Source: Alloalcanivorax xenomutans (lineage in GTDB: Bacteria > Pseudomonadota > Gammaproteobacteria > Pseudomonadales > Alcanivoracaceae). From it: a stretch of DNA of 64,000 nt. The stretch spans positions 229,815 through 293,814 of the forward strand of contig NZ_OBMO01000002.1 of assembly GCF_900217905.1 (NCBI RefSeq), read 5' to 3'. A program made the translations under genes and the position numbers. This document shows positions 1-64,000 of the stretch, piece by piece (within the stretch, counting starts at the first letter, position 1; every line of letters begins with the position of its first letter). The notes under the pieces are model-generated. The model did no database searches. It saw nothing but the letters and a program-made list of their open reading frames with translations, and was not told the origin of the DNA.

Positions 1-477
1 CCAGAACGATTCCAGGCCGGTGTATCCTCGCGGCTGGCGAGGGTCATCCGTGGCCCGAACCACGCTACAGAAGGCAGTGGTGGAGAAGCCGAAATCACTG
101 GCGTACAACTCACGCAAATCGAAAAAGCGATGGCCGATCCCCTGGCCTCGATATTCAGGCAACAGCACCGACTCACCGAAATAATAGACCTGCTCCGGCG
201 AGGGCCCCCGTTGCTGGAACGGCACCAGAAATTCCTCGTCCGCGTCTTCCAGCGGCAACGCCGACGCCACACCCACTACCCGGTTGTATTCCAGCGCCAA
301 CACGAACAGGCTGCGGTCGGACCTCGCATAGCGATCCAGATAACGGCGCTCATAGTCCGGATCCCCATCGTAGAGATAGGGGTAATCGCGAAACACCCGG
401 ATGCGTAATCCGGCCAACTCATCCAACCAGGGTTCCACGGCGATCCCGCTCACCGGACGAATTTCCACACTGGACAT
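1..477 (-). CDS. GNAT-family N-acetyltransferase, partial (3' end beyond window)
   Basis: The first 159 codons are visible and the gene runs off the left edge. An ATG at 477 has an AGGAG ribosome site about nine bases upstream. The acetyl-CoA binding loop of the GNAT fold is visible as RGQGIG at residues 110-115, preceded by the usual strand with a bulge (YYFGESVLL). The enzyme would transfer an acetyl group from acetyl-CoA to an amine; the acceptor cannot be deduced. It lies 114 bp downstream of the short-chain dehydrogenase on the same strand and may be the last gene of that operon, although the gap leaves room for its own promoter. Family assignment is firm, substrate unknown. Confidence 0.8.
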   Translation of the reverse strand, partial: MSSVEIRPVSGIAVEPWLDELAGLRIRVFRDYPYLYDGDPDYERRYLDRYARSDRSLFVLALEYNRVVGVASALPLEDADEEFLVPFQQRGPSPEQVYYFGESVLLPEYRGQGIGHRFFDLRELYASDFGFSTTAFCSVVRATDDPRQPRGYTGLESFW

Positions 478-591
478 ACTGCTGATCTCCTGACTGCTGC
501 CGTCGATGCTAGATCACCAGGGCCGCTCCGGCCAGTGGCGACATGCGGAACAAACAGGACTTCTTATCCAGCGGAACATCGCTTCAGGCAG

Positions 592-1398
592 TCAGGTCTC
601 CAGTTCCACGGCGAAGCGACGGCGCATCAGCCGATGATAAAGGTCCGGCGCCAGCCGCCACAGCAGGCTGGCCAACAGTGTGAAACGATCTGGGAACAGG
701 CGTTTTTCACCCCGCTCAAAGGCATCCATAACGCGCTCCGCCATCCACCCGGCGCTACGCACCCTGCCCACCGAGGAGCGGGCATGAGCGGCGGGTTTGC
801 CGTCGAAACCCAGGGCATTGCTTTCGATCGGCGTGGCCAGGAAGCTGGGGTACACCATCAGCACACCGACGCCCTGATCCGCCACTTCGCCACGCAATAC
901 CTCGAAGAACTGCGCCAGCGCGGCCTTGGCGCTGCAATAACCGGCCCGCCCCAGCACCGGCATCCAGCCGGCCATGGAGCCAATATTGATCACGCAGCCA
1001 CCACTGTCTCGCAGCAACGGCAGGCACCCCAGAGTCAGGGCTACCGGCGCCTCCCAGTCCACCGCCATGACCTGGCGAAAGACCCTCAGTTCGGTGCGCG
1101 CCGCCAACGAACGATGGGTAATACCGGCGTTGTTGATCAGCACATCCAGGCGCCCCCGGGCCGCGATCCGCTCAATCAAACAATCGCGCTCCGGGCCGTC
1201 GGTGAGGTCCAGGGCGAAATGCGTCACCCGCGACGGATCCATGGCGGCCAGTTGCTCACTTTTGTTGGCGAGCGCCATGGCGTCGCGGTCCACCAGAATA
1301 AGCCGGTGGCCACGCTGGAAAGCCGCTTGGGCCAGAGCCCAGCCCAGGCCGGAGGCGGCGCCGGTAATCAACGTGGTAGTCGCGGTGTTATCGGTCAT
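592..1398 (-). CDS. Short-chain dehydrogenase/reductase (classical SDR)
   Basis: This 268-residue protein is a cytoplasmic NAD(P)-dependent oxidoreductase. The Rossmann motif TGAASGLG is at residues 12-19, NNAG at 89-92, and the catalytic Ser141, Tyr154 and Lys158 (YCSAK) are all present, so it should be active. The length suits classical SDRs. The C-terminal 60 residues are basic and hydrophobic (LLASLLWRLAPDLYHRLMRRR), as in membrane-associated SDRs that act on lipophilic alcohols or ketones. Its start codon overlaps the stop of the upstream epimerase gene as ATGA, so the two are translationally coupled. Context with a flavin monooxygenase suggests oxidation or reduction of a hydroxyl/keto intermediate; this is inference. 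Confidence 0.88.
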   Translation of the reverse strand: MTDNTATTTLITGAASGLGWALAQAAFQRGHRLILVDRDAMALANKSEQLAAMDPSRVTHFALDLTDGPERDCLIERIAARGRLDVLINNAGITHRSLAARTELRVFRQVMAVDWEAPVALTLGCLPLLRDSGGCVINIGSMAGWMPVLGRAGYCSAKAALAQFFEVLRGEVADQGVGVLMVYPSFLATPIESNALGFDGKPAAHARSSVGRVRSAGWMAERVMDAFERGEKRLFPDRFTLLASLLWRLAPDLYHRLMRRRFAVELET

Positions 1399-2330
1399 AG
1401 CTGCCCCCGGGCACGGGCCCGTTCAGCGAAAAAGCGGAACGTCTGCTCGGAGGTTTTTTGCGGGTAATAACCGAACTCCTCCTTCAAACGGCGATTGCCA
1501 AGCACCGGCCGGTAACGCAGAAAATTGATTTTCTCCGGCGCATGGACGGTAAGCCCCAGCCGGTGCCCCAACCACAGTACCGCGCGCAACACACCCGCGG
1601 GCAGGACCAACAGCGGCTTGTCCAGTATCGAAGCCACTTGCCGCACCGTGAGAGCACCGTCGCCGGCCAGGTTGTAGATCCCTTCGGCGCCGGTTTCCAC
1701 GCCGCGGGCAATGGCGCCCACCACGTCCTGATCCCAGACGAACACGAACGGCGAATCGGAACCGGCGATGGCGAGAATCCGCTTGCGCTCGAACAGGGCG
1801 GTGATCTGATTGCGGGTGCTTTCCCCCAGCACCGTACCCGGCCGCAGAATCAGTTGCCGTAAGTCCGGATGGCGATGGCGATAACCCGCCAGCATTTCTT
1901 CCACCAAACGTTTGTGATCGGAGTAAGCGAACTCCGGATTGCCACGCAGCGGGTCCTGCTCATCCAGCCAGGCCGGATTGTCCGGATGGTAGCCGTAGGC
2001 GGCGCCGGAACTGGTGACGATAAGTTGGGTGACGCCGGCGATCAGACAGGCATCGAGCACATTGCGGGTGCCGTTAACATCGATGTCGTGGTCACGCGCT
2101 CGATTGCCGGAATCCTCCAGTACCGCCGCCAGGTGCACCACGGTATCGATGCGCCACTCCCGCATCAGCTCCGCCAGAGCCGGATCACGGATGTCGCCCT
2201 GCCGGCACTCGAATGGCAAATCCGCCGGTACCCGCACATCCAGCCCCAGCACGGTGTGCCCGGCGGCCAGCCGCTCGCCAAGCAGGCGGCCGATGTAACC
2301 GCCGGCTCCAGTGATCAGCACCCGGCTCAT
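1395..2330 (-). CDS. NAD-dependent epimerase/dehydratase family protein (extended SDR)
   Basis: The 311-residue product starts at the ATG at 2330, where MSRVLITGAGGYIG gives the N-terminal Rossmann motif GAGGYIG at residues 8-14. The reading frame is open further upstream, but that part would lie inside the transporter gene. The extended-SDR active site is visible: a serine-rich strand (VTSSGAAYG) and a YxxxK motif (YSDHK). These enzymes use NAD(P)(H) on sugar nucleotides or on steroid-like and aromatic alcohols. The ATG overlaps the TGA of the upstream transporter gene and its own TGA overlaps the start of the SDR, so three genes are coupled by 4-bp overlaps. Substrate unknown. Confidence 0.86.
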   Translation of the reverse strand: MSRVLITGAGGYIGRLLGERLAAGHTVLGLDVRVPADLPFECRQGDIRDPALAELMREWRIDTVVHLAAVLEDSGNRARDHDIDVNGTRNVLDACLIAGVTQLIVTSSGAAYGYHPDNPAWLDEQDPLRGNPEFAYSDHKRLVEEMLAGYRHRHPDLRQLILRPGTVLGESTRNQITALFERKRILAIAGSDSPFVFVWDQDVVGAIARGVETGAEGIYNLAGDGALTVRQVASILDKPLLVLPAGVLRAVLWLGHRLGLTVHAPEKINFLRYRPVLGNRRLKEEFGYYPQKTSEQTFRFFAERARARGQL

Positions 2331-3244
2331 GATGCCTCCCACCCGGATCGCGCGGGTTCGGTACCACGCGACCAGATCAACGCCAGAATCAAGCCGCTGA
2401 CCAGGTGCCATACTCCCCAGAAACCGGCGATCAGAATCATGCCCGCCGCCTGCGGGAAGAACGTGAACAGGATCGCCAGCCCCAGCCCGGAGTTCTGAAT
2501 ACCCACTTCCAGGGTCACCGCCCGCCGGTCGGCCCGATCGAGCCGCATCATCATGCCGGCGCAGGCCCCCAACGCCAGTGCCAGGGTATTCTGCCCAATC
2601 ACCAGAGCGACAATGCGGTGGGCGTTTTGCAGGAACACATCCAGGTTCTTGGCGAAAGCCAGACCGACAAAGGCCAGTAACACCAGCAAGGTGAACACAC
2701 GCATGGGTTTCTGCGCCCTGACCGCGAAACGTGGAAAATGGCGGCCGGTCAGCATACCCAGCAGCAGCGGTACCGCCAGGACCAGAACCACCAGCATCAG
2801 GATGTTCCAGGGGTTCAAGGCGATCTCGGTGACCAGATCACGGGTGTGGGGATTGAGCCAGCCATAAAAGGCGAAATTGAGCGGTGTGAGTATCGTGGCC
2901 GCCAGGCTGGACACCGCGGTCATGCTCACCGACACCGCCACATTGGCCCGCGCCAGCCAGGTCATGATGTTGGAAAAGGTGCCCCCCGGACAGGACGCCA
3001 CCAGAATCATGCCCAACGCCAGCCCCGGTTCCACATCCAGCACCCAGGTCACCACGCAGGTCAAGGCCGGCAACAAAAGGAACTGCGCCAGCAGCCCCGC
3101 CGCTGGCGCCTGGGGCATGCGCAGCACACGGCGAAAATCCTCCACGCGCAGGGAAAGAGACACACCGAACATCATCAACGCGAGAATCACGTTGAGCACG
3201 ATCAGATTGCCGGTGCTGAAATCAATCGGGGAATCAGGGCCCAT
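2327..3244 (-). CDS. Bile acid:sodium symporter (BASS) family transporter
   Basis: The product is a 305-residue polytopic inner-membrane protein with about nine or ten hydrophobic segments from residue 13 to 293. The conserved BASS elements GMILVASCPGGTFSNIMT (about residues 78-95) and LEVGIQNSGLGLAI (about 246-259) are visible; they line the sodium and substrate sites in this family. BASS proteins co-transport organic anions with sodium. The gene begins 15 bp after the flavin monooxygenase and overlaps the epimerase, so it is probably the uptake or export component of this pathway. Bile acids themselves are not implied, because the family also moves keto acids, pantoate and other anions. Confidence 0.85.
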   Translation of the reverse strand: MGPDSPIDFSTGNLIVLNVILALMMFGVSLSLRVEDFRRVLRMPQAPAAGLLAQFLLLPALTCVVTWVLDVEPGLALGMILVASCPGGTFSNIMTWLARANVAVSVSMTAVSSLAATILTPLNFAFYGWLNPHTRDLVTEIALNPWNILMLVVLVLAVPLLLGMLTGRHFPRFAVRAQKPMRVFTLLVLLAFVGLAFAKNLDVFLQNAHRIVALVIGQNTLALALGACAGMMMRLDRADRRAVTLEVGIQNSGLGLAILFTFFPQAAGMILIAGFWGVWHLVSGLILALIWSRGTEPARSGWEAS

Positions 3245-3259
3245 GAAACGGTCTCCCGG

Positions 3260-4540
3260 TTATTGCAGCGCCTGGCGCCGTTTGGCCAGCTCGGCCCGAT
3301 AACTGTCCTTGTGCACGTAATAGGCCATGCGCGACAGCTTCAGATAGTGATAACCGCCATCCAGGCTCTGCCCGGCGCGCTCGCGCTTCAAGCGGGCCAG
3401 CTCCCGCGCCGCCGGATGCCCCTCGGCGCGACGCTTCAAATACAGCGCCACCAGCTCCGCCTGCTCGTTGCGCCCCTCCCAACCCAGGCCGGCGGCCTCG
3501 ATCATGCCCATCATGAACAGGTTGTCGTAGTGTGGATGGAACAGGTTCAGATAAAGGCTCGGCGCGGCGCCACGCCAGTTGAGGAGCGCGCTGTCGATGA
3601 ACGGATAATCCAGCTTGTAGCCGGTGGCCAGAAGAATCAGGTCGTATTCGGCCTGGGCCCCGTCCGTGAACGTGACGGTGCGGCCGTGCATGCCGGCGAT
3701 GTCGGAACGCGGCGTGATATCGCCATGGCCCAGGTGATGAAGCACCAGGGAGTTGACCACCGGATGGGCTTCGTACAGGCGATAATCCGGGTCCGGCAGG
3801 CCGTAGTCGCTGGGCCGGCCGATGATCATGCGAATCAGCCAGGCATCCAACCGCTGTTTGAGGCGGCGCGGCAATTTGAGCTTGCCGCCGATGGCGTCGG
3901 ACGGCCGACCGCCAATGAATTTGGGCAGGAAGTAATAGCCCCGGCGCACCGACAGATCCACGCGTTTCGCTTGGTGTACCGCATCCACCGCCATGTCGCA
4001 GGCGGAATTGCCACAGCCGACGATCAACACGCGTTTGTCCTTGAACAGCACAGGATCGCGGTAATCGCATGCGTGCAGCAGTTCACCTTCGAATTGCCCG
4101 GGCAGCGTCGGCCGGTTAGGGGTGTGCAAGGTGCCACTGGCGATCAGCACACCATCGAAGTAGCGGCTGTCTTGGTTGCCGTCTTTTTCCGCCGTCACCC
4201 GCCAACCCTCACCCTCCGGCGTCACCGAGACCACCCGGGTACCGAACCGGTAGTGCCGGTACAAGTCGAAGTGGCGGGCGTAATCCTGGAAATACTGCTT
4301 CAGTTCGGCGTGGTGAGGATAGGTGGCCACCCGCTCATCCATGGGGAATTCGCGGAACTCCGTCATCCGCTTGGAGGAAATCAGATGGGCGGTCTCGTAC
4401 ATGGTGCTGTGCGGGTTGTCGATGTCCCACAAACCGCCCACGTCGTTGTTCAATTCATAGCCGACGAAGGGCAAACCCTGTTTACTGAGGTTTCTGGCCG
4501 AGGCCAGGCCCATCGGTCCGGCACCGATCACTGCGTACAT
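3260..4540 (-). CDS. Flavin-containing monooxygenase (class B type)
   Basis: This 426-residue enzyme has the FAD motif GAGPMG at residues 6-11, the NADPH motif GCGNSA at 175-180 and, between them, the FMO/Baeyer-Villiger fingerprint FxGxxxHxxxY/F as FEGELLHACDY at 150-160. Such enzymes insert one oxygen atom from O2 into carbonyls or into soft nitrogen or sulfur centres. It is shorter than the long-chain alkane monooxygenase AlmA (about 495 residues) and its N-terminus differs, so I do not call it AlmA. It is the first gene of the minus-strand operon, divergent from an AraC regulator 101 bp away. The chemistry is well supported, the substrate is not. Confidence 0.87.
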   Translation of the reverse strand: MYAVIGAGPMGLASARNLSKQGLPFVGYELNNDVGGLWDIDNPHSTMYETAHLISSKRMTEFREFPMDERVATYPHHAELKQYFQDYARHFDLYRHYRFGTRVVSVTPEGEGWRVTAEKDGNQDSRYFDGVLIASGTLHTPNRPTLPGQFEGELLHACDYRDPVLFKDKRVLIVGCGNSACDMAVDAVHQAKRVDLSVRRGYYFLPKFIGGRPSDAIGGKLKLPRRLKQRLDAWLIRMIIGRPSDYGLPDPDYRLYEAHPVVNSLVLHHLGHGDITPRSDIAGMHGRTVTFTDGAQAEYDLILLATGYKLDYPFIDSALLNWRGAAPSLYLNLFHPHYDNLFMMGMIEAAGLGWEGRNEQAELVALYLKRRAEGHPAARELARLKRERAGQSLDGGYHYLKLSRMAYYVHKDSYRAELAKRRQALQ

Positions 4541-4641
4541 GAATACCTGTCCTTTTTGTTATTGTTTTCAGGCTAATCCTACCGAGGCGGCCGGGCATGG
4601 CTGATTCGCGACCCGGCCCCGGTTAATTCAGGACTTCGCTC

Positions 4642-5616
4642 ATGAACCACAGTCCCACGGTGACGGTGCACTTCTCCCAAGCCATCCTGCAGGCGGCACA
4701 ACGCCTGGGGCTGCGTCTGCCCGATGATCTGGTGGCGGAGATGGAAGCCCGGGAGCGGGTGGATCTGGACAGCCAGGACCGCCTCTGGGAAGCGTTCTGT
4801 CGGGCCGCCGCCGATCCACTGGTGGGCGTGGACCTGGGGCTGGCCCTGCAGGTGGGGCACCTGGATACCGCCGGCATGATCCTGATGAGTTGCGAAACCC
4901 TGGGCGAGGCGGTGGCGTCACTGCTCGACTACCACCCCATTGTCGGAGAGGGCGGCACCTTTCATTTTCAGGCGGTCACGGCCCACCGCTGCGAGCTGCG
5001 CTACCAGCCGCTTTACCATACTCGCCAGGCCACCCGGGTGGAGGCGGTGATGGCGAGCACGCTGAATCTGACCCGCTGGAGCACCGGCGATGCCTTCCGG
5101 CCGGCCTGTCTGACGGTGTGCCACGCTCCCCAGAGCGACCCCGCACGCTACCATGACAGGCTGGAGGTGCCGGTGCACTTCAACGCCGATCACAACGCTC
5201 TGGTATTCGACGCCGAGCAGCTGGGACTGCCGCTGATTCACGCCAACCCGGCCCTGTGCCGACATCTGCGCGGCCTCGCCGATGACGTGCTGGCGCGCCT
5301 GGAAAATCCGTCCCTGGGTGCCCGGGTCAGCGCTCTGATCCGCGATCATCCGCACTGGGGCAAGGAACGTATCGCCGGGCAACTGGGTATGAGCGGGCGC
5401 CATCTGATCCGCAAGCTGGCCGATGAAGGCACCGGCTTCAAGCTGTTGCGCGACACCCTGCTGCGGGAACGGGCGGAGCAGGCGCTGGCCGACGGCGAGC
5501 GCGCCGGCCGGATCGCCGAGGAATTGGGATTCTCCGACGAAAGCGCCTTCGTCAAGGCGTTCAAACGCTGGACCGGCAGCACGCCGGCCCGGTTCCGCGC
5601 GGAACGCGGTGACTAA
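4642..5616 (+). CDS. AraC-family transcriptional regulator (arabinose-binding-domain type)
   Basis: The 324-residue protein has an N-terminal effector domain of the kind found in OruR/ArgR-like AraC proteins (residues 1-200) and a C-terminal pair of helix-turn-helix motifs (about residues 225-320: KERIAGQLGMSGRHLIRKL, then GRIAEELGFSDESAFVKAFKRW). It is divergently transcribed from the flavin monooxygenase operon, and the 101-bp gap must hold both promoters, so it is the likely activator of that operon. Its stop overlaps the stop of the convergent sulfhydrylase gene by a few bases. The inducer is unknown. Confidence 0.88.
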   Translation: MNHSPTVTVHFSQAILQAAQRLGLRLPDDLVAEMEARERVDLDSQDRLWEAFCRAAADPLVGVDLGLALQVGHLDTAGMILMSCETLGEAVASLLDYHPIVGEGGTFHFQAVTAHRCELRYQPLYHTRQATRVEAVMASTLNLTRWSTGDAFRPACLTVCHAPQSDPARYHDRLEVPVHFNADHNALVFDAEQLGLPLIHANPALCRHLRGLADDVLARLENPSLGARVSALIRDHPHWGKERIAGQLGMSGRHLIRKLADEGTGFKLLRDTLLRERAEQALADGERAGRIAEELGFSDESAFVKAFKRWTGSTPARFRAERGD

Positions 5617-6884
5617 ACGGCGTCCAGGGCCTGCTCGATATCGGCGAGAATATCGTCCACGTGCTCGATACCAATGGACAGACGCACCAGATCGGCGCTC
5701 ACGCCGGCGGTCTTCAGTTCGTCGTCATTAAGCTGCCGGTGCGTGGTGGTGGCGGGGTGGCAGGCCAGACTCTTGGCGTCACCGATATTCACCAGACGCT
5801 TGATCATTTGCAGCGCATCAATGAAGCGCGCGCCGGCTTCGCGGCCGCCCTTGATACCAAAACTGAGAATCGCCGACGGCAAGCCGCCATCCATGTAACG
5901 CTTGGCCAGCTCCGCGTCACGGTCACCTTCCAGCCCGGCATAGTTGACCCACTCCACTTTGTCGTGGGCTTTCAGGTAACGGGCCACCTTGATGGCATTC
6001 TCGCAATGACGCTCCATGCGCAGATTCAGCGTCTCGATACCCTGCAGAATCAGGAAGGCGTTCATCGGCGACAGCGCCGCGCCCATGTTACGCAACGGCA
6101 CCACCCGGGCGCGGGCGATAAACGCCGCCGGGCCCATGGCCTCGGTGTAAATCACCCCGTGATAGCTGGGATCCGGCTCGTTGAACTGCGGGAAGCGGGC
6201 GTTGCCCTGCCAGGGGAAATTACCGGAATCGACGATGATCCCACCCACGGTGGTGCCATGACCGCCCATGTATTTGGTCAGGGAATGCACCACGATGTCC
6301 GCGCCATGCTCGAACGGCCGGCACAACGCCGGAGACGCCACGGTGTTGTCGACGATCAGCGGTACGCCGGCATCATGGGCCACTTTGGCGAGCGCGGCCA
6401 GGTCCACGATATTGCCCGCCGGATTACCGATGGATTCACAGAATACCGCCTTGGTGTTGTCATCGATGGCGGCGGCCATGGCCTGCACATCACGGCCATC
6501 CGCCATGCGGACTTCGATGCCCATGGTCGGCAGAGTGTGGGCGAACAGATTATAGGTACCGCCGTACAGCTGGCTGACGGAAACGATATTGTCGCCGGCA
6601 CGGGCGAGGGTCTGCACCGCCGCGGTAATGGCGGCCATGCCTGAGGCCATGGCGAGCGCACCGATGCCACCTTCCAGTTGCGCCACGCGCTCTTCCAGCA
6701 CGCCATTGGTGGGGTTCATGATGCGTGAATAAATATTGCCCGGCACTTTCAAGTCAAACAGGTCGGCACCGTGCTGGGTGTTGTCGAAGTAGTAGCTGGT
6801 GGTCTGGTAAATCGGCACCGCCACGGAATGGGTTTCCGGGTCACCGGCGAAGCCACCGTGAATGGCTATGGTTTCTCGTTTCAT
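5613..6884 (-). CDS. metY: O-acetylhomoserine aminocarboxypropyltransferase (sulfhydrylase)
   Basis: The 423-residue PLP enzyme belongs to the Cys/Met metabolism family. The Schiff-base lysine is Lys204 in SLTKYMGGHG, the phosphate-binding YSRIMNPTN is at about 52-60, and SGMAA follows at 81-85. The length (about 425) and the GNPAGNIVD stretch fit the homocysteine-forming sulfhydrylase MetY rather than cystathionine gamma-synthase (about 385). It makes homocysteine from O-acetylhomoserine and sulfide in methionine synthesis. It stands alone between a convergent regulator and an upstream enoyl-CoA hydratase. No SAM riboswitch is visible in the 52-bp leader. A closely related homologue using O-succinylhomoserine cannot be excluded. 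Confidence 0.9.
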   Translation of the reverse strand: MKRETIAIHGGFAGDPETHSVAVPIYQTTSYYFDNTQHGADLFDLKVPGNIYSRIMNPTNGVLEERVAQLEGGIGALAMASGMAAITAAVQTLARAGDNIVSVSQLYGGTYNLFAHTLPTMGIEVRMADGRDVQAMAAAIDDNTKAVFCESIGNPAGNIVDLAALAKVAHDAGVPLIVDNTVASPALCRPFEHGADIVVHSLTKYMGGHGTTVGGIIVDSGNFPWQGNARFPQFNEPDPSYHGVIYTEAMGPAAFIARARVVPLRNMGAALSPMNAFLILQGIETLNLRMERHCENAIKVARYLKAHDKVEWVNYAGLEGDRDAELAKRYMDGGLPSAILSFGIKGGREAGARFIDALQMIKRLVNIGDAKSLACHPATTTHRQLNDDELKTAGVSADLVRLSIGIEHVDDILADIEQALDAV

Positions 6885-6914
6885 TGTTCTCTTCCCTAGT
6901 CCTTCAAACGGTTT

Positions 6915-6938
6915 AAAAAGGCAAGCGCCCTCGCGCTT
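6915..6938 (-). terminator. Possible Rho-independent terminator after enoyl-CoA hydratase
   Basis: Read on the minus strand, AAGCGC and GCGCTT pair around a GAGG loop and are followed by a run of five T. The first arm includes part of the TAA stop codon of the enoyl-CoA hydratase. The stem is only six pairs, so efficiency may be moderate. Confidence 0.45.
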
Positions 6939-7806
6939 ACCGCAAAGGAGGTTCCGGCCAGAAATCGAACTGGGCTGGAACCGAATTCAGGTCGGTGTCG
7001 AACACCGGGTCGCGTTTTTCCAGGAAAGCCTTGAAGCCGTCCTTGCCGTCCCAGTATTCACTGGACCGGTAAATCAGACGCGACTCCACCGCGTGGGCCT
7101 GCATCGGATGATCGAAGTTAGGGTTGCGCCACAACATCTGTTTGGCCAGCGCCACCGATACCGGTGAACTCTTGGCGATCAGCTTGCGGGCCAGACCATA
7201 GGCCGCTTCAAGCACTTCGTCACGGGGGTGAACACTGCGGAACAAACCGGCGTTCAGACCTTCCTCGGCAAGGAAGATATCACCGCTGTAGACCCATTCG
7301 AACGCCTGTTGCATGCCCACCAGCCGGGGCAGGAACCAGGTGGAACAGGCTTCCGGAGTAATCCCCCGCTGGCTGAAGACGAAGCCGATCTTGGCGCCTT
7401 CCGCCACCACCCGAAAGTCCATCGGCAAGGTCATGGTGATGCCGACGCCGACGGCGGCGCCATTGATGGCGGCGATCACCGGCTTGCGGCATTCGAAAAT
7501 GGCCAATGACACCTCACCACCGGAGTCGCGTATGACTTCCAGCGGCGGTTCTTCACTGTCGGCACGGTCATAACCAAACAGGTTGCCGCCGTCCTCCGGT
7601 TCCATCTCCATACCCGCGCAGAACACGCGGCCGGAACCGGTAACCACCACCGCTCGCACCCGGTTATCCTTGCTGGCCTCGCCGAAAGCGTGCACCAGCT
7701 CGTCCTTCATGCGCAGAGTAAAGGCATTGAGACGATCGGGACGATTCAAAGTCACGGTGAGGATGCCATCCTCCGCCAACGCGGTATGGATGTGTTGGTA
7801 CTCCAT
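6937..7806 (-). CDS. Enoyl-CoA hydratase/isomerase family protein (crotonase)
   Basis: The ATG at 7806 is chosen because it has an AAGGAG site just upstream and the homologous part begins at MEYQHIHTALAEDGILTVTLNRP; the frame is open further upstream. The 289-residue product has crotonase landmarks: the first oxyanion-hole strand (RVFCAGMEMEP), the CRKPVIAAINGAAVGVG helix that binds CoA, and a catalytic-region glutamate in GITPEACSTW. It would hydrate 2-enoyl-CoA esters in fatty-acid or terpenoid breakdown; substrate chain length is unknown. The AraC gene immediately upstream on the same strand (62-bp gap) is a likely co-transcribed regulator. Confidence 0.88.
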   Translation of the reverse strand: MEYQHIHTALAEDGILTVTLNRPDRLNAFTLRMKDELVHAFGEASKDNRVRAVVVTGSGRVFCAGMEMEPEDGGNLFGYDRADSEEPPLEVIRDSGGEVSLAIFECRKPVIAAINGAAVGVGITMTLPMDFRVVAEGAKIGFVFSQRGITPEACSTWFLPRLVGMQQAFEWVYSGDIFLAEEGLNAGLFRSVHPRDEVLEAAYGLARKLIAKSSPVSVALAKQMLWRNPNFDHPMQAHAVESRLIYRSSEYWDGKDGFKAFLEKRDPVFDTDLNSVPAQFDFWPEPPLR

Positions 7807-7868
7807 AAGCTGCTCCTTGTTATTGAGCCGGCGCCAACAAACCGCCGGGACGGCCGCCAAAAAGGCCG

Positions 7869-8600
7869 TCAGAGACAATCCAGGTGCACTACCTGGACCG
7901 GAAAGGCTCTAGCATAACGGGAAGGCAGCGCGTCGAACATGGCGCGGAGGGTACGATTGAGGTGGGGTTGATCGTAGAAGCCGGCGGCGCCGGCCAATTC
8001 GGCGAAGCTCATGCCGTCGCGCCATAGCCTCAGCGCGCGCTGGCATTTGAGATGCAGTTGGAAGCGTTTCAGCGACACACCGACCTGCTCACGGAACAGA
8101 TGCCGGAAGCGGGATTCGGACAGCCCGGCCGCCGATGCCAGGCGGGCGCCGTCCAGATCTTCCCGGCGCAGGGCCTGGCAGGCCGCGGCGATACGCGGAT
8201 CCAGCGGTGGCGCGGCGGCCCGCAGACGCTCACGCAAGGCTCTCACGGCCTCTACCCCGGACTGCTCCCTGAGACCCGCCAAGGCCTCCCGAAAGCCCGG
8301 CAGACGCGACTCCGGCAAGGCGCCGCCCGGCCCCTGTACCGGCAGGCCGCGCCAGGCGCCGTCATCGGGATCCAGATGCAGTACCGCCACCGGGCCAGGG
8401 CTTTCCAGGGCCTGTTCCACGTCCGGTGCCACCCAGACCAGCGGCGAACCCACCCAGTGCCCGGCGATCTGCACGCGCAGCGGCCCTTCCAGCCCCACCA
8501 GCAATGAGGCGGCCACATGGCGATGGGGACGATTACGCAGAGAGGAGGCCAGCATCAGCCAGCCTCCCTGCCAGATAAACAGCGGCGATAACGGCGTCAC
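7869..8600 (-). CDS. AraC-family transcriptional regulator (short type)
   Basis: The product is 243 residues if the GTG at 8600 is used. The ATG at 8555 has a better GGGAGG ribosome site, but the extra N-terminal residues (FIWQGGWLML) look like part of the cupin-like sensor domain, so the longer form is listed. The C-terminal 100 residues hold two helix-turn-helix motifs (DGARLASAAGLSESRFRHLF and FAELAGAAGFYDQPHLNRTL). A PHRH motif in the sensor domain is typical of this subfamily. It precedes the enoyl-CoA hydratase gene on the same strand and probably controls it. The effector is unknown. Confidence 0.82.
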   Translation of the reverse strand: MTPLSPLFIWQGGWLMLASSLRNRPHRHVAASLLVGLEGPLRVQIAGHWVGSPLVWVAPDVEQALESPGPVAVLHLDPDDGAWRGLPVQGPGGALPESRLPGFREALAGLREQSGVEAVRALRERLRAAAPPLDPRIAAACQALRREDLDGARLASAAGLSESRFRHLFREQVGVSLKRFQLHLKCQRALRLWRDGMSFAELAGAAGFYDQPHLNRTLRAMFDALPSRYARAFPVQVVHLDCL

Positions 8601-8617
8601 GGCACTCGCGCGGCCCG

Positions 8618-9118
8618 TCAGGAAGGGCGGCCGTGCCCCGGAGTGCGGCTCAGACCGAGTTTATGCATCAGCTCCAGACTGACGAAAATCGGCCCCACCA
8701 GCAGAAAGATCAGATCGTCGAAGAACGACGGCTTCTTGCCTTCCACTTTATGCCCCCAGGCTTGACCGGCCCAGGCCAGCACCCACACCAGCAGCGCCGT
8801 CCAGCCCAGTGGCAAACCGCTGCGATCGATGCCGGTGACCACCGCGATCGACACCGCCAGCCAGCCCAGCATCAACAACGATACGCCCATGGACAGGCGC
8901 AGGTAGAACGGCATGCACAACACCGCCAGTATCGAACCGCCGTTGACCCAATAGGCGGCGGCGCCCTCCAGGCCAAGCCAGCGGCCCACCGGAATCAACC
9001 AGAACAGGCCCAGTGTGGAAATGAAAATCAGCGGCACACAGACGATGTGCACCCACTGGTTCACCGGATTACGGTGGCTCTCACCGTAGTCGCTCAAAAA
9101 GGTATTTAAATCACGCAT
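8618..9118 (-). CDS. Mpo1-like (DUF962) membrane protein
   Basis: This 166-residue protein matches the DUF962/Mpo1 family: the N-terminal motif HRNPVNQWVHIVCVP (about residues 15-29), four hydrophobic helices, and the C-terminal motif GHKVEGKKPSFFDDL (about 122-136). The conserved histidines are the presumed iron ligands. In yeast, Mpo1 is an Fe(II)-dependent dioxygenase of 2-hydroxy fatty acid alpha-oxidation. Bacterial members are mostly uncharacterised, so the same activity here is inference. It is 17 bp upstream of the AraC gene on the same strand and may be co-transcribed with it and the enoyl-CoA hydratase, which would fit fatty-acid turnover. Confidence 0.85.
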   Translation of the reverse strand: MRDLNTFLSDYGESHRNPVNQWVHIVCVPLIFISTLGLFWLIPVGRWLGLEGAAAYWVNGGSILAVLCMPFYLRLSMGVSLLMLGWLAVSIAVVTGIDRSGLPLGWTALLVWVLAWAGQAWGHKVEGKKPSFFDDLIFLLVGPIFVSLELMHKLGLSRTPGHGRPS

Positions 9119-9220
9119 GACTTCCGCCTCCCTGTTGTTGTTATGCCATGGCCGGCACGACTTTATTGACGACAGATTAGCCCGTGCCCGCCTCCGGGAA
9201 TTGTATGGAATGGCTGAGTC

Positions 9221-9625
9221 TCAGCCACCGCGCCGGCTGTCGCGCAGGGCCCGCAACACGTGACCGCGGGTCAGTAAACCGATCAGCCGGCGCTTCTCGT
9301 CCACCACCGGATAGATTTTCGGCTTCTGTTTGAGCATCAGCTCCGCCAGATCCACCAACGATTCCTCCACGTCCACGGTGAGCGGATCACCGTGCATCAC
9401 CTGCTCCACACGCACCGCGCCTTCACTGTGATAGCTGGAAACCAGCAGTTGCCGCAGGCAATCCTGCTCCGACACGAAGCCGATGACACGGGTTTCGTTA
9501 TCCACCACCGGCAAACCGGTGATGCGGTATTGCAGCAGCGTGTCCACCACCAGGGTGAGGTCCATATCGGCCGGGATGGACATGGGATGCTTGATCATCA
9601 CGTCTTTCACCAACAGACCCGCCAT
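9221..9625 (-). CDS. CBS-domain protein
   Basis: The ATG at 9625 is preceded by AGGGAGAAG, a good ribosome site, giving 134 residues. The whole protein is two CBS repeats: the first starts at VKDVMIKHPMSIPADMDL and ends near VIGFVSEQD, the second runs from VEQVMHGDPLTV to LIGLLTRGHVLRAL. CBS pairs bind adenosyl ligands such as AMP, ATP or SAM and act as stand-alone sensors. The pattern DVM...P.....D matches standard CBS proteins of pseudomonads. No partner gene is obvious; it is 103 bp from the Mpo1-like gene and divergent from the AAA ATPase gene. Confidence 0.87.
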   Translation of the reverse strand: MAGLLVKDVMIKHPMSIPADMDLTLVVDTLLQYRITGLPVVDNETRVIGFVSEQDCLRQLLVSSYHSEGAVRVEQVMHGDPLTVDVEESLVDLAELMLKQKPKIYPVVDEKRRLIGLLTRGHVLRALRDSRRGG

Positions 9626-9688
9626 AATGCTTCTCCCTACATCGCGATACTGCAAAAGCCTTCACAGGGCCCTTTCCCAACCCTTTTC

Positions 9689-9720
9689 GGGGTAGCCGCC
9701 ATGGACGGTGGCCATAAAAA
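9689..9720. repeat. Copy of the CCGCCATGGACGG dispersed palindromic repeat
   Basis: The stretch around CCGCCATGGACGGTGG followed by CCATAAAAA is one partial copy of a repeat that also occurs at 44564-44683 and 46780-46920. The GGCCACC/GGTGGCC-like arms can pair around the ATGG centre. It sits in the divergent gap between the CBS gene and the AAA ATPase gene. Confidence 0.55.
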
Positions 9721-9766
9721 TCGTCCTTGTTTCGACTATAGCACCCCGGCCAGCCGAGTGAAGCGC

Positions 9767-9821
9767 AAGAGCCGGTCTTAGGGCTCTTACGGATGACGCC
9801 CCTCCCCCGGCTCCCTACAAT
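9767..9821 (+). promoter_or_regulatory. Predicted promoter of the AAA ATPase/MscS operon with adjacent inverted repeat
   Basis: A -35 element ATGACG (9793-9798, four of six matches) is separated by 17 bp from a -10 element TACAAT (9816-9821, five of six). Directly upstream lies the inverted repeat AAGAGCC (9767-9773) / GGCTCTT (9782-9788) with an eight-base centre, placed where an activator could bind. Transcription would begin near 9828, about 40 bp before the ATG at 9869. Confidence 0.4.
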
Positions 9822-9868
9822 GGGTCGAACCCGTCGAAGGACAGGGCGGACAGGGACAAGGAGACACT

Positions 9869-12568
9869 ATGGGGCTTCGCTGGTTTATGTCGATGGCCGG
9901 GCTGCTGCTGGCTTTCGCCGGCCAGGCCAACGCGGCCACCGAAACCACCTGCGCCCGGGAACAACGGCAGTTGGAGCAATGGGAACAGCAAACCGTCAGC
10001 ATGGATCGGCAGGTGGAGCCCCTGCAGCGTTTGCTGGACGGAACGCCCATTGCTCCGGACACGTTGAATCAGGCGCTTGGCGCACCGGCGGACGCCGCCA
10101 ACCGGCCTCCGCCCGGCCCCATTACGCCACCCTCGCTGAGCTGCGAACAATTGGAGGAGAGCCTCAATCAGGCGGTTACCGAACGCCGTGGCGTCCGCGC
10201 CCTGCTTGATGACCAACGCGACCAATGGTTTTCCCTGTCCCGTCAGGAACGCGCCGCCGCATTGGCGTTGCTTGAGGAATACCAGTCCCTGACGGCCCTG
10301 GAAACCGATCCGCTGGTCCCCTCCGGGCCATTGCGTGATCATCTCACCGCGCTGATCGCCCTGCTCCCGCCCTTGCGCAACCAACCGGCCAACGCGGCCC
10401 GCCAGCTCGACGTTCTCTGGCCGCCGCCGGTGGCGGACATCCAGGCGGATATCCCCGCCCCGCAACGTCTGGCGCTATGGCGTCACCACTATGAAACCCG
10501 GCGGCAACAATTGGCGCTGCGCTCGGGGCTGTGGCAGCGCCAGGGCGTGCTGCGACTGTGGCTCAGCTACGCGCCGGCGGAGTGGCTCCCGCTGCTCGGC
10601 CTGGAGGCACGGATGACCGTCGACCGCCTCCATCAGGGTTTGGCGCAGACCTACCGGGAATGGACTCTGAACCGGGAGATACGCCATTACACCCCGCTGG
10701 TCAGCAATGCTCTGGCGGTGATACTCGGTCTCGCCATCCTGGCGCTGGTGATGAAACTGGGCCGGCGCGGCCGCCGTGCCCTGCTTCGCCTGCATGAGCG
10801 TCTGGTTTCCCGGGCTGGCCAGAAGCGCTGGCTGTGGAACGCCAGCCGGCTGCTCAGCGGCATCGCGCCCCTGGTGCCCTGGCTGCTGCTCTGGCTGGTG
10901 ATCCATCTGCTGGCACCGTTGCTCGATTCCCCGTCCACCCAGGTGGTGCGCTGGCTGTTGCCACTGGCACGCCTGTATGTGCTGTTCGGTCTGCTGTGGT
11001 TATTCGGGGAATGGCTGGTGTTCCGGGTTTGCCAGAGCGCCCACAGCTATCTCAACGATGCCCAGATCACCGAGGCCAGCGCTCTGGCCCGCCGTCAGGC
11101 ACTGTGGATGATGCTGCCGTGGGCGCTATGGTTCGCGGTGGACCGGCTGATTGGCCAATCTCTTATCGGTTTGCTCTGCACGGTGCTGGTGGGAGTGTGT
11201 CTTTATATCGCCACCGGCCGGCTGCTGGCGTTCCGCCGTGATGATTATCTGCTGTGTTTACAGAATATTCTGCCATCGGTCCTGGATCCGGTGGCGGAGC
11301 GCCTGCTCAAGGGCCTGCGTTTTGGCTGGACCGCACCGGTGCTGTTACCGGTGGCGCTGGTGAATTTTCTGTTTCATTACCTGGACATGCTGCTCGGTGA
11401 ACTGGATTGGTACCTGCGCCTCAAGGCGCGCTGGTTCCGGTTACGCACCAAAGGGGTCGGAGAGGATGAGGAGCCGGTTCGGGAAGACACCAGCGAGGCC
11501 GGAAAGGAATATCAAAAGTGGTTCGCCAATCAGTTGCCGGACGACCAGGAAACCCCGTTTATCGACACCGGCCTGCTCAATGCGATGATCAAGGCGGTGG
11601 AGCAATGGCATTCTGAAAGCGTGGAAGAAAACGCTTTGCTGGTGACCGGCGAAAAGGGCAGTGGTAAAAGCATGGCCATGCGCAAGCTGGTCAGCAAAAT
11701 GGAAAAAGAACAACCGGACCTGCGCCTGGTGACGGTATCGGTGCCGCCGCGCACGGTGACACCGGAAGCGGTGACCTCGATGATCGCCGACGCTCTCGGC
11801 GAATCCCTGGACGAAGGCCCCGCCAGCCTGGTAAAGAACGACGAGCAGCGCCCGCCCACCCTGCTGATCCTGGACGAAACGCAAAACTGCTTCCTCGCCC
11901 GTATCGGCGGGCTGGAAGGCTGGCAGACCTTGCTCACGCTCACCAACGCCCGTCTGGATAACCTGTTCTGGCTGGTATTGATCAACAACCAGAGCTGGTC
12001 CTATCTCTCCAATGTGTTCGGCCGTGACTACCAGTTCCGCCGGGTCATCAAGGTGAAACGCTGGGATCAAAGCGAGATCCGCTCACTGATCCTGTCACGC
12101 CACCACCTCAGCAAGCAGAAGCTGCGCTACGATGATCTGCTGCTGTCCTCGCGGGGTCCGGAGGCCGGCAATATGCGCAATGCGGAACAGCGCTATTTCA
12201 GTTTGCTGTGGGACGCCTGTGGCGGCAACCCGATGGTCGCGCTGAAACTGTGGCTGACATCGATCAAGGTCACCCCCCGGCAGGTGCTGGTGGGCCTGCC
12301 GGCACAGCCTTCGTCGGCACTGGCCGCCGGCCAGTCCGGCGATTCCCTGATGTTCGTCTACGCCGCCATCGTCAGCCATGAGAATCTGTCCGGCGATGAA
12401 ATCGTCGCTGTCACCGATCTCTCCGAGAATGTAGTGCGTTCCGCGCTCAAGGCAGGCCAGGACGCCGGGTTCATCTATAAGGGGGAAGACAGCCGCTACC
12501 GGGTGGTGCCGATGTGGTATCGCACCGTGATCAATCAACTGAACAGGAAGAATCTGCTCCATGAATGA
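9869..12568 (+). CDS. Membrane-anchored AAA-type ATPase with periplasmic domain, partner of an MscS channel
   Basis: This 899-residue protein begins with a signal peptide (cut near ANA at 22-23), followed by a Gln/Glu-rich, mainly helical periplasmic domain to about residue 270. Five or six membrane helices follow (about 278-500). The cytoplasmic part has a P-loop GEKGSGKS at 594-601, a Walker B LLILDETQN with Asp669, and a C-terminal winged-helix-like tail. The nucleotide domain resembles TniB/ExeA-type AAA ATPases, and the N-terminal half resembles the accessory halves of large MscS proteins. The stop overlaps the start of the MscS gene by 8 bp. The inferred role is ATP-dependent control or assembly of the channel; I know no described system of this form. 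Confidence 0.8.
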   Translation: MGLRWFMSMAGLLLAFAGQANAATETTCAREQRQLEQWEQQTVSMDRQVEPLQRLLDGTPIAPDTLNQALGAPADAANRPPPGPITPPSLSCEQLEESLNQAVTERRGVRALLDDQRDQWFSLSRQERAAALALLEEYQSLTALETDPLVPSGPLRDHLTALIALLPPLRNQPANAARQLDVLWPPPVADIQADIPAPQRLALWRHHYETRRQQLALRSGLWQRQGVLRLWLSYAPAEWLPLLGLEARMTVDRLHQGLAQTYREWTLNREIRHYTPLVSNALAVILGLAILALVMKLGRRGRRALLRLHERLVSRAGQKRWLWNASRLLSGIAPLVPWLLLWLVIHLLAPLLDSPSTQVVRWLLPLARLYVLFGLLWLFGEWLVFRVCQSAHSYLNDAQITEASALARRQALWMMLPWALWFAVDRLIGQSLIGLLCTVLVGVCLYIATGRLLAFRRDDYLLCLQNILPSVLDPVAERLLKGLRFGWTAPVLLPVALVNFLFHYLDMLLGELDWYLRLKARWFRLRTKGVGEDEEPVREDTSEAGKEYQKWFANQLPDDQETPFIDTGLLNAMIKAVEQWHSESVEENALLVTGEKGSGKSMAMRKLVSKMEKEQPDLRLVTVSVPPRTVTPEAVTSMIADALGESLDEGPASLVKNDEQRPPTLLILDETQNCFLARIGGLEGWQTLLTLTNARLDNLFWLVLINNQSWSYLSNVFGRDYQFRRVIKVKRWDQSEIRSLILSRHHLSKQKLRYDDLLLSSRGPEAGNMRNAEQRYFSLLWDACGGNPMVALKLWLTSIKVTPRQVLVGLPAQPSSALAAGQSGDSLMFVYAAIVSHENLSGDEIVAVTDLSENVVRSALKAGQDAGFIYKGEDSRYRVVPMWYRTVINQLNRKNLLHE

Positions 12569-13379
12569 GAACGGCGACATTGTCAGCGACCTGGCGGTGG
12601 TGATCGACCTGTTCAACGCCTACGCCATACTGCTGCTGATTCTCGGCGGGCTGTTTCTGTGGGCGCTCAATTGGGGGCTGAACCGGCTCGGCCATTCCCT
12701 GATGGAACGGTTGCCCAGCCGCCGCTTCCTGATTCTCCAGTTCATCACGCTGGTCAGCTTTCTGATTTACACGCTCGGTACCGGCGCCCTCATCCTCGGC
12801 GTTCTGAACCCGCCCAGGGAGTTCATTCTGGCCGCCGCCGGTTCCTTGGCGGTGGCGCTGGGTTTCGCTCTCAAGGATGTGGTGGCATCGCTGGTGGCCG
12901 GACTGCTGCTGTTGTTCGACCGGCCATTTCAAGTGGGCGACCGGGTGCAGTTCGGCGATACCTACGGCGAGATCGTGGCCATAGGTTTGCGCGCGGTGCG
13001 GCTGCAGACCCTGGACGACAATCTGGTCACCATCCCCAACTCCCTGTTCATTACCGACGCCGTCGCCTCCGGCAATGCCGGCGCCCTGGATATGATGGTG
13101 GTGTCGGACTTTCATGTCGCCCTGGACGCGGATCTGGAGCAGATTGAAGCGCTGATTCGCGAAGTGGTGGTCACCAGCCGCTACGCTTATCTGAAAAAAC
13201 CGGTGACCTTCGCCATCGAAGAAGTGGAAATCGGCAATGCCCTGGCGATCCGTTTCCGCACCAAGGCGTATGTCCTGGACGTGCGCTACGAGACCGCCTT
13301 CCGCAGCGACGTGGTGGTGCGCGTCACCACGTTGCTCAAGGAGCGCGGGATTCCCCGCCCGCGCATCCTGCGTGGCTGA
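12561..13379 (+). CDS. MscS-family mechanosensitive ion channel
   Basis: The 272-residue protein has three predicted membrane helices. The third contains the MscS pore signature GSLAVALGFALKDVVASLVAG (given here as its key part ALGFALKDV, about residues 96-104) with the alternating small residues that pack the pore. The beta domain (FQVGDRVQFGDTYGEIVAIGLRAV) and the IPNSLF motif follow. It is close in size to E. coli MscS (286). It forms a heptameric channel that releases osmolytes when membrane tension rises. It is unusual in being translationally coupled (8-bp overlap) to an ATPase with its own membrane and periplasmic domains, suggesting that channel gating or assembly is energy-regulated. 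Confidence 0.92.
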   Translation: MNENGDIVSDLAVVIDLFNAYAILLLILGGLFLWALNWGLNRLGHSLMERLPSRRFLILQFITLVSFLIYTLGTGALILGVLNPPREFILAAAGSLAVALGFALKDVVASLVAGLLLLFDRPFQVGDRVQFGDTYGEIVAIGLRAVRLQTLDDNLVTIPNSLFITDAVASGNAGALDMMVVSDFHVALDADLEQIEALIREVVVTSRYAYLKKPVTFAIEEVEIGNALAIRFRTKAYVLDVRYETAFRSDVVVRVTTLLKERGIPRPRILRG

Positions 13380-13467
13380 CGGTAAGGTGGTTGACGTGAA
13401 TTGCACTTGCCGGTCAGCGGGACAAACCGACAATGGGAGCCAGTCTGTTCCCGGAACCGTCCCGACC

Positions 13468-14460
13468 ATGCTCATCGATGCCACCATGTCCCGCCAGAAC
13501 TTCCATCATGTGGTAGCGGCCCTGGATGCACGCGTGCCTGGCGGGAGGCTGGATCAGGCGCTCAACGAGTACCATTTGGAACGCTGTACCGAAGCGGAGC
13601 GGATCAATCATTGGCGTTGCGCCGATCTGACCGCCCGGCTTGCCGATCAGCAGGGCGATCCGGCACTGCTGGCCCGGGGGTTTCAGGCGCTGGAACAACA
13701 GCGCCGGCTGTTCCCCGGCCTGTCGCCGATCCCCGGCGACATTCTGGACCGGGTCAACCAGTACCAGCGCTACCTGTGCCTGCATTCGGAGCTTGGTGAT
13801 TACCGTCTGCGGATCGGCGCCGAGGAAAGCAGCCTGCAGCTGTTCCGCCGCCCCGGCTTCGAGAGTTACGACGGCCAGGCCCTGGCATTGCTGTATTCCA
13901 CCTGCCGCCTGTTGGAACGCGGCGGCCCCTTGCGCATACGGCGCGTGACTCTGCGCGCCCGCCATGGCGAACGGGGCCGCCGGGATCTGGAAGCGCTGCT
14001 GGGCGTACCGGTCAGTTGCGGGGAAGAGCAGGACGGCGTGGTCTTCAGCAACGCCCACCTGCTGCAACCTTCCGCCACGGCCGGCAGTCTCGACGCCCTT
14101 GGCCAGCGTGAGCGGCAACTGCGGCGCATGCAACCCGGCCTCGGTTGGAGCGACTCGGTGCGCGGCCTGCTGCCGACCGTGGTGGGGCTGCCGGGCAAGC
14201 CGCTGGCGCTGTGCGCCTCGCTACTGGCGGTGAGCGAACGCACCCTGCAACGGCGAGTGGAAGCGGAGGGGCAGGATTTCCGCTCCCTCCTCAGTGACAG
14301 CCGCCGGCAACTGGCGCTGACACTGATGCCCTGGCGCGATCTCACCACCGAGCAACTGGCGGTGCGGCTCGGTTACAGTCAGACAGCGCAGTTTTATCGC
14401 GCCTTCCGCGACTGGTTCGGTGAATCACCGGGCCGCAAACGCGTGGCCATGTACGGTTGA
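13468..14460 (+). CDS. AraC-family transcriptional regulator
   Basis: The ATG at 13468 is chosen because the frame upstream overlaps the MscS gene; this gives 330 residues. Residues 1-220 form an arabinose-binding-like sensor domain, and the C-terminal 100 residues hold two helix-turn-helix motifs (ALCASLLAVSERTLQRRVE and LTTEQLAVRLGYSQTAQFYRAF). A ribosome site is weak, and a GTG further upstream is possible. It lies 88 bp after the MscS gene and 54 bp before a secreted serine hydrolase on the same strand. It more probably regulates the hydrolase than the channel. The ligand is unknown. Confidence 0.83.
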   Translation: MLIDATMSRQNFHHVVAALDARVPGGRLDQALNEYHLERCTEAERINHWRCADLTARLADQQGDPALLARGFQALEQQRRLFPGLSPIPGDILDRVNQYQRYLCLHSELGDYRLRIGAEESSLQLFRRPGFESYDGQALALLYSTCRLLERGGPLRIRRVTLRARHGERGRRDLEALLGVPVSCGEEQDGVVFSNAHLLQPSATAGSLDALGQRERQLRRMQPGLGWSDSVRGLLPTVVGLPGKPLALCASLLAVSERTLQRRVEAEGQDFRSLLSDSRRQLALTLMPWRDLTTEQLAVRLGYSQTAQFYRAFRDWFGESPGRKRVAMYG

Positions 14461-14514
14461 GTGATCCTGTTCACCCCGGGAGCCAATAAGGATTAAAACC
14501 ATCGGGAGAACACC

Positions 14515-15813
14515 ATGTTACAAAGCCTCCGTTACGGCTTGGCGGCCACGGCCCTGTTGATCACCAGCCAGAGCCATGCCGACACACCTCAACTGCCGCC
14601 ACCGGAAAGCACCTCTTTGTCCAAACTGCAACTGATGCAGGGCTTCCCTCCACCGCCGGACAAGCTGGTCACCCAGGCTAATTTCAACCGTTTCCCCAAT
14701 GGCCGCTGGGCACTGCATCACATGCGCGAACTGCAACCCTCACGGGGCATCGCCCGCGATCCGCTGGCGGATGTGGCAAAGTTGAAGTACAAGGACCGCG
14801 GTCTGGGCGATCTCCGTTTCGACGACGGCAGCGGCCAGACCACCACCGTTTCCGAATGGCTTCGCGACACCTATACCGACGCTTTCATCGTACTGCACAA
14901 GGGACGGGTGGTGTACGAGACCTACGCCGATGGCATGGATGATCAGGATCAGCACATCCTGTGGTCCGTTACCAAATCAGTCACCGGCTTGCTGGCCGCC
15001 GACATGATTCAACGTGGCGAGCTGGACCCGGACGCCACCGTGGCCCATTACGTGCCGGAACTGAAAGACAGTGCCTGGGGTGACGCCACCGTACAACAGG
15101 TACTGGATATGACCGCCGCGGTGCGTTACCGCGAGGACTACAAGGACTTCACCTCCGACGTTTACCGCTACGCCTTCTCTTCCGGCATTCTGCCAAAACC
15201 GAAAAACTATCAGGGTCCGGCTTCCCTTTATGAATTTCTCGCCAGCCTGACGGAGAAGAGCGGCGAGCACGGTAAGCAGTTCACCTACCAGACGGTGCAG
15301 TCGGAAGTGGTGGCCTGGATCATCAGCAAGGCCTCCGGGCGGGACTACACCGACCTGCTGTCCGAACGTATCTGGAGCAAGCTGGGCGCCGAACGGGATG
15401 CCTATGTTCTGGTGGATCCCCACGGCACACCGCTGGCCGGCGGCGGCATGAACGCTACTTTGCGCGACCTCGCCCGCTTCGCCGAAATGGTGCGCCGCAA
15501 AGGCCATTACAATGGTGAGCAGATGGTCAGCAAGGCCGCCATCGAGGACATCTTCAAAGGTGGCGAGCGATCCAAATTCGAAGGCGGTGGTCTGGATTTC
15601 CGTCGGGGGCAGTCCTACCACAATCAGTGGTATCAGACCCACAACGACCATGGCGCCTTACAGGCCGCCGGCATCCATGGCCAGATGATTCATATCGATC
15701 CGCAAGCGGAACTGGTGGTGGTGAAGTTCTCTTCTCACCCGGTGGCCAGCTCCAGCTTTACCTATACCTCCACCACGGCGGCCCTCGACGCCATCACCGA
15801 AGCTCTGCAATAA
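14515..15813 (+). CDS. Secreted serine hydrolase, beta-lactamase/6-aminohexanoate-dimer hydrolase family
   Basis: The 432-residue protein has an N-terminal signal peptide (cut after SHA near 22). The catalytic SxxK motif is SVTK at residues 151-154, with a tyrosine in YQTVQSE at about 260 serving as the YxN-like general base and HGQ at about 385 replacing the KTG box. This is the class C beta-lactamase/family VIII esterase fold; the closest described group is the NylB-like amide hydrolases and carboxylesterases. It probably acts in the periplasm or outside on esters or linear amides, and real beta-lactamase activity is unlikely. A strong terminator follows at 15822-15850. The AraC gene just upstream is a candidate regulator. 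Confidence 0.83.
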   Translation: MLQSLRYGLAATALLITSQSHADTPQLPPPESTSLSKLQLMQGFPPPPDKLVTQANFNRFPNGRWALHHMRELQPSRGIARDPLADVAKLKYKDRGLGDLRFDDGSGQTTTVSEWLRDTYTDAFIVLHKGRVVYETYADGMDDQDQHILWSVTKSVTGLLAADMIQRGELDPDATVAHYVPELKDSAWGDATVQQVLDMTAAVRYREDYKDFTSDVYRYAFSSGILPKPKNYQGPASLYEFLASLTEKSGEHGKQFTYQTVQSEVVAWIISKASGRDYTDLLSERIWSKLGAERDAYVLVDPHGTPLAGGGMNATLRDLARFAEMVRRKGHYNGEQMVSKAAIEDIFKGGERSKFEGGGLDFRRGQSYHNQWYQTHNDHGALQAAGIHGQMIHIDPQAELVVVKFSSHPVASSSFTYTSTTAALDAITEALQ

Positions 15814-15821
15814 CGACGATG

Positions 15822-15850
15822 GCCGGCGGCAACTCCGCCGGCTATTTTTT
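15822..15850 (+). terminator. Rho-independent terminator after the serine hydrolase
   Basis: GCCGGCGG (15822-15829) pairs with CCGCCGGC (15835-15842) around a five-base loop, followed by TATTTTTT. It ends the plus-strand unit and lies only a few bases from the stop codon of the convergent PF10118 gene. Confidence 0.88.
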
Positions 15851-15853
15851 GCT

Positions 15854-16717
15854 TTAGCCGACGCCCTGAAGCTCCGGACGATCAAGCATCCGAGACAGCT
15901 TTTTCAGCGCCTGTTCACGTACCGCGCGGCTGTCCTTTTTTTCCGGATGGAAAGATGGCTTGTAATACGCCACATAGGACCGTCCGAGGCGCCGGAGCCA
16001 ACCCGGCCGGCCGAACAACCAGTTCAGCCCGTTCCCCACGGAACGAAGATCCCGTTTATCGTCCATACCCTGACGCAACTGGATATAGTGAAAAATGGTG
16101 AAGCCGATGAATTCCACCGTGGTCAGCGCCATTTCCGAAGTGCGAATCCAGTAGCTGCCGACCTGATCCGCGTATACGTCGTAGGCCACCGCCTTATGCT
16201 CACTTTCCTCCACTGCGTGCCATAGCCAAAGAGGCAGCATGCGTTCGTCCATGCCTTCGAGAAACTCCGGGTTTTCCAGAATCAGCTCCGCCAGCATGGC
16301 GGTGAAATGTTCCAACGCGCAGGTCTTGGCCAATTGCCGCTCCGGAGACAGATTCTTGGCGATCCACTTCATGCCATTGTGCACGAAGTCATGCACCTTG
16401 CGGGTCGGCACACCCTTTTCTTCCATGAAGTCATTGAACGCTTCGTGCTCCTTGCCGTGGTGCGCCTCCTGGCCGATAAATCCCTTCACTCGCTCACGCA
16501 GATCCGGATCGGAGATTTGCTTTTGATAGTGGCGCACGGCGCGGACGAAGAAACGCTCGCCCTCAGGGAAGGTGCAGGACAAGGCCGTCAGCAGCATGGT
16601 TTTGAACTGATCGTCGGCGAACCAGTAGCGCGACATGGACGGATCGAACTCGAAATCCATGCGGCGCGGCTGGATGTCGCTGGCATTGGTCCGCATGGCG
16701 GTCATTTTGGTGTTCAT
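15854..16717 (-). CDS. PF10118-type predicted metal-dependent hydrolase (ferritin-like diiron fold)
   Basis: This 287-residue protein carries the acidic and histidine motifs of the PF10118 family: GQEAHHGKEH at about residues 86-95, a CALEHFTAMLAEL helix at about 134-146, and AVEESEHKAVAYDV at about 171-184. The spacing of E and ExxH pairs is that of a ferritin-like diiron centre, so it may be an oxygenase or desaturase-like enzyme although the family is named metal-dependent hydrolase. A hydrophobic segment near residues 195-215 may associate with the membrane. It is a single gene, convergent with the serine hydrolase. Substrate unknown; these genes are common in hydrocarbon degraders. Confidence 0.84.
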   Translation of the reverse strand: MNTKMTAMRTNASDIQPRRMDFEFDPSMSRYWFADDQFKTMLLTALSCTFPEGERFFVRAVRHYQKQISDPDLRERVKGFIGQEAHHGKEHEAFNDFMEEKGVPTRKVHDFVHNGMKWIAKNLSPERQLAKTCALEHFTAMLAELILENPEFLEGMDERMLPLWLWHAVEESEHKAVAYDVYADQVGSYWIRTSEMALTTVEFIGFTIFHYIQLRQGMDDKRDLRSVGNGLNWLFGRPGWLRRLGRSYVAYYKPSFHPEKKDSRAVREQALKKLSRMLDRPELQGVG

Positions 16718-16870
16718 GCCCGGTCTCCCGATGAACTTCTCGAATGGCCTTCACTATGCGATCACGGCGATTCGGCACGCCAGTGCCGCTTGTGCCATTT
16801 TGCCCTGCCCGGAATGCCAAAAACGGCCTGGCGGACGCCGGGCGCCAGCCGATCAGGGTCCATGAGCGGT

Positions 16871-16900
16871 GCTACGAAGCCCCTACAGCGGCTCCGTAGC
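16871..16900. repeat. REP-like palindrome (GCTACGAAGCC type)
   Basis: GCTACGAAGCC and GGCTCCGTAGC pair with one mismatch around an eight-base centre. Related short sequences occur near 34960-35047, 42845-42860, 47219-47236 and 63899-63916, always outside genes. Confidence 0.55.
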
Positions 16901-16950
16901 CCTTTCGGTAGGAAACGGTTTCAGACTGATAAGTGAATGAGGCTCACCAC

Positions 16951-16976
16951 AAAAAAAGGCCGGCGGGGAGCCGGCC
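16951..16976 (-). terminator. Rho-independent terminator of the peroxiredoxin-glutaredoxin gene
   Basis: On the minus strand GGCCGGC pairs with GCCGGCC around a five-base loop and is followed by seven T. It lies about 80 bp beyond the stop codon. Confidence 0.88.
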
Positions 16977-17053
16977 GAGGAAGGGGAAGTCACTTGGGGA
17001 AAACAGTGGGCGCGCGTCCTTGTGCGCCGCTACCCGGTGAGCGCGGGTAAGGG

Positions 17054-17797
17054 TCAGGAAACGGCGGCCGCCAGCCACTGTTCCAATTCATCGGCGCCGC
17101 CAATACGTTCGCCTTCAATATAGACCTGCGGGGTGGTACCGGCGCCGGTCACCGCCGCCAGGGTGCTGTAGCTGAGGCCACGGCTGCCCAGCTCGATTTC
17201 CTCAAAGCTGTAACCCGCCTCTCGCAGCGCGTTCTTGGCGCGGGCACAGTGTGGGCAACCCGGTTTGCTGAATACCGTCACCCGCTTGGGCAACGCCGCC
17301 TCGCCATTGATATAACCCAGCATGGTGTCGGCGTCGGAGACTTCGAACGGGTCACCGGGCTGGTCCGGCTCGATGAACATCTTGTCGATCACGCCGTCCT
17401 TCACCAGCATCGAGTAACGCCAGCTGCGGGAACCGAAACCCAGCTCCTTCTTGCCCACCAGCATGCCCATCTTCTCGGTGAACTCGGCGTTGCCATCGGG
17501 AATAAAGCGAATGTTCTCCGCTGCCTGGTCGCCGGCCCAGGCGTCCATGACAAAGGCGTCGTTAACGGACAGGCACAGAATGTCGTCCACGCCATTGCTT
17601 TTGAACACCGGCGCCAGCTCGTTGTAGCGCGGCAGGTGAGTGGAGGAGCAGGTCGGCGTGAAAGCCCCCGGCAACGCGAATACCACCACCGTCTTGCCCT
17701 GGAACAGGTCCGTGGTGGTCACGTCCCGCCATTCATTGCCTTCCCGGGTGCGGAAGGTGACTTCCGGAACACGCTGGCCTTCCCGATTGCTCAACAT
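17054..17797 (-). CDS. Hybrid peroxiredoxin-5/glutaredoxin
   Basis: The ATG at 17797 is spaced about seven bases from a GAGGAG site; a GTG two codons upstream is less well placed. The 247-residue fusion has a Prx5-type peroxiredoxin domain (residues 1-165) with the peroxidatic Cys50 in PGAFTPTC, and a glutaredoxin domain (170-247) with CPHC at 181-184 and the cis-proline motif TTPQ near 222. Such hybrids reduce hydroperoxides using glutathione through the attached glutaredoxin, as in Haemophilus influenzae hyPrx5. It is a single gene with its own terminator. An OxyR-type operator at 17873-17909 indicates peroxide induction. Confidence 0.93.
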
Positions 17798-17843
17798 GGA
17801 CACTCTCCTCGTCTTTCATTCATTACGTCTCTGATAGACAAGG

Positions 17844-17909
17844 AGCATAAAGACAGAGTCTTAATTAATAAAAACGTTTGCCTCTATTTTTGCCATAGCC
17901 CTTAACTAT
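17844..17909 (-). promoter_or_regulatory. OxyR-type operator and promoter of the hybrid peroxiredoxin
   Basis: On the minus strand the tetramers ATAG, CTAT, ATAG and CGTT are each separated by exactly seven bases (positions 17909 to 17873). That is 14 of 16 matches to the OxyR consensus ATAG-N7-CTAT-N7-ATAG-N7-CTAT. A weak -35 (TTTATT, 17872-17867) abuts the site, and TATGCT (17849-17844) is a possible -10 at 17-bp spacing. This geometry suits OxyR activation. Confidence 0.65.
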
Positions 17910-17927
17910 GCGAACACGACTGGCTGG

Positions 17928-19349
17928 CTATTCGCCGGGTTCAGGGCGGGCTATACGCTGGATCACCGGGTCATCCAGGTCCCAGCCGCCGCCTATGGCG
18001 GCGGCCAGTTCCGCCGCTGCCTGCAATTGCTGGCTGGTGATGTCCAGGCGTGAGCGGCGCGCTTCCAGGGTGAGATTCTGCGCCGTGGCCACCTCCAGGA
18101 AAGACACCATGCCGGCACGGTAGCGGTTGGTGATGACGCTTTCATTCTGTTCCGCCAAGGCCAGCAGCTCATCCTGCTGTTCCGCTTTCTCGCGAAGAAT
18201 TTGCATCGTCGCCAGGGCGTCTTCCACATCGCGCAGACTGTCCAGGACGGTCTGTCTGTAGTTCGCCACCTGCTCATCGTACTGGGCCACCGCGATATCG
18301 CGGGTGGCGCGCCGGCGGCCACCATCGAACAATGTCAGCGCCAGTGACGGCCCCACCGACCAGATTCGTTGCGGCGCATCGAACAAGCCCGAGAAGGTGT
18401 CATCCTGCAAAGCGCCATAGGCGCTCAAGGTAAGATCCGGCAACCAGGCGGTCTGGGCCACGCCGATCAGCGCATTGGCCTGGGCCACGCCCCGTTCCGC
18501 CACCACCACATCCGGGCGGCGCGCGATCAACACCGATGGCAGGGCCGCCGGCAGTGCCGGCAACAACGGCAGATCATCGGTGGCGGCGATGCTGAACGAC
18601 ACCGGCGCCACGCCCAACAAGGCCGCCAGCGCATTTTCTTCCTGGGCTCGTTGTTGTTGCAGATCATAGAGCTGCGTGCGCAGAGACTGGCGCTGGGTTT
18701 CCGCCTGGATCACATCGGACCGGGACACGATACCGGCGTTGTACTGATTGCGAGTCAACTCCGCCGAGCGATCGTATGCCGCCATGGTCAGTTCGAGAAT
18801 ATCGCGCTGGCGATCCAGCGCGCGTACCCGAACATAGCCCTGCACCACCGCTACCTGCAGGGTCAGTCGGGCAGCGGCGATGTCGGCGGCGCTGGCGGCC
18901 AGACCAGCACGCTCCGCTTCCACCTGGCGCCGCACCCGCCCCCAAAGATCCGGCGCCCAGCTGATATCCAGACGGCCACTGAACAAGTTGCCGGGATCGG
19001 TATCGCTGCCGCCGCTACGAGTACCGTTCACGGACGCGTCCAGTCGCGGGCTGTACTCACCACGGGCCAGACGCCACTGCGCCTCGGCGGCGCGGAAACG
19101 GGCTTCCGCCTGGGCCAGGGTTTGGCTGGCCTGATCCGCGCGCCGGATCAGATCGGTCAGCACCGGATCGTCAAACGCTTCCCACCAGGTACCCTGGGCC
19201 ACCCAGGGTTGCTCCGGCATGGTTCGCCAGCCATCCTGGTATTGGAATCGCGCCGGAATGGCACTCTCCGGCGTGCGATAGTCCGGTCCCAGGGTGCAGC
19301 CGGCAAGGGCCAGCAAGCACAACAGGGAAGTGGCGGATAGACGCATCAT
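17928..19349 (-). CDS. Outer-membrane efflux lipoprotein (NodT/OprM family)
   Basis: The start at 19349 (MMRLSAT) follows a GAGAAGAGG ribosome site and gives a lipoprotein signal with the lipobox LAGC, Cys18 being the lipidated residue. The 473-residue protein shows the two internally repeated TolC-like helical regions (LAQAEARFRAAEAQWRLARGEYSP and LIGVAQTAWLPDLTLSAYGAL) and the ARRPDVVVAERGVAQAN motif of this family. It forms the trimeric outer-membrane duct for the RND pump encoded immediately upstream (17-bp gap). In Pseudomonas the equivalent is OpmB of MuxABC-OpmB. The assignment to a specific name is by operon analogy. Confidence 0.92.
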   Translation of the reverse strand: MMRLSATSLLCLLALAGCTLGPDYRTPESAIPARFQYQDGWRTMPEQPWVAQGTWWEAFDDPVLTDLIRRADQASQTLAQAEARFRAAEAQWRLARGEYSPRLDASVNGTRSGGSDTDPGNLFSGRLDISWAPDLWGRVRRQVEAERAGLAASAADIAAARLTLQVAVVQGYVRVRALDRQRDILELTMAAYDRSAELTRNQYNAGIVSRSDVIQAETQRQSLRTQLYDLQQQRAQEENALAALLGVAPVSFSIAATDDLPLLPALPAALPSVLIARRPDVVVAERGVAQANALIGVAQTAWLPDLTLSAYGALQDDTFSGLFDAPQRIWSVGPSLALTLFDGGRRRATRDIAVAQYDEQVANYRQTVLDSLRDVEDALATMQILREKAEQQDELLALAEQNESVITNRYRAGMVSFLEVATAQNLTLEARRSRLDITSQQLQAAAELAAAIGGGWDLDDPVIQRIARPEPGE

Positions 19350-19365
19350 TACAGGCCTCTTCTCT

Positions 19366-22300
19366 TCATACCGACTCCAGAGGGTTATCACCTGACCGGC
19401 GGCGCAGGGTGCGCTGGCGCAATGTTTCCAGATACAGATAGATCACCGGCGTGGTGTACAGCGTCAACAGCTGACTGAACGCCAAACCGCCGATGATGGT
19501 AATCCCGAGCGGCTGGCGCAGCTCTGATCCTTCGCCGAGTCCCAGTACCAGCGGCACCGCGCCGAGCAGACCGGCCAGGTTGGTCATCAGAATCGGCCGT
19601 AATCGCAACAACGCCGCCTGACGGATCGCCGCCAGCGGGGCCAGGCCATCCCGACGCTGCGCTTCCAGGGCAAAGTCGATCATCAGAATGGCGTTCTTCA
19701 TCACGATGCCGATCAGCAGGAACAATCCCAACAGCGCGATCAGGCTGAATGGCGTATCACTGATACGCAGCGCCAACAAAGCGCCAATACCGGCGGAAGG
19801 CAAAGTGGAAAGAATGGTAAGCGGGTGCAGGGTGCTTTCGTACAGCATGCCCAACACCATGTACACCGCCAGCAGTACCGACAGAATGAGCAGAGGCTGA
19901 CTGAGGTTGCCTTCGAAATTGGGCCGGTCGGAACCCGGCCCGGCATACACGCTCGGCGGCAGCATAATGTCGTTGAGCGCCTTCTGGATCGCTTCTTCCG
20001 CCTGTATCGGCGTGACCCCGGGGGCCAGCGCATACCCTATCCCCGTGGCGGCGAACTGAGAGTCGTGGCGAATGCGGTCGTTGGTCAGTCCGTATTCCCA
20101 GGTCGCGAAGGTGGACAGCGGCACGCGCGCGCCATCGTCGGTCAACACTTCCAGTTGCTCCAGTACCGAAGGTTGTTCGGTGTAGCGCGGCAATAACTCC
20201 ATCACCACCCGGTACTGGTTCAATTCATCGTAGAGCGTGGCCACCTGCCGCTGGGAAAAGGAGTTGTTCAACACCGACGCCACCGTCGCCATGTCGACCC
20301 CGTGCACCCGCGCCGCTTCGCGATCAATATCCAGTACCACCTGTTGCGCTTCCTCGTCACCGGCGGAGTCCACGTCCACCAGTTCCGGCAGTTTCTGCAT
20401 CGCTTCCGATGCCTTGCGTGACCAGATATCCAGCAACTCCAGGGAATCCGAACGCAACACCAACTCATAATCACTGCGACTGAACCCTCCCGATAGCCGG
20501 ATATCCTGATCCACCATCAGAAACATCATGCCACCGGGAACATGAGGCGCCTTGGCCCGCAGCCGGTTGACCACCTCTTGAGCCGACACCCCCCGTTCCG
20601 CCAGCGGCTTGAGGTTGATGGTGAGCTGGGCATTGGTGATACCGCCATCGCCACCGCTGGTGCCGGTAACGTCCTGCACCGCCGGATCGTCCATGATCAA
20701 TTGCCGGAACACTTCGATCTTCGGCTGCATCAACTGGAATGAAAAACCGTCGTCACCGCGGACGAAGCCGCGAATTTGTCCGGTGTCCTGCGGCGGTAGC
20801 GTGGTTTTCGGGATCGCCACATACAGCCACACATTGACCGCCACCACCGCCAGCAAGGTAAGCAGGGTAATCAGCCGATGACGCAACGCCCAGTCCAGAC
20901 TGGCGGCATAGGCGTGTTGCAGGGAATGGAACGCGGCCTCACTGCGCCGGGCCAGGGCCGAGGGCGCGCCGGTGGCTTTTCCCCGCAACCAAAGCGCGCA
21001 CAGGCTGGGAGTCAGGGTTAGCGAGACCAACAGGGAAATCAGCATCGCCGCCGCCAGGGTAATGGAGAACTCGCGGAACAAACGCTCGACAATGCCGCCC
21101 ATGAACAGGATCGACACGAACACCACCACCAGCGCCACATTCATCGCCAGCAGTGTGAAGCCCACTTCGCCAGCCCCCTTGATCGCCGCCTGCAACGGCG
21201 GCAGCCCGTTCTCGATATGCCGCTCGATGTTTTCCAGCACCACGATGGCATCGTCCACCACCAGTCCGGCGGCGATGATCAACGCCATCAGCGACAGGTT
21301 ATTGACCGAGAAACCGTAGAAATACATGACCACGAAGCTGCCGATCAGGGACACCGGGATCGCCACGGTGGGAATCAGCGCGGTACGGGCACTGCCCAGA
21401 AACAACCACACCACCATGACCACCAGGGCCACCGCGATCAGCAAGGTGATTTGCGCTTCACGCAAGGTGGCGCGGATCCCCGGCGAGCGGTCCATCACCA
21501 CCGCCAGTTCACTGTCCGCCGGCATCAGGGCACGCAGCCCCGGCAAGGTCTCACGGATGGCATCGATGGTTTCGACGATATTGGCGCCGGGCTGCCGGCT
21601 GATCATCATGATCACCGCCGGGTGATCATTGTGAAAACCGCTGCTGTAGCGGTTCTCCACCGAATCCGACACCTCGGCCACGTCCTCCAGCCGCACTACC
21701 GCGCCATCCTGGTGACGAATCACCAGCTTGCGATAGGCACTGGCCTTGCGCAGCGGATCGCTGGTGCGCACTTCCCAGCGATGGTCGTCATTTTCCACCA
21801 GACCCAGCGGCTGCAACGCATTGGCTTCGTTGATGGCGTTGCGAACGTCATCCAGCGCAATGCCATACTGCAGCAGCGCACCGGGATCCAGTTGCACCCT
21901 CACCGCCGGCAGCGACGCACCGCTGACACTGACTTCACCGACCCCGCTGATCTGCGACAGTTTCTGCGCCAGAATCGAAGCGGCGGCATCGTACAGTTCG
22001 CTCGGCGCCAGATTCGGCGAGGACAACGCCAGGCCCATCACCGGCGCCTGGGACGGGTTCACCTTGCGATACTGCGGGTTGCCGGGCATACCCGAAGGCA
22101 ACTGACTGCGCGCCGCATTGATCGCCGCCTGCACGTCGCGGGCGGCGTCATTGAGATCACGCCCCAATTCAAACTGCAGCATGATCTGCGTGGCACCCTG
22201 ATTACTCGACGAAGTGATCGAGATGATGCCGTCGATACTGCCCAGCGCGCGTTCCAGCGGCGTCGCCACGGTGGCGGCCATGCTTTCCGGACTGGCCCCG

Positions 22301-22455
22301 GGCAGGCTGGCGGAAACCGTGATAATCGGGAAATCCACCTGCGGCAACGGCGCCACCGGCAACAGGCGCCAGGCCAGCAGACCGGACAGCACCACCGCGA
22401 CCGCCATCAGGACGGTGGCGATGGGCCGTTGAATGAACGCCCGCGCCGGGTTCAC
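19366..22455 (-). CDS. mdtC: RND efflux transporter subunit (MdtC/MuxC type)
   Basis: The 1029-residue protein has the 12-helix RND topology with two large periplasmic loops. The proton-relay region is visible as [17 protein letters not shown] at about residue 400. It starts with GTG, whose bases overlap the TGA of the preceding RND gene (GTGA). The last position in the operon and the N-terminus [11 protein letters not shown] match MdtC/MuxC rather than MdtB. With MdtB it forms a mixed trimer that drives drug or detergent export with proton force. The substrate range in this organism is not predictable. Confidence 0.9.
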
Positions 22456-25400
22456 GGGCCCGCCCCACCCTGGTCCACCACCGGTGACCGGCGGCGCGCC
22501 AGCCGGTCGAAAAACAGGTACACCACCGGTGTGGTGAACAGTGTCAGCACCTGGCTCACCAGCAGGCCGCCGACCATCACCAGGCCCAGCGGTTGCCGCA
22601 GCTCGGCACCGGAGCCGCTGGCCAGCATCAGCGGAATGGCACCGAACAACGCCGCCAGCGTGGTCATCAGAATCGGCCGGAAACGCAACATGGCGGCGCG
22701 ATGTATCGCCTGCCGCGGCGGCATCCCCTGATTACGCTGCGCCTCCAGGGCGAAGTCCACCATCATGATGCCGTTCTTCTTCACCAGGCCGATCAGCAGT
22801 ACCACCCCGATCACCGCGATCAGGTCCAGCGCCCGGCCAGTAAGCAGTAATGCCAGCAAGGCGCCGACGGTGGCCGAAGGCAAAGTGGAAAGAATGGTGA
22901 TCGGGTGAATGGTGCTCTCGTACAGAATACCCAGCACGATATACATGGTCAGAATCGCCGCCAGGATCAACCACAGGGTATTCGACAACGAAGCCCGAAA
23001 GGCTTCCGCCGCGCCCTGGAAACGGCTTTCCACTTCCGTCGGCAGACCGATCTCCTGTTGTACCCGTTCGATCGCTTTCACCGCCCCGCCCAGGGACACG
23101 TCCGGCCCCAGATTGAAGGAGATGGTGGCCGCCGGAAACTGCCCCTGGTGATTGATCAGCAGCGCCGCCGGGCGCTGGGTGACGCGGGCGACGCTGGACA
23201 ACGGCACCGGCTGGCCGGAGGCGGTGGGTACATAAGTGGTCTGTAACGCGGACAGGCCCTCGGCGTGCTCCGGGTCCACTTCCAGAATCACCCGATACTG
23301 ATTGGCCTGGGTGAACAAGGTGGCGATCTGTCGCTGGGCAAAGGCGTTCTGCAGCGCGCCGGCAATGGCGGAGACACTGACCCCAAGGCGCGCCGCGGCA
23401 TCACGGTCGATATCCACATACGCCTGCAGGCCGTCGTATTGCAGGTCCGAGGCCACATCCGCCAGCTCCGGTTGCTGCCGCAGCGCCTCGATCAGCAGCG
23501 GCACCCATTCGTTGAGGGTGGCGCTGTCCGGGGTGGTCAGCGTGAACTGGTACTGAGTGCGGCTGACTCTGTCCTCGATGCTCAATTCCTGCACCGGCTG
23601 GAACCAGGCGGTGATCCCTTCGACCTTCTCCGCCCGCTCTCGCAGCCGGTCCATCACTTCGAAGGCGGAACCGTCGCGCTCTCCGTGGGCCGGCAGATTG
23701 ATCAGCATGCGGCCGCTGTTGAGCGTGGTGTTGGTGCCATCGACGCCGATGAACGATGACAGACTGGCCACGCCCGGATCCTCCAGCAACGCCGCCGCCA
23801 ACGCTTGCTGCCGTTCCGACATACGGGCAAACGATGAGGTTTGCGGACTCTCCGTCACCACCTGAATCACGCCGCTGTCCTGTACCGGGAAGAAGTCTTT
23901 TTGCACCAGCAGGTACAACACCGCGGTCAGGGCGATGGTGCCGAGCATCACCAACATGGCCAGGGGCTGTCTTTCCAGCACCCAGTCCAGCGCTTGGCCA
24001 TAGCGGCGAATGACGCGGTTCATCAACCCCGGCGACTGCTCGTCATGGCCGGGCGGCTTGTCGAGCATGCGCGCGCTCATCATCGGCGTGAGGGTCAGCG
24101 ACACCACCAGGGAGATGACGATGGCCACCGCCAGCGTCACCGCGAACTCATGGAACAGCCTCCCGACCACGTCCCCCATGAACAGCAACGGGATCAATAC
24201 CGCCACCAGGGAGAAGGTCAGCGACACCAGGGTAAAGCCGATTTCCCCGGCGCCCTTCAAGGCCGCCTCCATTTTCGAGGCGCCCTGTTCGCGGTGCCGG
24301 GCGATGTTTTCGAGCATGACGATGGCGTCATCGACAACGAAGCCGGTGGCGATGGTCAGCGCCATCAGCGACAGGTTGTTGATGGAGAAGCCGGCCAGAT
24401 ACATGAACGAGAAAGTCCCGACCAGGGACAGCGGCACCGCCACGCTGGGAATGATGGTGGCGGGAACATTGCGCAGGAAGGCGAAGGTCACCAGCACCAC
24501 CAAAGCGATGGCGAACACCAGTTCCTTCTGCACATCCCGCACCGAGGCACGGATGCTCTGGGTGCGATCGGTCAGCACCGCCACATCCACCGAAGCCGGC
24601 AGGGTATTGATCAGTTGCGGCAGCAACTCGCGCACACTGTCGGCCACGTCGATGACATTGGCGCCGGGCTGGCGCTGGATATTGAGCAACACCGCCGGTT
24701 GGGTATCGGCCCAGGCGGCCAGGAAACGATCCTCGGCGCCGTCGACGATGGTGGCCACGTCGCCCAAGCGCAGGGGTGCGCCGTCGATCCAGGTAAGAAT
24801 CAGTTGCCGGTAATCCTCCACCGAACGAATCTGGTCATTGGCGTCCAGCAAAGTGGAACGTTGCGGACCATCGAAGCTGCCCTTGGGCTGATTGGTATTG
24901 GTGGCGGCGATGGCACTGCGCACGTCCTCCAGATCCAGGTCATGGGCGGCCAGGGCCATGGGATTGATCTGCACACGCAAGGCCGGCCGCTGGCCGCCGG
25001 CCAGGCTGACCATGCCGACACCGCCCAACTGCGCCAGCTTTTGCGCCATGCGCGTATCCACCAGATCGTACACATCCGGCAACGGCAGCGTGTCCGAAGT
25101 GATCGCCAGAGTCAGGATCGGCGCGTCGGCGGGATTCACCTTGCGATAAATCGGTGGCGTGGGCAGGTCGCTGGGCAACAGGTTGTCGGCGGTGTTCAAG
25201 GCCGCCTGCACTTCCTGTTCGGCCACCCCCAGATCCACCTCCAGGGAAAACTGCAGGGTAATGACCGACGCCCCACCGGAACTGGTGGACGACATTTGTT
25301 TGAGCCCCGGGATCTGCCCCAGGCTGCGCTCCAGCGGCGCGGTGATGGTGCGCGCGGTGATATCCGGCCCGGCGCCCGGCTGGAAGGTGAACACCTGGAT

Positions 25401-25532
25401 GATCGGGTAATCCACCTGCGGCAACGCCGCCACCGGCAACAGCCGCCAGGCCAGCAGCCCCGCCGCCAGCAGCGCCACCATCAGCAGCGAAGTCGCCACC
25501 GGGCGCAGGATGAACGGCCGGGACAGGCTCAT
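22452..25532 (-). CDS. mdtB: RND efflux transporter subunit (MdtB/MuxB type)
   Basis: This 1026-residue RND protein is related to, but distinct from, the one encoded just downstream. It shows the proton-relay segment [17 protein letters not shown] near residue 400 and the N-terminus [18 protein letters not shown]. In E. coli and Pseudomonas two different RND proteins, MdtB and MdtC (MuxB and MuxC), make one heterotrimer, and both are needed. The ATG overlaps the TGA of the membrane-fusion gene (ATGA), and its own stop overlaps the next start, so the three pump genes are translationally coupled. Confidence 0.9.
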
Positions 25533-26761
25533 GGACGGCCGCCCTGACCACCACCGCGGCGACCGCCGGTGGCGCCTTCACCGGCTCCGGCCGGAGCAAC
25601 CGGCTGGCTGTCGCCTTCCACCAGGATCACGTCACGGCCATCACGCAGCCTTTCCATGCCTTCCAGCACCACCACCTCGCCGTCGGCCAGCCCTTCGCTC
25701 ACGGCGATACGGTCACCGTCCACCGGCCCCAGGGTGATGGGCCGCAATTGCGCCTTCTGGTCTTCAATCACATAAACATAGGTGCCTTGGGAGCCGTATT
25801 GCACCGCGTCGGTGGGAATGGTCACCGCGTCCGGCAGGGTCCGCAGTTGCAAGCGCACATTGACGAACTGATTCGGGAACAGCTCGTTTTTCTCGTTGGC
25901 GAATTCCGCCCGCAAACGCAGGGTTCCGGTGGCGGTATCAATGCGATTGTCCAGGGTGGTGAGGCGGCCGCTGGCCAGCAGGGTGGCGCCATTGCGATCC
26001 AGTGCCTGAACCGGCATTGCCGCGCCCGTGGCGAAGGCATTGCGCACCGCATCCAGTTGCGTCTCCGGCACCGTGAACACCACCGAAATCGGCCGCATCT
26101 GGGTGATCGTCACCAGCCCATCGGTGTCGCCGCTGCTCACCAGGTTTCCGGCATCCACGTTGCGCAGGCCGAGCCGGCCGTCGATGGGCGCTTCGATACT
26201 AGTCCAGGACAGCTGCAGGCGGGCATCGTCGACTTGCGCCTGATTCGCCTTCACCGCGCCCCGCAGCTGATTGACCAGCGCCTGCTGCTGGGTCAGTTGC
26301 TGCCGGGCGATGGAGTCTTGTTTATAAAGCGTTTGGTACAGCGCCAGATCCTGCTCGGCGCCGGCCAGTTCCGCCTTGTTCTGCTGATACTGCCCCTGGG
26401 CCTGAGCCAGCTGCACCTGATACGGATCCGGATCGATCTCCGCCAGCAGGGTGCCCTTGCTGACTTCCGCGCCTTCCTCGAACAACACGCGGGCCAGTTC
26501 CCCGTCCACCCGGCTGCGCACGGTGACGGTATTCAGCGGCGTCACCGTGCCAATGGCCTTGATCTGAACATTGAGGTCACCGGCTTCGGCATTCACCACC
26601 CGCACCGCCACCGGACCTTCCCAGGCGTTGCGCGGCATCGGCCCGGTGGGTGTGGAGCTGGAACGGGATAGCAGATACCAGAGCCCGCCGAGCACGACGA
26701 TGAGCAGCACCGCCCAGGCCAGGCGAGATCGGGACAATGGAACGGAACGAGTTTCAGACAT
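25529..26761 (-). CDS. mdtA: RND efflux periplasmic adaptor (membrane fusion protein, MdtA/MuxA type)
   Basis: The 410-residue protein has an N-terminal membrane anchor ([17 protein letters not shown], about residues 14-30), a barrel-sandwich lipoyl half-motif ([19 protein letters not shown]), a coiled-coil hairpin (about 120-185), the second lipoyl half, and a beta-barrel/MP domain. The C-terminal 20 residues are Gly/Arg-rich ([15 protein letters not shown]), common in MuxA-type adaptors. It is the first gene of a four-gene operon (adaptor, two RND subunits, outer-membrane lipoprotein) and bridges inner-membrane pump and outer-membrane duct. No dedicated regulator lies next to it. Confidence 0.9.
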
Positions 26762-26859
26762 GGAGTCGGCACCGGCACAGGGTCAATCCGCCGGCGATGC
26801 CGACGCCGCACTCGGGCGAGCACGGACACCAGAGACCTCACCGGGCAGGGCGATCAGAT

Positions 26860-26902
26860 GATAACGACTCGCATTCTAGAGAGCGCCTTCCCGCGCGCGC
26901 AA
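26860..26902 (-). promoter_or_regulatory. Possible promoter of the RND operon overlapped by a Fur-like site
   Basis: On the minus strand TTGCGC and TAGAAT (26878-26873, five of six to the -10 consensus) are 18 bp apart, about 110 bp upstream of the adaptor start. The 19-bp sequence GATAACGACTCGCATTCTA at 26860-26878 overlaps the -10 and agrees with the Fur consensus at about 12 of 19 positions. Both parts are weak individually. Confidence 0.3.
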
Positions 26903-26959
26903 CCGCGTCCGCGGGAATCCACATTTAATGCACAGTTCCGTAAGGAATGTAAGGCGATG

Positions 26960-27029
26960 ACGCCGGCAAGCCTCGCGGCTCGTGAGCAGCTACTCCGCTC
27001 ACAAGCCGCGATGGGCTGACACCCGGCGT
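26960..27029. repeat. Long imperfect palindrome immediately after the catalase stop codon
   Basis: Four paired blocks are nested: ACGCCGG/CCGGCGT (26960-26966 with 27023-27029), AGCC/GGCT, TCGCGGC/GCCGCGA (26973-26979 with 27005-27011) and GTGAGC/GCTCAC (26982-26987 with 26997-27002), with a nine-base loop. There is no T-tract. It starts two bases beyond the katA stop and could protect the 3' end of the mRNA or act as a REP-like element. Confidence 0.65.
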
Positions 27030-27030
27030 A

Positions 27031-28473
27031 TCAGCGACTCAGCCCCAACGCCTTGGCCACTCCTGCGGCATAGGCCGGATCGGCTTTCTCGAAGTGCTCA
27101 AGCTGCCGGCGCACGATCTCTTCCGGCACTCCGTCCATGGCGCGGGCGATGTTGCCGAACAGGCGCTCCTGCTGTTCCGGTGTCATCAGCCGGAACAGGT
27201 CGCCGGCCTGGGTGTAGTCGTCATTGCCTTCACGATGGTCGTAGCGATCAGCGTCACCGCTGATGTTCAGCGGCGGTTCTCTGAACGCCGGATCCTCCAC
27301 CGGACCGCCAAAGCTGTTCGGCTCATAATTGACGCTGCCGCCACCGTTACCATCGAAACGCATCCGGCCATCCCGGTGATAGCCATGCACCGGACAGCGT
27401 GGCAGATTCACCGGCAGACTCTCGTAGTTAACACCAAGCCGGTAACGGTGCGCGTCGGCGTAACTGAAGATGCGGAACTGCAGCATCTTGTCGGGGCTGT
27501 GGCTGATCCCCGGCACCACATTGGCGGGGCTGAAACTGGCCTGCTCCACCTCGGCGAAGTAGTTTTCCGGATTGCGGTTCAGAGTCAGTTCACCGATCTC
27601 GATCAACGGATAGTCGCCGTGCGGCCAGACCTTGGTCAGATCGAACGGGTTGTAGGGTGTGTTCTCCGCCTCCGCTTCCGGCATGATCTGCACGCACACA
27701 CGCCACGCTGGGAAATCCTTGTTCTCGATGGCGTTGTACAGATCGCGCTGATGGGATTCACGGTCGCCTCCGACGATCTCTCCGGCCTCCTCATCGGTCA
27801 GGCATTCAATGCCCTGTTTGGTCTTGAAGTGGAACTTCACCCAGAAGCGCTCGTTGTTCGCGTTGATGAAGCTGTAGGTGTGAGAACCATAGCCGTTCAT
27901 ATGCCGATAGCTTTTCGGCAGGCCCCGGTCGGACATCAGGATGGTGACCTGATGCAGGGATTCCGGACTCAGCGACCAGAAGTCCCAGGCCGCGGTATTG
28001 GAACGCATATTGGTACGCGGGTCGCGTTTCTGGGTGTGGATGAAATCCGGAAACTTGTAAGGGTCGCGCACGAAGAACACCGGCGTATTGTTGCCGACCA
28101 GATCCCAGTTGCCCTGTTCGGTGTAGAACTTGAGGGCGAAACCCCGCACATCACGCTCGGCATCGGCGGCGCCGCGCTCACCGGCCACGGTGGAAAAGCG
28201 CAACAGCACGTCGGTTTCAGTACCAGGCTGAAACACCTTTGCCTTGCTGTACTGGGTAATGTCACCAGTCACCTTGAAAGTGCCAAATGCCGCCGACCCC
28301 TTGGCGTGCACCACCCGCTCGGGAATCCGTTCACGGTTGAAGTGGGCGTGCTTTTCGAACAGCTGCCAGTCTTGCACCAGCAGCGGTCCACGCGGACCGG
28401 CCGTCAAGCTGTTCTGATTGTCCGCCACCGGAATCCCGGCGCTGGTGGTCAGGGTCTGCTTCTTCTTACTCAT
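27031..28473 (-). CDS. katA: Monofunctional haem catalase (small-subunit, clade 3 type)
   Basis: The ATG at 28473 has an AAGGAG site upstream, giving 480 residues, normal for clade 3 catalases. The distal haem residues are His56 (VVHAKG) and Asn129 ([15 protein letters not shown]), and the proximal haem ligand is Tyr338 in [14 protein letters not shown]. It converts hydrogen peroxide to water and oxygen in the cytoplasm. It is a single gene divergent from the TrhA-like gene. A half OxyR-like site (ATAG-N7-CGAT, 28570-28584) lies about 100 bp upstream but is not convincing alone. The symbol reflects the clade rather than proven orthology. Confidence 0.93.
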
Positions 28474-28687
28474 GATGCCTCTCCTTGGGTTCAACCTGGG
28501 GGGTTAACAGACCCTTCGAGGTTACGACGAACGGAGTGACAAAACGAACAGTGAGACGGCATGAGATTAATAGGTCCTTTCGATCAATGGCCTTTATGTC
28601 ATAGTGGACAAGTATGCCCGGCCTTTACAGTCCGCCGGCAATCATCGCATGATGCGTTTTTCACCCGTTCATGAGATTCCGAACCGC

Positions 28688-29344
28688 ATGACCTCGACAA
28701 CCGTGGCCTCGACCGCCTATTCCCGGCTGGAAGAGTTTCTCAACAGTCTCACCCACGGTATCGGCGCCGCTCTCAGTATCGTCGGCACGGTGATCCTGGT
28801 GGTGGCCGCCAGCCTGCTTGGCGATCCCTGGAAGATTGTCGGCTTCAGCATCTTCGGCGCCAGCCTGATTCTGCTCTATACCGCCAGCACCCTCTATCAC
28901 GGTGCCCGCCGCCCCGCCCTCAAAGCCTTTTACAAGATGCTCGATCATTGCGCCATCTTCGCGTTGATCGCCGGCACCTACACGCCGTTTCTGCTGGTCA
29001 ACATGCGCGGCACCGTGGGGTGGGTGCTGTTCGCGGTGATCTGGTCGCTGGCGCTGGCCGGCATCGCCTTGAAGCTGGTGTTCGGCAACCGCTACAAGCT
29101 GGCCCGAGTGGCCATCTATCTGGTCATGGGCTGGCTGGTTCTGTTCGCCTCCGGTGAACTGGTGGGCCGGCTCAACGACGTGGGCTTCTGGCTGGTGCTG
29201 GCCGGCGGTCTTACCTACACCGGCGGTGTGGTGTTCTATCTGGCGGATCGCCTGCCCTACAACCACGCCATCTGGCATCTGTTCGTGGTCGGCGGCAGCG
29301 TTTGCCATTTCCTGGCAGTGTATTACGGCGTTCTGCCCGTCTAA
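28688..29344 (+). CDS. Hemolysin III/TrhA family membrane protein
   Basis: The 218-residue form starting at 28688 begins shortly before the conserved motif SRLEEFLNSLTHGIGA; starts further upstream lack a ribosome site. Seven hydrophobic helices are visible. The family's conserved polar motifs are present: LYHGARR, LDHCAIFALIAGTYTPF and the C-terminal HAIWHLFVVGGSVCHF, which in the related adiponectin-receptor fold bind zinc. The E. coli homologue YqfA/TrhA has been linked to membrane-lipid or energy homeostasis, and true hemolytic activity is doubtful. It is a single gene divergent from catalase. Confidence 0.86.
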   Translation: MTSTTVASTAYSRLEEFLNSLTHGIGAALSIVGTVILVVAASLLGDPWKIVGFSIFGASLILLYTASTLYHGARRPALKAFYKMLDHCAIFALIAGTYTPFLLVNMRGTVGWVLFAVIWSLALAGIALKLVFGNRYKLARVAIYLVMGWLVLFASGELVGRLNDVGFWLVLAGGLTYTGGVVFYLADRLPYNHAIWHLFVVGGSVCHFLAVYYGVLPV

Positions 29345-29456
29345 GAGACTGTCTCGAAACAAGTCACGGTGAACACCCGGCCGTTTCAATCCGCGTCACT
29401 TTCCCCTCTCCCCACCCCCGATCCATAGGTATTGGGGGATCAGCACGGAAGTTGCA

Positions 29457-29486
29457 TTGACCCGGGACGCCAAAACCGGCTAATTC
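29457..29486 (+). promoter_or_regulatory. Predicted promoter of the TonB-dependent receptor
   Basis: TTGACC (29457-29462, five of six) and TAATTC (29481-29486) are 18 bp apart. The distance to the ATG at 29510 is short, with a GAGG ribosome site between. No clear Fur box overlaps it. Confidence 0.4.
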
Positions 29487-29509
29487 CATAATTCAAACAA
29501 GAGGTCCTC

Positions 29510-31540
29510 ATGCGATATCCGGTTCTGCTGTCCCCCGTGCTGCTTTTACCCTGTCTTGGCCAAGGCGCCCAGCCGATTCCCCTGGAGACGGTGACCGTGA
29601 CCGCGCCCCGTCAGAGCCAGGCGCTGCTGGACACGCCAGCGGCGGTAACAGTGGTGGACAGTCAGGCTCACGGCGAGGGCCGCCCGAACCTGCAACTGGA
29701 CGAGACCCTCAACCGGGTCCCCGGCCTGTTCTTTCAGAACCGCTATAATTTCGCCCAGAACCTGCGCATCTCCAGCCGCGGCTTCGGCGCTCGCGCGCCC
29801 TTCGGCGTGCGCGGCTTGCATCTGCGTGTGGACGGCCTGCCCTATACCCTGCCGGACGGCCAGTCCCAGGTGGACGCCATTGATCTGGACCGGCTGCGGC
29901 AGGTGGAAGTGCTGCGCGGCCCGGCCTCTTCCCTGTACGGTAACGCCGCCGGCGGCGTGCTGTTGCTGAACAGCGACGACGGCGGCAGCCAGCCTCCCGG
30001 GGCGCACTTGCGTGTGGCCGGCGGCAGCGACGACTACCGCAAGCTCGGCGCCACGCTGTATCAGCGGGACGAGAACAATGACTACGCGTTGGGCGTTTCC
30101 GCCCTGTCCTTCGATGGCCAGCGGCAACAAAGCCGGGTGGAGAAATATCAACTCAATGGCAAATGGCGGCACGCTCTCGCCAACGGCGGCCGCATCACCA
30201 CCTTGCTGGAGGTGCTGGATATTCCCACCGCCGAGGATCCCGGCGGCCTGACCCGGGCCCAGGCGCACCAGGATCATGATCAGGCCTCCCGCTTCTCCAA
30301 CCTGCTCGACGCCGGCCAGGTGGTGCGCCAGCAACGGCTGGGCTGGGTCTGGGATCAGCCCACGGAGCATGGCGCCTGGCAGGGCTATCTGCACTACACC
30401 CACCGCGATTTCGAACAGCAGTTACCCTTTCCGGGCAGCAGCGAGCTGGGCTATGAGCGGCAATTTTACGGCACCGGCCTGCGCCATGCCGGCCAGGCCG
30501 GAAAGCTCAACTACGTGGTCGGCGCCGAAGTGAACCGGCAGGAGGATGATCGTGACCGTTATCAGGTCAGTGCCAGCGGCGCACGCCAGGGCCGCACCGC
30601 CGACGAGCAGCAGAACGCCACCGCCGCCGGACTGTTCGCCCAGGCCACCCTGCCACTGAATGAGTACTGGTCCTGGACCTTGGGCGGACGTCTGGACCGG
30701 TTGCAGCTGTCCATCGACGACCGCTTTCTGGCGGACGGCGACGACGACGGCCATCGACGTTTCACCGAACGCAGCTACAGCACCGGATTGAACTGGCGGC
30801 TCCATCCCCGCCATCAATTGTTCGCCAACATCGGCTCCGCTTTCGAGAGCCCCACCTTCACGGAGTTCGCCAATCCCGACGGCGGCGGCTTCAACCCGGA
30901 CCTGGAACCACAGAAAGCCGTGAATGGCGAGATCGGCGCCCGCGGCGACCTGTCCGGCACCGTGCAGTACGAACTGACCCTGTTCACCGTGCGCACCCGC
31001 GACGAGATCGTGCCTTTCGAGCAGGACGGCCGCACCTTTTATGAAAACGCCGGCCGTACCCGGCGGGACGGTGTGGAACTGGGACTGAGCTGGTATCCGG
31101 ACGATTGGAACCGGATCAGCGCCGCCTGGACCTATGGCAATTACCGGTTCCGCCGTTTCCAGGAAAACGGCGAATCCCTGCGGGACCATCGTCTGCCGGG
31201 ACTGCCTGAACACCAGCTCTACCTGGAATGGCAACGGGACTATCGCGGCGGCACCTTCACCAGTCTGGAAACCCTGATGATCAGCTCGGTCTACGCGGAG
31301 AACGGCAACGATACCCGTGTCGGCGGCTACGCACTGGTCAACGGCCGGGTCGGCCACCGCTGGCGGCTCGCCGGCGGCCACCAACTGACCACCTACCTCG
31401 CCGCCCATAACCTGCTGGATCGGGACTACTACGCCAACATCCGCATCAACGCCAACAGCGACCGCCCGCTGGCCAGCCGCGGCTACTTCGAGCCCGGCCC
31501 GGGACGGACCTGGGTGGCGGGGATGGAGATAAGACTGTGA
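29510..31540 (+). CDS. TonB-dependent outer-membrane receptor
   Basis: The 676-residue protein starts with a signal peptide (MRYPVLLSPVLLLPCLGQGA), followed by a TonB-box-like segment ETVTVTAPR, a plug domain (residues about 40-150, with RISSRGFGARAPFGVRG and LRQVEVLRGPASSLYG) and a 22-strand barrel ending in the usual C-terminal pattern (WVAGMEIRL). It imports a scarce ligand such as an iron chelate across the outer membrane with TonB-ExbBD energy. The plug resembles those of the FecA/IutA and PhuR-like groups; the ligand is not predictable. It is a single gene, and its 3' flank is a nested inverted repeat shared with the convergent peroxidase gene. Confidence 0.92.
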   Translation: MRYPVLLSPVLLLPCLGQGAQPIPLETVTVTAPRQSQALLDTPAAVTVVDSQAHGEGRPNLQLDETLNRVPGLFFQNRYNFAQNLRISSRGFGARAPFGVRGLHLRVDGLPYTLPDGQSQVDAIDLDRLRQVEVLRGPASSLYGNAAGGVLLLNSDDGGSQPPGAHLRVAGGSDDYRKLGATLYQRDENNDYALGVSALSFDGQRQQSRVEKYQLNGKWRHALANGGRITTLLEVLDIPTAEDPGGLTRAQAHQDHDQASRFSNLLDAGQVVRQQRLGWVWDQPTEHGAWQGYLHYTHRDFEQQLPFPGSSELGYERQFYGTGLRHAGQAGKLNYVVGAEVNRQEDDRDRYQVSASGARQGRTADEQQNATAAGLFAQATLPLNEYWSWTLGGRLDRLQLSIDDRFLADGDDDGHRRFTERSYSTGLNWRLHPRHQLFANIGSAFESPTFTEFANPDGGGFNPDLEPQKAVNGEIGARGDLSGTVQYELTLFTVRTRDEIVPFEQDGRTFYENAGRTRRDGVELGLSWYPDDWNRISAAWTYGNYRFRRFQENGESLRDHRLPGLPEHQLYLEWQRDYRGGTFTSLETLMISSVYAENGNDTRVGGYALVNGRVGHRWRLAGGHQLTTYLAAHNLLDRDYYANIRINANSDRPLASRGYFEPGPGRTWVAGMEIRL

Positions 31541-31541
31541 G

Positions 31542-31747
31542 AAGCAGTTAACAGGGAACAGTGAACAGCGAAAGAAAAAAGTCGACCCATGTGTTTTCTG
31601 TGGGAGCTTGCCTGCAAGCGAATATTGCTCAACGCCTGACCGAACCCCATTCGCTTGCAGGCAAGCTCCCACAGCGGCTAAAGATTATCTGTTTTCGTTT
31701 TTCGGCCTTTCCGCTGTTAACTATTCACTGTTCCCTGTTAACTGCTT
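31542..31747. repeat. Nested perfect inverted repeats between the receptor and glutathione peroxidase genes
   Basis: Two perfect palindromes are nested. The outer arms are 24 bp (31542-31565 and 31724-31747, starting AAGCAGTTAACAGGG). The inner arms are 26 bp (31598-31623 and 31649-31674, core AGCTTGCCTGCAAGCGAAT) with a 25-base loop. The right outer arm encodes the last codons and stop of the peroxidase gene. The same inner core is found at 34975-35031. The structure can act as a two-way transcription terminator. Confidence 0.92.
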
Positions 31748-32218
31748 TTCGATGTCCGCTGCCAGCGCTTCCGGTTTATCCTTGGGGGCGTAACGGCGGA
31801 TCACCCGGCCTTCGCGGTCGACCAGGAACTTGGTGAAGTTCCATTTGATGCCTTCGCTGCCGAGCAGGCCGGGGGCTTCTGATTTGAGGTAGCGATAAAG
31901 GGGATGAGCATCGCTGCCGTTAACGTCGATTTTGGCGAACATGGGAAAGTCGACGCCGTAGTTCTTCTCACAGAAGGCGCCGATCTCCACTTCATCGCCG
32001 GGCTCCTGGTGACCGAACTGGTTACAGGGGAAACCCAGCACCACCAGTCCGCGATCCTTGTAACGTTGGTACAGCGCCTGCAGCCCTTTGTATTGAGGAG
32101 TGAAGCCGCATTTGCTGGCGGTGTTGACGATCAAAAGCACCTTGCCTTTGAAATCGGCCAGGGACCGGTCCTCACCGTCCAGAGTGACGGCGTTATAGTC
32201 GTAGATACCCACTTGCAT
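31721..32218 (-). CDS. Glutathione peroxidase (BtuE-like)
   Basis: The ATG at 32218 follows an AAGGAG site; the 165-residue product has the normal length. The catalytic tetrad is visible: Cys37 ([11 protein letters not shown]), Gln in [13 protein letters not shown] and Trp/Asn in [11 protein letters not shown] cysteine rather than selenocysteine is used, so thioredoxin may be the actual electron donor. It reduces hydrogen peroxide and lipid peroxides. The C-terminal residues QLTGNSE are encoded by the arm of a repeated palindrome. It lies 47 bp downstream of the DJ-1/PfpI gene and is probably co-transcribed with it. Confidence 0.92.
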
Positions 32219-32265
32219 TACTCCTTGGTTCCCCGGCCGACGCGGCGGGCGAGCCGCCACCCGGC

Positions 32266-32940
32266 TTACCGGGACAATAATCGTTTCAGGACGGCCTCGG
32301 CCACCACCGTGCTGGATTGCGGGTTCTGACCGGTGATCAGATTACCGTCCTCCACCACTCGCGGCGTGAACATGTCACCGTTGCTGATTTCCGCGCCCAG
32401 CTCGCGCAGCCGGTTCTCCAGCAGGAAGGGCATGACGTCGTCGAGCCCGACTTCGTGTTCTTCCTCGTTGCTGAAGCAGCTTACCACGCGGCCAGCCACC
32501 AACGGCTTGCCGGCGCCGTCGCGGGCGCCCACCAGCGCCGCCGGGCCATGGCACACGGCGCTGATCAGCCCGCCCTGTTCCCAGGTACGGTTAAGCACCC
32601 GCGCCACCATGGGATGATCCGGCATATCGAACATGGCGCCATGGCCGCCGGGCACGAAGACGCCGGCGAAGCCGTCTTCCCAAATGTCCTCCAAGGCCCG
32701 GGTGTCCTGCAACGCGGTGATCGCATCCTGCCAGGCGTCCTTCTCGGCGTCATCCGGCACCGAGCGCGGATCCACCGGCACCTTGCCGCCGAGCGGACTG
32801 GCCACTTGCAGCGGGATACCGGCATCACGGAACAGACCGTAGGGCACGGCGAACTCCTCAAGCCACAGGCCGGTTTGTTGCCCTTGTCCCATTTGACCGG
32901 CACTGGTCACCAACATCAGTAGGGGTTTGTCCAGATTCAT
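32266..32940 (-). CDS. DJ-1/PfpI family protein (type 1 glutamine amidotransferase-like)
   Basis: The ATG at 32940 has an AAGGAG site; a GTG one codon earlier is too close to it. The 224-residue protein has the nucleophile elbow AVCHGPAAL with Cys130 and His131, and an acidic residue in WLEEF (29-30) that completes the DJ-1 active site. The [12 protein letters not shown] loop is typical. The architecture is closest to the class of Hsp31-like/glyoxalase III proteins that detoxify methylglyoxal or repair glycated molecules; that activity is inferred. Together with the peroxidase gene downstream it forms a small stress-defence unit. Confidence 0.88.
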
Positions 32941-33118
32941 CACTGCTCCTTACTCTGACGACCCAAAGGATTCATGACTTGAACCCGCCGCCGGGGCGAA
33001 AAGGGGCTTGACCCCGGCACCGGGTCCACCAAGATGACATCAACGGTATCGGTGGCCCGCCTCACCGATGTAAACGCAGTTGGGGAGCCCGGCTCCTCCT
33101 TTCAATGGCATCCAAACC

Positions 33119-34471
33119 ATGCATTGGGAACACCTGCTCAACAAGGAGCGCCTGGGACACCGCGGCGCCAAGGATGAAACCGGGCGCACCGCCTTTCTGC
33201 GCGACCACGACAAGATCATCTTTTCCGGCGCCTTCCGGCGCCTGGCCCGCAAAACCCAGGTGCACCCGTTGGCCACCAACGACCACGTGCACAACCGCCT
33301 CACCCATTCCCTGGAGGTGTCATGCGTGGGCCGGACCTTGGGCATCCAGGTGGGTGAGCGCTTGGAACGCCTGAAGCTGTTGCCGGCGGGCACCAACGCC
33401 ACCGACCTCGGAGACATTGTGCAATCCGCGTGCCTAGCCCATGACATCGGCAACCCGCCGTTCGGCCATACCGGCGAGCGGGCCATCCGAGCCTGGTTCC
33501 AGGAGCGGGGCCAGCGTTATCTGGAACTGCTCAGCCCCGCCCAACAATCCGATCTGATTTACTTCGAAGGCAATGCCCAGGGTTTCCGCATTCTCACCAA
33601 AAGCGAGTACCACCAATACCAGGATGGCATGCGTCTAACCTACGCCACTCTGGCCACCTTTCTCAAATATCCCTGGTTATCCGCCCAGGCCGGTGAAAGC
33701 GGCATCAAACCGGGCAAGTACAGCGCCTTTGTCTCCGAGACCGGGGCGTTCCGGGAAGTCTGCCAGGCCACCGGACTGCGCCCCCTGGACGCGGACCGCT
33801 ATTGCCGCCATCCCCTGGCCTACCTGATGGAGGCAGCGGACGATTTCTGCTACGCCATCATCGATCTGGAGGACGGTCTGGAGATGGATCTGCTGCACTG
33901 GGACGAGGTCTATGCCTTGCTGCAACCGGCACTGCCGGACACCGCCGAAGTACGCAGCCTGGTGCACTCCGGACTGCGCGATGGCCGTAAGGCGGCGCTG
34001 CTGCGGGGCAAGATCATTGAACGCTTTATCGAGGCCGGCGTCGAGGCCTTCATCGCCAATCACCAGCGCTTGCTGGAAGGCCGCATGGACGGGGATCTGC
34101 TGCACCATTGTGAGCCGGTGGTACACGATGTGGTGGAGAACGCCAAACAACTGGCTCGCGGCAAGGTGTTCGAGCATCCACGCAAAATTGAACTGGAAAT
34201 CGGTGCCTTCGAGGTAATGGGCGCCCTGCTCGACGGCCTGATCGACGCGGCGTTGTCCCACGCCCGTGGCACCGCGCGCAACTACCGCCACGAGCGCATC
34301 ATCGATCTGATCGGCCGCCACAGTTTTCCCGACGATCTGCCGGCCCTGCCGGAGCAGGAGCGCATTTATCAGTGCATCATGCGGGCGCTGGATTTCCTCT
34401 CCGGGATGACCGACAACTACGCCACTTATCTGGCCAAGCAGTTCTCGGGGATGGCGGAAACCCGCTACTGA
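33119..34471 (+). CDS. dgt: Deoxyguanosinetriphosphate triphosphohydrolase-like protein (HD domain)
   Basis: The 450-residue product (ATG at 33119, weak ribosome site) matches the long dGTPase family: FRRLARKTQVHPLATNDHVHNRLTHS near residues 40-65 gives the first histidine of the HD domain, and ACLAHDIGNPPFGHTGE near 110 gives the HD pair and a second conserved glycine-histidine motif. These enzymes hydrolyse dNTPs, often dGTP, to the nucleoside and triphosphate, and influence DNA fidelity and phage growth. It is a single gene between the DJ-1 gene and the cytochrome gene. A different dNTP preference is possible. Confidence 0.9.
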   Translation: MHWEHLLNKERLGHRGAKDETGRTAFLRDHDKIIFSGAFRRLARKTQVHPLATNDHVHNRLTHSLEVSCVGRTLGIQVGERLERLKLLPAGTNATDLGDIVQSACLAHDIGNPPFGHTGERAIRAWFQERGQRYLELLSPAQQSDLIYFEGNAQGFRILTKSEYHQYQDGMRLTYATLATFLKYPWLSAQAGESGIKPGKYSAFVSETGAFREVCQATGLRPLDADRYCRHPLAYLMEAADDFCYAIIDLEDGLEMDLLHWDEVYALLQPALPDTAEVRSLVHSGLRDGRKAALLRGKIIERFIEAGVEAFIANHQRLLEGRMDGDLLHHCEPVVHDVVENAKQLARGKVFEHPRKIELEIGAFEVMGALLDGLIDAALSHARGTARNYRHERIIDLIGRHSFPDDLPALPEQERIYQCIMRALDFLSGMTDNYATYLAKQFSGMAETRY

Positions 34472-34504
34472 GCGGCCCCTCGATAGGGCTCCACCGGAAG
34501 CGGC

Positions 34505-34552
34505 ATGATCCAGATCAAGGCCGCTTCCGTGACCGGCCCTACAATCGACTCC
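34505..34552 (+). promoter_or_regulatory. FNR/ANR/DNR-type box and promoter of the small cytochrome c
   Basis: ATGAT-CCAG-ATCAA at 34505-34518 matches nine of ten positions of the FNR-type consensus TTGAT-N4-ATCAA. A -10 element TACAAT lies at 34540-34545, predicting a start near 34552, so the box centre is at about -40.5. That is the class II position for direct activation by FNR-family proteins. The ATG is at 34587. Confidence 0.75.
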
Positions 34553-34586
34553 GATCCCTATTGGCAGTCCCGCGACGGAGTCCCCG

Positions 34587-34904
34587 ATGAAAGTAATCGC
34601 CTTTTCCCTGGCCGCCCTGGCGGCCGCTTCCCTGAGTCCTGGTCTGGCCCTGGCGGCGGACGCCGAGACCCTCTATCAAGCCAAGGCCTGCGTGGCCTGC
34701 CACAAGATCGACGGCCCCATGGTCGGCCCGTCCTATCAGGATGTGGCGAAGAAATACGCTGGTCAGGACGGCGCCGCCACCACCTTGGCAAAACACATCA
34801 AGGAAGGCAGCCAGGGTATCTGGGGCGCCATTCCAATGCCACCGAACGCGGTGACCGATGAAGAAGCCAAAACCCTGGCCGAGTGGATCCTGCAGCAGAA
34901 ATAA
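34587..34904 (+). CDS. Small periplasmic class I cytochrome c (c551/c8 type)
   Basis: The 105-residue precursor has a signal peptide cut after ALA near residue 23 and one haem-binding CVACH at 35-39. The distal methionine is in IPMPPN near residue 88, as in cytochrome c551. Such proteins carry electrons to periplasmic terminal reductases. It is convergent with the nos operon and has an FNR/DNR-type promoter like nosR, so it is a good candidate for the electron donor to NosZ; this is inferred from regulation and position. A role with a nitrite reductase elsewhere in the genome is an alternative. Confidence 0.9.
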   Translation: MKVIAFSLAALAAASLSPGLALAADAETLYQAKACVACHKIDGPMVGPSYQDVAKKYAGQDGAATTLAKHIKEGSQGIWGAIPMPPNAVTDEEAKTLAEWILQQK

Positions 34905-34957
34905 AACCACCGCCGGTCTCCCACAGTCCCAGGCACGCCAAATATAAATTCAGAGCT

Positions 34958-35047
34958 GGCTACAAGGCCGCTGTGAGCTTGCCTGCAAGCGAATTGCGCT
35001 GCGTCCCAAGAATTCGCTTGCAGGCAAGCTCCTACAGTGGCTTCGTA
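34958..35047. repeat. REP-like palindrome between the cytochrome c and nosL genes
   Basis: Perfect 21-bp arms (34975-34995 and 35011-35031) share the core AGCTTGCCTGCAAGCGAAT with the element at 31598-31674. They are flanked by a second, imperfect pairing of CTACAAGGCCGCTGT with ACAGTGGCTTCGTAG. It lies in the 213-bp gap between two convergent genes and may terminate both. Confidence 0.88.
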
Positions 35048-35117
35048 GTGCGGTCTGTGGGAAGCTGCCCGGGCGGCGCTCCGCTCGGCAGCGAATCGGC
35101 GTGTGGGCGTGCCCCGA

Positions 35118-35618
35118 TCAATGATGCCCGGCCATGGGCGCCGACGGGCGCCATAGCGAGGGTTTCAGCTCCTCGAAGCGGTACACCCGGCCACCGTGCC
35201 GTCCGGCCCAATCCTCGGCCGCCGATTCCCCGGCGAAGGACGCCACGGTCACGCCCATCGCTCCCGGCAAATCGCCGCCAATCACGTACCAGGCCTTACG
35301 CGCGTCGATCAAATGATCATCATCCGGCCGATTCCAGTCTCCGCGCGCCATGTCGTGGACATAGAGACGGTTTTCTCCCACCTGATTCTCCGGCTGACTC
35401 CACCAGCCCAGCATCTCCGCCACCGAGCAGAAGCGGCGCACCTGCCGCGGCGACACCGCTTCCCCCTTGGGGCCCGGAAAATCGGCGATGATCATGCCGC
35501 AGACATGGCATTCGTCATCGGCATGGAACGGCGCGGGGTCCAGGGCCGCCGGCGACGGTTCCTCACAGCCCGACAGCATCATCAGTATCAGCAGAGTAAG
35601 GATTCCGCGTTTTCCCAT
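35118..35618 (-). CDS. nosL: Nitrous oxide reductase accessory lipoprotein NosL
   Basis: The 166-residue product is a lipoprotein: a short basic N-terminus and the lipobox LSGC with Cys18. The copper-binding motif is CHVCGM at residues 37-42, followed by the NosL-type GPKGEAV and RRFCSVAEML segments. NosL carries Cu(I) to the NosDFY complex for assembly of the CuZ centre. The start at 35618 has a GAGGTG site; an ATG at 35630 that overlaps the nosY stop (ATGA) is an alternative. It is the last gene of nosRZDFYL. Confidence 0.93.
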   Translation of the reverse strand: MGKRGILTLLILMMLSGCEEPSPAALDPAPFHADDECHVCGMIIADFPGPKGEAVSPRQVRRFCSVAEMLGWWSQPENQVGENRLYVHDMARGDWNRPDDDHLIDARKAWYVIGGDLPGAMGVTVASFAGESAAEDWAGRHGGRVYRFEELKPSLWRPSAPMAGHH

Positions 35619-35626
35619 GACGCACC

Positions 35627-36454
35627 TCATATACGACGACGGAAAAGAACCAGCGCCAGCGTCAGCGGCACCAGCATCCACAACCCCAAGGCTCCCCAAA
35701 GCCCCCAGACCGGCACCGGCAGTTCCCGGCCCAGGGCCAGCACACCGGTCATTTCCGCGCCGGCGTCGAATCCGCTCAGGTTGATCAGCCGGTACAGATC
35801 CGTGGGGCTGCACAGCAGCACCCAGGGCAGAGACTCCGGACTGAAACGCCCCTCGCTGAGCACCAGCAACGCCAGCAGCAGCCAGTCGAACACCAGCACA
35901 AAGAAGAACCATACGGCCAGGGCCAGTCCGGCGGCGGTGGATTTTTCCCGCACCCGGCAACTGAGCACATAGGCCATGGCCAGGAACACCCAGCCAAGCA
36001 TCATCGACGACACCGCGAAACGCGCGAACGCGCCCACCAGCAACGCCGCTGGCACGTCTTCCGCCCCGACCAGAATGACCAACAGGGCGGCGCCGAATCC
36101 AGCCACCGTGGCCAGGGCCAGAATCAGGCCGTGTCCGAAGAATTTGCCCAGCAGCAGCTGCTCCCGCCTCAGCGGATAGGACAACAGCAACAGCAAAGTG
36201 CCGGCCTCATCCTCACCGACGATGGCGTCATAAGCCAGCATCAGCGCGATCAGGGGAATCAGCAGGGTGGCCAGGGTGGAAAGGCTGGCCATGGTGGCCG
36301 GCACATTGGTGAAACCCACCGTGCCGGAGGCGGCGGCGCCAAACCAGGCGATGCCCACGGCGAGAACGGCGAACAAAACACTGATGGCCAGCAGCCAGCG
36401 GTTGCGCAGAGCATCCCGCAGTTCCTTGATGGCAATGGACCATGGCACGGTCAC
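35627..36454 (-). CDS. nosY: Nitrous oxide reductase maturation ABC permease NosY
   Basis: The 275-residue protein has six membrane helices and the NosY-type N-terminus ([19 protein letters not shown]). The start is a GTG at 36454 whose bases overlap the TGA of nosF, so the genes are translationally coupled. NosY dimers with NosF and NosD form the transporter that passes sulfur or copper for CuZ assembly. The motif [20 protein letters not shown], shared by ABC-2-type permeases, lies at about residues 75-94. Confidence 0.93.
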
Positions 36455-37317
36455 ACTCGCTCCCTCCGCCCGGCGGTGTTCTGAAAATGGCGATAAAGAT
36501 CCTCCAGGGACGGCGCCCGCACTTCCACGTCCACGGTTTCCGGCTGGTTTGAAAGAGCGCGCAACCAAGCCATTTTTTCCTTCGCTACCACGGTGCGTTC
36601 GCATCGGAGGGTACGCCCCAGCGGATCCACCTGCAGGCTGGTCAAACGCCAGCGCAATCCCGCTTCCCGTTGCAGCTCCGGCAGGCTGCCCAGCGCCCTG
36701 AGCCGGCCCTGGCACAAGATGGCGGCGCGATCGATATAGCTCTCCACCCCGGCCAGCACGTGGGAGCACAGCACCACCGCCGTGCCCCGGCGGCGCAGAT
36801 CGTCGATCAGCGCATACAGGTCCGCGGTGGCGATGGGATCCAGCCCCACCGTGGGTTCATCCAGCAGCAAGAGGCGGGGTTCACCGAGCAGCGCCTGGGC
36901 CAGCCCCAGGCGCTGACGCATCCCCTTGGAGTAGGTGCGGACCCGGCGATCCGCGGCGTCCGTCAGGCCCACCTGATCGAGCAGCGCCGCGATGCCAGAC
37001 ACCGGCACGCCCTTCAAACGGGCGAAATAGGTCAGGGTCTCCCGGCCACTGAGTTGCGGATAGAAACTGACGTTCTCGGGCAGATACCCGAGTTCGCGGC
37101 GGGCCCGTGCTTCCCCCGCCGGCACGCCCAGCACCCGCACCTCACCGGCATCCGGCCGCAATACGCCGAGAATCAGTTTCATGGTGGTGGTCTTGCCGGC
37201 GCCGTTATGCCCGAACAGGCCCAACACCTCCCCTGCCCCCACCGTCAGGCTCAAATCGTGCAGCACCGTGGTGCGGCCATAACCGTGCCGTACCGAATGC
37301 ATCTCAATCGCTGTCAT
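36451..37317 (-). CDS. nosF: Nitrous oxide reductase maturation ABC ATPase NosF
   Basis: The 288-residue ATPase starts at the ATG at 37317. It shows Walker [10 protein letters not shown], the signature [15 protein letters not shown] and Walker B LLLLDEPT with the switch-region SHVLAGVES. It energises the NosDFY complex at the inner membrane. Its first codons overlap the end of nosD by 14 bp, and its stop overlaps the nosY start. The C-terminal 70 residues form the extra domain seen in NosF proteins. Confidence 0.95.
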
Positions 37318-38605
37318 GACAGATCTCCACGGCGGTCTCACCCACCGTCATCAAGGGGTGGCTGTCGCGCACGCCCGGTGAGCGCGTTACCGGGAACGCA
37401 CTCTGCGCCCAGCGCAACAGGCTCACGGACGGGCTGCTCATCAACAGCCGGGCCTGGGGGTACAACCACAGCAGACGATCCAGATCGTCGTTGGGCTGAT
37501 ACGGCACGTCGCCGATGCCGTCACCGTCGCGGTCCCAACCCAGGTAGTCACTCCAGTAGTTGCCTCTACCCTGTCGCGACCATTCCTGGGTGCGGGTGGC
37601 CACGTACTTCACCTGTTGTTGATTGCCGATAAAACGGTTTCCGCTGAGCTGGTTGTCCTCGGAACCGGCGGTCAGATGGATGCCCAGGGTGCTTTGTTCA
37701 AAACGGTTATCGGTGATGTCGTTGTACAGTGAGTTGTAAACGAACAACGCTTTGCCCTCGGCACCGCTGATCATGGCGTCGCCGGTGGCCCCACGGCGCA
37801 CACCATGAATCCGGTTGCCGCGCAGGGTGGAATAGGTGATGTAGTTCATCAGAATGCCGTAGTTCTGATCCTCCTCGGAGCAGTTGCCCTCCACCCACAG
37901 GGCACGGCTTTGCATCAAGGCATAGCCGGTGCGGGTGCGCCGGGTGATGTTGCCAACCACTTTGTTGTCATGGGAAAACATGTAATGAATGCCGTAGCGC
38001 AGGTCCTCCAGCACATTGCCTTCCAGCCGGTTGCCGTTGGAGGTGTCGATGTAGATGCCATCGCGGGTTTCGCGCACCTGGTTGCCGGTCACCCGGGCCC
38101 CGGTTACGGCGTACAAATGAATGCCGTTGCCGCGATCCTGGGAACGCAGCGACGTGTCTCCGCGGATACGATTACCGCTGATCGTGACCTCGGCGGTACC
38201 GTCCACCCAGACCCCGAAGCCAGGCCCGCTGAGGTGGTTGTTCCGCAACGTGACGCCATCAGCGCCCTTTTCGATGAATACCCCTGAGTCCATGGCGGTC
38301 AGATCCTTGCCCCAGTGACGCAATGTGCAGCCACGGACCTGGACATTGGCGGCGGCGATGGTCAAACCGTTACCCAGGCCTTCCGCGTCCAGCACCGCGC
38401 CGGGCTCGCAAATCACCTCGGCGCCCTCCCGGTCAATGCGAAAACGCCCCCGGTGAATCCCCGCCGGCACTCGCCAGCGGTTCTCCTCCGGGGCCGCCGT
38501 CGCCACGGCGATAAGGTCGCGGGATGGCATCCCGGCCTGGACCGCCATGCCGGACGCGCCCCACAGCGCCAGGCAAAACAACCCGGTTCGGCTCAGCGCC
38601 CCCAT
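37304..38605 (-). CDS. nosD: Nitrous oxide reductase maturation periplasmic protein NosD
   Basis: The 433-residue protein has a signal peptide (cut near VQA at about 25) and a right-handed parallel beta-helix made of CASH/PbH1 repeats, visible as recurring G-N-x-I/L patterns between residues 80 and 330 ([36 protein letters not shown]). NosD docks NosL and NosZ to the NosFY transporter during CuZ assembly. A GTG directly before the ATG is also possible. It begins 38 bp after nosZ in the operon. Confidence 0.94.
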
Positions 38606-38643
38606 CACCGCGCCCGCACCGTCGTGCTCCCTTCCCCTTCCAA

Positions 38644-40551
38644 TCAGGCTTTCTCCACCAGCATGCGGCCGACCATCTCCATGTGCAGGGCATGGCAGAA
38701 CCAGCTGCAGTAATACCAGTGCACGCCGGGTTTATCGGCGGTGAAGGTGATGGAAGAGGTTTGCTGCGGACTGATTTCCATGCTGACGCCGTGATTGGTG
38801 AGCACGAAGCCGTGAGACACGTCCTCGATACGGTCGATGTTGGTGATGGTCACCGTGACTTCATCACCCTGCTTGACCTTGAACTCGGTCAACCCGTAGG
38901 CCGGTGCCATGGAGGTCATATAGACCCGCACCTTGTTGCCATCACGGATCACTTTGTTGTCCTGCTCCAGGGTGATGCCGTCTTTTTTGGCCCGGGCCAC
39001 GGTGGTGGCGAAAAACGGATCGTTCCGCTCCCAGATTTTTTTTGTCTTGATCTGATCCCGGCGCACCAGGATGCAATCGTGGGGCTCGGCGAAGGTGGGG
39101 CCATCGTGCACCAGTTTCATTTCCTCGCCGGAAATGTCGATCAGCTGATCGTTCTCCGGGTGCAGCGGGCCGGTGGGCAGGAAACGGTCCTTGGAGAACT
39201 TGCTCAGCACCACCAGCCACTTGCCATCCGCGTCGCGGCTTTCGGTCAGCGAAGCGTGATTGTGTCCCGGCTGATAGTGCACATCCAGCTTCTGTTTGAT
39301 GTAGTTGGTTTTTTCCCCTTTGTAGGCGCGGATCGCCTCATCGATGTTCCACTTCGCCACCTGGCTGTCGATGAACAGAGTGGTATAGGCATTGCCACGG
39401 CCATCGAAGGTGGTATGCAGCGGCCCCAGCCCCAATTCCGGTTCGCCCACCACCACGTCCCTGGGCGCCTTGAGCTTGCCGCCGAACAGCTCATCCAGCC
39501 GCGCGATCTCAATGATGGTGCAGGTGGGTGAGAGCTTGCCATTGGCGATGAAGTACTTGCCGTCCGGCGACGTGTTCAGGCCGTGCGGGTTCTTCGGCAC
39601 CGGAATGTAGCGGGTCAGATCCGACCCGTGCCGGCCATCCACCACCGGCACCTTGCTGTCACCCAGGGTAGTGAACTTGCCGGCTCTGATCGCCGCCTCG
39701 ATGCGCGGGATATTGAACACCACCACCCAGTCGCGCTCATTGCGCATCATGCCGCCCAGGTCCGTGGCTTTCTCAGAGTTGTAACAGGTGGACGCGGCGT
39801 ACTTGCCGGTATAGTCGGCGTCGGTGTTGTCCAGGTTACCGTCGACGATAACCTGGAACGCCATCTCCATCCGCTCGGCGTCGATGGCGTTGAACATCGT
39901 GTAGCTGCCATCGCCCTGGATATCGAAGGACGAACCGTCATTGGGATGCGGAATAATGAATTCAGCGTTGGCGAATACGTACTTGGTGCGCGGGACTTTC
40001 TGCAGGCGCAAACCATGGATCGCCTGCACATTGGGCACCGTCAGTATGCGGTCGCATTTCATGATATCCAGACGCACCCGGGCCACCCGACTATTGGCCT
40101 TGTCATTGATGAACAGGTACTTGCCGTCATAACGGCCATCCGTCATGGACACGTGCGGGTGGTGGCTGTCGCCGTTGAGGTAACGAGCGCTGTCGCCAAG
40201 CACCTGTTTGCTTTCGTCGGTCAGCCCCCAGCCGGTGGCGGAGTCCACGTTGAACACCGGGATCCGCAACAGTTCACGCATGGAGGGCACACCCAGTACC
40301 CGCACCTCGCCGGAGTGGCCGCCACTCCAGAAGCCGTAATATTCATCCAGCTCACCCGGCCCCACATGGGCCTTGGCCATGGCTTCCTTTACCGAGGAGG
40401 CCCAGGTTTCCCGCGTCATCGCCACGCCACCCAGCGTCGCGGCACCGGCCAGGGCCGCGCCCCCAAGGGTGCCGGCACCGAGGAATCCGCGCCGGGTCAG
40501 CCCCTCGCCCCGGGCGTTCCCGTTGTCGTCATTGAACCGATCGTGTGTCAT
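38644..40551 (-). CDS. nosZ: Nitrous oxide reductase NosZ (clade I, Tat-exported)
   Basis: The 635-residue enzyme reduces N2O to N2 in the periplasm. The ATG at 40551 has a GGAGAAA site. A Tat signal is present (TRRGFLGAG, about residues 19-27), marking clade I. The beta-propeller carries the CuZ histidines in [33 protein letters not shown] and AEPHD. The cupredoxin domain ends with the CuA motif [12 protein letters not shown] close to the C-terminus. All ligands visible are intact, so the enzyme should be active. It follows nosR with a 38-bp gap. Confidence 0.97.
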
Positions 40552-40589
40552 TGTCGTTTCTCCGTTGTCTGTGGCCGCTGTAACGGCCT

Positions 40590-42716
40590 TCAACCTTCTT
40601 CCAGTTGCAAGGCGGGAATACGCTCCGCCTCGGGGACGCTCCGCTTTCCTTTGCCGGCCCGTTTTTTCTTCAGGATCAGCGGCGGGCATTTGTATTCGTT
40701 GTGATAGGTCATCTGGCAATCCAGGCAGTAGTGGCACTCGTTGACGTTGATACGCCCGTCCGGGTGAATGGCCTGGATTTCGCATTCCTTGGCGCACAAT
40801 TGGCAGGGGTTGCCGCATTCCTTGCGCCGCTTGAGCCAGTCGAACAATCTGAGTTTGCTGGGCACCGCCAAAGCCGCGCCCAGCGGACACAGGTAGCGGC
40901 AGTAAACCTTGCGGGTGAACAGATTCATGACCAGCAAGGCCAGCGCGTACAGAACGAACCACCACTGGCGGTCAAAATGCAGCGTGAAGGCGGTTTTGAA
41001 CGGTTCGATTTCAGCGAACCGCTCCGCCGTGGCCATGGAATCCAGCGAGATACCGAACAGAGCCAGCAGGATCAGATACTTCACCGCCCACAGACGCTCG
41101 TGCAGAGCGAATGGCAATTCATACTGGGGAACGCGGAGTTTGCGCGCAGCTTCATTGAGCAACTCCTGGAGCGCGCCGAAGGGGCACAGCCATCCACAGA
41201 ACACACCCCGGCCCCACAACAGCACGCTGGCCGCGGTGAAAGTCCACAATACGAAGATCACCGGATCGCTGAGGAACAATCCCCAATGGAAATCGTCCAT
41301 TACCGCGTGGGCGAAGGTCAGCACGTTGACCACGGACAACTGGCCCAGGGCGTACCAGCCGATGAAGACCACGGTGAACAGCAGGTAGGCCCGCCGCAGC
41401 CAATGCAACTGGCGCGGGTGCCGGGCCAGGCGGTCCTGCAGAAACAGAATCACCAGCAACAGTGCCAAAGCGACGCCGATGACCACCACCGGAAACTGCT
41501 TCTGGTACCAGATCCGCACCCATACCGGTTTCTCCTCGGGCGCCGCCACGGGTTCCGGCCGTTGCAGATAGGTTTCCGGCGTGGCGTAGGGCAATTCGAA
41601 GCTGGTGAAGATACCGCTGACCGGCCCGGTCTGCCGGCGCACCAGCAATTCCAGGGTCCAGGGACTGCCGGGGTCGAAACGGTGCTCCAGGCGGACGATA
41701 AAGATCGCCATTTCCGAAAACCCCGGCATGCCAGCGGCATAAACATCGGATAACCGCTGGTAGTCCAGGTCCCGGAAACTGATGATGGTGCCGTTCTGAC
41801 GCAGCTGGACCCGGTCGAAGATACCGCCGCGCACATAGCCGGAGCCCTTGAACGAATAGCGCCCGTTGGCCAGCACCGCGATGGCGTATTCGCCCTCCCC
41901 CAATTCCCCCATCAAGGTCTCGTAGCCCGCTTTGCCCAGCAGGCTGATGCCCACTTCCGGCGGGTTCAGCAAGCCGGTGTACAGATCGATGAAGACGCCG
42001 CCGCGCTGATCAGGGGCAGTCTGCTCCACTCCTTCCGCCTCGGTGCCGCGAAAGGCCTCATCCACCTGCCCGCGGGTCAGATGCAGCCGGCGCAGTGCCC
42101 CCTTGCCGGCCAGTTCCTCCCAGCCCACGGCGGCTCCACGGCCACCACGGATACGCGCCGCGCGGCGCCGGCCCGATGGCGCTTCGATCAATCCCAGCGA
42201 CACCGCTACTTTGCGCGCCGCGCCCATGATGGTTTCATTGACCACCATGACGGTGACTGTCGCGCCGCTTACCGCATCGACGGTCACCGTCTCGGGGTCG
42301 CGGGAACGTCCCACCACGACCCGCTGATCGGCGTCGACGCCGGCATAGTGGGCACTGAAATCATGGAGCTTCTGTTCGGGAATTCCGACCAGCAGGATAG
42401 GTTCGTGATGCTCCACCACGTAGGCGTCGAGAATGACACCCTGAGGATCCATCACGATTTGCACGTTGATGGGTTTGCCGGAATAGGCGGGGATGTTGAC
42501 CACATCCTGGCTGTAAAACAGATAGCCGAGAAGATCGCCGTTGCGGGACAAAGTGCGGACCCGGAAGTCCCCTTCCGGCTCGGACCAGTCCGCTCCGGGA
42601 AACAACGCTTCCACACGCTGCCGATCCAGATCCGCCAGGGCGGGCGAACACAGCCAGGTGCCGACCACACACAGTAAGGTCAGCCATCCCCCCTTCCAGC
42701 GGGAAAACAACGACAT
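40590..42716 (-). CDS. nosR: Nitrous oxide reductase expression and electron-transfer protein NosR
   Basis: The product (708 residues from the ATG at 42716, four more from 42728) has a signal peptide, a periplasmic FMN-binding domain with the flavinylation motif SGATVT (covalent FMN on threonine), five to six membrane helices and polyferredoxin parts. Cysteine motifs [30 protein letters not shown] and CHYCLDC are visible. NosR feeds quinol electrons toward NosZ and is needed for nosZ expression. The start at 42716 is preferred because the predicted transcription start leaves only 12 bases before 42728. It is the first gene of the operon. Confidence 0.95.
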
Positions 42717-42739
42717 TGCACGCCCCATAACATGTATTT

Positions 42740-42787
42740 GCGGAGCATGTTACAAGCCGTACCGCCAGCCTGGCTGACATACATCAA
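42740..42787 (-). promoter_or_regulatory. FNR/DNR-type box and promoter of the nos operon
   Basis: On the minus strand TTGAT-GTAT-GTCAG (42787-42774) matches eight of ten positions of TTGAT-N4-ATCAA. A -10 element TAACAT lies at 42752-42747, giving a start near 42740 and the box centred at about -40.5, the class II activation position. The same geometry is seen in front of the cytochrome c at 34587. Confidence 0.68.
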
Positions 42788-42884
42788 CGAGGCGAAGGAA
42801 AATCAGGATGCCGCCATCGGCCCCGGCCTGATTCAGAGATAGCTACGCTACGAAGCCGCTGTGGGAAGGGACTCTTGCGGAGCG

Positions 42885-43784
42885 TCAGTCGATCAGCGGC
42901 AGCCGATGCTCCAGGCTGGCCGCGCGCACCGCATCGGGAATACGGATTTCCGTGGCCAGGGGAAGATGATCCGACAGCAGACAGTCCTCCAGCACGCGGC
43001 TGTGGCGTACCTGCAGTTCCGGTGTGGCCAGGATATGGTCGATGTGACGATCCGGCGCCCAGCTGGGGTAGGTTTGCAAATCGCCTTCCACCAGTACCAG
43101 CCCGAGATCCGTCAACGGCGACGCGGAGAGATGCTCCGGCCGGCAGTTGAAGTCACCCATGATCAGACTGTAACGGTACGGTCGCAGCAGGTCCGCCAGG
43201 TAGGTCAGTTGGGTATTGCGCATCTTTTCGCCCAATGCCAGATGACACACCGCCACCACCAGCGGTTCCACCGGATGGCCGAATTTGATCACGATGGCAC
43301 CCCGACCAGGCAAGCCGGGAAGGATGTGGTCTTCCACCGCGTAGGGCGGCATGCGACTGAGTAACCCATTGCTGAACTGCCCCAGACGCCCCAGATTACG
43401 ATTCAACTGCTGATGCCAGAACGGGAAATCCGCCAGACTCGCCAGATGCACCAACTGATTGAGGTTGCGCGAGCGCAGACTGCCGCCATCCACTTCCTGC
43501 AGGCCTACCACATCGAAATGACGCACCACATCAGCGATCTGTTCGATGATCTCCACGCTGCGCGGATGCGCCACCAGATGCTTCCAGCTGCCGGTCACGT
43601 AGTCCCGGAACCGGCTGGTGCCAATACCCGCCTGAATGTTGAAGCTGAGGATTTTGAGAGTGTCGCTGGGCAGCGACACCTCACGCACCCGCCGGGTGCG
43701 GCGGTGCCCTTCCCGTGCCAGCGAAAAACCCGACGGGCGGGTTTTCCAGTTTTGATAGGCGTTACGGGCGCGTTCCAGCAGCAT
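42885..43784 (-). CDS. Endonuclease/exonuclease/phosphatase (EEP) family protein
   Basis: The 299-residue protein carries the EEP motifs in order: ILSFNIQAG (about residue 45), VGLQEVDGG (about 93), CHLALGEK (about 178), GDFNCRPEH (about 211), DHILAT and SDHLPL. These bind divalent metal and hydrolyse phosphodiesters. It has no signal peptide. It is 8 bp downstream of dsbA on the same strand; the same pairing occurs in Pseudomonas. The substrate, nucleic acid or phospholipid-like, cannot be decided from sequence alone. Confidence 0.88.
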   Translation of the reverse strand: MLLERARNAYQNWKTRPSGFSLAREGHRRTRRVREVSLPSDTLKILSFNIQAGIGTSRFRDYVTGSWKHLVAHPRSVEIIEQIADVVRHFDVVGLQEVDGGSLRSRNLNQLVHLASLADFPFWHQQLNRNLGRLGQFSNGLLSRMPPYAVEDHILPGLPGRGAIVIKFGHPVEPLVVAVCHLALGEKMRNTQLTYLADLLRPYRYSLIMGDFNCRPEHLSASPLTDLGLVLVEGDLQTYPSWAPDRHIDHILATPELQVRHSRVLEDCLLSDHLPLATEIRIPDAVRAASLEHRLPLID

Positions 43785-43792
43785 GGCGTTGC

Positions 43793-44434
43793 TTACTTCT
43801 CACTTTCTTTTTTAACCAGGAAATCCACCACGTCGAACATCTCGGCGTTGTTCTTGAGGTTATCCCGCATCACCGCGTATTTGCCAGCCACCACCAGGGA
43901 GGGCACACCGCGGATCTGATATTCACGGGTCAGGGCGTCCGCCTCGCGAACCTTGGTGGACACGGCGAAAGAGCCGTACAGACTGTTGAACTTGTCGCGC
44001 TCCACACCGTATTTCTCGAAGAAACCGGCCAGGGCGTCGGCGTCGAACAGGCGCTCACGATGCATATGAATGGCGTCGAACAGCGGCCGGTGAATCTCGC
44101 CGGTCAGCCCCTGGGATTCCTCGATGAAGTAGGCCCGGGCCAGCGGCTCGGCGTGCTGCATGAACAGTACCGGAGTACGCACATAGGCCGCCGCCTCCGG
44201 CTTGTTCTTCAACCAGTTGTCCACGGTGGGTTCCAGGGAATAGCAATGCGGACACATGTAGGAGAAAAACTCCCGCACTTCCACCTTGCCGGAGGGGACA
44301 CTGGTGGTGCCGGGATTATCCAGCACCCGGTAATGAACGCCTTCTTTGTATTGAGGCTGCCCTTCCTGAGCCACCACGGTGGCGGACATCATCAGCCCCA
44401 GGGACATCAGCAGGGCGCTAACCATACGCAGCAT
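43793..44434 (-). CDS. dsbA: Thiol:disulfide interchange protein DsbA
   Basis: The 213-residue precursor has a signal peptide (cut after VVA near 22). The thioredoxin-fold active site is CPHC in FFSYMCPHCY (about residues 61-64), and the cis-proline loop is RGVPS (about 174-178). It introduces disulfides into periplasmic proteins, which here would include cytochrome c maturation partners. Gene order with the nuclease downstream and cytochrome c4 upstream is the Pseudomonas order. Confidence 0.94.
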   Translation of the reverse strand: MLRMVSALLMSLGLMMSATVVAQEGQPQYKEGVHYRVLDNPGTTSVPSGKVEVREFFSYMCPHCYSLEPTVDNWLKNKPEAAAYVRTPVLFMQHAEPLARAYFIEESQGLTGEIHRPLFDAIHMHRERLFDADALAGFFEKYGVERDKFNSLYGSFAVSTKVREADALTREYQIRGVPSLVVAGKYAVMRDNLKNNAEMFDVVDFLVKKESEK

Positions 44435-44563
44435 GAAATTCTCCTTGTTGTCACAGCTTTAGCGAGAACCGAAACCATTAAGAGTCATGAACACCCCCGT
44501 TGGTTCCCCTTTCGATGATAGGAGTCTTTTGTATCACAGTCGTGAAGGCTTGGCGCGCGTCGT

Positions 44564-44683
44564 GGACGGCCCGGAGGGTGACTGCCATGGACGGCAGTCA
44601 TAAAAAATTGCCGGGAGCAATTTTAAATGTTGCTTCAGTGACGGCCCGGAGGGTGGCCGCCAAGGAGGGTGGCCATCAAAAAA
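44564..44683. repeat. Tandem copies of the CCGGAGGGTG / CCATGG palindromic repeat
   Basis: Two copies of GACGGCCCGGAGGGTG (44564 and 44639) enclose GCCATGGACGGC and the hairpin AAAATTGC-CGGGA-GCAATTTT near 44603-44623. The same array, with a paired base change in the hairpin (AAAATCGC/GCGATTTT), recurs at 46780-46920. The unit is about 75 bp. No protein is plausible here. Confidence 0.75.
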
Positions 44684-44706
44684 GGCAGCCGAAGCTGCCT
44701 TTTTTT
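44678..44706 (-). terminator. Bidirectional Rho-independent terminator after cytochrome c4
   Basis: AGGCAGC pairs with GCTGCCT around a four-base loop (TTCG on the minus strand) and is flanked by runs of A and T on both sides, so it can end transcription in either direction. It lies 18 bp beyond the cytochrome c4 stop. Confidence 0.9.
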
Positions 44707-44723
44707 CCCGCGCGGGAGCGAAG

Positions 44724-45365
44724 TTATTCCTCGGTGGACAAACCGTTGAGGAAGCTGGCCACCGCCTTGATCTCCGCGTCACTCATCTTGGCGGCCACGG
44801 TGCGCATCATTTCCTGCGGATCGTTGGTGCGTTTAACCACATTGTCACCCAGATCACCACGGCCGGCGGCGCGGAACGCCTTCAGTTGGATTTCCAGATA
44901 CTGGGCGTGCTGACCGGCCAGAGCCGGGAACCCGGCCGCCTCAACGCCCTCGCCGGCGGGGCCGTGGCAGCCGGAACAGGCAGGAACGCCATCGGCGACC
45001 ACGCCGCCACGATAAATCCGCTCACCCTGTTCCACCAATTCAGGATCGGCCTGCCCCACCTTGATGGTCTGGGCGGAGAAGTACGCCGCCAGGTCAGCCA
45101 TGTCCTGCTCGCTGAGATTGGCCACCATCGGTGCCATCAGTGCGTTCTGCCGATCGCCGGCCTTGAACGCCTGAATCTGCTCGACAAGGTATTTTTCACC
45201 CTGTCCGGCGAGGCTGGGCCATTCACCGGAAGGAGAGTTGCCGTCGGCGCCATGACAGGCCGCGCAGGGCTGGGATTTTTCCTTGCCGGCATCAACATCA
45301 CCGGCTGCCATGGCATGGGAAACCGCCGTAGCGGCTAGCAGCACGAACAGCTTAAGACACTTCAT
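44724..45365 (-). CDS. Dihaem cytochrome c4
   Basis: The 213-residue precursor has a signal peptide (cut near AMA at 20) and two similar cytochrome c domains with CAACH at 34-38 and CSGCH near 132-136. The repeated segments (FPALAGQHAQYLEIQLKAF and WPSLAGQGEKYLVEQIQAF) are the internal duplication of cytochrome c4. It is membrane-associated in the periplasm and passes electrons to cbb3-type or other terminal oxidases. It is 23 bp from the cytochrome c5 gene upstream and is probably co-transcribed with it. Confidence 0.95.
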   Translation of the reverse strand: MKCLKLFVLLAATAVSHAMAAGDVDAGKEKSQPCAACHGADGNSPSGEWPSLAGQGEKYLVEQIQAFKAGDRQNALMAPMVANLSEQDMADLAAYFSAQTIKVGQADPELVEQGERIYRGGVVADGVPACSGCHGPAGEGVEAAGFPALAGQHAQYLEIQLKAFRAAGRGDLGDNVVKRTNDPQEMMRTVAAKMSDAEIKAVASFLNGLSTEE

Positions 45366-45388
45366 GGCCCTTCCTTTAAAGCAGCGTG

Positions 45389-45676
45389 TTATTTTGTCAT
45401 ATGCTCGATCAGAGCGCGGTATTCTTCGTCGGAGCAGTCACTGCACATACCGCCTGGCGGCATTGCCTTGAACCCCTCTTTGACGTGCTTCACCAGCGTA
45501 TCCATGCCCTTCTCCATACGCGGTTTCCAGGCGGCCTGATCCCCGGTCTTGGGCGCGCCGGCGGCTCCGGTGCTATGGCAGTAGGTGCAGCTCTGGTCGT
45601 AACGCTCCTGCACCGTGGCGGCGCTGGCGCCCACGGCGATGAACATCAGGGCGAACCCCGCGAGCAAACCCTTCAT
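45389..45676 (-). CDS. Cytochrome c5 family protein
   Basis: The 95-residue precursor has a signal peptide (cut after ASA near 19) and one haem motif CTYCH near residues 30-34. The second cysteine pair CSDC near 78-81 is the disulfide typical of cytochrome c5, and MPPGG contains the methionine ligand. It is a small periplasmic electron carrier. It leads a two-gene unit with cytochrome c4 and is divergent from engB. A clear promoter lies at 45791-45819. Confidence 0.94.
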
Positions 45677-45790
45677 GCAATACCTCCCAATGGGCTGGCG
45701 TCATGCTGGCGACAGGCGCGTCTCTAAATTTGCCTTTAAAGACAAACACCTGTAGAAATCCCGCCACGCGCCACACGCGTGACGGCGCGC

Positions 45791-45819
45791 ATTATATACT
45801 ACGGGCTCGCCTCCGTCAT
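45791..45819 (-). promoter_or_regulatory. Predicted sigma-70 promoter of the cytochrome c5-c4 unit
   Basis: On the minus strand ATGACG (45819-45814, four of six) and a perfect TATAAT (45796-45791) are 17 bp apart. The start would be near 45784, about 108 bp before the ATG. Confidence 0.6.
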
Positions 45820-45858
45820 ATCCCTTGTTTATGCATGGGTATTTGCGGAGACAGGGCG

Positions 45859-46527
45859 ATGCCCTCCATTGATGCTCGTAACCGGACCGCCATGCCATTG
45901 CATCCCGCTCAACGCCTTTTGCACCAGGCCGCTTTCCTGAAAAGCGCGCAAACCGTCGAACAGTGCCCCCCTGACGAGGGCCTGGAAGTGGCATTCGCCG
46001 GGCGCTCCAACGCCGGCAAGTCCAGTGCCATCAACCGCCTTACCGGCCAGCGCAGTCTTGCTCGCACCTCCAAGACACCGGGCCGGACCCAGTTGCTGAA
46101 CTTTTTCACCCTGGATGAGCAACGCCGGCTGGTGGATCTGCCCGGCTATGGCTACGCCAAGGTGGACAAAGCGGTACGCATGCAATGGCAGGAGCATCTG
46201 GACGACTACCTGGCGCGCCGCGAATGTCTGACCGGCCTGGTGTTGTTGATGGACATTCGCCACCCGCTCCGGGAATTCGACCAGTTGATGCTCGAATGGT
46301 CCGCCCGTTCCGGAATGCCGCTGCTGATCCTGCTGACCAAGGCGGACAAATTAAAGTTCGGCGCCGCCAAAAGCGCCTTGATGCAGGTCACCAAGACCCT
46401 CAAAGATCATCCCGCGCCACTGCGGGTGCAGCTTTTTTCCGCCACCTCCGGGCAGGGCTGTGAGCAAGCCTGGGACCAAATGGCCGAGTGGTTGCGAATC
46501 GAGGACGAAGCCCCTCCCGCGATCTGA
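45859..46527 (+). CDS. engB: Ribosome biogenesis GTPase EngB (YihA/YsxC)
   Basis: The ATG at 45859 follows GGAGACAGGGCG and gives 222 residues. The G motifs are clear: G1 [10 protein letters not shown]2 T in [11 protein letters not shown]3 DLPGYG and G4 TKADK. It is an essential GTPase in large ribosomal subunit assembly. It is divergent from cytochrome c5, and, as in E. coli and Pseudomonas, an sRNA gene converges on its 3' end (46921-47074). The usual partner polA is absent from the window. Confidence 0.96.
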
Positions 46528-46656
46528 CCGGAACTGCCCATTTGTGTCACCCGGCGCCCAATTTTGTCGGTCCCACGATCCCATCAATACCAGACCACTT
46601 CCGGCAGTGAGCGCCAACTCTTTGAATTTTGGCCATTTTTCCCGTTTTCACGAAAC

Positions 46657-46671
46657 TGGCACAGCCCTTGC
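46657..46671 (+). promoter_or_regulatory. Sigma-54 promoter motif downstream of engB
   Basis: TGGCAC-AGCCC-TTGC is a perfect match to the -24/-12 consensus TGGCAC-N5-TTGC, with the invariant GG and GC at correct spacing. A start near 46683 is predicted. The DNA downstream has no gene on this strand, so any transcript would be non-coding. No enhancer-binding site is identified. Confidence 0.5.
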
Positions 46672-46682
46672 TCCGTATCGGG

Positions 46683-46867
46683 TGCAATACCGGCCCAGAC
46701 CGAGGCATCGAAACGGGCACCGCCAAAACATCGCTGGGGGGCGATTCATGGTGGGGCCCAGGCCACGGTCGAGAGGAAGGGTGTGACCGCCGGAGACGGG
46801 GGTCATAAAAGAAGGGGGGATGCCCGGGGCCTGATCTTCGGGTAAAAAATCGCCGGGAGCGATTTTT
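46683..46867 (+). ncRNA. Candidate short transcript from the sigma-54 promoter
   Basis: If the sigma-54 motif works, the transcript would run through GACCGCC/GGGGGTC and end at the hairpin AAAAATCGC-CGGGA-GCGATTTTT (46845-46867), whose second arm is T-rich like a terminator. The length would be about 185 bases. Only the promoter and terminator motifs support it, and the latter part belongs to a dispersed repeat. Confidence 0.22.
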
Positions 46868-46920
46868 GACGTTGCGCCAGCAACGGCCCGGCAGGGTGAC
46901 CGCCATGGAAGGCAGGTTAC
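46780..46920. repeat. CCGCCATGG-family repeat array with covarying hairpin
   Basis: The array has GTGACCGCCGGAGACGGGGGTCATAAAA, the hairpin AAAATCGC-CGGGA-GCGATTTT (46846-46866), then GACGTTGC and CGGCCCGGCAGGGTGACCGCC near 46889. The same elements stand in the same order at 44564-44683. The hairpin stem differs from that copy by a compensated pair (C-G for T-A). Confidence 0.7.
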
Positions 46921-47074
46921 AAAAAAAATCCCTGGCAGCAATTGGGGGGGAAGGGAACGACTTCGCTGCCAGGGAGGCTTGCCGCCCCGGCCTCCTGGGG
47001 AAGAGGCCGGGGTGTCCAGAAGCTACGAACCGGCGAGGGTACTGGGGGATCGGGGGTTACCAGTCCGTAGCTGT
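46921..47074 (-). ncRNA. sRNA in the Spot 42/ErsA position, sigma-E/AlgU-type promoter
   Basis: The predicted transcript is about 150 bases. It folds into SL1 (AGCTACG with CGTAGCT, 47072-47021, enclosing a C-rich loop), SL2 (CCCCGGCCTC with GAGGCCGGGG, 47012-46985) and a terminator hairpin (TCCCTGGCAGC with GCTGCCAGGGA, 46975-46929) followed by eight T. Its start falls at the base of SL1, just after a sigma-E-type promoter. It converges on the 3' end of engB, as Spot 42 does in E. coli and as ErsA lies next to engB in Pseudomonas; ErsA is also sigma-22 dependent and about 130 nt. Homology by sequence was not tested. Confidence 0.75.
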
Positions 47075-47078
47075 AAAT

Positions 47079-47106
47079 TAAGACAGCTCCACCTCAACGA
47101 AAGTTC
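47079..47106 (-). promoter_or_regulatory. Sigma-E/AlgU-type promoter of the sRNA
   Basis: On the minus strand GAACTT (47106-47101) and TCTTA (47083-47079) are 17 bp apart. The AlgU/RpoE consensus is GAACTT-N16/17-TCtgA. The predicted start near 47074 coincides with the beginning of the first stem-loop. Confidence 0.65.
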
Positions 47107-47218
47107 CTGCCGGTTCCATCTTTTACAAATTTCATGATGGGGATCACAGGCTGGCCCGAGGGCTCCCGCACGAAGGCCACTGTGTCCCCTTTTTTTTGGA
47201 AACGTAAATTCGGAGGCC

Positions 47219-47236
47219 GCTACGGCGCCGCTGTAG
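47219..47236. repeat. Short repeat GCTACGGCGCCGCTGTAG
   Basis: The 18-bp sequence is identical at 63899-63916. It lies just beyond the end of the Mrp operon and belongs to the REP-like family with the AGCGGC/GCCGCT pairing. Confidence 0.6.
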
Positions 47237-47259
47237 GAGCAATACCTTAGAGGGCCCGC

Positions 47260-47592
47260 CTACTGCTTCCAGGGCTTGCCGCGGGTGTCCTCGCGGTACT
47301 TGAGCTCCCTGTGCATGGCCGCCTTGGCCAGCATGTGCGCCGACACCGGCGCCGAAATAAACAGAAACAGAGTGATCAGAATCTCGTGGAGATGCAGGGC
47401 ATGCTCGGTCCAGGAGAAGTACACCAGCGACGCCATGATGGTACCGCCCACGCCCAGCGTGGTGGCCTTGGTCGGGCCATGCAGGCGCAGGAAGAAATCC
47501 GGCAACCGTACCAGCCCCAGAGAGCCGATCAGCGCGAACACCCCGCCAATCAGCAGGAAAATCGCGGTGATGTATTCGATTACGATGTCCAT
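47260..47592 (-). CDS. mrpG: Mrp antiporter subunit G
   Basis: The 110-residue protein has three membrane helices and the MrpG/MnhG landmarks IGSLGLVRLPDFFLRLHGPTKATTLG (about residues 22-47). It is the last subunit of the Mrp complex, a proton-coupled sodium antiporter related to complex I. It follows mrpF by 17 bp. Confidence 0.94.
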   Translation of the reverse strand: MDIVIEYITAIFLLIGGVFALIGSLGLVRLPDFFLRLHGPTKATTLGVGGTIMASLVYFSWTEHALHLHEILITLFLFISAPVSAHMLAKAAMHRELKYREDTRGKPWKQ

Positions 47593-47609
47593 TCAAGCTC
47601 CTTCGCGGC

Positions 47610-47879
47610 TTATTCGATGATGTCGCCGCGGGTCATGTACTTGGCCACGGCCACGGTGCTGACAAACCCGATCAGGGCAATCAGCATGGCCGCCTCGAAA
47701 TACAACTTGCTGCCACTGGACAAACCGTAGAGCACGATCAGTGCAATGCTGTTCACATACATGGTGTCCAGCGCCAGCACCCGATCCGGCAGGCTCGGCC
47801 CTCGCAGCAGACGGTAGAGATTCAACAACTGGGCCACCACGAACAGTCCGAACGCAATGGCGATGGCCGTTTCTAACAT
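47610..47879 (-). CDS. mrpF: Mrp antiporter subunit F
   Basis: The 89-residue protein has three helices and the MrpF/MnhF motifs YRLLRGPSLPDRVLALDTM (about residues 22-40) and KYMTRGDIIE at the C-terminus. It overlaps the end of mrpE by a few bases. Its role is structural within the membrane arm of the complex. Confidence 0.94.
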   Translation of the reverse strand: MLETAIAIAFGLFVVAQLLNLYRLLRGPSLPDRVLALDTMYVNSIALIVLYGLSSGSKLYFEAAMLIALIGFVSTVAVAKYMTRGDIIE

Positions 47880-48361
47880 TCGAAGATCTCCTTGAGACGC
47901 CGCTCGTAGCGCTGCTTGATCTGATCAACCAGCACCGCTTCGTCTTCCACGTGCAAGGCATGCACCAGCATACGGCTGGCATCCGCGCTGATATCCGCGC
48001 TTACCGTCCCCGGCGTCAACGACACCGTGCTGGTAAGCAGGGTGATGGCGAAGTCGTCCTTGATATCCAGCGGCACCTCGACGAACGCCGGGCGCAATTT
48101 CTTCGGCGACCCCAGAATGCGCCGGGCCACCGACAGATTGGCGACGATGATGTCCCAGTGCACCATCAACACGAACAGCACCAGTTTGTGAAAATTGCGC
48201 AGCCTCGGCACATTGGGCCAGAACGGCAGGGTACCCAGCGGCAGCACCGTCGCCAGCACCATGCCGAGCACCAGGTGGCCGGCGCTGAAGCCGCTGAGCA
48301 ATAACCACATCAGCAGCAGAAACACACTCAGAGTCGGGAACGGATAGAGCTTGCGGATCAT
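47873..48361 (-). CDS. mrpE: Mrp antiporter subunit E
   Basis: The 162-residue protein starts at the ATG at 48361, which overlaps the TGA of mrpD (ATGA). It has two N-terminal helices (FPTLSVFLLLMWLLLSG) and a cytoplasmic domain with TSTVSLTPGTVSADI and LVHALHV, conserved in MrpE/MnhE. The frame is open upstream into mrpD, but that part is a shadow. Confidence 0.93.
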   Translation of the reverse strand: MIRKLYPFPTLSVFLLLMWLLLSGFSAGHLVLGMVLATVLPLGTLPFWPNVPRLRNFHKLVLFVLMVHWDIIVANLSVARRILGSPKKLRPAFVEVPLDIKDDFAITLLTSTVSLTPGTVSADISADASRMLVHALHVEDEAVLVDQIKQRYERRLKEIFEC

Positions 48362-49848
48362 TGCGCACCTCCCGGATAGCCCAGGACCGCGTGGATATAC
48401 AGATCCGGCTGCGCCCACTGGGCAGCAACCGACTGCGTGATCGCCGACAACGGCCCGCCCAACAACACCATGGCCGGCGCCATGGCCAGCAGCAGCACCG
48501 CCGCCGCCAGCCGCCCCTTGTTGAGCACCGTGCCCGCCATCGGCTCTCCGGCCCGCCAGAACAGCGTGGAGCCGGCGCGGCTGAGGCCGACCACCGCCAG
48601 CAGGCCGCCCGCCAACAGCAGTGCCCAGTACGCGGGCGCGGGCACCGCCCGCAACAGCATCACCTTGCCAAGGAAACCGGACAAAGGCGGCAGCCCCGCC
48701 ACCGCCACGGCACCAATGAAGAACAACGCGCCCAGCAGGCCTGCCGCGGGTGGACGCGGCCCCGCCATCAGGGTATCGCCAGCATCTCCCCGCCCCCGTG
48801 ACACCAGGTCGGCGAGCAGGAACAGGCCGGCGCATATCAAGGTAGAGTGGAGCAGATAGAACAGCGCGCCACTAATCGCCTCTTCCGTGCCCCAGGCCAA
48901 CGCCGCCACCAGCGTCCCCACCGACATCACCACCAGGTAGGCCACCAGTTCCCCCAGTCGCCGGGCACCAAACACCCCCACCGTGGCCAGCCCGAGGGTC
49001 AACAGGGACACCGTCCACAGGGCCATGTCACCCAGGCCGGCCAGGGCGCCGTCACTGAATGCCAGACCATGCACTCTCAGCAGCGCATAGATGCCCACCT
49101 TGGTCATCACCGCGAACAACGCGGCAACGCCAGCGGTAGCGCTGGCGTATGTGGCCGGCAGCCAGAAGTACAGCGGAAACAGCGCCGCCTTCAGACCAAA
49201 CACCACGCACAGCAACAAACCCGCCACTTTCACCAGGGTCAGCGCCGGCCCCTCCAGCTCGGCGGCCCGCGCGGCGAAATCCGCCATGTTCAGGGTACCG
49301 GTGGCACCGTAGATCAGTGACAGCGCCAGCAAGAACACCGCGGAACCGATCAGGTTGAGCACCACATAGTGCAACCCGGCGCGCACCCGTGCCGGCCCGC
49401 GCCCATGCAGCGCCAACCCATAGGAGGCAATCAGCAGGACCTCGAAAAATACAAACAGATTGAACAAATCGCCGGTAAGAAAGGCCCCGTTGATACCCAT
49501 CAACTGCATCTGGAACAGCGAATGGAAGTTGGGGCCCAGGCGATCGTCGCCATGGCTGGCGTAGAGCAGCGCCGGCACCGCCAGCACCGAGGTCAGCAGC
49601 ACCATCAGCGCACTGAGCTGATCCAGCACCAGCACGATGCCGAACGGCGCCGGCCAATCCCCCAGCGAATACACCTGAATGTCGCCGGTGGCGGCCTGCC
49701 GGAACAGCAGGATACTCACCGGCACCAGCGCCAGCGTCGCGGTCAGCCCGGTCACCCGGCGCAACCAATGGCGCTCACGAACCTCGAGCAGCAACATCAT
49801 TGCCGCCAGCGCGGGAATCAGAATCGGAGCCATGATCCAGTTCGACAT
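48358..49848 (-). CDS. mrpD: Mrp antiporter subunit D (complex I ND5/ND4-like)
   Basis: The 496-residue protein has about 14 helices and belongs to the proton-pumping antiporter family shared with NuoM/N. The conserved glutamate is in FFEVLLIASYGL (about residue 135) and the lysine in VFGLKAALFPLYFWLP (about 218). It is one of the two proton-translocating subunits of Mrp. Start and stop overlap the neighbouring genes, and the mrpC stop overlaps its ATG region. Confidence 0.94.
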   Translation of the reverse strand: MSNWIMAPILIPALAAMMLLLEVRERHWLRRVTGLTATLALVPVSILLFRQAATGDIQVYSLGDWPAPFGIVLVLDQLSALMVLLTSVLAVPALLYASHGDDRLGPNFHSLFQMQLMGINGAFLTGDLFNLFVFFEVLLIASYGLALHGRGPARVRAGLHYVVLNLIGSAVFLLALSLIYGATGTLNMADFAARAAELEGPALTLVKVAGLLLCVVFGLKAALFPLYFWLPATYASATAGVAALFAVMTKVGIYALLRVHGLAFSDGALAGLGDMALWTVSLLTLGLATVGVFGARRLGELVAYLVVMSVGTLVAALAWGTEEAISGALFYLLHSTLICAGLFLLADLVSRGRGDAGDTLMAGPRPPAAGLLGALFFIGAVAVAGLPPLSGFLGKVMLLRAVPAPAYWALLLAGGLLAVVGLSRAGSTLFWRAGEPMAGTVLNKGRLAAAVLLLAMAPAMVLLGGPLSAITQSVAAQWAQPDLYIHAVLGYPGGAQ

Positions 49849-50207
49849 CAGCGGCTCCCCTTATTCTGTTGCTCGCCGTACAGCTCATCACGCTGTCCGT
49901 CGACGTGATCCGAGCCCAACTCCCCCTGCGCACGCAGCGCCAGCACCACCAGAAAGGCGGTCATGGCGAAACCGATGACAATGGCGGTCAACACCAGGGC
50001 CTGGGGCAAGGGGTCGGTGGGATCGGCGCTCTGCCCCACCACCGCCACCTGGTCCAGCTTGAGCCGCCCGGAAATGAACACAAACAGGTTGGCGCCGTAG
50101 CTGAGCAGGGTCAGCCCCAGAATCACCGGGAAAGTTCTCGCCCGCAGCACCAGATAAACACCGCTGCCCACCAGGACGGCAATGATGATCGCGACCAACG
50201 CTTCCAT
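49848..50207 (-). CDS. mrpC: Mrp antiporter subunit C (NuoK-like)
   Basis: The 119-residue protein has three helices, like NuoK, with conserved GVYLVLRARTFPVILGLTLLSYG and DPLPQALVLTAIVIGFA. The ATG shares one base with the TGA of mrpA (TGATG). The C-terminal hydrophilic tail (about 27 residues) is longer than needed for the core. Confidence 0.94.
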   Translation of the reverse strand: MEALVAIIIAVLVGSGVYLVLRARTFPVILGLTLLSYGANLFVFISGRLKLDQVAVVGQSADPTDPLPQALVLTAIVIGFAMTAFLVVLALRAQGELGSDHVDGQRDELYGEQQNKGSR

Positions 50208-53005
50208 CAGCGAACCCCTCCCTTGTCGTCCAGCAAGGACAATTTGCCCAGGTTGGCGAGAATCAGCAGTGTGGCGCCAACCACGGTCAGGAACACCCCG
50301 GTATCAAACAACATGGCGGTGGCCACCTCGAACTCACCCACCACCGGCCAATTCACATGCCAGAAGGCGCTGGTCAGGAACGGATGACCAAAGTACCAGG
50401 CGCCGACACCGGTGAACCCGGCCAGCAGCACACCCAAGGCGACCACCGGGTGGTAATCGCCGGGAATGCGGCGATGCATCCACGCCACCCCGGACGCCAC
50501 GTACTGCAGCACCAGCGCCACCGAGGTAATCAGACCGGCGATGAAACCACCGCCGGGCAGATTGTGTCCGCGCAGGAAGATGTACACCGAGATCATCAAG
50601 GCCAGAGGCAGCAGCGGCCGCGAAATGGTGACCAGAATGAGCGGGTGGGCATCCTTGGCCCAGGGCCGCCCGAGTGAATCGGTCTGCGGCGAGTACAGCT
50701 CCAGATCCTTGAGCAGGGCATAAATGCCCATGCCGGCGATGCCCAGCACGATGATCTCGCCGAAGGTATCGAAACCACGGAAATCCACCAGAATGACATT
50801 GACCACATTGGTGCCCCCTCCGCCGGGTTTGGCGTTTTCCAGGAAGAACGGGCTGATCGAATCGACCCCGGAGGTCATCATCATGAAGGCGAGAATGCCG
50901 ACACCACCGCCCACCAGGACTGACAGCACCACATCCCGGCCGATACGCGGCATGGAGGATTCACGGCGGGTGCGCACCGGCAGGAAGTACATCGCCAGCA
51001 TCAGCAGCAAAATGGTGACCACTTCCACCGACAACTGCGTCAACGCCAGATCCGGCGCGGAGAAGCGCACGAACATCAGTGACACCACCAGCCCCACCAC
51101 GCTCAAACACATGATCGCGGTCATCCGGTGGCGGTGCAGGGCGGTGGTAAGAATCGCCGCGACGATCAACATCCCGCCGCACAGCAACGCCACGCCATCC
51201 AGCGGCAGCATCTCGCGGCCGCCACCAGCCAGCAGTTCCCGCGTCACCGACGTCACCAGCACCAGCGCCACCACCATCAACAACCAGGCGGTATAGCTCT
51301 GCAGGGAGCCGTTACGCAGGGTGCTGCTAATGGTGCCCGCCCACCTGGCCAGGGACTGCATGCGGGCTTCGAACACCAGTTTGGCGTCGAGGCTCGGCAG
51401 GCGGTCATTCAGCGCGAATAACCGAAGACGCTGGCTGTACACCAGCACGCCGCCCACCAGGGCCACGATGCTCATCATCAAAGGCACATTGAATCCGTGC
51501 CAGATGGCCAGATGATACTCCGGCAGGGTGCCGCCGAGGGTGGCACGGGCGGCCACCTCGAGCAGGGCCGCCACCGTCAACGAGGGGAAGATACCCACCG
51601 CCAGACACAAGGCCACCAGCACTTCCACTGGCACCTTCATATAGCGTGGCGGCTCATGGGGCGGATATTTGGGCAGGTCGATGGGTTCGCCGTTGAAAAA
51701 CACGTCATGAATGAAGCGGGCGGAATAGGCCACCGAGAACACTCCGCCAAGCACCGCGCCCAGCGGCAGAATCCAGCTCAGGCTCCCCAGCTGGCCGGAA
51801 TCCAGGGTCTCGGCGAAGAACATCTCCTTGGACAGGAAGCCGTTCAACAGCGGCACCCCGGCCATGGCCGCCGACGCCACCATGGCCAGTACCGCCGTGT
51901 ACGGCATGTATTTCCACAGACCGTTGATACGCCGCATGTCGCGCGTACCGGTCTCGTGATCGATGATCCCCGCCGCCATGAACAACGAGGCCTTGAAGGT
52001 GGCGTGGTTGATAATGTGGAACACCCCCGCCACCGCCGCCAGCTGGGCGTTGAGGCCGAACAGCATGGTGATCAAACCCAGATGGCTGATGGTGGAATAG
52101 GCCAGCAGCCCCTTGAGATCATGCTGGAACAGCGCCCAGATGGCCCCCCACAGCAACGTGGCCAGACCCGCACCGGTGACCAGGAAGAACCAAAGGTCGG
52201 TGCCGGACAGCGCCGGGTACAAACGCGCCAGCAGGAACACCCCGGCTTTCACCATGGTGGCCGAGTGCAGGTAGGCACTGACCGGGGTCGGCGCCGACAT
52301 GGCGTGAGGCAGCCAGAAATGGAACGGGAATTGGGCGCTCTTGGTGAACACGCCCAACAGCACCAGACACAGAATCAGCGGGTAAAGCGAGTGGCCGCGG
52401 ATCAGATCACCGCTGGCCAGCACATCATCCAGGGAATAGGACCCCACCACCTGGCCAATCACAATGGCGCCGGCGAGCAGGGCCAGCCCGCCCATACCGG
52501 TGACCGCCAACGCCATGCGCGCGCCTTTACGGGCATCGGTCTGGTGATACCAGAATCCAATCAGCAGGAAGGAGCTGAGGCTGGTCAGTTCCCAGAACAC
52601 CACCAGCAGCAGCAGGTTGTTGCTGGTCACCACTCCCATCATGGCGCCCATGAACAACAGCAGGAAGGCATAGAAACGCCCCGCCTTTTCGTTGGCGGAA
52701 AGATAGTAACGGGCGTAGAGAATGATCAACAGGCCGATGCCCAGTACCAGCAACGAAAACAACAGCGCCAGGCCATCCAGACGAAACGCCAGATTCAGGC
52801 CGAGATCCGGCATCCAGGGTACGAACTGACGTACTGTCTCACCGGAGAACACCCGGCGGCCGTGGAACCACAACACCCCCAGCGCCAGCAGAGGCAGTAC
52901 CGCCGCCGTCCAGGACAACGCCGGACGCGAAAACCGCCATCGTTCAGCCAACGGTGGCAGCACCGCCCCAAGAAAGGGCAGCAAAACCAGAAACCCAAGA
53001 TTCAT
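50207..53005 (-). CDS. mrpA: Fused Mrp antiporter subunit A-B
   Basis: The 932-residue protein combines MrpA and MrpB. Residues 1-500 are the NuoL-like antiporter part with the conserved glutamate in VVFWELTSLSSFLLIGF (about 140) and the lysine in GVFTKSAQFPFHFWLP. The middle has the NuoJ-like DUF4040 region (ALTQLSVEVVTILLLMLAMYF), and the end (about 790-932) is the MrpB domain with YIFLRGHNLPGGGFIAGL. A fused A-B with six genes in all defines the group 2 Mrp operon of Gram-negative bacteria (Pha/Mrp). The complex exchanges Na+ or K+ for H+ and supports growth in alkali and salt. Confidence 0.93.
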   Translation of the reverse strand: MNLGFLVLLPFLGAVLPPLAERWRFSRPALSWTAAVLPLLALGVLWFHGRRVFSGETVRQFVPWMPDLGLNLAFRLDGLALLFSLLVLGIGLLIILYARYYLSANEKAGRFYAFLLLFMGAMMGVVTSNNLLLLVVFWELTSLSSFLLIGFWYHQTDARKGARMALAVTGMGGLALLAGAIVIGQVVGSYSLDDVLASGDLIRGHSLYPLILCLVLLGVFTKSAQFPFHFWLPHAMSAPTPVSAYLHSATMVKAGVFLLARLYPALSGTDLWFFLVTGAGLATLLWGAIWALFQHDLKGLLAYSTISHLGLITMLFGLNAQLAAVAGVFHIINHATFKASLFMAAGIIDHETGTRDMRRINGLWKYMPYTAVLAMVASAAMAGVPLLNGFLSKEMFFAETLDSGQLGSLSWILPLGAVLGGVFSVAYSARFIHDVFFNGEPIDLPKYPPHEPPRYMKVPVEVLVALCLAVGIFPSLTVAALLEVAARATLGGTLPEYHLAIWHGFNVPLMMSIVALVGGVLVYSQRLRLFALNDRLPSLDAKLVFEARMQSLARWAGTISSTLRNGSLQSYTAWLLMVVALVLVTSVTRELLAGGGREMLPLDGVALLCGGMLIVAAILTTALHRHRMTAIMCLSVVGLVVSLMFVRFSAPDLALTQLSVEVVTILLLMLAMYFLPVRTRRESSMPRIGRDVVLSVLVGGGVGILAFMMMTSGVDSISPFFLENAKPGGGGTNVVNVILVDFRGFDTFGEIIVLGIAGMGIYALLKDLELYSPQTDSLGRPWAKDAHPLILVTISRPLLPLALMISVYIFLRGHNLPGGGFIAGLITSVALVLQYVASGVAWMHRRIPGDYHPVVALGVLLAGFTGVGAWYFGHPFLTSAFWHVNWPVVGEFEVATAMLFDTGVFLTVVGATLLILANLGKLSLLDDKGGVR

Positions 53006-53383
53006 AGACTATCCGTCGATTTGTCGTTTCGGGCGTGGAACACCCAAGAGTACGGGAGAACCGTCTATAACAGGAAATGGTTAACCGGCGGATCGGGGAA
53101 ATAGGGGCGGCGGCCGCGGCGGGGACAATCCACCGGGCGGTGGGTATGAGCGGAATCAGGCAGACAGCAGTTCATCGCTTCAATCATGACTCAGTGAATC
53201 CGCAGTATGCCATGAAATCATCACTTGAAAATACGGGACCGGTAGCGGCCATTGTCGCCATCGCCATATCTCGTACTACACTATCGGTTCGGTGGCGCCG
53301 TTGCTGACCACCGAATCACCGGCGACCGATTCATGGGCTGACGCCGGGCCCCGTTTGTAGCTGTTTGAAGCAAGGAGAATCAC
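53006..53383. other. Divergent intergenic region of 378 bp
   Basis: It separates the Mrp operon from the Kazal-like lipoprotein gene and must carry both promoters. On the minus strand TATAGA (53069-53064) is a possible -10 for mrpA without a good -35. The lipoprotein gene has an AAGGAG site at 53372. I see no other gene or repeat. Confidence 0.6.
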
Positions 53384-53629
53384 ATGCACCGCATTCTGTT
53401 CGTTACGGCCGCCGCCGCCCTGTTCGCCACCGGTTGCGCCAGCACTCCCTCCGCGAATCTGCCGGAGGGCGCCACCGCCTGTCCGGATCCGCGTCCCACC
53501 GTTTGCACCATGGATTACAATCCGGTGAACGGTTTCAACGCCGCGGGCGAGGACCAGGGTGAATTCGGCAACGCTTGCGGCGCCTGTGGTCAGGACGACA
53601 TCAGCTACACCATTCCGGTAAGACGGTGA
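53384..53629 (+). CDS. Small lipoprotein with a degenerate Kazal-like motif
   Basis: The 81-residue product has a lipoprotein signal (ALFATGCAS, Cys18). The mature part is rich in cysteine and contains VCTMDYNPVNGF and FGNACGACG, which follow the Kazal protease-inhibitor pattern C-T-x-x-Y-x-P-V-C-G ... Y-x-N-x-C. The central cysteine of PVCG is replaced by Asn and the spacing is longer. A strong AAGGAG site precedes it. Function unknown; a surface protease inhibitor or a structural lipoprotein are possibilities. Confidence 0.7.
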   Translation: MHRILFVTAAAALFATGCASTPSANLPEGATACPDPRPTVCTMDYNPVNGFNAAGEDQGEFGNACGACGQDDISYTIPVRR

Positions 53630-53675
53630 TCCTACTGCTCGATACATCACTGTAACCCTGGAACGGACGCTCACC

Positions 53676-55034
53676 TTGCCCTACTCCCCTTTGCGCCTGC
53701 TGCTGGACTTCGATGATCAATACCAGCGGGATCAGCGCCAGAGCCCGGATTTTCTCCATCGCCGAGACCGACAACTGGCGCTGCAGGCGCAACAGCGGGA
53801 CGGCTCCACGCCACTCCCCGAGGATTGGTTACGCACCCTGGGCGCCGACCGCGTCGGCGGCGGCCACGATCCCCGTCTGCGCACCTGGCGGCGGGCCCGT
53901 GTACTGTTCGTTCTCGGCGGCGCGGTACTCGGCGTGCTCACCATGCTCGGGCTGCTTTATTACGATGGCAGCCAGCGCATCAACGTCACCCTGCTGCTCG
54001 GCTTCGCGGCCCTGCAACTGACTCTGGCGGTCCTGACCACGGTGCAGGCGGGAATCGGCTGGCGCCCCTGGGGGCGGCTGTTGGACCGGGCCGGCGCCAC
54101 GCCTTCCGCCCTGCATGATCTGCAACCGCCGCTGGCGGCCCGGGTCGCGCACAGCGGCGGGCTCGCGTTCGCGATCGCCGCGCTGCTGACGCTGCTGGTG
54201 CAGGTGGTGGTGCGTGACCTGGCGTTCGGCTGGAGCACCACCTTGCAAACCTCCGCCCCGGCCTACCACGAACTCACCCACGCCCTGGCCTGGCCATGGC
54301 GGCAATGGCTGCCAGCGGCGGTGCCGTCGCTGGAACTGGTGGAGCAATCCCGGTTCTTCCGTATCAGCGATCAAACGCCCGCTGATCCGGCCCGGCTCGG
54401 CGCCTGGTGGGCATTCCTGGCCATGGTCTGGCTGGTCTATGTGGTGCTGCCCCGCCTGGTGTTCCTGGCCTTGAGCCGTGCCCAGTTACGTTGGCGTGCA
54501 AAGCGGCTGTTGGCCCGGCATCCCGGTATGGCGGCCCTGCGTCAACGCTTTGAACAGCCGTGGCTGGATACCGGCGCCGGCAATGCCACCCCGGCGCCGG
54601 AACTGGATCAGGGCAGGGCGGCCGATGGCGTGCTGCCGGAAAGTGGCACGGTAATCCACTGGGCTGGCGCTGGCCTCGCCGATGACGGACTGTTCAGTGC
54701 GCTCGCTGGTGGGGAGCGTGCCCCATTGCGGCTGGCAGCAGGCGGCAGCGCCAGCCTGGAGCATGATCGGGCGGTGCTGGAACAGGCCGGCCAGAGGCGC
54801 GAACCGGTACTGATCCTGGCCCAGGGCTGGGAACCGCCCACCGGCGAGCTGGCGGACTTTCTCGACGACGCCCGCCAACAATGGGGCGAGGACACCGTGA
54901 TCGCCCTGGTTCCCCTGGCCGCCGATCCGGGCGGTGCTTTATCCGATGCCACCCTGGCCCAATGGCGCCGGTTCGTGGACCGGCGGCAACATCCCCATCT
55001 GCGTCTGTGCCGCGCCCCGGAGGTGTCCTCATGA
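53676..55034 (+). CDS. DUF2868 membrane protein
   Basis: The 452-residue protein appears to start with TTG at 53676, since the conserved part LRLLLDFDDQYQRDQ begins at once; the ribosome site is weak. Four membrane helices are seen (about residues 77-97, 105-125, 160-182 and 245-268), with a C-terminal cytoplasmic part. Its stop overlaps the start of the GTPase gene (ATGA), and the two form a conserved gammaproteobacterial pair of unknown function. Codon use is like its neighbours. Confidence 0.82.
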   Translation: MPYSPLRLLLDFDDQYQRDQRQSPDFLHRRDRQLALQAQQRDGSTPLPEDWLRTLGADRVGGGHDPRLRTWRRARVLFVLGGAVLGVLTMLGLLYYDGSQRINVTLLLGFAALQLTLAVLTTVQAGIGWRPWGRLLDRAGATPSALHDLQPPLAARVAHSGGLAFAIAALLTLLVQVVVRDLAFGWSTTLQTSAPAYHELTHALAWPWRQWLPAAVPSLELVEQSRFFRISDQTPADPARLGAWWAFLAMVWLVYVVLPRLVFLALSRAQLRWRAKRLLARHPGMAALRQRFEQPWLDTGAGNATPAPELDQGRAADGVLPESGTVIHWAGAGLADDGLFSALAGGERAPLRLAAGGSASLEHDRAVLEQAGQRREPVLILAQGWEPPTGELADFLDDARQQWGEDTVIALVPLAADPGGALSDATLAQWRRFVDRRQHPHLRLCRAPEVSS

Positions 55035-56431
55035 CCACCGCTCCCCGCTTCGCCGTGGTCGGCCATCCCAACAAGGGCAAGTCGAGTATCGTCGCCACGC
55101 TTTCGCAGAACGACGCCGTCGCCATCGCCCTGGAGCCGGGCACCACCCGTGACAGCGAGCGCTACCCGCTGAGTGTGGACGGCCATCTGCTCTACGAGCT
55201 GATCGACACCCCCGGGTTCCAGCGCCCGCGCCGGGTGCTGGCCTGGTTGCAGGCGCACAGCCATTCCGCCTCGGACCGGCCCGACACGGTACGCGCCTTC
55301 GTCAATCAGTACCGCGACGATCCGCGCTTTCACGACGAGTGCGAACTGCTGACACCAATTCTCGACGGCGCCGGCATCATCTATGTGGTGGACGGTTCAG
55401 TGCCCTATCATCAGGAGCACGAGGCGGAGATGGAAATTCTGCGCTGGACCGGCCAGCCCAGTCTGGCGTTGATCAACCGCATCGGCGATGACGATCACGG
55501 CGAACAATGGCGCACCGCCCTGGGGCAGTATTTCCGCATCGTCCGCGACTTCAACGCGGTCACCGCGCCGTTCGAAACCCATCTGAGTCTGCTGCGCAGT
55601 TTCGGACAGCTGGCGCCACAGTGGGAAACCGCTCTGGATCAGGCCGTCGAACATCTCCGGGAGCAACGCCGGCACCGCCAGAAGCGGGCCTGGACGCTGA
55701 TCGCCGATGCCCTCAGCGATATGCTCGGCCATGCCGAAAGCGCCCGCCTCGGCGAAGACGCCAGCCGCTCCGCCCTGGAGGTCAGGTTGCGGCAAAGCTG
55801 GCAGGACTGGCAACGCAAACGGGAGCTACGGCTGCGGCGTGAAGTGGAGCAGCTTTATCAGCACCACCACCTGCAACGACAGGAACAGCACCTGGAATGG
55901 GAACCCGGGCATGACCTGTTCAGCGAACGGGAACGCCGGGCCTGGGGCGTCAGCCGGGCCTATCTGGCCACCGCCGGTTTCGGCGCCGGCGCTCTGGGTG
56001 GCGCCGGCGTGGACGCCCTCACCGCCGGCCATACGCTGGGCGCCGGCGCGTTGATCGGCGGCGTGCTCGGCGCCGCCGGCAGCCTCTACTATTCCAGCAA
56101 ACTGGATCGCCTGAATTTGGGCCCGCTATCCTCCGGCGGCCGCGAGGCGCGCTTCGGACCACTGCGCGACCCGCAATTCGGCTATGTGGTGCTCGGCCGC
56201 GCCCTGCAACACTGGTATCAGATCACCGATCGCAATCACGCCGGCCGCGACCCGCTGACCCTGGACAATGCCGACAGCCACTGGCTCGATGCCCTGCCCC
56301 GCAGTCAGCGCCACGCACTACAGAAAGCCTTGCAGCAAAACACCCGCCAGCAGGACGAGAAACGTCGGCAGGCGCTGCGCGAGGCGGTGGCCCAGGCGGG
56401 GGAAGCGTTTCTGCAGTGGCGGCGGAAGTGA
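55031..56431 (+). CDS. DUF3482-type GTPase
   Basis: The 466-residue protein has an Era/EngB-like GTPase domain in its first half: G1 GHPNKGKSS (residues 11-19), threonines in PGTTRDSER for G2, and G3 DTPG at 59-62. The G4 NKxD element appears as NRIG, which lacks the usual lysine and aspartate. The second half has charged coiled-coil segments (RLRREVEQLYQHHHLQRQEQ) and a Gly/Ala-rich hydrophobic hairpin near residues 315-360 that may insert in membranes. It is coupled to the DUF2868 gene. Nucleotide specificity may differ from GTP. Confidence 0.85.
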   Translation: MTTAPRFAVVGHPNKGKSSIVATLSQNDAVAIALEPGTTRDSERYPLSVDGHLLYELIDTPGFQRPRRVLAWLQAHSHSASDRPDTVRAFVNQYRDDPRFHDECELLTPILDGAGIIYVVDGSVPYHQEHEAEMEILRWTGQPSLALINRIGDDDHGEQWRTALGQYFRIVRDFNAVTAPFETHLSLLRSFGQLAPQWETALDQAVEHLREQRRHRQKRAWTLIADALSDMLGHAESARLGEDASRSALEVRLRQSWQDWQRKRELRLRREVEQLYQHHHLQRQEQHLEWEPGHDLFSERERRAWGVSRAYLATAGFGAGALGGAGVDALTAGHTLGAGALIGGVLGAAGSLYYSSKLDRLNLGPLSSGGREARFGPLRDPQFGYVVLGRALQHWYQITDRNHAGRDPLTLDNADSHWLDALPRSQRHALQKALQQNTRQQDEKRRQALREAVAQAGEAFLQWRRK

Positions 56432-56541
56432 CGTGGCGGGTTGAGCCTGACGATTGCTGCAACACGTGGCTGTAGGAGCCTGTCCTGCAGGCGGATTTTT
56501 GGGCGCGGGCCCCATTCGTCAGCACACGAAGAACCGCCCCG

Positions 56542-57462
56542 TCACCGCTCCGACCTCTCTCGCCGGTAGTCCCTTGGCGCCACCCCCATCACCTTCTTGA
56601 ACTGGCGGGAGAAATAATAAGGGTCATCGTAGCCAAGATCGGCGGCCACCTGGGTGATGCTGAGATCGGTGATGTCGAGCAGATAGCAGGCGCGGGTGAT
56701 CTTCAAATGCTGGAACGCCTGCATCGGCGTCTGCCCGGTCTGCCGTTTATATTCGCGAATGAAGTGATAAAGCGACAGTTCACTGGTGGCACTGACCAGT
56801 TGTTCCAGCTCGATGCGTTGATGCAGATGCGCCTGCAACCAGGCTTGGATCCGCGGCACGTCCAGCGCCACGTTGCGGGCCTGACGCTGCCGCCGCATCA
56901 ATGCCATGAAAGAGAGCAGGCTCTTGAGCAGATTGGCGGCGTAAATCAAGTGATGGGGACGGAAGCGCGTCACGGTGGTCAACAGCAGCTCCAAGTCCTC
57001 GGTGAGTCGCGAGTGCTGCCCAACGGTGGCGGTGAAACCGTCCGGGGAACTGAGGATTTCGTCGAAATAGGTATCCACCTCGGCGCCCCCCAGGTGCACC
57101 CAGTAGATCGTCCAGGGGTCCTGAGGGTTGGCCCGGTAACGGTGACGCTGGCCTTCCCGTAACAACAGAACATCCCCGGCCCGCACCGGCTGGCGCCGCC
57201 CCTCCAGTTCCGCCACGCCGGACCCCGCCAGGCAATAAATCACCAGATGATCCCGCGGCGCCGCCCGCCCCATATGGTGTCCGGCAGCGGCGGGATAGAA
57301 CCCGACGCCATGGGGCATGCAGTCCCGGCACAGCGGATGTTCCGCCAGCTCCGCCACCAGCGTATGAGGGATCACCACCCGCCGGCCGGCTTTCGGCAAT
57401 GGCCACTGGGAAGTCTCCACCTGAGGAGAAAGCTCGCCAATCATGAGAGCAATTTTATCCAT
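56542..57462 (-). CDS. mmsR: AraC-family regulator, MmsR-like
   Basis: The 306-residue protein has an N-terminal cupin-type sensor domain (residues 1-170, with RDHLVIYCLAGSGVAEL and GDVLLLREGQRHRY) and a C-terminal pair of helix-turn-helix motifs ending in DLGYDDPYYFSRQFKKVMGVAPRDYR. It is divergent from the permease and the valine degradation genes. Pseudomonas MmsR, an AraC regulator of about 307 residues, is divergent from mmsAB, so the symbol rests on length and context. The likely inducer is a valine breakdown product. Confidence 0.75.
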   Translation of the reverse strand: MDKIALMIGELSPQVETSQWPLPKAGRRVVIPHTLVAELAEHPLCRDCMPHGVGFYPAAAGHHMGRAAPRDHLVIYCLAGSGVAELEGRRQPVRAGDVLLLREGQRHRYRANPQDPWTIYWVHLGGAEVDTYFDEILSSPDGFTATVGQHSRLTEDLELLLTTVTRFRPHHLIYAANLLKSLLSFMALMRRQRQARNVALDVPRIQAWLQAHLHQRIELEQLVSATSELSLYHFIREYKRQTGQTPMQAFQHLKITRACYLLDITDLSITQVAADLGYDDPYYFSRQFKKVMGVAPRDYRRERSER

Positions 57463-57566
57463 CTTTGATCAATTGCCGCCATCTTAATGGCCATCTCTCC
57501 GTGATACAAAAGCGCAATAATTTTAAAAGTAAATGGCATAACGCCCTCCCGCTCCCCACGGCGGTG

Positions 57567-57577
57567 AAGAACAACAA
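57567..57577 (+). promoter_or_regulatory. Possible Hfq/Crc CA motif in the leader of the GntP gene
   Basis: AAGAACAACAA has three AAN steps, the AANAANAA pattern bound by Hfq with Crc in Pseudomonas catabolite repression. It ends 12 bases before the ATG and directly precedes the CCAGGA ribosome site. Whether Crc exists in this organism cannot be seen here. Confidence 0.35.
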
Positions 57578-57589
57578 CCAGGACTGAAC

Positions 57590-58900
57590 ATGTTGGTAGC
57601 CAGCTTCATTGGCCTGTTCGCCGGCCTTGCTTTATTGGTGGTGCTGACCATGCGAGGGGTCAACATCATCATCTCGGCGGTGCTTTGCGCCGTTCTGGTC
57701 GCCTTGTGCAGCGGCTTGTCCCTGCGCGATGCCATGCTCGACAGCTACATGGACGGCTTCACCGGTTTTTTCACCACCTGGTTCCCGGCCATTCTTCTGG
57801 GCGCCATTTTTGGTCAGTTGATGGATGACAGCGGCGCCGCCAAGGCCATTGCCAGAAAATCCCGCGACTGGTTCGGCGAAAAGCGCGCGATCATGGCCGT
57901 GGTGGGCGCATCGGCGATCCTCACCTACGGCGGCGTCAGCGTATTCGTGGTGGGCTTCAGCGTTTACCCCATCGCCTACGAGCTGTTCAAAGGCGCCAAC
58001 CTGCCACACCGCTTCATTCCCGCCGCCATGGTATTCGGTTCGATCTCCTTCACCATGACATCGCCGGGCTCGCCGGAAGTACAGAATCTGATTCCCACCG
58101 AGTATTTCGGCACCACCGCCGTGGCCGGCGGGTTCATCGGTGTCCTCTGCGGCATCACCATCCTGATGATCGGCGCCTTTGCCATCAGAACCCTGGTGCG
58201 TCGCGCCATTGCCGCTGGCGAGACCTTCGATCCGCCGGCGGCCAGCCGCAATCATGGTGGCAGTGAAACGGACAGTTCGATTCCGATTATCGCCGCTCTG
58301 GCCCCTCTGGTGGTCCTGGTCGGTGGCTTCAACGTGCTGGCGCTGGTCTTCGAAATGCGCGCGGTGGAGGCGTTGCTGATCGCCATGGTCGCCAGTCTGG
58401 CGCTGGGTTTCACGCTGTTTCACCGTCATCTGCACCAGCGCGGCCGCACCCTGGGACTGGGGGCGGACAACGCCCTGGTAGCCACCGCCAACACCTGCGC
58501 GGTGGTGGGTTTCGGCGCGGTGGCGGCATTGACGCCGGCCTTCAAGGAAATCGTCGCGGTACTCACTGATTTACCCGGCCTGGAGTACGCCGGGCTCGCC
58601 ATGGCGGTAACGGCTATTGCCGGCATTACCGGCTCCGCCTCGGGCGGCCTGGGTATCGCCTTGCCGATTCTGGCACCCATCTATCAGGGCATGGGGCTGG
58701 ACAACGGCGCCATGCACCGGATTTCCGCGTTGGCGTCGGGCGGCCTGGATTCCCTGCCGCATAACGGCTACGTGGTCACCACCATCCGCGCCATCTGCAA
58801 GGAAACCCACCAGCGCGCCTATCCGGCGGTGTTCGTGGCCAGTGTGCTGGTACCCTCGCTGGTACTGGCATTGGCGGTGGTACTGTATACGCTGGTATAG
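57590..58900 (+). CDS. GntP-family permease
   Basis: The 436-residue protein has about 12 membrane helices and GntP-family landmarks: GAIFGQLMDDSGAAKAIA (about 68-85), GFSVYPIAYELF and GSASGGLGIALPILAPI (about 345-361). Relatives carry gluconate, hydroxybutyrate and related acids with protons. Placement between mmsR and mmsA makes 3-hydroxyisobutyrate or a similar branched acid a reasonable substrate, by inference. About 118 bp separate it from the dehydrogenase gene. Confidence 0.88.
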   Translation: MLVASFIGLFAGLALLVVLTMRGVNIIISAVLCAVLVALCSGLSLRDAMLDSYMDGFTGFFTTWFPAILLGAIFGQLMDDSGAAKAIARKSRDWFGEKRAIMAVVGASAILTYGGVSVFVVGFSVYPIAYELFKGANLPHRFIPAAMVFGSISFTMTSPGSPEVQNLIPTEYFGTTAVAGGFIGVLCGITILMIGAFAIRTLVRRAIAAGETFDPPAASRNHGGSETDSSIPIIAALAPLVVLVGGFNVLALVFEMRAVEALLIAMVASLALGFTLFHRHLHQRGRTLGLGADNALVATANTCAVVGFGAVAALTPAFKEIVAVLTDLPGLEYAGLAMAVTAIAGITGSASGGLGIALPILAPIYQGMGLDNGAMHRISALASGGLDSLPHNGYVVTTIRAICKETHQRAYPAVFVASVLVPSLVLALAVVLYTLV

Positions 58901-59018
58901 AGCCGGCGCCGGGGAGGGTCGGGCAAGACCCTCCATGACCGATCAATCCCGCCCATCCGCAGCGAGGACGGGATGTGTTACACCACAGACATGTTGTTAA
59001 AAACATTTGGAGAGCGTT

Positions 59019-60524
59019 ATGTCCACCCGACTGCCTCAATTGATCAACGGTGAGTTCGCGCAAAGCGCCACCGATACCTGGATTCCCGTCACCAACCCGG
59101 CCACCCAGGAAGTGCTGTGCGAAGCCCCGGCGGCCACCGGCGAGGAAATGGAGCAAGCCATCGCCGCCGCCAAGGCCGCCTTCGAGGAATGGCGTGAGGT
59201 GCCGGTCACCGAACGGGCCCGTCTGATGATGCGCTACCAGCATTTGCTGAAGGAGCGCCACGACGATATCGCCAAGGTGCTGGCGAAGGAGACCGGCAAG
59301 ACCTTCGAGGACGCCAAGGGCGATGTCTGGCGTGGCATCGAAGTGGTCGAACAGGCCGCCAATATCCCGTCGCTGATGATGGGCGAAACGGTGGAGAACG
59401 TGGCCCGCAGCATCGACACCCATTCCTGGATCCAGCCGCTGGGCGTGTGCGCCGGCATCACCCCGTTCAACTTCCCGGCGATGATTCCGCTGTGGATGTT
59501 CCCGATGGCGATCGCCTGCGGCAACACCTTCGTGCTCAAGCCTTCCGAGCAGGATCCGATGACCCCCAATCTGCTGGCGGAACTGTTCCTGGAAGCCGGC
59601 GCGCCGAAGAACGTGCTGCAGGTGGTGCACGGCGGCAAGCAGCAGGTGGATACCTTGCTCACCCATCCGGAGATCAAGGCGGTGTCCTTCGTCGGTTCCG
59701 TGCCGGTGGGCCAGCATGTTTACCGCACCGCCACCGAGCATCTCAAGCGCGCCCAGTGTTTCGCCGGCGCCAAGAACCACATGGTGATCATGCCGGACGC
59801 ACAAAAGAGCCAGGTGGTTGGCAATCTGGTGGGCTCCTCCTGCGGCGCCGCCGGTCAGCGCTGCATGGCGATCAGCGTGGCGGTGTTCGTCGGTGATTCA
59901 AAACAGTGGATCGACGACATCAAGGAAGAGTTCGCCAAGGTGCGCCCCGGTGCCTGGGACGACGCCGGTGCCGCCTACGGCCCGCAGATCAGCCCGAAGG
60001 CCAGGGAGCGCATCCTCACCCTGATCAAACAGGGCAAGGAAGAGGGCGCCACCTGCTTGTTGGACGGCTCCGACTGCACCGTGGACGGCCTGCCGGATGG
60101 CAACTGGGTCGGCCCCACGCTGTTCACCGACGTGAAGCCGGAAATGAGCATCTACAACGAAGAAATTTTCGGCCCGGTGCTGTGCTGCGTGTGCGTGGAT
60201 ACGCTGGAAGAAGCCATCGAGCTGGTCAACAACAGCCCCTACGGCAACGGCACCTCCATCTTCACCGCCAGCGGCGCCGCCGCCCGCAAATACCAGCACG
60301 AAGTGGAAGTCGGTCAGGTCGGCATCAACATCCCGATTCCGGTGCCGCTGCCGTTCTTCAGCTTCACCGGCTGGAAAGGGTCCTTCTATGGCGACCAGCA
60401 CGCCTACGGCAAACAGGCAGTGCGGTTCTACACCGAGACCAAGACCGTCACCAGCCGCTGGTTTGACGACGATATCGCCGACGCCACCCACAGCGGCCCG
60501 AACATGACCATCCATCTGAAATAA
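59019..60524 (+). CDS. mmsA: Methylmalonate-semialdehyde dehydrogenase (CoA-acylating)
   Basis: The ATG at 59019 has a GGAGAG site; the product has 501 residues, normal for MmsA. The catalytic cysteine is Cys282 in GQRCMA, preceded by the FVGSVPVGQ nucleotide loop, and [17 protein letters not shown] is typical of MMSDH rather than other aldehyde dehydrogenases. It converts methylmalonate semialdehyde and CoA to propionyl-CoA, CO2 and NADH in valine breakdown. It opens the four enzyme genes of the operon. Confidence 0.95.
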
Positions 60525-60537
60525 CCTCGCCGGCGTA

Positions 60538-60573
60538 CCCGCTCCCTCATTGGCACCGCCATGAGAGAGCGGG
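60538..60573 (+). repeat. Strong hairpin between mmsA and the acyl-CoA dehydrogenase gene
   Basis: CCCGCTCCCTCAT (60538-60550) pairs with ATGAGAGAGCGGG (60561-60573), 12 of 13 pairs, around a ten-base loop. There is no T-tract, so it is not a normal terminator; mRNA processing or attenuation inside the operon is possible. The next ribosome site (GGAG, 60589) lies 16 bases downstream. Confidence 0.8.
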
Positions 60574-60602
60574 CCCGCCCGCGAACAGCGGAGACCGATA
60601 CC

Positions 60603-61754
60603 GTGGATTTCTCCCTCAACGAAGAACAACAGGCGTTCCGCGATACCGCCCGCCAGTTCGCCGAAAAGGAACTGGCGCCCTTCGCCGCCGAATGGGACGA
60701 ACACAGCACTTTTCCCAAGGACACCATCAAGCGGGCCGGGGAACTCGGCTTCTGCGCGCTGTACTGCGATCCCGACCACGGCGGCATGGGACTGAGCCGG
60801 CTTGATGCCGCCTTGATCTTCGAGCAAATGGCCGCCGGCTGCACCTCCACCACGGCGTTCATCACCATTCACAACATGGCCACCTGGATGCTGTCGAACT
60901 TCGGTTCCGACGCACTGCGCGACCAGTGGGCCGAGGGGCTGATGAGCGGTAAGCAGCTGGCGTCCTACTGCCTTACCGAACCCAATGCCGGTTCCGATGC
61001 GGCGTCCTTGAGCACCAGCGCGAAAAAGGACGGCGGCGACTATGTGCTCAACGGCGCCAAGGCGTTTATTTCCGGCGCCGGTGACACCGACGTGCTGGTC
61101 TTGATGGCACGCACTGGCGGCAGCGGTGCCGGTGGCGTTACCTGCTTCGCCATTCCAGCGGACACCACCGGTGTCAGCTACGGCCGCAACGAGGACAAGA
61201 TGGGCTGGAAAAGCCAGCCCACCCGGGCCGTGATCCTGGAAGACGTGCGTATTCCGGAGCGCTATCGCATCGGTGAAGAGGGACAGGGTTTCAAGATCGC
61301 CATGGCCGGTCTCGACGGCGGCCGCATCAACATCGCCAGCTGCTCCCTGGGGGCCGCCACCGCGGCGCTCAGTCAAGCCCGGTCCTATGTGCAGGAACGC
61401 AAGCAGTTCGGCCAGGCACTGAGTCAGTTCCAGAACACCCAGTTCACCCTCGCCGACATGGCCACGCATCTGCTGGCGGCGCAACAGATGGTGCGGCTGG
61501 CGGCCTGGAAGCTGGACCAGGGCGACAGCGACAAGTCCATGTATTGCGCCATGGCCAAACGGCTCGCCACCGACCTGTGTTTCGACGTTTGCAACCAGGC
61601 GCTGCAGTTGCATGGCGGTTACGGCTATATCAAGGAATACCCGCTGGAACGTTACGTGCGCGATGCCCGCGTGCATCAGATTCTGGAGGGCACCAACGAA
61701 ATCATGCGGGTAATCATTGCCCGCCGCGTGTTGGGTGACCTGGCGTTCCTGTGA
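60603..61754 (+). CDS. Acyl-CoA dehydrogenase, probably isobutyryl-CoA dehydrogenase
   Basis: A GTG at 60603 about ten bases after GGAG begins the 383-residue protein (DFSLNEEQQAFRDTARQFA). FAD and CoA motifs are typical: YCLTEPNAGSDAASL, the ERKQFGQALSQFQ helix and LHGGYGYIKEYPLERYVRDA. The catalytic glutamate is Glu362 in ILEGTNEIMR. Position in the valine operon suggests isobutyryl-CoA to methacrylyl-CoA. Activity on 2-methylbutyryl-CoA is an alternative. Confidence 0.9.
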   Translation: MDFSLNEEQQAFRDTARQFAEKELAPFAAEWDEHSTFPKDTIKRAGELGFCALYCDPDHGGMGLSRLDAALIFEQMAAGCTSTTAFITIHNMATWMLSNFGSDALRDQWAEGLMSGKQLASYCLTEPNAGSDAASLSTSAKKDGGDYVLNGAKAFISGAGDTDVLVLMARTGGSGAGGVTCFAIPADTTGVSYGRNEDKMGWKSQPTRAVILEDVRIPERYRIGEEGQGFKIAMAGLDGGRINIASCSLGAATAALSQARSYVQERKQFGQALSQFQNTQFTLADMATHLLAAQQMVRLAAWKLDQGDSDKSMYCAMAKRLATDLCFDVCNQALQLHGGYGYIKEYPLERYVRDARVHQILEGTNEIMRVIIARRVLGDLAFL

Positions 61755-61805
61755 GCGACCGGGATAATGCCGCGCAACGCAATCAATTGATGGAGAGTCC
61801 TGTTA

Positions 61806-62936
61806 ATGGATAGCACCGTGAGCGACAGCACCGCCCCCGTGACGTTCGAAGTCCTGGAAGGCCGTCACGGCCGTATCGGCCGCGCCACCCTGAACGCACC
61901 GAAAAGCCTCAACTCCCTGTCCCTGGAAATGATCGACCTGCTGGAGGAGCAATTGTCCGCCTGGCAGGGCGATGACACGATCCAGGCGGTCTGGCTGGAC
62001 GCCAACAGCGATAAGGCGTTCTGCGCCGGCGGCGACATCGTGCGCCTGTACGAAAGCATGGTGGCCACGCCACAGGGTGAGCGGAACCGGCACGCGGAAG
62101 CGTTCTTCGGTCGCGAATACCAGTTGGATCATCGGCTGCATACGTTCGGCAAGCCGCTGATCTGCTGGGGCAATGGCATCATCATGGGCGGCGGGCTCGG
62201 CCTGCTGGCCGGCGCCTCGCACAAAGTGCTTACCGAAACCGCGCGCATCGCCATGCCGGAAATCACCATCGGTCTGTTTCCGGACGTGGGCGGCAGTTAC
62301 TTCCTCAGTCGCATGCCCGGCAAGGTCGGCCTGTTCCTGGGGCTGACCGGCGCCAACATTAACGTCAGCGACGGCCTCGCCATCGGCCTCGGTGACGTGG
62401 CCATCGCCCATGAGAGCAAGGCGGCGGTGATGAGTGCGCTCAGCGAATTGAATTGGGACAGCGACCCACAGCGCCACGACAGCCAGGTCAGCGAGGCGCT
62501 GGCCGGCTTCGCGCTGGCCGCGGACACCCTGCCGCAAAGCCCGGTAAGCGAACATCGTGACGAGATCGATCGGCTCTGCGGCGGGGACGATCTGAGCCAG
62601 GTGGTCGAGGCAATCACCGGTCTCGACAGCGACGACCGCTGGTTGAGCAAGGCCGCGGCCACGCTCGCCCGGGGCTGCCCGCAAACCGCCGCCCTGGTGT
62701 GGGAAAACTGGCACCGTGGCGCCGACATGACGCTGGCCGATGTGTTCCGCATGGAATGGCGCGTGGCGGTGCAGTGCGCGCTGCACGGCGATTTCCAGGA
62801 GGGCGTGCGCGCCCTGTTGATCGACAAGGACGGCCAGCCCCGTTTCAAACACCGCTCGGTTTCCGACATCACACCGGCATACCTGGCGGAATTTTATCAA
62901 CTTCCCGGCGTACCCGACCCGTTAGCGGACCTATAG
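61806..62936 (+). CDS. 3-hydroxyisobutyryl-CoA hydrolase (crotonase fold)
   Basis: The 376-residue protein matches the long crotonase-like hydrolase group: FCAGGDIVRLYE (about residues 72-83), WGNGIIMGGGLGL (about 121-133) for CoA and oxyanion binding, and PEITIGLFPDVGGSYFLSRMPG with Glu and Asp positions typical of HIBCH. The length (about 350-380) fits hydrolase rather than a simple hydratase (about 260). It releases 3-hydroxyisobutyrate from its CoA ester. The methacrylyl-CoA hydratase needed for the preceding step is not obvious in the operon. Confidence 0.88.
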   Translation: MDSTVSDSTAPVTFEVLEGRHGRIGRATLNAPKSLNSLSLEMIDLLEEQLSAWQGDDTIQAVWLDANSDKAFCAGGDIVRLYESMVATPQGERNRHAEAFFGREYQLDHRLHTFGKPLICWGNGIIMGGGLGLLAGASHKVLTETARIAMPEITIGLFPDVGGSYFLSRMPGKVGLFLGLTGANINVSDGLAIGLGDVAIAHESKAAVMSALSELNWDSDPQRHDSQVSEALAGFALAADTLPQSPVSEHRDEIDRLCGGDDLSQVVEAITGLDSDDRWLSKAAATLARGCPQTAALVWENWHRGADMTLADVFRMEWRVAVQCALHGDFQEGVRALLIDKDGQPRFKHRSVSDITPAYLAEFYQLPGVPDPLADL

Positions 62937-62989
62937 AAAGGATCTGTAAAACGGGCACCGCGTCGGCTTCAGCAGCTGGAGGAATAATT

Positions 62990-63880
62990 ATGAGAATCGC
63001 GTTTTTTGGTGTCGGACACATGGGCGGTCCGATGGCCGCCAATCTGGTCAAGGCCGGTCATGAGGTGCTCGCCTTTGATCTGGTGCCCGCCTTGCTGCAG
63101 GAAGCGGTGAACGCCGGTGCCAGCGCCGCCGACTCACCAAAGCAGGCGGTGGAGAACGCCGAAGTGGTGATCAGCATGCTGCCCTCCGGCGCCGCCGCCA
63201 AAGGGCTCTACCTGGGAGACGACGGTATTCTCGACGCCATCGGCCAGGACAGCCTGATCATCGACTGCTCCACCATTGATGCCGCCACCGCCCGCGAGCT
63301 GGCCGGCGCCGCCGCCGACAGCGGCCGGGTGATGATCGACGCCCCGGTATCCGGCGGCGTCGGCGGTGCCAAGGCCGGCACCCTGACGTTCATCTGCGGC
63401 GGCCCGGAAGATGCGGTGGAGCGCGCCCGCGCGGTGCTCGAGTGCATGGGCAGCAAGATTTTCCGTGCCGGTGACAATGGCGCCGGGCAAGTGGCGAAAA
63501 TATGCAACAACATGCTTTTGGCGGTCCACATGATCGGCACCGCCGAAGCCCTGCAACTGGGCGTCGATCACGGCCTCGATCCCAAGGTCCTGTCGGACAT
63601 CATGTTCGCCAGCTCCGGCCGCAACTGGTCCCTGGAAGTCTACAACCCCTGGCCCGGGGTCATGGAGGGCGTGCCTTCCAGCAACGACTATCAGGGCGGC
63701 TTCGGCGTCAACCTGATGAACAAGGATCTCGGCCTGGCCCTGGAAGCCGCGCTGGCCAGCAAGTCCGCCACGCCCATGGGCGCTTTGGCGAAAAGCCTTT
63801 ACGGTCTGCACGCCAACGCCGGTAACGGCGGCCTGGATTTCTCCAGCATCCAGCGGTTCTTCAAGCATCGGGACGAATAA
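62990..63880 (+). CDS. mmsB: 3-hydroxyisobutyrate dehydrogenase
   Basis: The ATG at 62990 follows GGAGG; the product has 296 residues. The NAD motif is FFGVGHMGGPMAANL, the substrate-binding DAPVSGGVGGAKAGTL lies near residue 119, and the catalytic lysine is Lys170 in GQVAKICNN. It oxidises 3-hydroxyisobutyrate to methylmalonate semialdehyde, the substrate of MmsA, closing the pathway. It is the last gene of the operon in the window. Confidence 0.95.
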   Translation: MRIAFFGVGHMGGPMAANLVKAGHEVLAFDLVPALLQEAVNAGASAADSPKQAVENAEVVISMLPSGAAAKGLYLGDDGILDAIGQDSLIIDCSTIDAATARELAGAAADSGRVMIDAPVSGGVGGAKAGTLTFICGGPEDAVERARAVLECMGSKIFRAGDNGAGQVAKICNNMLLAVHMIGTAEALQLGVDHGLDPKVLSDIMFASSGRNWSLEVYNPWPGVMEGVPSSNDYQGGFGVNLMNKDLGLALEAALASKSATPMGALAKSLYGLHANAGNGGLDFSSIQRFFKHRDE

Positions 63881-63898
63881 ACGAAGCACCTGGAAGCG

Positions 63899-63916
63899 GC
63901 TACGGCGCCGCTGTAG
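63899..63916. repeat. Short repeat GCTACGGCGCCGCTGTAG after mmsB
   Basis: The 18-bp sequence is identical to 47219-47236 and is part of an AGCGGC/GCCGCT hairpin just after the operon. The last 84 bases of the window show no gene. Confidence 0.6.
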
Positions 63917-64000
63917 ATACCCTGTTCAACTTCAAGCGTTTTGAAGGCCTTGAGGCTGAAATAAACGCGATGAATCGAATGGGGTATCGGTCTTCAAACA

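Follow-up and report, generated by a model that had tools for sequence, protein, structure and literature searches.

It is rather probable that the minus strand beside engB in Alloalcanivorax xenomutans carries the gene of a conserved small RNA (sRNA) that is likely transcribed by sigma-E, has a predicted role in antisense regulation, exerted by its C-rich loops, and sits in the place of the Pseudomonas sRNA ErsA without having the ErsA pairing domain. Coordinates refer to the window, that is, the entire stretch of 64,000 nucleotides that was analysed. On its minus strand, GGAACTT (47107-47101) is followed after 17 nt by TCTTA (47083-47079), then by three hairpins and a T8 tract. The first-pass annotation had proposed a unit of about 150 nt made of GAACTT-N17-TCTTA, three stem-loops and eight T, and every one of these elements is found where it had been placed, the transcript measuring about 152 nt if counted from its inferred 5' end through the last T of the T8 tract (46921..47072, minus strand). 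As had also been proposed, the gene is convergent with engB (yihA; 45703..46527, plus strand), an open reading frame whose true start codon may be further downstream.

The 5' end would lie at 47072. We derive this position from the name of a published transcript, sRNA4758272, assuming that the number 4758272 marks the 5' end; in the corresponding copy of genome G006 that number falls on the A of AGCUACGG. Hairpin 1 begins with this base, which lies six nt past the -10 box. Folding and covariation define hairpin 1 (47021..47072; 13-14 pairs, with a C-rich loop at 47059-47034), hairpin 2 (46985..47012), whose loop is also C-rich, and hairpin 3 (46975-46929, loop GUCGUUCCCUUCCCCCCC), which together with the T8 tract (46928-46921) forms an intrinsic terminator (46921..46975), all on the minus strand. 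Runs of C are present in the loops of all three hairpins. The folding energy of the RNA is -70.6 kcal/mol (z = -5.8), and none of 200 shuffled sequences folds equally well. A covariance model built on 36 copies of the sRNA (R1) matches the window at 47076-46921 on the minus strand with 175.6 bits, compared with 15.5 bits on the plus strand.

Conservation of the hairpins and promoter in related genomes had been named as a test of the proposal, and the sRNA turned out to be a constant feature of its family. Searched at the DNA level, it is present in 32 of 57 genomes, each of them a member of Alcanivoracaceae (32/36) and none of another family (0/21); R1 detected it in the remaining four family genomes with 54 to 92 bits, which brings the family to 36/36. 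An order-wide R1 scan, run under stricter filters at which weak matches are lost, gave a match in 24 of 390 genomes, namely all 18 family members and six others. In the model-fitted alignment, which is biased towards the structure and takes in seven rows from outside the family and three partial rows, 97% of the pair cells are standard and 29 of the 33 pairs have changes on both sides, a result reached by none of 500 shuffles. The unfitted, family-only alignment has such changes in 21 of 33 pairs. They are distributed over hairpin 1 (11 of 13 pairs), hairpin 2 (all eight modelled pairs) and hairpin 3 (10 of 12). The mean identity of the loop exceeds that of the arms both in hairpin 1 (92% against 82% and 84%) and in hairpin 2 (86% against 72% and 76%), and because these two loops are more conserved than their arms, the C-rich loops are constrained as sequence. 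In hairpin 3 the relation is the opposite, with arms at 94 and 95% and the loop at 88%.

A transcript from the matching locus of another species has been published. In Alcanivorax dieselolei B-5, Wei et al. (2022, PMC9788540) detected an intergenic sRNA, sRNA4758272, flanked by the genes of a ribosome-biogenesis GTP-binding protein (B5T_04289) and of antiporter subunit G (B5T_04290); the sRNAs they list needed reads in both dRNA-seq and ssRNA-seq. The copy in G006, which we infer to be B-5 from the coordinate and the neighbours, lies at 4758276-4758121 (minus strand) between engB and mnhG and is 97% identical to that of the window. Position, coordinate and identity thus make sRNA4758272 the same RNA as ours, and the matching B-5 locus is transcribed. 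The same report describes it as highly conserved and present in two copies in some species, so that the transcript, its conservation and its duplication in some species were known before (PMC9788540). By the looser BLASTN used there, 27 of 34 intergenic sRNAs are Alcanivorax-specific, and the more widely distributed ones named there do not include sRNA4758272. As far as the text consulted shows, it figures as an unnamed Alcanivorax sRNA and is tied neither to ErsA, nor to sigma-E, nor to polA synteny; the main text makes no mention of ErsA. In our literature searches the name sRNA4758272 occurs in PMC9788540 only, and as far as the papers listed by these searches show, the new element is a duplicated RNA in the ErsA slot with a different recognition part. 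Envelope stress would thereby become the likely input of an sRNA of an alkane degrader, whose relation to ErsA can be put to the test.

The sigma-E-like promoter (47079..47107, minus strand) is present by sequence, as first noted, and its pattern is kept throughout the family. Counting 44 copies, with two copies cut by contig ends excluded, an upstream region scores as sigma-E-like in 43, at a fixed distance to hairpin 1; the same holds for five of 2200 shuffled upstream regions and for none of the 44 reverse complements. The -35 element is an exact GGAACTT in 28 copies, GAAACTT in nine and another form in six, followed by 15-17 nt and then TC. The sole exception is the proximal copy at locus L021 (1085-1236, minus strand), which has no recognisable sigma-E promoter and looks like a decaying paralogue. 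Farther upstream in the window lies an element, ATTTGTAAAAGATG (47117..47130, minus strand), of which TGTAAAA is kept in relatives: it stands 13-14 nt 5' of the -35 box in the 13 single copies of the window's genus (g1) and in five distal copies of genus g8, and anywhere upstream in 24 of the 44 copies. The window's genome encodes an RpoE-family sigma factor scoring above the NCBI cut-off. In a loose scan, the region upstream of its rpoE gene gave no clear sigma-E promoter, and genome-wide the strict sigma-E pattern is not enriched (four sites versus five for the reversed pattern). On this sequence evidence, sigma-E control of the sRNA is likely.

An alternative source would be the mnh antiporter mRNA, from whose 3' end most of the RNA might be released by cleavage instead of arising from a promoter of its own. 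The last gene of the Na+/H+ antiporter operon (47260..47592, minus strand), assigned from its open reading frame and synteny, lies upstream on the sRNA strand; its name, mnhG, follows common usage and the annotation quoted in PMC9788540. It ends at 47260, there is no T-run on this strand between it and the sRNA promoter, and 36.6% of the listed sRNAs of B-5 have processed 5' ends (PMC9788540). However, the promoter is kept in 43 of the 44 copies, including those of genus g3, where polA and not mnhG stands upstream, and the inferred 5' end falls at the distance from the -10 box given above. We regard such processing as a very improbable main source of the RNA and retain transcription from its own promoter as the working model.

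The first-pass annotation had further suggested that polA is missing from this neighbourhood and that the sRNA stayed with engB while the other flank changed, and the comparison of loci corroborates this. Relatives of engB occur in 102 of 105 genomes of the order, the closest named one (98%) being that of Alloalcanivorax balearicus. In genus g3, polA occupies the other flank of the sRNA at all seven loci (L018-L022, L024, L026), giving the order polA-sRNA-engB. In the window's genus, mnhG or mnhFG stands in the place of polA at all 13 loci, and polA of the window's genome is on a separate contig (G000:C33). The mnhFG genes also take that place at the g8 loci and at two g5 loci (L044, L045), and at the g2 loci and L028 neither polA nor mnhFG was found within the stretch of sequence examined. 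Between engB and the sRNA, an inverted repeat, AAAAATCGC-CGGGA-GCGATTTTT (46844-46868), can fold on either strand, the surrounding 46 nt giving -11 and -12 kcal/mol; it is possible that it serves as a two-way terminator separating the convergent transcripts.

The first-pass annotation had compared the position with that of Spot 42, which in E. coli points at the 3' end of engB. The 12 Rfam matches up to E = 10 in 46528-47260 do not include Spot 42 (RF00021), which speaks against membership in that family; what the RNA of the window shares with Spot 42 of E. coli and Vibrionaceae is the place beside engB. To our knowledge, Spot 42 is not a sigma-E RNA. Its gene, spf, lies between polA and yihA/engB and is repressed by CRP-cAMP, and in A. 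salmonicida a second sRNA (VSsrna24) lies in the same polA-yihA interval (PMC3295665). The best sub-threshold Rfam match of the window copy is anti-hemB of Burkholderia (RF02837; 22.8 bits, E 0.006, cut-off 49.5). The likeness consists in GC-rich hairpins and a terminator, whereas the middle hairpin of the model is not formed, and the match is likely a chance resemblance. Spot 42, anti-hemB, Scr1601 and the other weak Rfam matches were rejected as lying far under their cut-offs.

The relation to ErsA is closer and at the same time partial. In Pseudomonas, ersA occupies the polA-engB interval (PMC8575079), and the position suggested for our sRNA, beside and convergent with engB, is indeed that of ErsA, with polA on the other flank in the g3 relatives. 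Both RNAs share the polA-engB locus (in those relatives), the strand, a promoter of the sigma-E/AlgU type, a C-rich hairpin 2 and a C-rich terminator loop. In contrast to ErsA, the family RNA does not have the CTCCT-TGTTNAGTGTTG core, its hairpin 1 is enlarged and bears a C-rich loop, the window has no adjacent polA, and tandem copies are found in a part of the family. The core belongs to the region with which ErsA is reported to recognise its targets: nucleotides 31-54 pair with anr (PMC8575079), and nucleotides 41-52 and 26-56 with amrZ (PMC5819304). Searched as an exact pattern (CTCCT-N0-12-TGTTNAGTGTTG), the core occurs in 29 of 390 genomes of the order and in none of the 18 family genomes scanned. 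Two of the matches (G196, G325) are probably due to chance, having no terminator nearby and being on a contig other than that of engB. ErsA-type RNAs with the known unpaired pairing domain are found in four families of the order (f21, f2, f8, f35); in the Alcanivoracaceae RNA, a hairpin with a C-rich loop occupies the place of this unpaired core.

Covariance searches divide the RNA into two halves. The Rfam ErsA model (RF01719, Pseudomon-1) gives a match in 11 of 145 genomes of the order, four of them above the cut-off of 50 bits. On the window copy it scores 17.6 bits, below the cut-off, and this score, together with the missing core, speaks against counting the RNA as a member of the ErsA family. 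The same model, although blind to position, picks out the engB-proximal copy of G013 with 37.6 bits (E 1.2e-5 for that genome), the best score of the family, and the copy at L030 with 33.1 bits, both under the cut-off. A wider ErsA model (R2), made from 29 transcripts carrying the ErsA core and run over 183 kb, finds 10 places in nine family loci at E < 0.05, the best with 28.2 bits (2e-5) and the weakest with 14.8 bits (0.047). Each of these 10 begins at model position 64: the agreement covers hairpin 2 and the terminator and leaves out hairpin 1 and the unpaired domain II, and across the 34 loci R2 positions 1-62 have no match in any family copy. On the window copy R2 gives 5.8 bits, which is not significant, and the link of this copy to ErsA passes through its relatives only. 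In the reverse direction, R1 responds weakly at ErsA loci (L038, 25.9 bits; L033, 19.5; L036, 16.8).

These results could also be read to mean that the slot beside engB was taken independently by an sRNA without kinship to ErsA, which acquired C-rich loops and a sigma-E promoter by convergence, being an analogue of ErsA in position only. The absence of the core from the whole set of family genomes scanned and the failure of both ErsA models on the window copy fit this explanation, as does the presence of yet another RNA in the slot of Marinobacter. On the other hand, R2 and the Rfam model match the 3' half of family copies precisely at the places of the sRNA, the place and the type of promoter are shared, and the polA flank is retained in g3. 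We therefore consider an independent newcomer unlikely, if conceivable, and favour partial descent: hairpin 2 and the terminator probably derive from an ErsA-like ancestor in the polA-engB interval, and the 5' half, now a hairpin whose long loop is C-rich, has probably either been replaced or diverged past recognition. The targets of the sRNA would most likely be other than those of ErsA.

The locus has also been subject to tandem duplication. Two copies of the sRNA, about 410-550 nt apart, are found in at least 10 of the 36 family genomes, a count in which G019 and G029 remain undecided as they end in contig breaks. In g8 the proximal copies group in one clade and the distal copies in another (99/95 each). 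The tree of copies, in which eight of 37 inner branches are well supported and the bootstrap is not settled, gives no answer on whether there was a single family-wide duplication. The 13 g1 genomes have a single copy, which is of the distal type according to the TGTAAAA element and the mnhG neighbour. When the window was searched for a second copy with R1 at full sensitivity, the best match was 46840-46707 on the minus strand, with 2.1 bits and E 0.34, and we do not claim one. This segment is C-rich and includes a small ATCGC-CCCCCA-GCGAT hairpin at the place where relatives have the proximal copy; possibly it is a decayed copy of the sRNA. In another family, f8, ErsA-type RNAs are themselves tandem in four genomes (G253, G234, G193, G214), the pairs at loci L079, L085, L086 and L087 being about 190-210 nt apart. 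A further variant is seen at L028 (1496-1687), where an additional hairpin, with UCUUCCCCC as its loop, is inserted in the family copy and resembles an internal duplication of hairpin 2.

As to function, the mechanism we propose is modelled on ErsA, which represses oprD translation in an Hfq-dependent manner (PMC7264166). The minus-strand GGAACTT-N17-TCTTA promoter would drive the three-hairpin RNA up to its T8 terminator end, and the RNA would accumulate upon envelope stress. Hfq, which in B-5 is reported to be about 1.8-fold up on alkane (PMC9788540), may hold it at the U-tail. The exposed CCCC/UUCCCC loops could then pair with target mRNAs where their ribosome-binding region is rich in G, for the most part reducing translation, and the chief targets might be envelope or transport mRNAs under envelope stress.

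The first-pass annotation took the C-rich loops as likely target-pairing sites: the loops are conserved, but a search of six genomes for 16-base loop complements, with up to two mismatches, yielded no convincing target. The complement of loop 1 has 29 sites in the six genomes, of which seven are in sRNA genes, leaving 22, while the reversed pattern has 17; the genome of the window accounts for nine sites versus two. For loop 3 there are 19 sites, eight of them in sRNA genes, leaving 11 versus 20. A possible start codon within -30 to +60 is present at four of the 33 remaining sites, each of which is also inside a longer frame on one strand. Since no convincing long target site for these loop 1 and loop 3 complements was found in the six genomes, the seeds would be short.

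The same outcome could be expected if the C-rich loops did not silence mRNAs and were instead a decoy titrating an RNA-binding protein, or a sponge of G-rich RNAs. The C-runs in every loop and the extra hairpin at L028 are also in line with such a role. However, the loop of hairpin 1 is conserved as one specific sequence of about 22 nt, which is beyond the need of a short repeated motif, and no C-binding protein that would fit is known to us from these bacteria. A decoy or sponge therefore seems improbable to us, and antisense pairing through the loops remains the preferred function.

Considering the order as a whole, it is tempting to speculate that the side of engB is a slot for sigma-E sRNAs in which the promoter, hairpin 2 and the terminator are kept, the 5' recognition module is exchanged between families and whole genes are duplicated in tandem, and that the Alcanivoracaceae RNA is a case of modular re-targeting of ErsA. 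We put this forward tentatively, as a proposal that may well prove right or wrong, with the balance tipped slightly to the latter. Among 116 engB-downstream stretches, a sigma-E-like promoter is found on the convergent strand in 59 and on the other strand in 11, the shuffle mean being 5.6. The excess is weak in the least biased set of 40 loci, with the promoter convergent in 10 and codirectional in four (by the strict pattern, five versus one). It is strong only in a set that consists largely of Alcanivorax and Marinobacter, its members not being independent, with 44 of 76 convergent versus seven (strict, 33 versus two). If the proposal is true, the stress promoter would have stayed the same while an exchange of the seed module switched the regulon. 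How bacterial sRNAs can acquire new targets under a constant stress input could be studied at this locus by direct comparison, given the same place, the same promoter type, a similar 3' half, a different recognition part and tandem copies at different stages.

Other RNAs were observed around engB in the order. At Marinobacter loci (L185, L191, L198, L200 and others), the stretch downstream of engB holds another RNA, likewise conserved and convergent with engB, whose promoter has GGAACTT and whose core is GCAAACCCTGACGTTT. In families f16, f30 and f39, weak matches of both R1 and R2 are found near engB, at loci that had been preselected for this position. In the genome-wide R1 scan, one of the six outside matches (G322) is on a contig other than that of engB, and the other five, all in f39, lie 1.3-2.3 kb from engB on its own strand. 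Correspondingly, the f39 loci L064-L067 and L069 have, downstream of engB at that distance and on that strand, an RNA with UUCCCCC loops, which may be an inverted relative or another RNA.
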